From Richelia sp. SL_2_1 (GTDB lineage Bacteria > Cyanobacteriota > Cyanobacteriia > Cyanobacteriales > Nostocaceae), in assembly GCA_012033205.1 (NCBI GenBank), contig JAAUSO010000064.1:1-34995 (forward strand): a stretch of DNA of 34,995 nucleotides. The letters are read 5' to 3'. Each line of letters opens with the position of its first letter. Position 1 is the stretch's first letter. A program made the translations under genes and the position numbers. Shown here one piece after another: positions 1 to 34,995 of this stretch. The notes under the pieces are model-generated. The model was not told where the DNA came from, did no database searches, and worked only from the letters and a program-made list of their open reading frames with translations.

Positions 1-84
1 TAGGAGTTAGGAGTTAGGAGTTAGGAGTGAGGAGTTAGGAGTTAGGAGTGAGAAGTGAGGAGTTAGAAGTAAGGAGTTAGGAGT
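1..84. repeat. STRR heptanucleotide array (TAGGAGT)n
   Basis: About twelve consecutive 7-base units, mostly TAGGAGT with variants GAGGAGT, TAGAAGT, GAGAAGT and AAGGAGT, run from the first base. Heptanucleotide short tandemly repeated repetitive (STRR) sequences are characteristic of heterocyst-forming cyanobacteria. The array ends about 100 bases before the porin start; the intervening DNA shows no clear gene. Confidence 0.9.
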
Positions 85-183
85 GTTTTAATTAATTTCA
101 ATTGATTACTCAAGCTTCGTTGTTAACCAAGAAACAAAAGAATTCCTATCAAGTCGATAATTATACTTATTGGTGTAAGTGTG

Positions 184-1839
184 ATGGAGTTAAGCGTGAA
201 GCAGTTTTTTAAGCAAGGAATTCGTTATTCCAAGCTGTTAGCAGGAGGTTTGCTTGGGTTTAGCATTTTTAGTAGTCTACTTTGTCTTCCCTTGTTCGCG
301 GCTTCTTTGCCAAAATCTACTTCTCAAAGTTTAGAGGTTAAAGGTGAAAGGTTAAAGGTTAGAGGTCAAAGGTTAGAGGTTAAAGGTGAAAGTAAACCGC
401 GCATCAAAGAATTAAACGTTGTAAATTATCCCCCCATCTCCTCTTCTCGACTACTAGCTCAGCAAATTTCCGTAGACGAACTATCAGATGTCAAACCAAC
501 GGATTGGGCTTATCAAGCTTTAAAATCATTAATAGAAAAATATGGTGTAATTACTGGTTTACCTGATGGTACTTTTAAGGGCGAACGCGCTTTAAGTCGT
601 GATGAATTTGCTGCTGGTTTAGCTGCTACTTTATATCAGGTGGAAGAAACTATTGCTACAACAATTACTAGTAAATATATTGAGCAAGATAGAATAACTT
701 TACGACGGTTGCAAAAAGAATTTGGTGAAGCTTTACAGGAACTACGAACGCGGTTAGATGATATAGAGTCTCGTTCTTCGCAGTTACAAGCAAATCAATT
801 TTCTACTACTACTAAGTTACAAGGACAGCAAATTGTCGCTGTGACGGATGGTAGAAATGCTAATTTTAGTGCGGTTTCTCGGACTCGATTAACTTTTTCA
901 ACTAGTTTTAGTCAAAAAGATTTACTAGTTACTCAGTTGGAGTCTGGAAATAACGGTGGTGATGCTGTTGGTTTGGCTCAAAAGGAAGATTTGAATTTAT
1001 TGGGAAGTAATGGTACTTTTGCCAATGCTGGAGGACTTGATTTTACTGATGTTGAAGATGATGTCAAACTCAGACGTTTATACTATACTTTACGTCCTTC
1101 CACGGATTTAGCGGTGACGGTGGGAACGAAAATGTCGCCGCGAGATTTTATCGACAGTAATCGCTATGCAAATAATGAAGCGGCTGATTTTAGTTCGGGA
1201 ATTTTCCTGAATAATCCTTTGATTGTCCAAAATAAAATTGATCGCAATGGTGGTGCTGGTGCTGCTGTTGTTTGGAAACCTCAAAATAGTAAACTAACTT
1301 TTCGTTCGCTTTATATTGCTGGGGATGCAAATTCAAACTCCGATGACAACGGCTTTTTCGGCGACCCACGCCAAGCAAGTGCTGAGCTAGAATATATTTT
1401 GAGCGATAAACTTACTGTAAAACTCCAATATACTAACGCCGAAATTGACGATACTGATATTAACGCTTATGGCTTAAACGCCGAATACGTACTTAATCGC
1501 AATACAGGCATTTTTGGTCGTTTGGGAATCGGTAATTATCAAGGATTTAATACCGCAACTGGTCAAGATTTAGATTTAAATCCTGTTAGCTGGACTCTTG
1601 GGGTTGGTTTGCGTAACATTGGGATTCCCGGTACCATTGCAGGTGTAGCAATTGGTCAGCCATTTGTTAGCGATGGTTTAGGAAATGCAACCCAAACTAA
1701 TTTTGAAACATTTTATAATCTACAACTCAGCGATAATATTAGCGTTACTCCGATTATTTCTTTGGTAATTAATCCAGATAACGACAGCAATCAAGGTACT
1801 ATTTGGCAAACTACGTTCAGGACGGTGTTTTCATTTTAG
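184..1839 (+). CDS. SLH-domain outer-membrane porin (iron uptake porin / OprB-like)
   Basis: Cyanobacterial outer-membrane porin of the SLH + OprB type, a class linked to uptake of inorganic ions including iron. Residue numbers here count from the GTG at 181, which directly precedes the ATG at 184; the two starts cannot be separated by eye. A signal peptide with a hydrophobic stretch covers residues 20-42. An S-layer homology domain follows at about 97-155 (DVKPTDWAYQAL, GLPDGTF, SRDEFA), which should anchor the protein to the peptidoglycan-linked polymer. A short coiled coil lies at 165-205, and a beta-strand-rich barrel runs to the C-terminal Phe (RTVFSF), a typical BAM insertion signal. 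Oddity: residues 51-71 are three 7-residue repeats (LEVKGER, LKVRGQR, LEVKGES) encoded by an STRR array between signal peptide and SLH domain. The family is clear; the solute is not. Confidence 0.87.
   Translation: MELSVKQFFKQGIRYSKLLAGGLLGFSIFSSLLCLPLFAASLPKSTSQSLEVKGERLKVRGQRLEVKGESKPRIKELNVVNYPPISSSRLLAQQISVDELSDVKPTDWAYQALKSLIEKYGVITGLPDGTFKGERALSRDEFAAGLAATLYQVEETIATTITSKYIEQDRITLRRLQKEFGEALQELRTRLDDIESRSSQLQANQFSTTTKLQGQQIVAVTDGRNANFSAVSRTRLTFSTSFSQKDLLVTQLESGNNGGDAVGLAQKEDLNLLGSNGTFANAGGLDFTDVEDDVKLRRLYYTLRPSTDLAVTVGTKMSPRDFIDSNRYANNEAADFSSGIFLNNPLIVQNKIDRNGGAGAAVVWKPQNSKLTFRSLYIAGDANSNSDDNGFFGDPRQASAELEYILSDKLTVKLQYTNAEIDDTDINAYGLNAEYVLNRNTGIFGRLGIGNYQGFNTATGQDLDLNPVSWTLGVGLRNIGIPGTIAGVAIGQPFVSDGLGNATQTNFETFYNLQLSDNISVTPIISLVINPDNDSNQGTIWQTTFRTVFSF
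333..388. repeat. STRR array inside the porin coding sequence
   Basis: Eight consecutive heptamers of the form A(A/G)AGGT(T/G/C), with degenerate units on both sides. They lie within the porin gene and encode residues 51-71. The same heptamer in opposite orientation (AACCTTT) forms the array at 26634-26694 between nusB and ftsY. Three 7-base units equal seven codons, so the array reads as a 7-residue protein repeat. Confidence 0.85.
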
Positions 1840-1850
1840 ATTAGTTGTAG

Positions 1851-1934
1851 GAATGGTTAGTGGATGCTGGTTACTAGTTAGTGGTTAGTGGTTAGTCGAT
1901 CGTAGTTAGTGGATGGTGGTTACTAGTTAGTGGA
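1851..1934. repeat. TTAGTGG heptamer cluster
   Basis: Irregular copies of TTAGTGG/TTACTAG heptamers (GGTTAGTGG, GTTACTAGTTAGTGG), including an imperfect duplication of about 50 bases. They fill the first half of the porin-clpB spacer. The same TTAGTGG unit recurs at the end of nusB (26609-26630). Confidence 0.75.
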
Positions 1935-2056
1935 AAATAACAACTGTCAAATTGCAACCGTAGATACACGCGGATAGTGTTTAATAGTGCTTGGATATTT
2001 ATTTAAGACAAACTTTTAATTTACAATTCCCCAGTCTAAAATCTAAAATTATTAAC

Positions 2057-4723
2057 ATGCAACCTACAGATCCAGATAAATTTACTGATAAAGCCTGGGA
2101 AGCAATTGTGAAATCTCAGGATATTGTCCGTGCTTACCAACAACAGCAGTTAGATGTAGAACATTTAATGCTGGCTCTTTTTGAACAAGATAATGGGTTG
2201 GCTTCTCGGCTTCTTAGTCGTGCTGGGGTGGAAGTTGAGCGATTACAACAACAGTTGGAAGATTTTGCCCGTCGTCAACCAAAAATGGGTAGAAGTGACC
2301 AACTATACCTAGGTAAAGGTCTTGACCGAATGCTTGATGGTGCTGAAGATGCAAGAGTTAGGATGAATGATTCTTACATTAGTATTGAGCATCTGATGCT
2401 GGCTTTTGCGGAAGAAGAACGTATTGGCAAGAAAATATTTAGAAATTTAAACGCTACGACTGCTGATTTAGAAGCGGCAATTAAAAATGTACGGGGTAGT
2501 CAGAAAGTAACTGATCAAAATCCTGAATCTCGCTATGAAGCGCTAGAAAAATTTGGTAGAGATTTAACCGAACAAGCAAAAGCTGGTAAACTTGACCCGG
2601 TGATTGGACGAGATGAAGAAATTCGTCGGGTGATTCAGGTGTTGTCTCGTCGCAGTAAAAATAATCCCGTTTTAATCGGTGAACCTGGAGTCGGAAAAAC
2701 GGCGATCGCCGAAGCTTTGGCTCAGCGTATTATTAATGGTGATGTTCCCGAATCGTTGAAAAACCGGCAAATTATCGGTTTGGATATGGGTAGTTTGATT
2801 GCTGGAGCAAAGTATCGGGGTGAGTTTGAAGACCGATTAAAAGCTGTTCTCCGGGAAGTTACGGAATCTGGTGGTCAAATAGTTTTATTTATTGATGAGT
2901 TACATACGGTGGTTGGTGCCGGTTCGGGACAACAAGGTTCGATGGATGCTGGTAATTTACTCAAACCGATGTTAGCGCGGGGTGAATTGCGCTGTATTGG
3001 TGCCACAACTTTGGATGAATATCGAAAGTATATTGAAAAAGATCCGGCTTTAGAACGGCGTTTTCAACAGGTTCTCGTTACTCAACCGAGTGTAGAAAAT
3101 ACCATTTCGATTTTGCGCGGACTCAAAGAACGTTATGAAGTACATCACAACGTCAAAATTTCCGATTCTGCCTTGGTAGCTGCCGCTACATTATCAGCGC
3201 GTTACATTGCCGACCGTTTTTTACCAGACAAAGCCATCGATTTGGTCGATGAAGCCGCAGCGCAGTTGAAAATGGAAATTACTTCCAAACCTGCGGAATT
3301 GGAAAGTATAGAGCGGCGTTTAATGCAGTTAGAAATGGAAAAGTTGTCCTTAGCAGGAGAGGAAAAAACCACATTTCAGACTCAGGAACGTTTGCAACGC
3401 ATTGAGCAAGAAATTGACCATTTGACCGAAAAACAAGAAAAATTCAGCGCTCAATGGCAAGGTGAAAAGCAGGTATTAGAAGATATCAGTGCTTTGAAAC
3501 AAGAAGAAGAAAAACTCAGAGTTCAAATTGAACAAGCCGAACGTGCTTACGACCTTAACACGGCAGCACAATTAAAATATGGAAAATTAGAAGGAGTACA
3601 GCGAGATCGCGAAGTTAAAGAAGCACAACTTTTAGAAATTCAAAGTAAAGGGGTAAGTTTATTAAGAGAGCAGGTAACAGAAGCCGATATCGCCGAAATT
3701 GTGGCTAAATGGACGGGAATTCCGGTAAATAGCCTTTTAGAGTCAGAAAGGCAAAAATTATTGCAATTAGAGCAACACCTCCACCAAAGAGTTATTGGAC
3801 AAGATGAAGCAGTAGTCGCCGTCGCTGCGGCAATTCGTCGCGCTCGTGCAGGAATGAAAGACCCCCAACGTCCCATTGGTTCGTTTTTATTCATGGGACC
3901 TACGGGGGTAGGGAAGACGGAATTAGCGCGGGCTTTAGCAAAATTCATGTTTGATTCCGAAGACGCTATGGTGCGCTTGGATATGTCGGAATACATGGAA
4001 AAACACTCGGTATCCCGGTTAGTAGGAGCGCCCCCCGGATACGTTGGTTTTGAAGAAGGTGGTCAGCTTTCCGAAGCAGTGCGCCGTCGTCCTTATTCAG
4101 TGATACTACTTGACGAAGTTGAGAAAGCCCACCCAGATGTATTTAATATACTATTGCAAGTCTTAGATGACGGTAGAATTACGGACTCCCAAGGAAGACT
4201 GGTAGACTTTCGCAATAGTGTGATTGTAATGACAAGTAATATTGGTAGCGAGCATATATTAGATATATCCGGCGATGATTCCCAATACGAAAAAATGCGG
4301 AACCGAGTCATGGAAGCATTACGAAAACACTTCCGTCCCGAATTCGTCAACCGCATCGACGACTTAATTATTTTCCATGCTTTAGGTAAAAAACAAATGG
4401 GAGATATTGCTCGCATACAATTAAAACGAGTCGAAAAGCTATTAGCAGATCAAAAAATCGCCGTCGAAATTACTCCCGCAGCTTGCGATCGCTTAATAGA
4501 AATCGGTTACGATCCAATGTACGGCGCTCGTCCGATTAAAAGAGCAATTCAGCGAGAAATCGAAAATCCCCTCGCCACCAAAATCTTAGAAAACTCTTTC
4601 GTTCCCGGCGACACCATCATCATAGACAGAGGTAAAACCGGATTAACATTCAAAAAGAAAACCGTTGTTAAAGTATCACCACCTGTAAACACCGTGCAGT
4701 TAGTAGAGTCAGCAGAAAATTAA
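2057..4723 (+). CDS. clpB: ATP-dependent disaggregase ClpB
   Basis: Hsp100 AAA+ chaperone that rescues aggregated proteins with DnaK/DnaJ in the cytosol. The ATG at 2057 gives 888 residues starting [16 protein letters not shown], the usual cyanobacterial ClpB N-terminus; a TTG at 1991 in the same frame would add 22 residues unlike the family and was not chosen. Order of parts: Clp N-domain (about 1-150), AAA-1 with Walker A GEPGVGKT at 208-215, a coiled-coil middle domain (about 410-535, rich in E/K/Q) that identifies ClpB rather than ClpC, then AAA-2 with Walker A GPTGVGKT at 614-621 and the C-terminal D2-small domain. All key motifs are intact. Cyanobacteria often carry two clpB genes; which paralogue this is cannot be told here. 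No CIRCE operator was seen upstream. Confidence 0.96.
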
Positions 4724-4745
4724 TCCCACACAGATAAATAATGTA

Positions 4746-4768
4746 GAGACGTTGCAATGCAACGTCTC
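4746..4768. repeat. GAGACG-type palindrome downstream of clpB
   Basis: Perfect inverted repeat: left arm GAGACGTTGCA, one central base, right arm TGCAACGTCTC. It lies 22 bases after the clpB stop and could form a transcript-end hairpin, though no U-tract follows. It belongs to a family repeated at 8093, 8301, 11074, 11252, 21435 and 24335 in this window. Confidence 0.8.
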
Positions 4769-4901
4769 CATGTATCGCGATCGCAACGTGTTATTCTATT
4801 CCTGGTTCCCTGTAAAAACATTTCCTTGACCAATATTTTCAAACCTGTGAGTTTTAATCTCTAACTGGGAATAATAACCTCAGCAAGTTTAAAAACCAGT
4901 T

Positions 4902-5882
4902 TTGACAATGACTATAACCGTTAATTTAACCGTTGCTATTCCTACTTACAACGGAGAAAATCGTTTACCCAAAGTATTAGATAAATTAAAAGAACAAATA
5001 AACAGAGAAAATATAAATTGGGAAATTATTATTATTGATAATAATAGTACCGATGGGACAGCAAAGCTTGTTGAAAAATATCAAAAAAATTGGCTGCAAG
5101 ACGTACCTTTGAAATATTATTTTGAACCAGAACAAGGTATTTCTTTTGCTAGACAACGAGCGATGAATGAAGCTAATGGTGAATTAGTGGGATTTATTGA
5201 TGATGATAATCCACCCTTTGCAAATTGGGTTAATTCAGCTTGTAAATTTGCTCAACAACATCCCCAAGCTGGTGCTTTTAGCAGTAGAATTCATGGTGTA
5301 TTTGAAACCAATCCACCAGAAGAACTTAAAGCAATTACCTTCTATTTAGCATTAGTTGATCGAGGTTCTGAACCTTTATTGTACGAACCTACAAAAAAGG
5401 GACTTCCTCCTGGTGCGGGATTAGTAGTACGTCGAGATGTTTGGCAAAAATACGTTCCTACCAAATTATTATTAATAGGTAGAACCAAAAAAAGTTGGAT
5501 GCCCACCGGACAAGATGCCGAAGCATTATTATATATTTATAAAGCAGGATGGGAAATTTGGTATAACCCCGAAATGGAAATTGAACATATAATTCCATCA
5601 TCACGATTAGAAGAAAAATATCTCATCGGATTAATGAGAATTATTGGTTTAGGACGCTTTCATTTAAGAATGTTAATGCTTGATTGGTGGCAAAGACCTT
5701 TTGCTTTTTGTGTTTATTTAATCAATGATTTTCGCAAAACGCTATTACATTTTATTCGTTATAGAAAAGTATTAAGTAAAGATATTGTTGCCGCTTGTGA
5801 AATGCAGCGCTTAATGGCAACTTTAATTAGTCCTTTTTATTTATGGCAGATGCAAATCATTAATTTAACGAAAATATACTGA
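4902..5882 (+). CDS. Family 2 glycosyltransferase, HpsE-like
   Basis: GT-A fold glycosyltransferase predicted to add a sugar from a nucleotide-sugar donor during exopolysaccharide assembly at the cytoplasmic face of the membrane. The ATG at 4902-4904 opens MTMTITVNLTVAIPTYNG. The GT2 nucleotide-binding region shows DNNSTDGT at 47-53, and the metal-binding DDD lies at 100-102 (GFIDDDNPP). A conserved acceptor-side block reads WEIWYNPEMEIEHIIP, and the C-terminal part is hydrophobic and basic (LISPFYLW). It aligns along its whole length with the frameshifted HpsE at 19342-20312, sharing AIPTYNG, the DNNSTD block, WEIWYNPEMEI, CEMQ and LISPFYLW, so it is a full-length paralogue. It heads a run of three GT2 genes. 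Substrate is unknown. Confidence 0.85.
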   Translation: MTMTITVNLTVAIPTYNGENRLPKVLDKLKEQINRENINWEIIIIDNNSTDGTAKLVEKYQKNWLQDVPLKYYFEPEQGISFARQRAMNEANGELVGFIDDDNPPFANWVNSACKFAQQHPQAGAFSSRIHGVFETNPPEELKAITFYLALVDRGSEPLLYEPTKKGLPPGAGLVVRRDVWQKYVPTKLLLIGRTKKSWMPTGQDAEALLYIYKAGWEIWYNPEMEIEHIIPSSRLEEKYLIGLMRIIGLGRFHLRMLMLDWWQRPFAFCVYLINDFRKTLLHFIRYRKVLSKDIVAACEMQRLMATLISPFYLWQMQIINLTKIY

Positions 5883-5917
5883 GGCTATTTTTAGAAACGC
5901 AAGATTAGCATATCAAT

Positions 5918-5977
5918 AACCTCACCCCCATCCCCTCTTTTTGCTAAGGAGAGGGGTGCCGGAGGCGGGGTGAGGTT
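5918..5977. repeat. AACCTCACCCC inverted-repeat element
   Basis: Palindromic element with arms beginning AACCTCACCCC and ending GGGGTGAGGTT, enclosing an inner AGGAGAGGGG hairpin. It lies in the short spacer between two glycosyltransferase genes. It has the same core as the 130-bp TATAGC-ended MITEs but lacks their outer ends. Confidence 0.8.
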
Positions 5978-6002
5978 CGATCTATTTATTCAGATAATTG
6001 AT

Positions 6003-6992
6003 ATGTTAACCGATAAAATATCTGTAATTATTCCTGTATATAACGGTGAAAATACTATTAAAGAAACTATTGAATCTGTTCTAAATCAGACTTTTACTAA
6101 TTTTGAATTAATTATTATCAATGCTAATTCTACAGATAAAACTCTTTCAATTATTTCTCAATTAAAAGACGAAAGAATCAAAGTATTTTTCTATCCCAAA
6201 GCCAATGTCGCGGTTAATCGCAATCGGGGAATCAATCATGCCATAGGTAACTATATTACTTTTTTAGATGCAGATGATTTATGGACAACTGATAAATTAG
6301 CAGCCCAATATACAGCTTTGCAATCAAATTCTCAAGCTGGAGTTGCTTATAGTTGGACAAATTGTATCGATGAAAATAGTAAGTTTCTTCGTAAAACTTC
6401 TCACGTTAATTGGAACGGAGATGTTTATGCTAATTTTTTATTAGATGACTTTATCGGTAACGGCTCTAATGTGATGATTCGTAGAGAAGTGTTGATGAAA
6501 GTTAATGGTTTTGATGAAATTTTAACCAATGCTCAAGATACTGATATGTGGTTAAAATTATCAGCTATTACTGATTTTGTTTGTGTACCGAAAGCACAAA
6601 TTTTATATCGAATTCGACAAGATTCTATGTCATCCAATGTTTTAGGATTGGAAAAATCAAATTTAGAAGTTATTCAACGTGCTTTTTCTCGCGAACAAGC
6701 AAAACAATATCAACATTTGAAACCTCAAGCAATCGGCAATCTTTATAAATATCTTTGTTATAAAGTTCTGGCAGCACCACCAGGAAAACAGCAAGGTAAA
6801 GTTGCAGCCAGATTTTTATTAACTGCGATAAAAACAGATATGAGTCTTTTATTTAAACCGATTATTTTTAAAGCTATTTTTAAATTGATTGTGATGGTGA
6901 TTTTACCTTCTAATTGGGCAACTACGCTGTTTAAAAAACTTCCGCGTTTATCAAATACTAGTACTTTTTTGGGGTATGAAAAAATAAGTTGA
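6003..6992 (+). CDS. Family 2 glycosyltransferase
   Basis: 329-residue GT2 enzyme starting MLTDKISVIIPVYNGEN. The ATG at 6003 is preferred because the in-frame extension to 5970 reads into a palindromic repeat and is unlike the family. N-terminal Rossmann-like motif SVIIPVYNG, then NANSTDKT at 40-47 in place of the usual DGSTD, and the metal-binding DADD at 89-92. The C-terminal third has a hydrophobic segment (LIVMVILPSNWATTLF) that may associate with the membrane. It resembles the next gene closely (shared TFLDADDLWT..KL, VAYSWT, GSNVMIRRE against GSNPLIRQQ, ILYR), so the two look like a diverged tandem duplication. Probable role is exopolysaccharide assembly, inferred from the HpsE-like neighbour; donor and acceptor sugars are unknown. 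Confidence 0.82.
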   Translation: MLTDKISVIIPVYNGENTIKETIESVLNQTFTNFELIIINANSTDKTLSIISQLKDERIKVFFYPKANVAVNRNRGINHAIGNYITFLDADDLWTTDKLAAQYTALQSNSQAGVAYSWTNCIDENSKFLRKTSHVNWNGDVYANFLLDDFIGNGSNVMIRREVLMKVNGFDEILTNAQDTDMWLKLSAITDFVCVPKAQILYRIRQDSMSSNVLGLEKSNLEVIQRAFSREQAKQYQHLKPQAIGNLYKYLCYKVLAAPPGKQQGKVAARFLLTAIKTDMSLLFKPIIFKAIFKLIVMVILPSNWATTLFKKLPRLSNTSTFLGYEKIS

Positions 6993-7017
6993 TCTTGTGA
7001 TTACGCGGTTAATATCT

Positions 7018-7131
7018 GGCGGTTGAAACCGCGACTACACAGACAGGCAAAGTCCACCTGCGTGGACTAATATTAATATTTCTTAACCCACGCAGGTGGG
7101 TTTCGTTTGTGTAGCTGCGGTTTCAACCGCC
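7018..7131. repeat. Large palindromic repeat between glycosyltransferases
   Basis: A 114-base inverted repeat. Outer arms are GGCGGTTGAAACCGC (7018-7032) and GCGGTTTCAACCGCC (7117-7131). Inner arms carry CTACACA/TGTGTAG and CCACCTGCGTGG against CCACGCAGGTGG. It could fold into one long hairpin. A related core (CTACATAGACAAAACCCACCTG) recurs inside the MITE at 28921-29160. Confidence 0.85.
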
Positions 7132-7199
7132 GGGAAAATATTGATAACGCTAATATCGCAATCCTAATTATTTATTATAAATTAAAGGAATTTAACACA

Positions 7200-8093
7200 A
7201 TGTCTATCTCGGTGATAGTTCCCGTTTTTAACGGAGAAAGAACTATTGAAGAAACAATAAAATCAATATTAAATCAAACTTTTAGTAATATCGAAATTAT
7301 TATTATTAATGATGGCTCTACAGATACAACTTTAGAAATTTTGGAAAATATTTATGATTCCCGTATCAAAATATTTTCCTACCCAAATGCTGGTTTATCA
7401 GTAAGTCGTAATCGGGGCATTTCTCAAGCTAAGGGGGAATATATTTCTTTTATCGATGCTGATGATTTATGGACTGCTGATAAATTAGAATTACAATGGC
7501 AAGTTTTACAATCAAATTCCCAAGCTGCTGTAGCTTATAGTTGGACTGATTATATTGATGAATCGGGTAAATTTATTAAATCAGGTAGAAGAATTAAAGT
7601 TAATGGTGATGCTTTTAGGAAACTTTTGATAACCAACTTTTTAGAAAATGGTTCTAATCCTTTAATTCGCCAACAAGCTTTAGAAAAAGTTGGTGGTTTT
7701 GATGAATCACTCGCCGCAGCAGAAGATAAAGATATGTGGTTACGTCTTGCGGCTAATTACGAATTTGTTTGTGTAGAAAAGCCGCAAATTTTATATCGCA
7801 CATCAACAAACTCGATGTCTACTAATCTCAAAAGACAAGAAACTGCATCTTTAAAAGTAATTGAACGTGGCTTTAGTTATCCCCAAGCCGAGAAATTACA
7901 GCATTTGAAAAAACAAAGTCTTTCACATCTTTATCAATATCTGACATTTAAAGCTATTGAAGCACCAGCACAACAGCGTCAAACGGTTATTGCTTTATAC
8001 TTTTGGTGGAATTGGATGATAAATAATTCTACAATTATCAAAAATAAGCGATTAATCATAATTGCAGTTTTGAAAATCATCTTTCTAATGTAG
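7200..8093 (+). CDS. Family 2 glycosyltransferase
   Basis: 297-residue GT2 enzyme with SVIVPVFNGE at the N-terminus, NDGSTDTT at 37-44 and the metal-binding DADD at 86-89. The ATG at 7200 is chosen because the longer in-frame reading to 7107 runs through the palindrome arm at 7117-7131 and is unlike the family. It is a paralogue of the gene at 6003. The C-terminus ends in a short hydrophobic stretch (IIIAVLKIIFLM). The stop codon TAG at 8091-8093 is the first part of the repeat TAGAGACG, so the present C-terminus was set by the repeat. Probable exopolysaccharide sugar transferase; substrate unknown. Confidence 0.82.
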   Translation: MSISVIVPVFNGERTIEETIKSILNQTFSNIEIIIINDGSTDTTLEILENIYDSRIKIFSYPNAGLSVSRNRGISQAKGEYISFIDADDLWTADKLELQWQVLQSNSQAAVAYSWTDYIDESGKFIKSGRRIKVNGDAFRKLLITNFLENGSNPLIRQQALEKVGGFDESLAAAEDKDMWLRLAANYEFVCVEKPQILYRTSTNSMSTNLKRQETASLKVIERGFSYPQAEKLQHLKKQSLSHLYQYLTFKAIEAPAQQRQTVIALYFWWNWMINNSTIIKNKRLIIIAVLKIIFLM

Positions 8094-8193
8094 AGACGTA
8101 GCACTGCTACGTCTCCATCAGGGTTTTGCTACGTCTCCATCAGGGTTTTGCTACGTCTCCATCAGGGTTTCGCTACGTCTCCATCAGGGTTTC
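8093..8193. repeat. GAGACG palindrome extended into a 22-bp tandem repeat
   Basis: A palindrome of the GAGACG family (8093-8115) is followed by repeats of its right arm plus a spacer. Four 22-base units (GCTACGTCTCCATCAGGGTT plus TT or TC) occupy 8106-8127, 8128-8149, 8150-8171 and 8172-8193. Units 1-2 end in T and units 3-4 in C. There are no unique spacers, so this is not a CRISPR. Confidence 0.9.
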
Positions 8194-8539
8194 GCTGACA
8201 AAACAAATTAATTCCTTGCTCAAATCCAATACGCAAAAATTTTTTACTTTAAAAAACTGATCGCATTTGATTAAATTATCGTCGGAAATTAAAATACGGG
8301 GAGACGTAGCAGTGCTACGTCTCTACAGAATTACTGCTTTATCAGTTGGATAATACATGGTAGGGAAATCCGAATCACTTGTATAGGGCAAACAATCCAG
8401 AAAATCAAGTGCAGTTTATCTACTGAAACATTTAAAATCCAAATTGATAATAACCCTGCTTTGCTTTCCGCTAAAGTGGGGTGTTGGGATTTATTTCCCA
8501 ATTAGTGATTAAAATATCTGTATTTGCTGCGACTAAATT
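8194..8539. other. Spacer upstream of htpG, one palindrome
   Basis: No coding potential seen. It holds a palindrome of the GAGACG family at 8301-8323 (arms GAGACGTAGCA and TGCTACGTCTC). The remaining AT-rich 200 bases before htpG must contain its promoter, but I cannot assign -35/-10 boxes with confidence and see no CIRCE element. Confidence 0.6.
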
Positions 8540-10543
8540 ATGTTAGAACAAGGTACCATCAGTATCCATACTGAGAATATTTTCCCGATTATCAAAAAAT
8601 CTCTTTATTCTGACCATCAAATCTTTTTACGGGAATTGGTATCAAATGCTGTTGATGCTATCCAAAAGCTGCAAATGGTGGCTCGCTCTGGAGAATTTTC
8701 CGGAGAAATCGGTGAATCGGAAATTCAAATTGCTGTAGACAAAGATAAGAAAACTCTTTCTATTACCGATAATGGTATCGGTATGACATCTGAAGAAATC
8801 AAGAAATATATCAACCAAGTCGCTTTCTCTAGCGCTGAAGAATTTGTTCAAAAGTACAAAGGTGCATCTGACCAACCAATTATCGGTCATTTTGGACTCG
8901 GTTTTTACTCTTCCTTCATGGTGGCTAATCATGTAGAAATCGATACTTTATCTTATAAGGATGGAGCAGAAGCAGTCCACTGGAGTTGTGATGGTTCTCC
9001 AAAATTCACTTTAGAAGAATCATCCCGCACTACTCGCGGTACTACGATTATTCTTCACCTGATGGAAGAGGAAGAAGAGTTTCTCGAAGCAGCACGAATC
9101 AATAATCTTGTCAAGACTTATTGTGATTTTATGCCCGTACCCATCAAACTTGATGGTGAGGTATTAAATCGACAAAAAGCACCGTGGCGGGAATCTGCTA
9201 GTAATTTGACTAAAGAAGATTACCTCGAATTCTACCGCTATCTATATCCTTTTGAGGAAGAACCACTACTTTGGGTGCATTTGAATACCGATTATCCCTT
9301 TATTGTTAACGGTATCCTCTACTTCCCCAAACTCAAACCTGATGTTGACGTTAGTAAAGGACAAATCAAACTATTTTGCAACCAAGTATTTGTTAGCGAC
9401 AACTGCGAAGAAATCATTCCTCAATTTTTGTTACCCATGCGGGGTGTAATCGATAGTAGCGATATTCCCCTCAACGTATCCCGTAGTGCATTGCAAGGCG
9501 ATCGCACTGTGAAGAGAATCGGCGATTACGTTGCCAAGAAAGTCGGTGACAGGCTTAAAGAATTATATCGCGATGACCGCGAACAATATATTTACGCTTG
9601 GAAAGATTTAGCAACCTTCGTTAAATTCGGGGTAATGAACGATGAAAAGTTTAAAAAACAAGTTGAAGATATTCTAGTTTTCCGTACTACCCATGATGGG
9701 AATAATACTGAATCGGTAGCAGCAGCGCCAACCCCCGCAGTAGAAGTACAATCCCAAGAAGGTGACGTTTGGCAAGATGTCACACCCACAGGTGAAGCAC
9801 AAGATTCCACATCCGCTGTAAAATTGCCTTATGTAACTCTCAAAGATTACTTAGAACGCAACAAACAAAGCCACGAAAACCGCGTTTTTTACTGTACCGA
9901 TGAAGCATCACAAGCAGCTTACGTAGAATTACATAAAAATCAAGGCTTAGAAGTCTTGTATCTAGACTCCTTCATCGACACCCACTTTATTAACTTCCTC
10001 GAACGGGAATACAACGAAGTCAAATTTACACGAGTAGACTCCGACTTAGATAATACCCTATTAGACAAAGATAAATCCGAAGAAATAGTAGACCCCACAA
10101 CCAATAAAACCAAGGGTGAAACAATCAAAGAAATATTTGAAAAAGCCCTCAACAAACCCAAACTTAATATTCGTACCGAAGCCTTAAAATCCGATAACCC
10201 CCAAGGAACACCACCAGCAATGGTGTTATTACCAGAAATTCTACGTCGTTTACGAGAAATGAACGCCATGATGCAGCAGCAAACAGTAGAATTTCCCGAA
10301 GAACACGTATTATTAGTTAATACCGCCCATCCACTGATCCAGAACCTGGCAAATCTGAATCAAGGTAGTATCATTCAAGATGGTGGACAATCACCCACAG
10401 GTGAACTAGTAAATTCAATTTGTCAACACGTTTACGACTTAGCCTTAATGTCCCAAAAAGGCTTTGATGCAGAAGGAATGAAATCCTTCGTACAACGTTC
10501 TAATCAAGTACTTACTAAGTTGACAGAACAAGCGGCAAAGTAG
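8540..10543 (+). CDS. htpG: Molecular chaperone HtpG (Hsp90)
   Basis: Bacterial Hsp90, a dimeric ATP-driven cytosolic chaperone important for heat and oxidative stress tolerance in cyanobacteria. The ATG at 8540 gives MLEQGTISIHTENIFP, the expected start. The GHKL ATPase domain shows the N-box around RELVSNAVDAI (E32, N36), DNGIGM at 77-82 and GHFGLGF at 116-122. The middle domain carries the conserved NVSRS region, and a C-terminal dimerisation domain follows. At 667 residues it exceeds the 624 of E. coli, partly from an insert of low complexity at about 383-425 (rich in T, A, P, Q and acidic residues) in the middle domain. The stop TAG at 10541-10543 abuts an STRR array (10544-10567). Confidence 0.96.
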   Translation: MLEQGTISIHTENIFPIIKKSLYSDHQIFLRELVSNAVDAIQKLQMVARSGEFSGEIGESEIQIAVDKDKKTLSITDNGIGMTSEEIKKYINQVAFSSAEEFVQKYKGASDQPIIGHFGLGFYSSFMVANHVEIDTLSYKDGAEAVHWSCDGSPKFTLEESSRTTRGTTIILHLMEEEEEFLEAARINNLVKTYCDFMPVPIKLDGEVLNRQKAPWRESASNLTKEDYLEFYRYLYPFEEEPLLWVHLNTDYPFIVNGILYFPKLKPDVDVSKGQIKLFCNQVFVSDNCEEIIPQFLLPMRGVIDSSDIPLNVSRSALQGDRTVKRIGDYVAKKVGDRLKELYRDDREQYIYAWKDLATFVKFGVMNDEKFKKQVEDILVFRTTHDGNNTESVAAAPTPAVEVQSQEGDVWQDVTPTGEAQDSTSAVKLPYVTLKDYLERNKQSHENRVFYCTDEASQAAYVELHKNQGLEVLYLDSFIDTHFINFLEREYNEVKFTRVDSDLDNTLLDKDKSEEIVDPTTNKTKGETIKEIFEKALNKPKLNIRTEALKSDNPQGTPPAMVLLPEILRRLREMNAMMQQQTVEFPEEHVLLVNTAHPLIQNLANLNQGSIIQDGGQSPTGELVNSICQHVYDLALMSQKGFDAEGMKSFVQRSNQVLTKLTEQAAK

Positions 10544-10567
10544 TTAGGAGTTAGGAGTGAGGAGTTA
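10544..10567. repeat. Short STRR array at the htpG stop codon
   Basis: Three TAGGAGT-type heptamers (TTAGGAGTTAGGAGTGAGGAG) directly follow the htpG stop codon. Confidence 0.8.
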
Positions 10568-10572
10568 ATGAT

Positions 10573-10702
10573 TATAGCAAATTTAGGTTGAGTTCAATAC
10601 ACTAAAACCTCACCCCCATCCCCTCTCCTAATATACGGAGAGGGGTGCCCGGAGGGCGGGGTGAGGTAATATTTGTATTGCACCCAAGTGAAAACCGCTA
10701 TA
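10573..10702. repeat. 130-bp MITE-like element, TATAGC ends, copy 1
   Basis: Element bounded by TATAGC and GCTATA. Its central arms are AACCTCACCCC and GGGGTGAGGT around an AGGAGAGGGG hairpin. A copy of the same length lies at 28612-28741, and inverted copies at 21160-21287 and 31097-31421. No open frame longer than a shadow is present, so it is non-autonomous. Confidence 0.88.
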
Positions 10703-10793
10703 TTGTCCCCTTGTCCCCTTCTCTCCCCATCCCCTTGTCTCCCCTCTCTCAGATAAAATAGAAAATTACGTGAAAAAATAGGAGATTCTTGAT

Positions 10794-11030
10794 ATGTCCC
10801 GTGTATGTCAACTGACTGGTAGAAAAGCAAATAACGGTTATGCGGTTTCTCACTCGCACCGTCGGACTAAGAAACTTCAGCAAGCGAATCTGCAAAGCAA
10901 GCGCGTTTGGTGGGCTGAAGGTAATCGCTGGGTGAGATTGAAGATTTCTACTAAAGCCATCAAAACCTTAGAAAAGAAAGGTTTGGATGCAATGGCTAAA
11001 GAAGCCGGAATCAATCTTAACAAGATGTAA
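10794..11030 (+). CDS. rpmB: 50S ribosomal protein L28
   Basis: 78-residue ribosomal protein L28 (bL28) of the large subunit. The sequence starts [25 protein letters not shown], which carries the family signature (C-x-x-TG-x-K near the N-terminus and a basic SHSHRRTKK block), and ends with the usual basic helix. A Shine-Dalgarno AGGAGA at 10780-10785 lies 8 bases before the ATG. Monocistronic by spacing: a MITE lies upstream and a GAGACG palindrome 43 bases downstream. In cyanobacteria rpmB commonly lies near htpG, so this neighbourhood looks ancestral and the glycosyltransferases around it added. Confidence 0.95.
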
Positions 11031-11755
11031 TCCCGTCTTCCATAAATGATAATACATACAAATAACTAATGTAGAGACGTTGCAGTGCAACGTCTCTCTG
11101 TATCTGGATGATTTTGACTGTGATGGCTCACTCCACCGTCGGGGGTTGCAAACCCAATTGGCTTACTCAACCCCAGGTAGATGTAAAAGCGATCGCGAAA
11201 TTTCAATTTTGTGGCTTACTCAACCGAGAAGCGTCATCTCAAAACCTTGGGCAGACGTAGCAGTGCTACGTCTCTACATTTTTGCTGTCTTTACAACAAA
11301 ATCCGCAATATTTTTTTTCCTAACTGATAACTTTACTGTTTCAAGTGGGTAATATAAGCTCGGTACACTAATCGCAACTTGATAAAGTTGTCTTGAGCTA
11401 ATAAATTCAGTAAAAAATCAGCAAAATTAATATGAAGCTATGGCTTTATTTTTCTTCGTCGGCTATAAATTAAATAATTCAAATCATATTCCTTATAACC
11501 GGAAAAGCGTAAAAAAAATACAAAGTTTAAATAGTTATTTTGTTGATTTAGTGAAACTTTATGATGGTGATTGCTGCCACATAAAAATCATTTAAATTAT
11601 CAATCTTTATATTTCATACATACTTGTTGTTGTATTAGCAAGTCATTAGAATATTCCTTTTGCCTACGAAAGTTCGACAGGCATTATTTGCAATCAAAAA
11701 TTTAAAAATATTCAATTTAAAAATTCGCATCACAATTGTTGATAGGAAAGTAGCT
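11031..11755. other. Spacer upstream of hpsA with two palindromes
   Basis: About 725 bases with no convincing gene. Palindromes of the GAGACG family lie at 11074-11096 and 11252-11274; a 90-codon frame at 11080-11352 is built across these repeats and is not credible. The AT-rich last 400 bases precede hpsA and must hold the promoter of the hps operon. I see a weak TTGCTG (near 11570) followed 16 bases later by TAAATT, too weak to claim. Confidence 0.6.
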
Positions 11756-14700
11756 ATGTATAGAAATCGTAAGTTAGTCAGGGCTATTAAAAAATTTTTC
11801 CGACAGTTTCGCCGTAAATCTTCATCTACTGTAAAGAAACAAAGTTTATGGCTTTTACGAACTTTCATAGTTACTAAAAAACGCAAAAACTGGGCTAATT
11901 CTGGTTTTGTTTTACCTACTGTGGCGATGGTGTCGCTGGTAGTTGTGTTGTTGACTATTGCTATTATGTTTCGCTCCTTTGAGCGTTCTAACAATGCGAG
12001 TAATGTGAGGGTTAATCAGGCGGTTTTGAATGCTGCGACTCCTGCGATTGATAGGGCTAGGGCGAAGATTGATAAGTTATTTAGCGACCCTACATTACCA
12101 CGTTCGACTCCATCGGATAATTCTCTTTACAATGCATTTATTAAAGACCTTGGTAAATATACCTTTGGCGATGAAACTCCCTTAGAAGTAAGATACAACC
12201 TTGATGGCGGAAGTATTGACCAGAAGGATGACAAGCCTTTAGAAGAAAGAGAAACGATAAAAAGTGCCTGGAGATTTCCTGTTGATACGGACAATAACGG
12301 TAAATACGATACATTTACACTTTATGGAGTTTATTTCCGTAGTCCAACTCGCGGTAATGACGGTAAATTTAACCGTGTTCGCAGTCCTTTAGATGCTAGA
12401 ACTCCACCAATGGATGATGGTTCGTTAGGTGGACAATGTTCAGCAGCAAGAGGTACTAGTTTCAGTTTGATTGGAGATTCTGGTTGGTATAAATCAGGAG
12501 CTAATATCAAAAAAAGCTTTTTTGTTTATGCTACTAACGTACCTATTGACAGTAAACAAATTCAAGTAGAAAACCTTAAAAATACTGATTTTGAAGCATA
12601 TAAAGGAAACAAAGGATTTTCTGCTCTAGAGTTTCAGCAAGACCAAGAACGAGTTCCACTTAATAACAATGCGGTAGTTTATGAAGATGACTTAGAAATA
12701 GCTCCTGGTGGTGGACTTGATATAATGGTAGGATTTTTACTAATAGTAACTTACTAACATCTAGAACTAGCAATAGTAATGCCGATAGTGTGATTCGTTT
12801 TTATCAAGTTAGTAATCAAAATTCATGTTTTTATCAAGCAAAAAATAGCAAAATTATTGTTGGTGGTAATTTAGGTCATGGTCGAATTAATGGAACAGGA
12901 GGTTTGTTTGATGTTAATGTAGATTTGTTCAAACCCGGTGCTAAAGGAGGTGGTGCAACAATTAAAAGCAGCACAAAATCTGTTAATAACACATCAGGAG
13001 ACATAGCTTATAATTCTCAAGCCTATACACAAAGAATTAATTTGTTAGTAGAAGAAGCACTTAAAACAACTACCAATCCAAGTGAGGTACAAGAAAAGAT
13101 TGACTCTAGAATAAAAGAAAACCCTGGCTTAGTTGAAGCAGATGTACGCAGAGAAGAACTAGAATCTTATTTCAAAAAACGCACGCGAAAAGTTCCTTTT
13201 GCTGAAGTTGATTTTGGTACTACTCCACCTTCAACTGTCACTCTTAAAGATAAAGGTAGTGACACAATGAGAGGACCAGATGAGTGGATTTATCCTTTTA
13301 GTATTACTAACAATGATACAAGTTATACAAAATTGAAACTTTATCGGGCTAGATTAGAAGCTACAGAACCGAATAAACTTAAAGAAGTTAATAAGGAAGA
13401 AGAGAAATATCTTGGCGATCGCGTTTTGGTTGGTAATAATTTACCTGCTCTATGGTACGACCCAAAGATCAAAAATTTTGTAGGAAAAGAAACTCCCCAA
13501 GACGTTTTACCTAAAATCGAATGGACTGATTTTAGCGATGAAGAAAGCAAATATCGTTACCGCACTACTAACATCGAGCAATTACTTAGTCTTGAAGGTG
13601 CTAGCGAACGAGATGGCTTTTTTGAAATCAAGGCTGCACAGAACCCGCAAAACTCACTTGATAACGTTGGTGGTATGCGTGTAGTTACTGGGGCAGGTAT
13701 TTACGTTGACGGACCGAGTTCAGATTCATCTGCCTCCTATCCCTGGGATACAGATGTTGATACAACTACTGCTGATGTTCAACCTCGGTCTTTTTTAGCT
13801 AGCTCTCGTCCTACATGGGATACCAATTTTGTAGGTGTTGGTTCTGGGAAGATTCCAGAAAGCAAACTTAAATTCGATAGCAAAGATCCGATAATTGTTT
13901 GGCCAGATACGATGCCCATGACAGCAGGAGAAGATTTAGCAAGCAATCTCAAAGTCAAAGGTGACTTACTAATGAGAGCGACTGCTGTTTATCACTATAA
14001 GGATAATCCTGGAAAAGACCAGACACCTGTAGCTTGTGTTAGCAGTTATTACGACCCGACAGATGCCATCAAAGCCAAAAACGGTTTAGCAGACTGGAGT
14101 AGTAACTATAATGCTAAAGGGAAATCCAATAATGGTATCGTTTACCAAAAACCCTACTCTAGCCATAGTGCTAGGTTAAGCGCTATTGGAACTTACTCAA
14201 AACAACTCAATCAACAAGCACGATTGGTATTTCCTAACGGACGTTTTGTTAATGAACCTTTAAGAACAGCGTTAGAAAAGCGTAAAAGTGGAAAAACTTT
14301 TTCAATGGCTGACAATTCAGCAATTGATACCGCTGTTTGTGCTATCAGGATTCTCGACTCTACATTAAACCCTGATTCTAGTACAGTACCACATGGAGCA
14401 ATTTACGAAACTGCATTTTTAGATGCTAGGGAAATCAAATCAATTGAACAAGATGCAAATGTAGCTGATTCAGATGCAAACTATACACGTAGTATAGAAG
14501 AGCGTCAGCCTTTGGAAGTTCGAGTAACAGTATTAGACTTAGAGCAACTGCGAAAGAAATCCATTGGTAGTGGCTCTCCGCAAGAATATTTATTACCAAA
14601 TAGCGGCATTATTTATGCTACCCGTGATGATGCTCTACGGGATCTTAGCCACAGTCTAAGTCCAGATGATGTTGAGAAAAGCAAATTATTAAGTTCTAGT

Positions 14701-16614
14701 GACTACAAACTGGACTCAACTCGTCGCCCTAATGGCATCATGTTGATTAAAGGTGAGAATTTAGAACGAAAAAACACATTTAGATATGAAGAGAAAGGCT
14801 TAATCCTAGCTTCTAATGTACCTGCTTACATTAAAGGAAATTTCAATCTTCATTATAAAAGTGGAACAAAAACTCCCGTTGAAGAGTTTAAATTTCAACT
14901 TAGAAATGACAAAACAGGAGAGATCGATTGGAGCAAATTTTACGACAACAGTCGGAACACCCTTGATGATGACTTTGCTTGTCGTAAAGGCGATCCAAGA
15001 TTACCTAGTGACAAATGTAAAACAGGAGACAGTTGGAGACCTGCAACAGTTGTAGCGGATGCAGTCACAGTACTTTCTGATAATTTCCGCTTTGGTTTCC
15101 GTGATGAAGGAGACTATGATCTGAGAAATAATCAGGGAGATTTCAAATCTTCTGAATATAAAAAACAAGGCTTCTTTGACAATAATTTTTTGACTAGTAG
15201 TGAGTGGTTCGATAAAGGTGATCCGAAAGATTTTGATACTACTAAGAAAGACTATCAAGGTAGTTCTTATCTTAATAACTTTGTTACCCCAATTCAGCGT
15301 CGGGTAGAGTTTGGCGAATATTTAATGGAAGTATGCACCAAAATACCTGTTTCCACCTGTGAAGCTGCGGATTGGTCTGTTGATGGTTCTGCTGGTCTTG
15401 GAAGAATGAAAGCAACAGACCAAATAGGTCAAACATATACAATTGCAACTCATAAAGCAGGCACAACAGTTGACTTAAGCGATTCAGATTTACGACGCTA
15501 TGCTCGACGTGTAGCTTTTGCTCGGAAGCCAGATTTAAAACCAGATGGCATAACACCAGACGGTAGCTTGGTGCTTGATAAAAATGGTCATCCGGTTCCT
15601 TTAGGAATAAAGAGTAACAAGATAGAAGCTTTTCCTAAGTATGAAGTTGAAATAGAAAACAGTAGTGGAAAGAAAGCCTATAACAATACAAACAAGAATA
15701 TTAATCAATTACCTGACCTTAAAGATAATGCTCTGTGGTTCAGAACAACAGATTCTTTGCCCGATAAAAAATTACCAACAAGCACTGATTACGGATATGA
15801 CTATCCGTTATTTTATCAAACAGCAGACGGTAATACCTTAAAAGGAAATGCAGAAGAACAACCACTGTTAGTACCAGTGCTGCAAATTCATATGCCAAAT
15901 AAAGCTAAAGACAAGAAGGAAGATAACCCCCCAGCTAATTATGACGAACTACCCAGCAAATATGAGGAGAGAGGAGTTGCTGTCAATAAGAACTGGTTTC
16001 AACAAGCAACCGCAACAACAACAAATTTAACAATAGCAGGTGGTGATACCCCAGCACGTAAAACTACAACTAATGCTGAAGCTAATGGAGGTTTAGAGAA
16101 TTTCATACGTTACCTAGAAAAATGGCAAGAGGGTTCAGATGAAAATTCTCCAGGTATCAATCACAGTCTTAGCGGTTCAATTATCCAGTATAAACGTAGT
16201 GCCTATGCAACAGCACCTTGGCAAGTTGTACAAACTAACAGTGATAAGAAGACAAGCATAGGCACAAGTATTTTTGGTTCTGATTACGAATTATTCTATC
16301 CATCTCACATAAATAGAACTAATGGAAAAAGTATGACACCTTTCTATACACAACCTTCACGTCAATGGGGTTTCGATGTCGGCTTGTTATCTCAAATACC
16401 TGACTTATTCGCTCAGACGTTTACTTTACCACCTTCAAGCAAACCCAACGAATTTTTTAGAGAAGTAAGTAGAGATGATACATGGGTGAAAACTTTACTC
16501 TGTGCAAAAACTATCAAGATAGAGAATTCAGGAAAGATTAGTTCCACGAACAAAAATGCTATCTCTGAAGATCAACGTCCAAAAGACTTTTGTAAAGAAT
16601 ACGCAGGAAGTTAA
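11756..16614 (+). pseudogene. hpsA: Hormogonium polysaccharide biosynthesis protein HpsA, frameshifted
   Basis: HpsA is a very large PilX-like protein required in Nostoc punctiforme for hormogonium polysaccharide secretion and gliding. Two frames cover the gene: 11756-12757 and, from 12721 on, another frame to 16614. The first carries the N-terminus, a membrane segment after SGFVLPTVAMVSLVVVLLTI (residues 49-70) and NQAVLNAATPAIDRARAKID. Repairing one lost base in ATAATGG (12722-12728) joins them as GLDINGRIFTNSNLL and gives about 1619 residues. Hallmarks downstream include RVTVLDLEQLRKKS, PNSGIIYATRDD, ASNVPAYIKGNFN and paired cysteines. The prepilin-type cleavage site G50/F51 lacks Glu at +5 (Thr instead). 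The ATG at 11756 has AGGAAAG before it; a TTG at 11660 is an alternative. It heads a four-gene operon. The lesion could be real, switchable or a sequencing error. Confidence 0.85.
12722..12728 (+). other. Frameshift site in hpsA
   Basis: At ATAATGG the protein must pass from the frame ending at 12757 to the frame open from 12721. Inserting one A (ATAAATGG) restores D-I-N-G-R-I-F-T-N. There is no classical slippery heptamer of the X-XXY-YYZ kind here, so programmed -1 frameshifting is unlikely. Confidence 0.75.
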
Positions 16615-16652
16615 TAAGCATTTAAAAATTTCACCATTTAAAAACACCAACC

Positions 16653-17339
16653 ATGCTTAAAGATCAACTACAGCAAATTTCTTCCCAAAAGAATCAACCA
16701 GGTTTTACAATTATCGAATCTTTGGTAGCAGTTATCGTACTTGGCATTTTAATGACTGCGATCGCACCTACAATTGTGATTTCAACTGCAACGCGAGTCC
16801 AATCAAGACGTGTAGAATTAGCTACTCAAGCAGCCAGAGCTTACATTGATGGTTTAAGTTCTCGAAACATTCCTGCACCACCTATTTCAAAAAACGATCG
16901 TGTAAATGCTCCTACAAACAGTTTAAGCTGCAATGAACCCATAACAGATAAAGGCTACTGTTCTTCTCCTAAAGATTCATCCTATAAAGTTTTTTGTGTT
17001 GATGGTACTGGTGACGGGAAATGTACTAAAGAAGAGTCAAAAGACTTGATTGTGCAAGCATTTGGTTTTAACTCGGATTCAACAGAAGCCTCAAGTGGTT
17101 ATAAACTTAGGGTTCGAGTTTATAGAGCAGATGCTTTTAAAGATAATAAAGCTCTTATTCCTAATGAAACTTCTACTGGTAAAAAAGTTACGCAATCAAC
17201 TTTTACTGGTGGAATCGGTAACGTCAAAGCTCCTTTAGTTGAAATAGTTACAGAAATTTCTACTCAACAAACCACGTTTCAAAAATTTTGTTCTCGTTTA
17301 GAAAATAGTACAAACACAAATTCTAAATGTAGTAATTAA
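16653..17339 (+). CDS. hpsB: Hormogonium polysaccharide secretion pseudopilin HpsB
   Basis: 228-residue type IV pilin-like protein. The class III signal peptide is short and ends in the prepilin peptidase motif G17/F18-T-I-I-E22, followed by a hydrophobic helix (SLVAVIVLGILMTAIAPTIV). This should be processed by PilD and placed in the cytoplasmic membrane as a minor pilin of the pilus-like secretion machine. A Cys-rich globular part follows (CNEP, GYCSS, VFCVDGTGDGKC, FCSR, SKCS), probably held by disulfides in the periplasm. It starts 38 bases after hpsA and ends 19 bases before hpsC, so it is cotranscribed. The name rests on order and on the block RRVELATQAARAYIDGL that I associate with HpsB. 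A HIP1 site lies in the coding sequence. Confidence 0.82.
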   Translation: MLKDQLQQISSQKNQPGFTIIESLVAVIVLGILMTAIAPTIVISTATRVQSRRVELATQAARAYIDGLSSRNIPAPPISKNDRVNAPTNSLSCNEPITDKGYCSSPKDSSYKVFCVDGTGDGKCTKEESKDLIVQAFGFNSDSTEASSGYKLRVRVYRADAFKDNKALIPNETSTGKKVTQSTFTGGIGNVKAPLVEIVTEISTQQTTFQKFCSRLENSTNTNSKCSN

Positions 17340-17358
17340 ACTATTATCAGGGATTACT

Positions 17359-18411
17359 ATGAGAAATCAACTCAATTTTTTAATAAAAAATAACTTAAAG
17401 CAAAAACATTTTTATTTGAAGAATAAAAATAGTGGCTTTACCCTTATAGAACTTCTAGTCGCAATGATTCTTGCAGTTCTAGTGATAACACCTTTATTAG
17501 GTTTTATGATTAATATTTTAGATACCGACCGTAAAGAACAAGCCAAAGTCAACTCAGAACAAGAAATTCAGACAGCCCTTGATTATATTGCTCAAGATTT
17601 ACAACAAGCTATATATATATATGATGCGAAAGGTGTTAAAGCTATAAAAAATAAACTTCCTTATAGTACAAATACAGATAGAGTTCCTGTATTAGTATTT
17701 TGGAAACGACAGTTTGAAAAAGAAGCTATTGCTGGTTCTTTTACAGGTAAGAATGATAGTTTTGTTTACTCTCTGGTAGCTTACTATCTGATTCAAAGTA
17801 ATACAACTAATAATGGAGATAAAATATGGTCTAACCAATTTCGTATCGCTAGATTTGAAATAAAAGGTGGAGTGAGAAACCTTGATGATCCTTTTAAGAA
17901 AAATGGAGATCCTAATTACATTAAAGAGCCTGACAAAGGCTTTGCTTTATTTGAACTTAGTAATCCTGCTATAACAGGTACTCTTGAAGACAAAATGAAT
18001 AGCTGGAAAAAAGATGAAACGATTTCTACCAACACATATAATTTAAGCAATACTGCGATTTTAGTTGATTACATTGATGGAAGTCAGGATAGTTCCTTAA
18101 AAGATGCTGATAAATGTGAAACTTTTTTTGACCTGAGTAAATATATTATTACAAAGCAGGATGATAAGAAAAAAGCATTAAAAGTACCGTCTTTTGAAGA
18201 CACTTACAAATATTCAAATATCACAACATTAAATAATAATAGTTTCTATGCCTGCGTAGATGTTGACACAGTATCAGCAAAGATATTTCTTAGAGGTAAC
18301 GCTCATGCTCGGATAAATCAGAAAGATAATAATTTCAATAAAAGTCGTGAATCGTATTTTCCGACAGCAAGTGTTTTAGTTAAAGGCCGAGGATTAATTG
18401 GTGCTGATTAA
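17359..18411 (+). CDS. hpsC: Hormogonium polysaccharide secretion pseudopilin HpsC
   Basis: 350-residue PilW-like minor pilin. The class III signal ends at G26/F27-T-L-I-E31, followed by the helix LLVAMILAVLVITPLLGFMI, then QEIQTALDYIAQDLQQAIYIYD, a block typical of PilW/HpsC proteins. The long C-terminal domain is likely periplasmic. GGGA lies 8-12 bases before the ATG. It sits 19 bases after hpsB and 93 before hpsD in the hpsA-D operon. Probable role: tip or core component of the pseudopilus that drives polysaccharide export in hormogonia. All key prepilin residues are present, and no truncation is seen. Confidence 0.82.
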   Translation: MRNQLNFLIKNNLKQKHFYLKNKNSGFTLIELLVAMILAVLVITPLLGFMINILDTDRKEQAKVNSEQEIQTALDYIAQDLQQAIYIYDAKGVKAIKNKLPYSTNTDRVPVLVFWKRQFEKEAIAGSFTGKNDSFVYSLVAYYLIQSNTTNNGDKIWSNQFRIARFEIKGGVRNLDDPFKKNGDPNYIKEPDKGFALFELSNPAITGTLEDKMNSWKKDETISTNTYNLSNTAILVDYIDGSQDSSLKDADKCETFFDLSKYIITKQDDKKKALKVPSFEDTYKYSNITTLNNNSFYACVDVDTVSAKIFLRGNAHARINQKDNNFNKSRESYFPTASVLVKGRGLIGAD

Positions 18412-18504
18412 CTAAAATTTCGTCAATTTAAAATTCATAATTTCATCTAGCAAAATTATAACAGATTTATACAAGTATTTTCATAAAAACTATTTACACA
18501 AATA

Positions 18505-19185
18505 ATGAAAATTCAGTTATTTTCAAACTTACTACAGCAAAGTTGCTTAAAAATAAGGTATCGAAAAGATAAATTATATCAAAAGCAGTATTTAAGTAAT
18601 CCTAATGGTTTATCTTCCGGCTTTAGCTTAATCGAAGTCTTAGTAGCACTAGTTATCATCGGCATTCTTTCAGCAATAGCCGCCCCCAGTTGGCTTGGAT
18701 TTGTTGCTAGACAGCGACTCAACAAAGCTAACGATAGCGTATTCTCAGCATTACAAGAAGCCCAGAGACAAGCAAAGAAAACAAAACTTAACTACAGTGT
18801 TAGTTTAAAAATTGATAACAAGGTTGCAAAAATACTCGTTCATCCAGATTCTATTGAACTTCCTAAAGATGATAAAAATATGCCTTGGAAGTTGATAGGT
18901 GAAGGCTTAGAAATCAAATCTAATCAAATTGTAGTAGGTACTAATCTTACAAATAAAAACACAGGTAATGGTAATACAATAAAATCTCTTTCAGGTTATA
19001 AAACAATTGCTTTTGATTACACTGGTGCTTTACCTAAAGATGCTACAACACCTTTGAAAATTGTATTAGCTACACCTAAATCTCAGAATTCTACACAACC
19101 TAGTAATCTCAAACGCTGTGTTATTGTCGAAACATTAATCGGAGGAATGCGAACTGCAACAGATGAAGATTGCGACAAAAAATAG
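18505..19185 (+). CDS. hpsD: GspH-type pseudopilin, probable HpsD
   Basis: 226-residue pseudopilin of the GspH/FimT type. The prepilin motif G39/F40-S-L-I-E44 follows an unusually long, basic leader of 39 residues; the helix VLVALVIIGILSAIAAPSWL comes next. The C-terminal domain ends KRCVIVETLIGGMRTATDEDC, with two cysteines probably paired. The ATG at 18505 has no good Shine-Dalgarno, and a shorter start near the motif is not available. Fourth gene of the hps operon; a strong hairpin follows at 19271-19301. It is closely related to the pseudopilin at 20588-21121, sharing the LNDA/LNKA region, REAQRQAKKTK-like helix and KRCVIV block. The assignment as HpsD is by position and family. Confidence 0.75.
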   Translation: MKIQLFSNLLQQSCLKIRYRKDKLYQKQYLSNPNGLSSGFSLIEVLVALVIIGILSAIAAPSWLGFVARQRLNKANDSVFSALQEAQRQAKKTKLNYSVSLKIDNKVAKILVHPDSIELPKDDKNMPWKLIGEGLEIKSNQIVVGTNLTNKNTGNGNTIKSLSGYKTIAFDYTGALPKDATTPLKIVLATPKSQNSTQPSNLKRCVIVETLIGGMRTATDEDCDKK

Positions 19186-19270
19186 TACTTGGTAATAAAA
19201 ATACCAAAATTCAATAAAAACACTGAAGCAACAACTGCACCTCAAGGAAGAAAATAAATACATCGGTTGA

Positions 19271-19301
19271 GAAGTCGGGTTTTTACAAAAAACCCGACTT
19301 C
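19271..19301. terminator. Hairpin after hpsD (GAAGTCGGG family)
   Basis: Perfect 14-bp stem, GAAGTCGGGTTTTT pairing with AAAAACCCGACTTC, with a 3-base loop. It lies 85 bases after the hpsD stop and 40 before hpsE. It could end or attenuate the hpsA-D transcript, although the U-run is inside the stem. The same arms appear at 24390-24519 and, degraded, at 34049-34109, so it is also a dispersed repeat. Confidence 0.65.
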
Positions 19302-19341
19302 TTAAAATAAACCACTTTAAATCAACATTTAAACCAGCGCT

Positions 19342-20312
19342 ATGACAGAGTGCATAAACTTTACCGTAGCTATTCCTACATACAACGGTGCGACTCGATT
19401 ACCCGAAGTATTAGAAAAACTACAAAATCAACTCCATACCGAAAATATTAGTTGGGAAATTATTGTCGTCGATAATAACAGCACCGATAACACAGCAGAT
19501 GTTGTTAAAAAGTATCAACAAAATTGGCAATATCCCTTCCCTTTAAAATACAGCTTTGAATCAAGACAAGGCGCAGCATACGCTCGTGAAAGAGCAGTTT
19601 CTGAATCCCAAGCTGAAATTATCGGCTTCCTCGACGACGATAATTATCCCGTCTCCAACTGGGTAGCCAAAGCTTATGAATTCGCGCAAAAATATCCCCA
19701 AGCAGGAGCTATTGCCAGTCAAATTCATCCCAACTGGGAAATTGAACCACCAGAAAACTTTCAACGTATTGCGCCATTTTAGCAATTACCGAAAGAGGTA
19801 ATTTACCTTTACTCTACAACCCAAAAAGCAAACTATTACCACCCTCAGCAGGAATAGTAATTCGCAAGCAAGCTTGGTTAGAAAGCGTACCAGAAAAGTT
19901 AATTTTAACAGGTAGAATTAACGGTAATATGCTCACGGGTGAAGACATCGAAATGCTGTCTTATATTCAACAAACAAATTGGGAAATTTGGTACAACCCA
20001 GAAATGGAAATTTATCATCAAATTCCCCGTTGGCGATTACAAAAAGAATATTTATTCCCCTTCTTCAAAGGAATAGGATTAAGCCGTTACGTTACTAGAA
20101 TGGTTGATGTCAAACCATATTTAAAGCCAATCAAAATGTTAGCTTATATGGTTAATGACCTACGAAAAATTTTATTTCATATACTTAAATACGGCAAAAA
20201 AATTAAAACCGATTTAGTTACAGCCTGCGAAATGCAATTATTTATAAATAGCTTAATTAGTCCTTTTTATCTGTGGAAAAACGGCTATTTTAAGAATAAA
20301 TATCAAGGGTAA
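19342..20312 (+). pseudogene. hpsE: Hormogonium polysaccharide glycosyltransferase HpsE, frameshifted
   Basis: GT2 enzyme of the HpsE family, split by one base. The first frame (19342-19782) carries FTVAIPTYNGATRLP, DNNSTDNTAD, GFLDDDN and ends QRIAPF-stop. The other frame continues without a gap as LAITERGNLPLLYNP, LPPSAGIVIRKQAW, LTGED, WEIWYNPEMEIYHQIPRWRL, and CEMQ..LISPFYLW to the stop at 20312. Adding one T to the four-T run at 19777-19780 yields RIAPFLAITERG and a 323-residue protein, matching the 326 residues of the paralogue at 4902. The ATG at 19342 is clear. If the lesion is real, the catalytic half alone is left, without the acceptor region; the paralogue may compensate. It follows the hpsA-D operon. 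Confidence 0.85.
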
Positions 20313-20343
20313 GTTAAATCAAAATGGGTGTGTTATCTACTGA

Positions 20344-20509
20344 AACCTCACCCCGCCTCCGGCACCCCTCTCCTTGTCAAGGAGAGGGGAAGGAATACTT
20401 CCTTACTTGCTGCCTCCGGCACTTCTATCTTTAAGCAGAAGGGTAAACCTGCCGCTCGCTGCCTCCGGCACCCCTCTCCTTAATAAGGAGAGGGGATGGG
20501 GGTGAGGTT
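20344..20509. repeat. Compound AACCTCACCCC inverted-repeat element
   Basis: Element with outer arms AACCTCACCCC and GGGGGTGAGGTT. Its middle has been enlarged by extra partial copies of GCCTCCGGCACCCCTCTCCTT, present twice in full and once degraded. It fills most of the spacer between hpsE and the next pseudopilin gene. Confidence 0.8.
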
Positions 20510-20587
20510 AATTTTCCTCAGTTATCAGGTATTAGTCAGATCGAACTAACCGCGTCTACCAGTGTGGTGCATTTATCAAAAAATCAA

Positions 20588-21121
20588 ATGTTTAATAAAC
20601 ACTGGAATCATAATTCTAACAGTGGCTTTACTCTGCTGGAAATGTTGGTAGTTATTGCAGCAATTGGTATATTAGCTGCCATCGCTGCTCCTTCTTGGCT
20701 AGCTTTTATAGAAAATCGTCGCCTCAATGATGCTTCTGACAAAATATATCTAGGTTTACGTGACGCACAACGTCAAGCTAAAAAAACCAAATCAAATTGG
20801 CAATTTAGTCTTCGCAAACAAGGAAATATTGTCCAGTGGGCGGTTCATCCGCAAACGGTAAATCCAAATAATGCTAACTGGAATGATTTGAATTCAAATG
20901 TCGTTTTGGACGATGAAACAACTTTAAACTTAGAAAACAATGTCAGACAAATTCAGTTTAACTATATGGGTACTGTAACCAAAGCTCCCTTCGGAAGAGT
21001 CACTTTATCTGGCAAGAATGGCGCTAAAGCCAAACGTTGCGTGATTGTTTCGACTATTTTAGGAGCAATCCGCACCGCAAAGGAACGCGATAAAGCTAAA
21101 GATGGCGATTATTGCTATTGA
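20588..21121 (+). CDS. GspH-type pseudopilin, HpsD paralogue
   Basis: 177-residue pseudopilin from the ATG at 20588; GTG codons at 20564 and 20567 in the same frame would add eight or seven residues. A short leader ends in G13/F14-T-L-L-E18, followed by the helix MLVVIAAIGILAAIAAPSWLAF and then RRLNDASDKIYLGLRDAQRQ. The C-terminal block KRCVIVSTILGAIRTA and final cysteine match the protein at 18505-19185 (KRCVIVETLIGGMRTA), so the two are paralogues. It lies outside the tight hpsA-D operon, isolated by a compound repeat upstream and a MITE downstream. Likely a minor pilin of the same secretion machine, perhaps an alternative subunit. Confidence 0.82.
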   Translation: MFNKHWNHNSNSGFTLLEMLVVIAAIGILAAIAAPSWLAFIENRRLNDASDKIYLGLRDAQRQAKKTKSNWQFSLRKQGNIVQWAVHPQTVNPNNANWNDLNSNVVLDDETTLNLENNVRQIQFNYMGTVTKAPFGRVTLSGKNGAKAKRCVIVSTILGAIRTAKERDKAKDGDYCY

Positions 21122-21159
21122 TTTTCGTTGCTGATAATTAACGTGGTGGAATAGTAGTT

Positions 21160-21287
21160 TATAGCGGTTTTCACTTGGGTGGAATACAAATATTACCTCA
21201 GCCCGCTCTCTTAACCCCTCTGCGTATATTAGGAGAGGGGATGGGGGTGAGGTTTTAATGTATTGGACTCAACCGAAATTTGCTATA
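21160..21287. repeat. MITE-like element, TATAGC ends, copy 2 (inverted)
   Basis: 128-base copy in opposite orientation to copy 1, bounded by TATAGC (21160-21165) and GCTATA (21282-21287), with the central GGAGAGGGG/CCCCTCT and GTGAGG arms. Confidence 0.87.
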
Positions 21288-21625
21288 TTTGATTAAATTT
21301 AAATGTTTGTAGTTGGGCAGGCACCGCTCAATTTGAGCGATAAATCGCAACTACAAACCCATCAGAACTAATGCAATCGACTAATAGTGATTCATATCAT
21401 AAATTATCACGGGTTCGTTTATTGTCTAAACCATGTAGAGACGCGATACTATGAGCGTCTCTACAATCTATGATAATTAATCACAAAACTTGTTCAAAAT
21501 CAAACCAAATTCCTATATTTTTAATATCGTCTTTCTTGGTGCGTAACACAGCACATCTTTAATCATAAATGGTGCGTTACGCTGTCGCTAACACACCCTA
21601 CATACAATAGCTACAAATAACTTGC
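21288..21625. other. Repeat-filled spacer with two hairpins
   Basis: No gene seen. A hairpin at 21305-21357 has arms TTGTAGTTG and CAACTACAA with inner GCTCAATTTGAGC. A second at 21435-21464 has arms GTAGAGACGC and GCGTCTCTAC. Near 21539-21602 lies the dispersed motif GGTGCGT(A/T)AC, repeated with CTAACACACC at its end, a repeat type common in Nostocales. Confidence 0.65.
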
Positions 21626-22264
21626 GTGTCTCTTTCACCTAAAATCGCCGAACAACACTTAATTATTTTTACCCGTTATCCCCAGCCCGGTAAAACTAAA
21701 ACTCGATTGATACCCGCTTTAGGAATCGAAGGTGCTGCGAATCTCCAGCGACAAATGACGGAATATACTTTATCTGAAGTAAAAAAAATGTGCAAATCAA
21801 CTGCAATATCTTTTGAAGTTCGATTTGCAGACGGTGATTTACAATTAATGAAAAATTGGTTGGGAACAGAATTAAATTATCAACTTCAAGGAGAAGGGGA
21901 TTTAGGAAAGCGTATGGAAAACTGTTTTTTGGATGCCTTTAATCTGGGTGCCAAAAAAGTAGTTATCATCGGTATTGATTGCCCTGGTGTGAATGCTGAA
22001 GTCTTAGCACAAGCCTTTAAAAAACTACCCGATTGCGATTTATTACTTGGTCCTGCTGTTGACGGTGGTTACTATCTAATTGGTTTAAACCGTGCCATCG
22101 GACAATTATTTACTAACATAGACTGGGGAACTGAAGCGGTATTAAAACAAACTGTAGATATTGCCCAGCAACTCAATTTATCAATTGCTTACTTGCAAAC
22201 ATTAGCTGACATTGACCGACCAGAGGACTTACCTATTTGGCAACAAATTAATTATCAGCAATAA
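21626..22264 (+). CDS. DUF2064 / TIGR04282-type glycosyltransferase-like protein
   Basis: 212-residue protein of the TIGR04282 (arsenosugar biosynthesis glycosyltransferase-like, DUF2064) family, with a nucleotidyl/glycosyl-transferase GT-A fold. The start GTG at 21626 leads directly into HLIIFTRYPQPGKTKTRL (residues 11-28), the family's N-terminal phosphate/nucleotide-binding signature. Further conserved blocks are VIIGIDCPGV, LGPAVDGGYYLIGL, WGTEAVL and DIDRPEDLP. All are intact and the length is normal for the family. Sitting between hps-like genes, it may supply or transfer an activated sugar for the polysaccharide. The arsenosugar name comes from other members and is not supported by arsenic genes here. 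Confidence 0.85.
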   Translation: MSLSPKIAEQHLIIFTRYPQPGKTKTRLIPALGIEGAANLQRQMTEYTLSEVKKMCKSTAISFEVRFADGDLQLMKNWLGTELNYQLQGEGDLGKRMENCFLDAFNLGAKKVVIIGIDCPGVNAEVLAQAFKKLPDCDLLLGPAVDGGYYLIGLNRAIGQLFTNIDWGTEAVLKQTVDIAQQLNLSIAYLQTLADIDRPEDLPIWQQINYQQ

Positions 22265-22492
22265 AATTCCCTATTCCCTATTCCCTATTCTTAGTATCCT
22301 GCAATACGAAGATTTGCCGAAGACACCTGAAATAAGCTTTGCTACTGTGGTGTAATCTCGAACATAGGTGTTAAAATTTCCACCTGTATTGAACCTACTT
22401 TATTTATCAACAGTAGCTAGAATATTGCCAACAATATTCGAGTAACTTTATGTAGGACGATTGTTGTAATTGAATACGAGACTAAAACAAAG
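22265..22492. other. Spacer with CCCTATT heptamers
   Basis: Three CCCTATT heptamers at 22268-22290 (another STRR type) follow the stop codon. The rest is AT-rich with no open frame of note and presumably holds the promoter of the next gene. Confidence 0.6.
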
Positions 22493-23332
22493 ATGGTTAA
22501 TCGTTTGGCTACTGTAAATACTTCCCGTACCTTGAAAGTGGTAGGGATAATCTTAATTTTGTCCTTTTTAGTTGACATTTTAATACTTTCATTTCCCTTC
22601 CAACCAACTAATAGTGGATGGCAAATTCAGTTAGCAACTGCGTTTGTTGACCGAGGTATTGTGCCTTTGGTGGGTTTGGGTATGTTATTCGCGGGACATT
22701 GGGTTGATAGTTTTGATGATTCTAGTCCTTCGGGTATCGATTTGAGATTGCCTGTATTAATTTTGTCAAGCATCTTAGGATTGATTTTTCTGCTAATTTT
22801 TCCGCTGCACCTCAACAATGTGCGACAAGCTAGCGATCGCGAAGTTCAACAAATTACCGCCAGCGCTCAACAAGCAGAAAGCCGAGTCAAAACTGAGCTA
22901 TCCCAGGTGCAAGCAAGATTAAGTACCGAACAAGCAAAAGCTCAGATCGAACAACAAAGAACTCAAGTCAGAACTCAGTTTTCTGAATTGCTCAAAGACG
23001 AAACAAGATACAAACAAGCCATAGAAAACCCTAGTATTCCCCAACAACAGAAAGATTTACTCAAGAAATTTAAGGCTGATCCTAAAGCACTCGATACTTT
23101 CATAGCCGAACAAAGCGATCCACAACAACTAGCGAATCAGCGCTTAACTCAAATTGCTCAAGAAAGAGAAGCTGCTGAAAAACGGGCTAAAGAAACAGCT
23201 TGGAAATCCGGATTACGAGTTGGAATGAGTAGCTTACTGCTTTCCATCGGCTACATTATTATCGGTTGGACTGGATTGAGAAGCCAAGGTGCAACAAATG
23301 GTAGTGGAAAGCGTAAAGCAACCGCACGTTGA
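22493..23332 (+). CDS. HpsJ-like membrane and coiled-coil protein
   Basis: 279-residue inner-membrane protein resembling the HpsJ family. Predicted membrane segments lie at about 15-36 (VVGIILILSFLVDILILSF), 56-70 and 86-105. A Q/E/K/R-rich coiled coil occupies about 111-238, broken by a segment rich in polar residues around 180-212. A fourth membrane helix (VGMSSLLLSIGYIIIGWTGL) lies at 243-262, with a basic tail. This places the coiled coil between two membrane anchors. HpsJ proteins are tied to hormogonium polysaccharide or cyanoexosortase-linked systems, but their biochemical role is unknown. Context among hps and glycosyltransferase genes supports the call. It starts at ATG 22493; a G-rich repeat and an STRR array separate it from the next gene. 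Confidence 0.7.
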   Translation: MVNRLATVNTSRTLKVVGIILILSFLVDILILSFPFQPTNSGWQIQLATAFVDRGIVPLVGLGMLFAGHWVDSFDDSSPSGIDLRLPVLILSSILGLIFLLIFPLHLNNVRQASDREVQQITASAQQAESRVKTELSQVQARLSTEQAKAQIEQQRTQVRTQFSELLKDETRYKQAIENPSIPQQQKDLLKKFKADPKALDTFIAEQSDPQQLANQRLTQIAQEREAAEKRAKETAWKSGLRVGMSSLLLSIGYIIIGWTGLRSQGATNGSGKRKATAR

Positions 23333-23399
23333 GGAGATGGGAGGATGGGGGGACAAGGGGACAAGGGGACTTTCGCTATGGGGAGAAATAGTTAATTAT

Positions 23400-23476
23400 T
23401 AACTCCTAACCACTAACTCCTAACTCCTCACTCCTCACTCCTAACTCCTAACTCCTCACTCCTAACTCCTAACTTT
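23400..23476. repeat. STRR array (ACTCCTA)n
   Basis: About eleven heptamers ACTCCTA/ACTCCTC occupy nearly the whole leader of the glycosyltransferase that starts at 23483. GGGGACAA repeats lie just upstream (23350-23370). Confidence 0.88.
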
Positions 23477-23482
23477 TAATAC

Positions 23483-24343
23483 ATGATTACTATTTATATA
23501 TTGACTTATAACGAAGAGTTGGATATTGCTGCTTGTATTGAGTCAGCGATGGTATCGGATGACATTATTGTGGTGGATTCGATCAGTCGCGATCGCACTG
23601 TGGAAATCGCCAATAAATATCCAGTCCGTGTTGTGGAACACGCTTTTGAAAGTCACGGTAAACAACGAACCTGGATGTTAGAAAATATATCCCCGAAGTA
23701 TGATTGGGTGTATATTCTCGAAGCAGACGAACGAATGACACCGGAATTGTTCGCCGAATGTGTGGAAGCAACAAAGAATTCAGATTACATCGGCTATTAC
23801 GTAGCCGAGCGGGTAATGTTTATGAATACCTGGATTCGCCATAGTACTCAATATCCTCGCTACCAATTGCGTCTTTTCCGTCACGGTAAAGTATGGTTTA
23901 CAGATTATGGTCATACCGAGAGAGAAGTTTGTGAAGGAAATACCAGTTTTTTAAAAGAAACTTATCCTCATTACACTTCCGGTAAAGGCTTGAGTCGATG
24001 GATTGATAAACACAACCGTTATTCCACTGACGAAGCTAAAGAAACTTTGTATCAATTACAAAAAGGTAACGTTAATTGGCGGAACTTATTATTCGGTAAA
24101 ACAGAAGTAGAACGTCGCCGCGCTTTGAAAAACTTATCATTACGGATGCCAGGAAGACCATTGCTGCGCTTTTTTTATATGTACTTCCTGCTTGGAGGCT
24201 GTTTAGACGGACGAGCCGGATTTGCTTGGTGTACCCTGCAAGCCTTTTATGAATACTTAATCGTACTTAAAGCCTGGGAAATGAAGCACATCCCTACACC
24301 AAGCTTGCAAGGCGAAAAAGAGTTAGGAGTTGTAGAGACGTAG
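23483..24343 (+). CDS. Family 2 glycosyltransferase, WaaE/KdtX-like
   Basis: 286-residue GT2 enzyme of the group that includes LPS-core WaaE/KdtX transferases. The N-terminus is MITIYILTYNEELDIAACI, then DSISRDRT at 32-39 (the usual DSGSTD position) and the acidic EADER at 80-84 as the metal-binding site. FRHGKVWF, HYTSGKGLSRWIDKHNRYS and a C-terminal hydrophobic patch (FFYMYFLLGG) follow, as in this group. It should act on a lipid-linked or surface polysaccharide at the inner membrane. The ATG at 23483 directly follows an STRR array, so there is no obvious Shine-Dalgarno. The last eight residues, KELGVVET, and the stop are encoded by a TAGGAGT unit fused to a GAGACG palindrome; the ancestral end probably lay near there. 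Confidence 0.83.
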   Translation: MITIYILTYNEELDIAACIESAMVSDDIIVVDSISRDRTVEIANKYPVRVVEHAFESHGKQRTWMLENISPKYDWVYILEADERMTPELFAECVEATKNSDYIGYYVAERVMFMNTWIRHSTQYPRYQLRLFRHGKVWFTDYGHTEREVCEGNTSFLKETYPHYTSGKGLSRWIDKHNRYSTDEAKETLYQLQKGNVNWRNLLFGKTEVERRRALKNLSLRMPGRPLLRFFYMYFLLGGCLDGRAGFAWCTLQAFYEYLIVLKAWEMKHIPTPSLQGEKELGVVET

Positions 24344-24380
24344 CAATGCTACGTCTGTACCGGAGTTAGGAGTTAGGAGA
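24335..24380. repeat. GAGACG palindrome plus STRR at the gene end
   Basis: The palindrome at 24335-24357 (arms GAGACGTAGCA and TGCTACGTCTG) contains the stop codon of the preceding gene and is flanked on both sides by TAGGAGT heptamers (24321-24330 and 24363-24380). Confidence 0.82.
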
Positions 24381-24389
24381 CAATCACCA

Positions 24390-24519
24390 GAAGTCGGGTT
24401 TTTTAGAGAAATATCCATAACACAACCGAATCATCATAAAAACCCGACTTCTCACCCAGAAGTCGGGTTTTTGCAGAAATATCCATAACACAACACAATC
24501 ATTACAAAAACCCGACTTC
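24390..24519. repeat. Tandem pair of GAAGTCGGG inverted-repeat elements
   Basis: Two copies of an approximately 62-base element, 24390-24451 and 24459-24519. Each has arms GAAGTCGGGTTTTT and AAAAACCCGACTTC around an interior that reads GAAATATCCATAACACAA in both. The single hairpin at 19271-19301 has the same arms without the interior, and 34049-34109 is a degraded relative. Confidence 0.85.
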
Positions 24520-25101
24520 TTACCCAACCCAAAATCCCTCATGCACCAAATTAATTAAAATGTTACATTTAATATAAATTAATATATTCAACTCATTTTT
24601 TTCTAATACTCTCAGCCTTCAGGGAGGGGAGTTGTTAGAGGAATATAATTACTATCAAAGAGGTTTAGGGCTTTTGCTGAGGTTATAAACAGGATGATGT
24701 GTGACATTGTAATGGTTGTATCACTTATTCATAATTTGCAATAATTCTTTATAGACATAAAAAAAGTAAAGCTATAAGACAATTTACCCGCTGACTCGAA
24801 AAGCAAAATAGCTGATGTACGCTTACAAGGAAACATTGGTCTAGCTGGGGTGATTTTTCGTAACAGTTCCAAAGTTTGTGTTTTGGTAGTGTGTTGCAGA
24901 AAATTTCTAGATAAATAAAAAAGGTTTTGATTCGCCAGTTTTTGCTTTGATTTTATATTCTCTAATTAAAACTAATTAAAGACAAGTCGCAATATAATTA
25001 TCGGGTCTAGGATCAAATGTCAAACTGATTTTTCATAGTATTTTTGTATTAATAATGTAGACAAAATCAAGCAAATATAGTAATAAGACGAATTTGCTGG
25101 T
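24520..25101. other. Gene-free spacer upstream of the DUF502 gene
   Basis: About 580 AT-rich bases. I find no credible frame, tRNA cloverleaf or repeat of the families in this window. It separates the polysaccharide genes from the DUF502-nusB-ftsY block and may hold a long leader. Confidence 0.5.
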
Positions 25102-25869
25102 ATGAATAACAACAATAGAAATTCCACTAGCCGTATTAAGGAGAATAAAGGCTTGGGTTACGAACGCTGGAAGCAAGACCTAAAGAATGACCTGATTGCT
25201 GGTTTGCTAGTAATAATTCCTTTAGCAACCACTATTTGGTTAACAGTTACTATTGCTACTTGGGTAATAAATTTTCTTACCCAGATACCCAAGCAGCTAA
25301 ATCCTTTTGAAGGGTTACATCCTTTATTGATTAATTTCTTGAACTTCGTGGTGGGATTTACAGTACCACTACTGAGTATTTTTTTGATTGGATTAATGGC
25401 TCGCAATATTGCGGGAAGATGGTTACTTGATTTTGGAGAGCGCTTATTACAAGCAATTCCCTTAGCCGGACAGATTTATAAAACACTTAAACAGCTTTTA
25501 GAAACATTATTAAAAGATACCAACAGTAAATTTCGCCGTGTAATTTTGGTAGAATATCCCCGACCGGGAATATGGGCGATTGGCTTTGTTACGGGTGCTG
25601 TAAGCAGCGATATTCAAGCCAAAATGCCGGAAGCCATGTTGAGCGTTTTTATTCCCACCACTCCTAACCCGACAACGGGATGGTATGCTGTGGTTCCGGA
25701 AAACGATGTCGTGAACTTATCAATGTCCATAGAAGAAGCGTTCAAAATATTAATATCTGGTGGTATTGTTTCTCAAGCAGCACCTCTACCTTCTTTAGAA
25801 ATTCCCAAAGAACGCCAACTAGAATCACGAGAGAAAAAGCGAGAAGTAATACCTGTTGAGGAAGGATAA
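25102..25869 (+). CDS. DUF502 family membrane protein
   Basis: 255-residue member of the DUF502 family, conserved in cyanobacteria, of unknown biochemical function. It starts at ATG 25102. A polar N-terminus precedes two membrane segments at about 31-60 (LIAGLLVIIPLATTIWL) and 76-100 (GFTVPLLSIFLIGLMA). The conserved family core follows: RWLLDFGERLL, IPLAGQIYKTLKQ, RRVILVEYPRPGIWAIGFVTG, VFIPTTPNPTTGWY and MSIEEAFKILISGG. Everything diagnostic is present at normal length. The gene is followed 102 bases later by nusB and then ftsY, an order I know from other cyanobacteria, so a shared transcript is likely. Confidence 0.9.
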   Translation: MNNNNRNSTSRIKENKGLGYERWKQDLKNDLIAGLLVIIPLATTIWLTVTIATWVINFLTQIPKQLNPFEGLHPLLINFLNFVVGFTVPLLSIFLIGLMARNIAGRWLLDFGERLLQAIPLAGQIYKTLKQLLETLLKDTNSKFRRVILVEYPRPGIWAIGFVTGAVSSDIQAKMPEAMLSVFIPTTPNPTTGWYAVVPENDVVNLSMSIEEAFKILISGGIVSQAAPLPSLEIPKERQLESREKKREVIPVEEG

Positions 25870-25971
25870 TATTTACGCAAGTTTATGCAAGTTAAATTTC
25901 TTTAAACTGAATTACGATATGCCGTCTTGCGGCGGCACCCAGTTGCAATTACGAATTATATTAAGAATGAT

Positions 25972-26616
25972 ATGCAAGACCGTCGTCCACCCCGTCAAAT
26001 TGCCCGCGAACTGGCACTATTAAGCCTTTCTCAAATACCTGTAAATCCCAAAAAATTAACAGAAGATCAACTACCGAAATTAGTACTTGGAGCAGTACGT
26101 ACCTTAAGAGCCGAAGTACAAGATAGTTTAGAAAATGCTTCTGCTGAACTACAGCGTAGTAACGACCGTATTTTAACCAGTCAAACTCGCGCTGCGGACT
26201 TAAATACTGCTAGAACAATGCTCCAAGAGGCAATTGGGTATACTCAGACAGCAATAAATCAGTTGGCTGCTACCCTCGATTTTCCAGAATTGATTCAGCT
26301 AGCCAATCAAGATAAAGACGTGCGACAATATGCCATTCAACTTGTTCAAACAATCGCGGCAGAACGTAAAGTTATAGATGATAAAATATCTGCTGCTTTA
26401 GTAGATTGGCAAGTAATGCGTCTTGCTCAAATTGACCGAGACATTCTTCGCATCGCTGTAGGAGAAATGGAATTTTTTGATGTTCCTGCTAAAGTAGCAA
26501 TCAACGAAGCGGTAGAACTAGCAAAACGCTACAGTGGAGAAGATGGACATCGATTTATCAATGGTGTTTTACGCAAAGTCACTGAACAACAAAAGGAGTT
26601 AGGAGTTGGTGGTTAG
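25972..26616 (+). CDS. nusB: Transcription antitermination factor NusB
   Basis: NusB binds boxA RNA together with ribosomal protein S10 and promotes processive rRNA transcription. The ATG at 25972 ([19 protein letters not shown]) is the expected start; the frame is open upstream to a TTG at 25927, not chosen. The N-terminal ARELALLSL helix and the C-terminal core [39 protein letters not shown] are diagnostic. At 214 residues it is longer than the roughly 140 of E. coli because of an inserted helical region in the middle, as usual in cyanobacteria. The last residues KELGVGG are encoded by an STRR unit running into TTAGTGG heptamers, so the C-terminus was remodelled by repeats. ftsY follows. 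Confidence 0.92.
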
Positions 26617-26694
26617 TGGTTAGTGGTTATTATACCTTTGACTTTTGACCTTTAACCTTTGACCTTTAACCTTTAACCTTTAACCTTCAACCTT
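26595..26694. repeat. STRR arrays between nusB and ftsY
   Basis: TAGGAGT-type units (26595-26607) and TTAGTGG units (26609-26630) overlap the nusB end. They are followed by about nine AACCTTT/GACCTTT heptamers (26634-26694) ending 15 bases before the ftsY start. The last type is the reverse complement of the units inside the porin gene. Confidence 0.85.
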
Positions 26695-26708
26695 CGTTAT
26701 CAGATGCA

Positions 26709-28403
26709 ATGGTTTTTAATTGGTTCCGCCGTCAAAATAACAAATCTTCTGATACTTCTTCCGAACAGAAGCAAGAGCAAACTGCTGTTGAAAAAGAAGT
26801 AAGTACAGAATCAACCGAAACGCAAACTCCAGAATCTCCTCCAGCAGAAGCGACTGATTTGTTAGCGTTTGCGAAAGCTGCTTATAAAAATATTCAGGAA
26901 AAGCAGCAAACAACTGCTTCAATTGAGCAATCTACATCTGAAATAACTATTGAAGATGAAGAGGTTTCTGAATCTCCCCAAGAAGTAACTGAAATAGTTA
27001 CCCAATCTCAAGAAGTAACTGAATCTCCCCAAGAAGTAACTGAAACTGTTATAAAATCTGAGGAAGTCACAGAATCTCCCCAAGAACTAACTCAAACTGT
27101 TACCGAATCTGAAGAAGTTGTAGAAGAAACTATTGCAACTAATAGTTCAGCGGTAGAAACATCAGATGCAGATGCTACAGGGCAAGATATAGTATCTGAA
27201 GTAGAAACAGAAGATGTATCCAAACCAACAGCACCTGCTAATTTATCTTTCTTGGAAAGAGCGGCTTTAGAACGAGAAGCTAAGCAGGAAAGACTTATTG
27301 CTAGTGCCATCGATATAGAAAATTCACGGATAGAATCAACCGGAACAGTAGCTGATAATACTAATCAAGACCTTGAGCAAATACCGGAACTGGCATTTGA
27401 TGAAGGATTTTTATGGTCAACAGAAGTTCTTGCAGCGCAAGGTAGACGTGCGGAAGATGTTTCGATTGAAGAAATTACTTGGCTACAAAAATTACGACAA
27501 GGTTTAGATAAAACTCGTCGTAGTTTAATTAACCAGCTTAAAGCAATTGTCGGTAAAGGACCACTGAATGCCAGTGCAGTAGAAGAAATTGAAGCTTTAT
27601 TGCTGCAAGCCGATGTCGGTGTGGAAGCTACAGATTTCATTATTAATTCTTTGCAGGAAAAATTGCGCCAAGAAGCTTTACCACCAGAAGAAGGTATTGC
27701 ATATCTTAAAAAAATTCTGCGGGATATTTTGGATAAACCGCTGCAAGAATCCTCAAAATTTGCTTCCTTTACTCCGGAAAAAGAAACTTTTAATATTTGG
27801 TTGATGACTGGGGTGAATGGTGCTGGTAAAACTACTACTATCGGTAAAATTGCTCATTTAGCAAATAAATCTGGTTACAAATGCTTGATTGGTGCAGCAG
27901 ATACCTTCCGCGCAGCCGCAGTACAGCAGGTTAAGGTTTGGGGAGAAAGAAGCGGAGTTGAAGTGATTGCGAATCCAGGGAAAAATACAGATCCAGCCGC
28001 AGTTGTCTTTGACGCTATCGCTGCAGCTCAGTCGCGAGAAACCGAGTTATTACTAGTAGATACCGCAGGTAGATTACAGAACAAGAAAAATTTAATGGAG
28101 GAATTAAGTAAAATCCGGCGAATTATCAATAAAAAAGCTCCTGATGCCAAAGTAGAATCACTGTTGGTTCTAGACGCTACATTAGGTCAAAATGGATTGC
28201 GACAAGCGGAGGTTTTTTCGCAAGCTGCTGAACTTAGCGGTGTAGTTTTAACCAAGCTAGATGGAACTGCTAAAGGAGGGGTTGCTCTAGCGGTAGTACA
28301 ACAGTTAGGTTTACCCATTCGCTTTATCGGTGCTGGTGAAGGTATTGAAGATTTACGTCCTTTTTCTAGCTACGAGTTTGTAGAAGCGTTGCTTAGTGGT
28401 TGA
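26709..28403 (+). CDS. ftsY: Signal recognition particle receptor FtsY
   Basis: SRP receptor GTPase that docks Ffh-ribosome complexes at the membrane for co-translational insertion. The N-terminal A domain (residues 1 to about 235) is acidic and of low complexity. It contains imperfect repeats of EVTESPQEVTETV at about 84-140. The N domain helices follow (LRQGLDKTRRSLINQL), then the G domain: P-loop GVNGAGKTT at 368-376, the ADTFRAAAVQQ block, DTAGR at 451-455, TKLDG at 515-519 and closing FIGAGEGIEDLRPF. All GTPase motifs are intact. ATG 26709 lies 15 bases after a heptamer array, with no clear Shine-Dalgarno. At 564 residues it is long compared with E. coli (497), through the acidic domain. 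Confidence 0.95.
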   Translation: MVFNWFRRQNNKSSDTSSEQKQEQTAVEKEVSTESTETQTPESPPAEATDLLAFAKAAYKNIQEKQQTTASIEQSTSEITIEDEEVSESPQEVTEIVTQSQEVTESPQEVTETVIKSEEVTESPQELTQTVTESEEVVEETIATNSSAVETSDADATGQDIVSEVETEDVSKPTAPANLSFLERAALEREAKQERLIASAIDIENSRIESTGTVADNTNQDLEQIPELAFDEGFLWSTEVLAAQGRRAEDVSIEEITWLQKLRQGLDKTRRSLINQLKAIVGKGPLNASAVEEIEALLLQADVGVEATDFIINSLQEKLRQEALPPEEGIAYLKKILRDILDKPLQESSKFASFTPEKETFNIWLMTGVNGAGKTTTIGKIAHLANKSGYKCLIGAADTFRAAAVQQVKVWGERSGVEVIANPGKNTDPAAVVFDAIAAAQSRETELLLVDTAGRLQNKKNLMEELSKIRRIINKKAPDAKVESLLVLDATLGQNGLRQAEVFSQAAELSGVVLTKLDGTAKGGVALAVVQQLGLPIRFIGAGEGIEDLRPFSSYEFVEALLSG

Positions 28404-28465
28404 GCAAAGGGAAATTATTTACTGTTAATCGGCTACATGGGGCAATAATCCAAAAAGAGACTTAC

Positions 28466-28490
28466 ACTAGATGCGAAAATTCGCTCTAGT
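28466..28490. terminator. Possible hairpin downstream of ftsY
   Basis: Inverted repeat ACTAG..GCGAA / TTCGC.CTAGT with a 2-base loop, about 63 bases after the ftsY stop. There is no U-tract, so a terminator role is only possible. Confidence 0.35.
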
Positions 28491-28611
28491 AAATTCCCTT
28501 AAGAACACCATATTTATTTATATGTCCTAGTATTTTCACTTGTTCATGCAAGCCGATAATTGCAAATTATCTTGGGAATATGTTATCTTCCCCACTAACT
28601 GGTGAGCATTA

Positions 28612-28741
28612 TATAGCAAATTTCAGTTGAGTCCAATACACTAAAACCTCACCGCCTTCCCCTCTCCTAATATACGGAGAGGGGTGCCCGGAGGGCGGGG
28701 TGAGGTAAAATTTGTATCGCACCCAAGTGAAAACCGCTATA
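28612..28741. repeat. 130-bp MITE-like element, TATAGC ends, copy 3
   Basis: Same length (130 bases) and orientation as copy 1 at 10573-10702, with only scattered differences. It is bounded by TATAGC and GCTATA, with CCTCACC / GGTGAGG arms inside. Confidence 0.88.
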
Positions 28742-28920
28742 TTTTTACACAGCATATATAAATAAATATAAATAAATATATATATAAACATATATATAAA
28801 TATAGCTGGATTATAGTCATGTCTGTTAACTCTACCTAGGAACATATACCCATAAAAAATAAGAGGAAAAAAATGATGCTTCAAAAAATATCTTGAATAA
28901 GTTTTAAATTAAAGGTCTTA

Positions 28921-29160
28921 GAGGATGTTTGAAAAGTCTAAATTATTACTAGTCTTCGGCGAATGGAATATCTCCTTCGGAGACGCTTCGCGAACGCGGC
29001 TACATAGACAAAACCCACCTGAGCCGCAGCTTCGCTGAACGTGGGTTCAAAACCCTGATTTTTTTTAAGTCCGCGCAGGCGGATTTCGCTTGTGTAGTAG
29101 CGTTAGCGAAGCGTGTCCGCAGGACATATTATATTCGCCCAATACTTGGAAAACATCCTC
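28921..29160. mobile_element. 240-bp MITE with 10-bp terminal inverted repeats and TTA duplication
   Basis: Left end GAGGATGTTT (28921-28930) is a perfect inverted repeat of right end AAACATCCTC (29151-29160). Both ends are flanked by TTA (28918-28920 and 29161-29163), consistent with a 3-bp target duplication of the TNA kind made by IS5-family (IS1031 group) transposases. No transposase frame is present, so it is non-autonomous. The interior carries a second inverted repeat (GGCGAATGGAATAT at 28959 against ATATTATATTCGCC to 29139) with the CCACCTG-type core seen at 7018-7131. Confidence 0.75.
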
Positions 29161-29673
29161 TTAGGGTATGCTTTCCTTAGATTTAATACGTAAATTTGTA
29201 TTTTTTTGTAATACTGTTATTAACATCTTAATTGATTGATTTTCAATCACGAAAATTAAGATAAAAGCTCTCACCCCTAAAGGCTCTCACCCTCCAATGG
29301 TCATAGCCAAAACTAGCTAGAAAAAAACTCCAATTGCTGCTCTTAGTTAGCAAGTATATTTTTTACGTCTGAAGGTATATGATTTGATCATAAATTTATG
29401 AAAAGATTAACGACTTGTGATGAGATAAAAATATTTCCGGCGGGAGACAAATTGATATTTGGCTCCAATTTCTTGGGAACAAGAAATATATACAAATCAA
29501 AAAAACAAATCACACAAAAAAATAGTTATAAAATTTACTCTAATTGTCTTTCTACTCTTGCTAAACTGATAAACCTTATATAAATATGGTTTATTCTTTC
29601 CGTCCGTCTTGTTTGGTGTATCAATCATCTAAAGTTTAGTCAATTAAAAAAGAGCAATATAATACAATAGCCT

Positions 29674-31059
29674 GTGTCTCACCTGCCTTCCCAACCAGCT
29701 AATAGTAATAGCAGTGTCCCAACAGATGTCACTCCAGTCGTGGCACTCAAAGAGCTTGTGGCACGGCTACATCGGGAGCAGAACAAAATCCAAGATTTAC
29801 TTTCATCCTTGGGATTTGCTCTGAGAAGTTTCAATAACTTAAATCAGTTTTTAGAACTAATACCGCTGATGGCAACTAGAGTAACGGATGCCGACGGTAG
29901 CGCTTTGTTTCTTTACAAACCAAACGGTCAAGTTCGATTAGAACAGCTACATTGGCAAGATAGCCGCCAACGCAAAAATATACGCAAGGCATTAGAAGCC
30001 GCTAGCAGTCAAATTTCGCTACCAATATCTGCACCTCTGGCAACCACTACTGGTATGTTAGATGCTCAGATGCATCGTTGTTTGGGACCAGATATGCAGG
30101 CTTTTGGTACTGCAATTCTGGTTAAACATAAGGAACGTGGATGGTTATACGTTTTAAGTAGAGATCCCGAATATACTTGGACTGAAACCAGACAAAAGTT
30201 AGTACGTTTGGTAGCCGATCAAACCGCAGTCGCAATTGAAAACGACCAGCTTGGTGTAGAATTACGTAAAAAAGAACGTCTCGATCAAGAATTAGAAATT
30301 GGCGCGGAAATTCAACGCCGACTTTTACCCCGTCAATGCCCAAATATTCCTGGTGTAGCTTTAGCTGCTCGCTGTAAACCAGCAAATCAAGTGGGAGGAG
30401 ACTATTATGATTTTATCCCTACCAACCATAACTTGATCGCCGAAGCAAAAGACGGCGATAATATCGAAACCAATCGCTGGGCTATGGTGATTGGTGATGT
30501 AATGGGTAAAGGTGTACCCGCCGGTTTAATCATGACAATGATGCGAGGAATGTTACGAGGTGAAGTGTTACACCTGAATTCCCCAGCCCGAATTCTGCAA
30601 AACTTGAATCGAGTTATGTATGCAGATTTGGACAATTCCAGCCGTTTTATTACGTTATTTTATTCGGAATACGACCCGCAAAAGCGGCTTTTATCCTATA
30701 GTAATGCGGCACACAATCCTCCTTTGTGGTGGCACGCTGCGACAAAAACTGTCAGTCGATTGGATACAAATGGAATGCTTATCGGTTTAGAAGCTCACAG
30801 TCAATACGAAAACAATCAAGCATACCTAGAGCCAGGGGATACAATTATTTATTACACCGACGGATTAACTGATGCAGCTTCTCCTTCCGGTGAACGTTTT
30901 GATGAAGAAAATCTAATTATTGCTTTTAGTAACGCTTGTAAGTATTACAACGAACCACAAGAAATTCTTGACTGTTTATTTAATAAAATTCAGCAATTCA
31001 TTGGTGCAGATAGACAAAACAGCGATGATATGACCTTAGTTGTTTTGCAAGCGCGATGA
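29674..31059 (+). CDS. GAF-PP2C (RsbU/SpoIIE-type) serine/threonine phosphatase
   Basis: 461-residue regulator with a sensory GAF-like domain at about 45-195 (LMATRVTDADGSALFLY, DQTAVAIEND), a short helical linker RKKERLDQELEIGAEIQRRLLP, and a C-terminal PP2C/SpoIIE phosphatase domain from about 222. Metal-ligand motifs are present: GGDYYDF at 241-247, GDVMGKG at 274-280, YYTDGLTDA and the closing DDMTLVVL. Enzymes of this kind dephosphorylate anti-anti-sigma factors in partner-switching pathways; the partners are not in this window. It starts at GTG 29674 (MSHLPSQPANSNSS), with no strong Shine-Dalgarno. In many cyanobacteria this gene follows ftsY; here a 1.27-kb repeat-filled gap separates them. 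Confidence 0.9.
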   Translation: MSHLPSQPANSNSSVPTDVTPVVALKELVARLHREQNKIQDLLSSLGFALRSFNNLNQFLELIPLMATRVTDADGSALFLYKPNGQVRLEQLHWQDSRQRKNIRKALEAASSQISLPISAPLATTTGMLDAQMHRCLGPDMQAFGTAILVKHKERGWLYVLSRDPEYTWTETRQKLVRLVADQTAVAIENDQLGVELRKKERLDQELEIGAEIQRRLLPRQCPNIPGVALAARCKPANQVGGDYYDFIPTNHNLIAEAKDGDNIETNRWAMVIGDVMGKGVPAGLIMTMMRGMLRGEVLHLNSPARILQNLNRVMYADLDNSSRFITLFYSEYDPQKRLLSYSNAAHNPPLWWHAATKTVSRLDTNGMLIGLEAHSQYENNQAYLEPGDTIIYYTDGLTDAASPSGERFDEENLIIAFSNACKYYNEPQEILDCLFNKIQQFIGADRQNSDDMTLVVLQAR

Positions 31060-31096
31060 ATTGCTAAATTTCACGATTTTGCGATCGCGTTACATA

Positions 31097-31421
31097 TATA
31101 GCGGTTTTCACTTGGGTGCAATACAAATTTTACCTCACCCCGCCCTCTTAACCCCTCTCCTTAGTAAGGAGAGCGCTGATCATTCAGGTATGACACCCAT
31201 TATGGAACGATTTTTCGTTATTCCGGGAGATCTAGAGACGCGAAGCGCGTGTCCGTTAGCAAAGCGTGACGCGATAGCGTAATAGGGCATTATATCGCGT
31301 CTCTACAAGCCAATTTGTGGGTAAACGAGGGGTCTGATCTACCATTCGCCAGCGGCGTTCTGACAGGAGAGGGGAAGGGGGTGAGGTTTTAGTGTATTGG
31401 ACTCAACCGAAATTTGCTATA
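31097..31421. repeat. MITE-like element, TATAGC ends, copy 4, interrupted
   Basis: Inverted copy bounded by TATAGC (31097-31102) and GCTATA (31416-31421). It is 325 bases long because a 201-base segment is inserted in its central hairpin. Confidence 0.85.
31174..31374. mobile_element. 201-bp insertion nested in a MITE, 7-bp direct repeat
   Basis: The segment starting CGCTGATCATTC and ending GGCGTTCTGAC is flanked on both sides by AGGAGAG (31167-31173 and 31375-31381), as expected of a target-site duplication. It carries an internal palindrome of the GAGACGCG type near 31234-31305. No coding sequence and no clear terminal inverted repeats were seen. Confidence 0.6.
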
Positions 31422-31805
31422 TTAATGGACGTATTGGTTCTAATGTACTACGAAATAAAAGCGAATTAGTAATTAAGTATATTTGATAATTGATTGAATT
31501 TAATTGACTACTGAAGTAAGAAGTTGAGAAATACTTTTAATTGCTTTAACTATTTTAAATCATTACTTGAAATAATTAAATCAAAAAGACTAAATTAGTA
31601 TAAATATAAAATATCATGAGAATAATTCTCAAACTTAATATTTAGTATAGACTTGAGTCAAAGTATCATAAATTAACTGAATAGATAATTAAAAATGACA
31701 GAGGAATTGGGATGTATCCTCTGCCATCAATTAAAAAGTTGAATTACATGGAAAATTTTCTTCAGTAAAATCCGAAAAAGCCTGTATTAATTGAGCATAA
31801 GAAGC
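31422..31805. other. AT-rich spacer between convergent genes
   Basis: Very AT-rich DNA between the PP2C gene (plus strand) and dps (minus strand). The only structure seen is the hairpin at 31699-31723, called separately as the dps terminator. Confidence 0.55.
31686..31723 (-). terminator. Rho-independent terminator of dps
   Basis: Read on the minus strand, a stem CAGAGGA / TCCTCTG with an 11-base loop (31699-31723) is followed by TCATTTTTAATT. A GC-containing hairpin with a U-rich tail, about 80 bases after the dps stop codon, fits an intrinsic terminator. Confidence 0.6.
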
Positions 31806-32360
31806 TTAATTACTAGCAGATTGAACAAATCCTAAAGTTAAGCTATCTTTGGCTAGAAAATGAGATAAATGATAGGCACGTTCTTCAGTTTTCAGAAGAA
31901 TTTGCTCGTATAAATGCCGTGTAGCTCTATCACCTAAACTCTCAGCCTGAGAAGCTTGACGACGAATTACACCAATCAGAGCTTGCTCTGCACTCAAGTC
32001 GTTTTCAATCATTTGACGGCAAGAATAGATACCATCGGATTCAGGTTCAAAGCAGCATAATTCTGCTAATTTGGTGAAAGAAGCAGCAGGTACACCACCA
32101 AGTCCATTCAAACGCTCTCCAATTTCATGGACATGATCTTGTACTTCTTCATAGCAATCGCTGAAAAACTCGTGTAATGAATAGAATTCCGAACCTTCTA
32201 CAACGAAATGATGCTTTTGGTACTGTATGTATAGTGCTTGAAAACTTGCTAAAACAACGTTAAAACCTTCACAAACTGGTTCTGTAACGCTCTTGTCAAG
32301 TAAGACTGGATTATCATAAACCTGACCAAAATTTTGTAATAAAGTTTGTGTGTTAGCCAT
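31806..32360 (-). CDS. dps: Dps-family ferroxidase with histidine-type centre
   Basis: 184-residue Dps: dodecameric mini-ferritin that oxidises and stores iron and protects DNA from peroxide. The ferritin-like four-helix motif is clear: H51 in [12 protein letters not shown]63 in SLHEFF, E82 in HEIGERL. At the position of E. coli Asp78 this protein has His78 ([10 protein letters not shown]), which marks the histidine-type ferroxidase centre known from Thermosynechococcus DpsA and Nostoc punctiforme NpDps4; those enzymes use O2 well and bind zinc. The minus-strand start ATG at 32358-32360 has the strong Shine-Dalgarno GAGGAG 5 bases upstream. Monocistronic, with a terminator at 31686-31723. A role in iron or oxygen stress is likely; no regulator box could be assigned. 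Confidence 0.92.
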
Positions 32361-32926
32361 TGTTCTCCTCGCTTATTATCGCTGATTTGCTAATTACTTC
32401 GTTTTTACATTTTAACACCATAAAAATCAAATGATGTCTGTAAAATATTATATTTTTTTGAGATTTCAACTCAATTTTTATTAGTTATAAACATATTTTT
32501 CTCACCTTATTGACATCTTTTTTTGCTTAATTGAGTGAATTGAGTTAATTGAGTTTGCCATGTTATTCAAAGCCTGCACTGGAAACCTTGGGAGTGCAAA
32601 ATCACCTAGGATTTAGGCGAGCAATGCAAGCACATTCAAATCAACGAATCTGATAAGTACATTTAAATAAAAATACTTACAGATAAGATTTGCGAAAACT
32701 TACTTAAAAATAGCGAATATTTTTGTTTGATCAAGCCAAATTGGCAGATTTTTCAACCAAGAGGAGTAGGTAATGAGCAATTAAATCCGTGAAATCAGTG
32801 CAATCCCTTTTAATCCGTGGTCAGTAATTGTCAACTGATAAACAGTTTTTATTTTTTTTCAAAAGTTACTGAGAAATCTTTGCATTTAATTTATAATGAT
32901 TGAGAGAAACTGAGTTGCAAAGTTGA
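32361..32926. other. Spacer between divergent dps and the Asr1405-type gene
   Basis: AT-rich divergent promoter region. It contains three TTGAGT(G/T)AA-like units at 32530-32556, a small hairpin TGCACT/AGTGCA at 32575-32598 and a pair of AATCCGTG motifs at 32785-32820 that resemble a dispersed cyanobacterial repeat. No RNA gene was recognised. Confidence 0.5.
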
Positions 32927-32980
32927 ATGCGCTTTTGTAAACAACTACTGCGAGTTTATTGCACTTTGAGGGTACCTATC

Positions 32981-33238
32981 TTGAAATCGTTTGATTTACA
33001 GTCACAGACAAAACACGTTATTGAGGTGAATTGGGCAGACCGTTGGCAAGTCTACAAAAGGTTGGAAGAATTACACATTCCTTGTTCGTGTAGTCCGAAT
33101 CAACCTTTAACAGTTGAAATTGCCAATACCGCTGCTGCAATCCAACTTTGGAGTGTGATGCGTCAATTAAATGCCTCCCGTCAAGAGTTAATCATTACTC
33201 TTAAGGAATGTTTAAATTATCGTCCGAGACATCTGTAA
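32981..33238 (+). CDS. Small Asr1405/Asl0597-type protein
   Basis: Small protein resembling the Asr1405/Asl0597 family, known only from cyanobacteria and without assigned function. The conserved part reads VIEVNWADRWQVYKRLEELHIPC, then QPLTVEIANTAAAIQLWSVM and QELIITLKECL. One cysteine pair (CSC) follows the IP motif. The start is uncertain: the ATG at 32927 would give 103 residues with an N-terminus (MRFCKQLLRVYCTL) unlike the conserved part, while the TTG at 32981 gives 85 residues beginning MKSFDLQSQ, closer to the family length. It lies 81 bases before the ferredoxin-domain gene on the same strand and may be cotranscribed. Confidence 0.65.
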   Translation: MKSFDLQSQTKHVIEVNWADRWQVYKRLEELHIPCSCSPNQPLTVEIANTAAAIQLWSVMRQLNASRQELIITLKECLNYRPRHL

Positions 33239-33319
33239 TTAGACAATTAGAGGGTCATCTGGGTGTAAATCCTTCTTTGCATTAGTTGTTAATTGTTATA
33301 CAAAATTGGTTAAGTAATC

Positions 33320-33946
33320 ATGGGAAAATCTCAGCGTAATGAAGTGTCAGAATTTTGTCTTGAAGGGCGATTTATAGATTTTGTAATCAAAGATGGTTAC
33401 AAGCTCAAAGGTTTACTTTTAGGGACTTCCGAAGGTGAACGCTACATTAAATTAGCCAAGCATTTAAGAGTTGCTTTCGATTTACGTTTACCTCCTGGTA
33501 CTTGGTTACAGGTTGTAGGTGAAAGAAAATATGACACCAAAACGGGTGAAGTCAAATTAAAAGCCGAACGAGTTATGGCTGCTCGTAGATCAGTGGAAAT
33601 CCCAGAAGAAGTACAGACTATCCCCACAGAGAAGCCACAAGAGAAATCAGTTAAAAAAAATATATTAGTGTGCCAAAAATCTAGCTGTATGAAGCGTGGT
33701 GGTCAAAAACTGTGTCAAGCATTAGCAGCTTCGATCAGCGAACGTGGTTTAGAAGACCAAGTTGCGATTAAAGGTACGGGCTGTATGAAAAATTGTAAAG
33801 CAGGACCTAACTTGATCATGCCAGACAAAACTCGCTACAGCAAAATTCAGGCAGAACAAGTATCTACTTTGATGGACAAACATTTCGGTCTTAAAGAGCA
33901 AGTAGAAATACCTGTATCAGAAGTTGTTAATGTTAATAGAATGTAA
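33320..33946 (+). CDS. [2Fe-2S] thioredoxin-like ferredoxin domain protein
   Basis: 208-residue two-part protein. Residues 1-95 form a beta-rich domain (EGRFIDFVIKDGYKLKGLLL, LPPGTWLQVVGERKYD) that looks OB-like and is a common N-terminal partner in cyanobacterial homologues. Residues 113-192 form a thioredoxin-like [2Fe-2S] ferredoxin domain with cysteine ligands C118, C123, C155 and C159 (VCQKSSCMKRGGQ and GTGCMKNCKAGPN); C132 is extra. Such domains occur in electron carriers and as subunits related to NuoE/HoxE. The linker (96-112) is rich in P, E and K. ATG 33320; the upstream small gene is close. Electron-transfer role is inferred; the partner is unknown. Confidence 0.87.
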   Translation: MGKSQRNEVSEFCLEGRFIDFVIKDGYKLKGLLLGTSEGERYIKLAKHLRVAFDLRLPPGTWLQVVGERKYDTKTGEVKLKAERVMAARRSVEIPEEVQTIPTEKPQEKSVKKNILVCQKSSCMKRGGQKLCQALAASISERGLEDQVAIKGTGCMKNCKAGPNLIMPDKTRYSKIQAEQVSTLMDKHFGLKEQVEIPVSEVVNVNRM

Positions 33947-34048
33947 ATTGGACAACTTTTAATGCAAGAATTTACTAAAAGGATTGCACTGAAAGGTTTT
34001 AATATACCTGTTTTTTTTGATAAGTATTTTCAACTACGGGATTTGTAA

Positions 34049-34109
34049 AGAATCGGGTTTCTTTGAATATCTGTATTACCACACAAGTATCATAGAAATC
34101 CGACTTCTA
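34049..34109. repeat. Degraded GAAGTCGGG-type inverted repeat
   Basis: Arms AGAATCGGGTTTCT and AGAAATCCGACTTCT enclose ATATCTGTATTACCACA. It is a mutated relative of the elements at 24390-24519. Confidence 0.65.
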
Positions 34110-34240
34110 GTTGAATAATGTGTATTTAGCTAGGAACAAACATCGCGATCGCAAAAAAACAATTTAGCAAAATATTCACGGATGGCAGACCAATATGATG
34201 CTATAAACGAATATATTCAAGTTATTCGGGAAAATTAAAA

Positions 34241-34810
34241 CTACCAAATCTTAATCAAATTCAACTCAAACCCCGGTAAAACATCTTCACCAGAGACAGT
34301 TTGGGGTGAATTCAATATTTCTACTTCTTGCGAATGTCGATAAATTTCTATTATCTTATTTTTCGGGTCAATTAACCAACCCAAGCGAACTCCATTATCA
34401 ATATATTCTGCCATTTTATTTTGCAGCTTTTTGAGCGAGTCACTACTCGAACGTAACTCTACAACAAAATCCGGTGCAAGTGGTGAAAACTCTTCTTCTC
34501 GTTGTTTTTGGGTTAATTCATCCCATTTTTGATTACTTACCCAAGAAGCATCGGGAGAATACACAGCACCATTAGGTAAGGTAAAACCAGTAGAAGAATC
34601 AAAACTAATTCCTAAGTTAGTAGTATCATTCCATAACCAAAGTAAAGCGGTGATACTAGAATTTTTCTTTCCTGTCCAAGGATAAGTCGGTGACATTATA
34701 ATAACTTCTCCAGTAGATGCACGTTCAAATTGCAAATCTTCATTTGCTGAACATAGTTCTTTAAACCCTTCAGCATCCAGTTTAGGAATATTTAACGTGA
34801 TTAAATTCAT
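34241..34810 (-). CDS. Uma2 family (DUF820) putative endonuclease
   Basis: 189-residue Uma2/DUF820 protein with a PD-(D/E)XK nuclease-like fold, a family greatly expanded in filamentous cyanobacteria and of uncertain function. Conserved positions are E35 in GEVIIMSP, D87 in SPDASWV, D114 and E118 in PDFVVELRS, and K132 in KMAEYIDNG, all intact. The C-terminal VRLGWLIDPKNKIIEIYR is also typical. Minus strand; the ATG at 34808-34810 is preceded by TAGGAGTTAATT, where a single STRR heptamer supplies the AGGAG Shine-Dalgarno. Neighbouring heptamer arrays (34828-34870 and 34904-34995) fill the DNA upstream, so the gene sits at a repeat-rich border. Confidence 0.87.
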   Translation of the reverse strand: MNLITLNIPKLDAEGFKELCSANEDLQFERASTGEVIIMSPTYPWTGKKNSSITALLWLWNDTTNLGISFDSSTGFTLPNGAVYSPDASWVSNQKWDELTQKQREEEFSPLAPDFVVELRSSSDSLKKLQNKMAEYIDNGVRLGWLIDPKNKIIEIYRHSQEVEILNSPQTVSGEDVLPGFELNLIKIW

Positions 34811-34827
34811 AATTAACTCCTAGCTTG

Positions 34828-34872
34828 AAAATAGGGAATTGGGAATTGGGAATAGGGAATAGGGAATTGGTA
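34828..34872. repeat. GGGAATT/GGGAATA heptamer array
   Basis: Six units of GGGAAT(T/A) with heptameric spacing upstream of the Uma2 gene; the complement of the CCCTATT type at 22268-22290. Confidence 0.8.
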
Positions 34873-34903
34873 AGAGGTATTTTCAATATTGGCTATTTTC
34901 ATA

Positions 34904-34995
34904 ACTCCTCACTCCTAACTCATAACTCCTAACTCATAACTCCTAACTCCTAACTCCTAACTCCTAACTCCTAACTCCTAACTCCTAACTCCTAA
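34904..34995. repeat. STRR array (ACTCCTA)n at the window end
   Basis: About thirteen units of ACTCCTA, ACTCCTC and ACTCATA run to the last base, in opposite orientation to the array at 1-84. Confidence 0.9.

Follow-up and report, generated by a model that had tools for sequence, protein, structure and literature searches.

Porin gene at the contig edge and its layout

The window, the stretch of 34,995 nucleotides of Richelia sp. SL_2_1 analyzed here, starts at base 1 of its contig, and its gene at 181 to 1839 encodes a porin in which a tandem array of 7-nt units is read in frame. The features of this locus, all on the forward strand, are as follows:

1 to 84, +, array of TAGGAGT heptamers next to the contig end, ahead of the porin gene and separate from the coding repeat (Tandem Repeats Finder score, 126)
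181 to 1839, +, porin gene (552 amino acids if started at GTG 181; candidate starts GTG 181, ATG 184, and GTG 196)
196 to 303, +, putative signal peptide, upstream of the heptamer array (judged by eye)
331 to 393, +, nine-unit heptamer array, 63 nt, codons and residues 51 to 71 (sequence and Tandem Repeats Finder)
430 to 448, +, C-rich stretch (CCCCCCATCTCC...), perhaps left over from the CCCCATCT-type repeats found there in relatives (by eye)
484 to 612, +, SLH domain, residues 102 to 144 (Pfam PF00395, E value of 7.6e-7)
688 to 1836, +, OprB-family porin domain, residues 170 to 552 (Pfam PF04966, E value of 2.1e-18)

The SLH and OprB Pfam models both score above cut-off in the same protein; its secretion was read from the sequence by eye. 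A structure model of modest quality (mean of 61, pTM of 0.52, built from 20 sequences) predicts a helix at residues 182 to 205, followed by barrel strands. Of 888 structure matches to this model, the 50 listed include general porins and OmpM1 of Veillonella, and a profile search of solved structures retrieved four distinct sequences, namely, three SLH proteins (8by/8bz entries) and SlpA. The order of SLH domain, helix, and barrel is the same as in the available descriptions of OprB-type cyanobacterial porins and of Veillonella OmpM1 (PDB 8bym and 8bys). Among the SLH-anchored porins compared, this gene and those of some congeners are the only ones with heptamers ahead of the SLH domain. A plasmid search returned distant porins only (7 records, 60 to 80% identity).

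From position 331, the array reads TTAGAGG, TTAAAGG, TGAAAGG, TTAAAGG, TTAGAGG, TCAAAGG, TTAGAGG, TTAAAGG, and TGAAAGT, that is, eight exact TNARAGG units and a ninth with a final T. The original prediction had described eight heptamers at 333 to 388; their presence is borne out, and their extent and count are corrected here. Its reading of in-frame heptamers within the coding sequence as LEVKGER, LKVRGQR, and LEVKGES was recovered unchanged at codons 51 to 71, as was the position of the array between the putative signal peptide and the SLH domain. At its best, with a 21-nt period, the array scores 106 in Tandem Repeats Finder. None of 300 dinucleotide shuffles of nucleotides 181 to 480 reached this value, the top shuffle scoring 50, and the array is beyond chance.

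All plausible starts lie upstream of the array. Besides the codons at 181, 184, and 196, in-frame TTG codons occur at 250, 292, and 307, and a GGAG at 186 to 189 is, by eye, well spaced for the start at GTG 196. In the congener G004, a TAG directly follows ATG GAG, so the start of that gene must be further on and is probably the GTG that matches window position 196. Between codons 43 and 154 of the porin there is no in-frame ATG, GTG, or TTG, and codon 154, the next candidate, lies past the SLH domain. A start behind the array would therefore cost the protein both its signal peptide and its SLH domain, and this possibility, which the original prediction had named as one that would overturn it, was rejected. 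Judged from the reading frame, any gene model that retains the SLH domain also includes the array in its coding sequence.

The array lies in a variable tail ahead of the SLH domain

Residues 1 to 95 of the model have pLDDT values below 50 and are predicted to be disordered. Of 20 aligned rows, 17 reach the N terminus, and the 3 lacking it were excluded. In these 17 rows, no position from residue 42 to residue 90 has a majority residue shared by at least 70%, versus 14 of residues 1 to 41, and the mean majority fraction is 0.31 in the tail versus 0.78 in the porin domain. The number of TNARAGG units in the tail is eight in G000, five in G002, three in G006, two in G007, and zero in G004, in G005, and in the cut copy of G001. 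The tails of G006 and G007 carry their few heptamers next to a 9-nt C-rich repeat, and the repeats in those of G004 and G005 are all of other kinds. None of 18 orthologues from outside the genus has more than one TNARAGG unit in its tail. Alignment and model together thus describe the repeat as a variable, free N-terminal tail that precedes the SLH domain. The array had also been proposed to change the length of a linker. It does not sit between folded domains, and because it precedes the SLH domain in a free tail, its length would leave the distance between SLH domain and barrel unchanged; a role in setting tether length was rejected on this ground.

Units of the family are dispersed, and their order in the porin avoids stops

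The three-unit pattern of TNARAGG has 865 forward and 946 reverse matches in the 7.55-Mb genome (1,811 in total, with overlaps, so that the number of arrays is lower), whereas a reversed control pattern has none in the same genome. The 7-nt units of one family therefore occur genome-wide, as is characteristic of the dispersed heptamer repeats (STRRs) of cyanobacteria. A peptide search of the same genome with the residues of the repeat gave 210 matches. Among the approximately 150 listed, which do not include an array in an RND gene that was found later, the porin is the only stop-free match in a long frame besides C30 (310 amino acids), a C-terminal run-on at a contig end.

The units TTAAAGG and TTAGAGG each contain a stop in one phase of three. 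In the porin, the units that fall in this stop-prone phase are TGAAAGG, TCAAAGG, and TGAAAGT, and the remaining six all have T at the second base. Every third unit thus carries G or C exactly where T would give an in-frame stop. Among 389 units from 47 sampled runs, counting that of the porin, T occupies the second position in 290 units, C in 94, A in 3, and G in 2. When 88 overlapping nine-unit windows from the two samples described below were pooled, open frames numbered 12 of 264 in the sense direction and 0 of 264 in the antisense direction, and only 3 of the 252 orders of the porin's own second bases are open in its frame. The same stop-free picture would arise from an open founder that later underwent duplication in 21-nt blocks.

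In-frame arrays occur in several unrelated genes

Period-7 arrays were surveyed in two samples of the genome. Sample one (the window and 20 further stretches, 416,222 bases, partly picked for repeat matches; ORFs of at least 100 amino acids) contained 183 arrays, 16 of them at least 90% within ORFs, at an ORF cover of 76.6%. Sample two (20 stretches, 400,000 bases, picked blind to repeats on contigs known from earlier matches; mechanical ORFs) contained 113, with 11 at least 90% within ORFs and a cover of 76.3%. Period-7 arrays are depleted from ORFs and, like STRRs, generally lie mostly outside coding sequence.

Those within ORFs were sorted by judgement. The 16 of sample one comprise four internal insertions (porin, RND, PiT, and an ABC permease-ATPase fusion) and 12 arrays at ORF or contig ends or in ordinary coding sequence. 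The 11 of sample two comprise three internal insertions with Pfam matches across them (L206, L210 at 7411, and L217), four cases of ordinary coding sequence (L207, L209, L210 at 5055, and L215), and four with doubtful starts or ORFs (L211, L216, and two in L219). Besides the porin, the genes with internal in-frame insertions of this or other heptamer families are RND, the ABC fusion, CobN, DUF5682, and PhnI; the short array in PiT is a weaker case. With these seven genes, an in-frame repeat is found in several unrelated genes, as in the palindromic elements of Rickettsia. In CobN and PhnI (L210:7378-7490 and L217:580-674), an octamer array (GGGGACAA) adjoins an AATTCCC/AATTACC heptamer array, also in frame, as if the two repeats traveled or formed together.

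In-frame arrays at three loci differ in length between species by multiples of three units

Of 24 porin orthologues found, a contig end interrupts 2. The remaining 22, from one genome per species, are all in frame: each is open, has a start-like codon, and continues from its N terminus into the SLH domain. The closest relative with a complete copy is G002, at 94% identity. The proposed comparison of array length among relatives, made here at the level of species, gave six units in G002 versus nine in the window, a difference of exactly 21 nt for which one 21-nt gap and one synonymous change suffice. This three-unit step agrees with the original prediction that the frame is kept only when the number of units changes by three. 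An orthologue with the same residues but without the nucleotide repeat, which would have spoken against it, was not found among the orthologues; G002 keeps both. The C-rich stretch behind the array is longer in G002, and 118 codons rather than 114 precede the SLH anchor there, making the whole tail four residues longer. The contig of G001 begins within the porin tail (L014), where the array is unreadable, and G003 gave no porin match at an E value of 1e-80.

Two further arrays show the same kind of step. The heptamers in a loop of RND number nine in the window's genome versus three in G001 (−42 nt), and the CobN array is 21 nt shorter in G002. For CobN in G001, the heptamer part compares as 11 versus 8 units, and roughly 12 nt are missing next to it (by eye); the value of −13 obtained for this pair arises from an anchor inside the neighboring octamer array.

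Of the period-7 arrays anchored in stretches of G001 and G002, 270 had flanks and yielded 79 comparisons (15 in ORFs, 61 outside, and 3 unsorted). With tight anchors (within 25 nt), 23 of 30 arrays outside ORFs had changed in length. The change was a multiple of 7 in 16 of these, including one indel that was counted twice, and a multiple of 21 in 3 of the 16. Within ORFs, 5 of 8 had changed, by −21 (porin), −42 (RND), −21 (CobN), and +7 and −7 (both in L219). The two L219 rows were set aside after the result had been seen, as the likely start of that gene (MTPQLL...) follows both arrays. The one-sided Fisher P value for multiples of 21 within versus outside ORFs is 0.021 without L219 and 0.115 with it, or 0.025 and 0.131 once the double-counted indel is removed; this contrast rests on three gene loci. 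Changes within ORFs at looser anchors were −42 (RND in G002), +9, +93, −24, −13, −89, and +9 nt.

Different repeats occupy the same protein sites in congeners

Turnover was compared across the genus at five genes (RND, PiT, CobN, DUF5682, and the ABC fusion; PhnI was left out), and other short repeats often occupy the same protein position in the congeners. Some congeners show weak traces only, or the same repeat, as in PiT of G001. In RND, all seven congeners give stop-free matches over the whole or almost the whole length. Their loops contain segments of SKVKGQ type, of GDKETR type, or mixed ones, and in G002 and G007 the traces are only weak. In CobN, a single place carries segments resembling octamers or heptamers in all seven, in differing mixtures. 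For PiT, anchors were initially placed in five of seven congeners (G001, G002, G004, G005, and G006) and, after loosening, in G007, with G003 not anchored; the site is nearly the same in G001 as in the window's genome and differs in the other anchored congeners. DUF5682 has octamer- or heptamer-like segments at the site in G004 to G007, is split over two contigs in G001, and has no match in G002. Anchoring needs both flanks in one frame, so that a frameshifted copy would appear as missing and not as broken.

The linker of the ABC fusion carries a heptamer array (L173:2395-2469), and G002 (L186) has a longer, mostly unrelated insert; six other matches tested (50 to 58% identical) gave no anchors. 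In G003, the frame of DUF5682 (L254 and L252) ends just after the repeat site, possibly through a real break or a draft error. Palindrome-like elements, recognized by eye, occur in frame among the tandem repeats of PiT in G006 (L202) and of the porin in G004 (L018), at the same protein sites.

Interpretation of the repeat-coded tail

The reading that we favor, with a probability of roughly 0.8, is that a dispersed heptamer repeat in the porin has persisted as a disordered N-terminal tail of the mature protein that is neutral or close to neutral, with selection filtering its frame and its stops, and that the same process operates at a few other tolerant sites in the genus. Dispersed repeats would enter, or grow at, tolerant positions of proteins, and purifying selection would act as a filter that lets only stop-free orders of units and length changes of three units (21 nt) survive. 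The array would by now be a harmless tail. Over time, different dispersed repeats (heptamers, GGGGACAA-type and CCCCATCT-type octamers, and palindrome-like elements) would replace or join one another. We infer that the tail lacks a selected function, and the repeats presumably come by copying or insertion rather than by growth on the spot from a seed.

The array had also been proposed as a switch, and outer-membrane porins are a gene type known for phase variation. Slippage by 7 nt could then turn the porin on and off at random, as in a contingency locus, and the non-triplet unit does break the frame: all 18 of 18 modeled gains or losses of one unit truncate the protein, with stops at codons 56 to 76. 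The array is, however, impure and has no long run of identical units. None of its 8 neighboring pairs are identical, versus 142 of 342 pairs in the sampled arrays (porin run included). The intact frames of all uncut orthologues and the 21-nt step to G002, the sole difference in array length seen, likewise argue against a switch, and such arrays also lie in the genes for CobN, PhnI, RND, and PiT, where switching is no obvious theme. We regard switching of the porin as very unlikely, conceivable in principle and unsupported here. A tail with a selected role, for instance, a charged periplasmic tail tuned in three-unit steps, would fit its being kept open, the difference of a whole 7-residue repeat, and the similar short stretch kept in G006 and G007 (KGQSLEV and KGQSLKV). 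The unrelated tails of G004 and G005, the failure of any of residues 42 to 90 to reach 70% identity across the 17 full-length rows, and the position of the repeat outside the SLH-barrel connection speak against such a role and make it unlikely.

That the repeat is not truly in the gene, or is not translated, is the least credible of these alternatives. The genome is a draft of 359 contigs, in which units may be miscounted; several repeat matches lie at contig ends, and the contig of G001 breaks just at the porin tail. Yet the arrangement recurs, with six units, in the independent genome G002, and past the array the first possible start is codon 154.

Relation to known repeats

TAACTGA heptamers have been described in ORFs of Beggiatoaceae and cyanobacteria, where they are dispersed and mostly intergenic, and those within ORFs are limited by their own stop codons and lie mostly at the periphery of the protein (MacGregor 2015, PMC4679880). 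The porin array resembles them in consisting of dispersed heptamers, some of which are coding, and differs in heptamer sequence. The available text of that paper does not describe three-unit length steps, filtering of stops by unit order, or exchange of repeats at one protein site. The palindromic elements of Rickettsia described by Ogata and co-workers are about 150 bp long, lie in frame in unrelated genes, and are translated as extra segments (reviewed in PMC10969869). By these accounts, they differ from the 63-nt tandem array, which is not a palindromic element, and from the inserts seen here, which are mostly short tandem heptamers or octamers of changing copy number. Tandem arrays dispersed in filamentous cyanobacteria sometimes lie inside a functional gene, there one for an RNA, whereas the present gene encodes a protein and imposes a frame constraint. 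The unit of those arrays is a heptamer. Within the limits of the literature search, no description was found of coding heptamer repeats that change by three units at a time.

Whether the genus as a whole has fixed protein positions that serve as landing sites for unrelated dispersed repeats, with turnover between species, a stop-filtered order of units, and heptamer copy numbers that change in threes, we consider an even bet. If true, short tandem repeats would be a standing source of new protein segments. If the pattern holds genus-wide, the 21-nt rule (7 × 3) together with the stop filter would be a countable signature of selection on translated repeats, and the repeats would be a natural experiment on which protein sites tolerate insertions. 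Cyanobacterial proteins rich in repeats would also contain species-specific segments, which annotation and structure prediction should not take for domains.

Two other repeats were noted in the window. Positions 26957 to 27118 hold a 51-nt repeat within the ORF at 26709 to 28403 (Tandem Repeats Finder score, 219), which looks like an ordinary protein repeat, and positions 8105 to 8196 hold four nearly perfect 22-nt repeats (score, 170).
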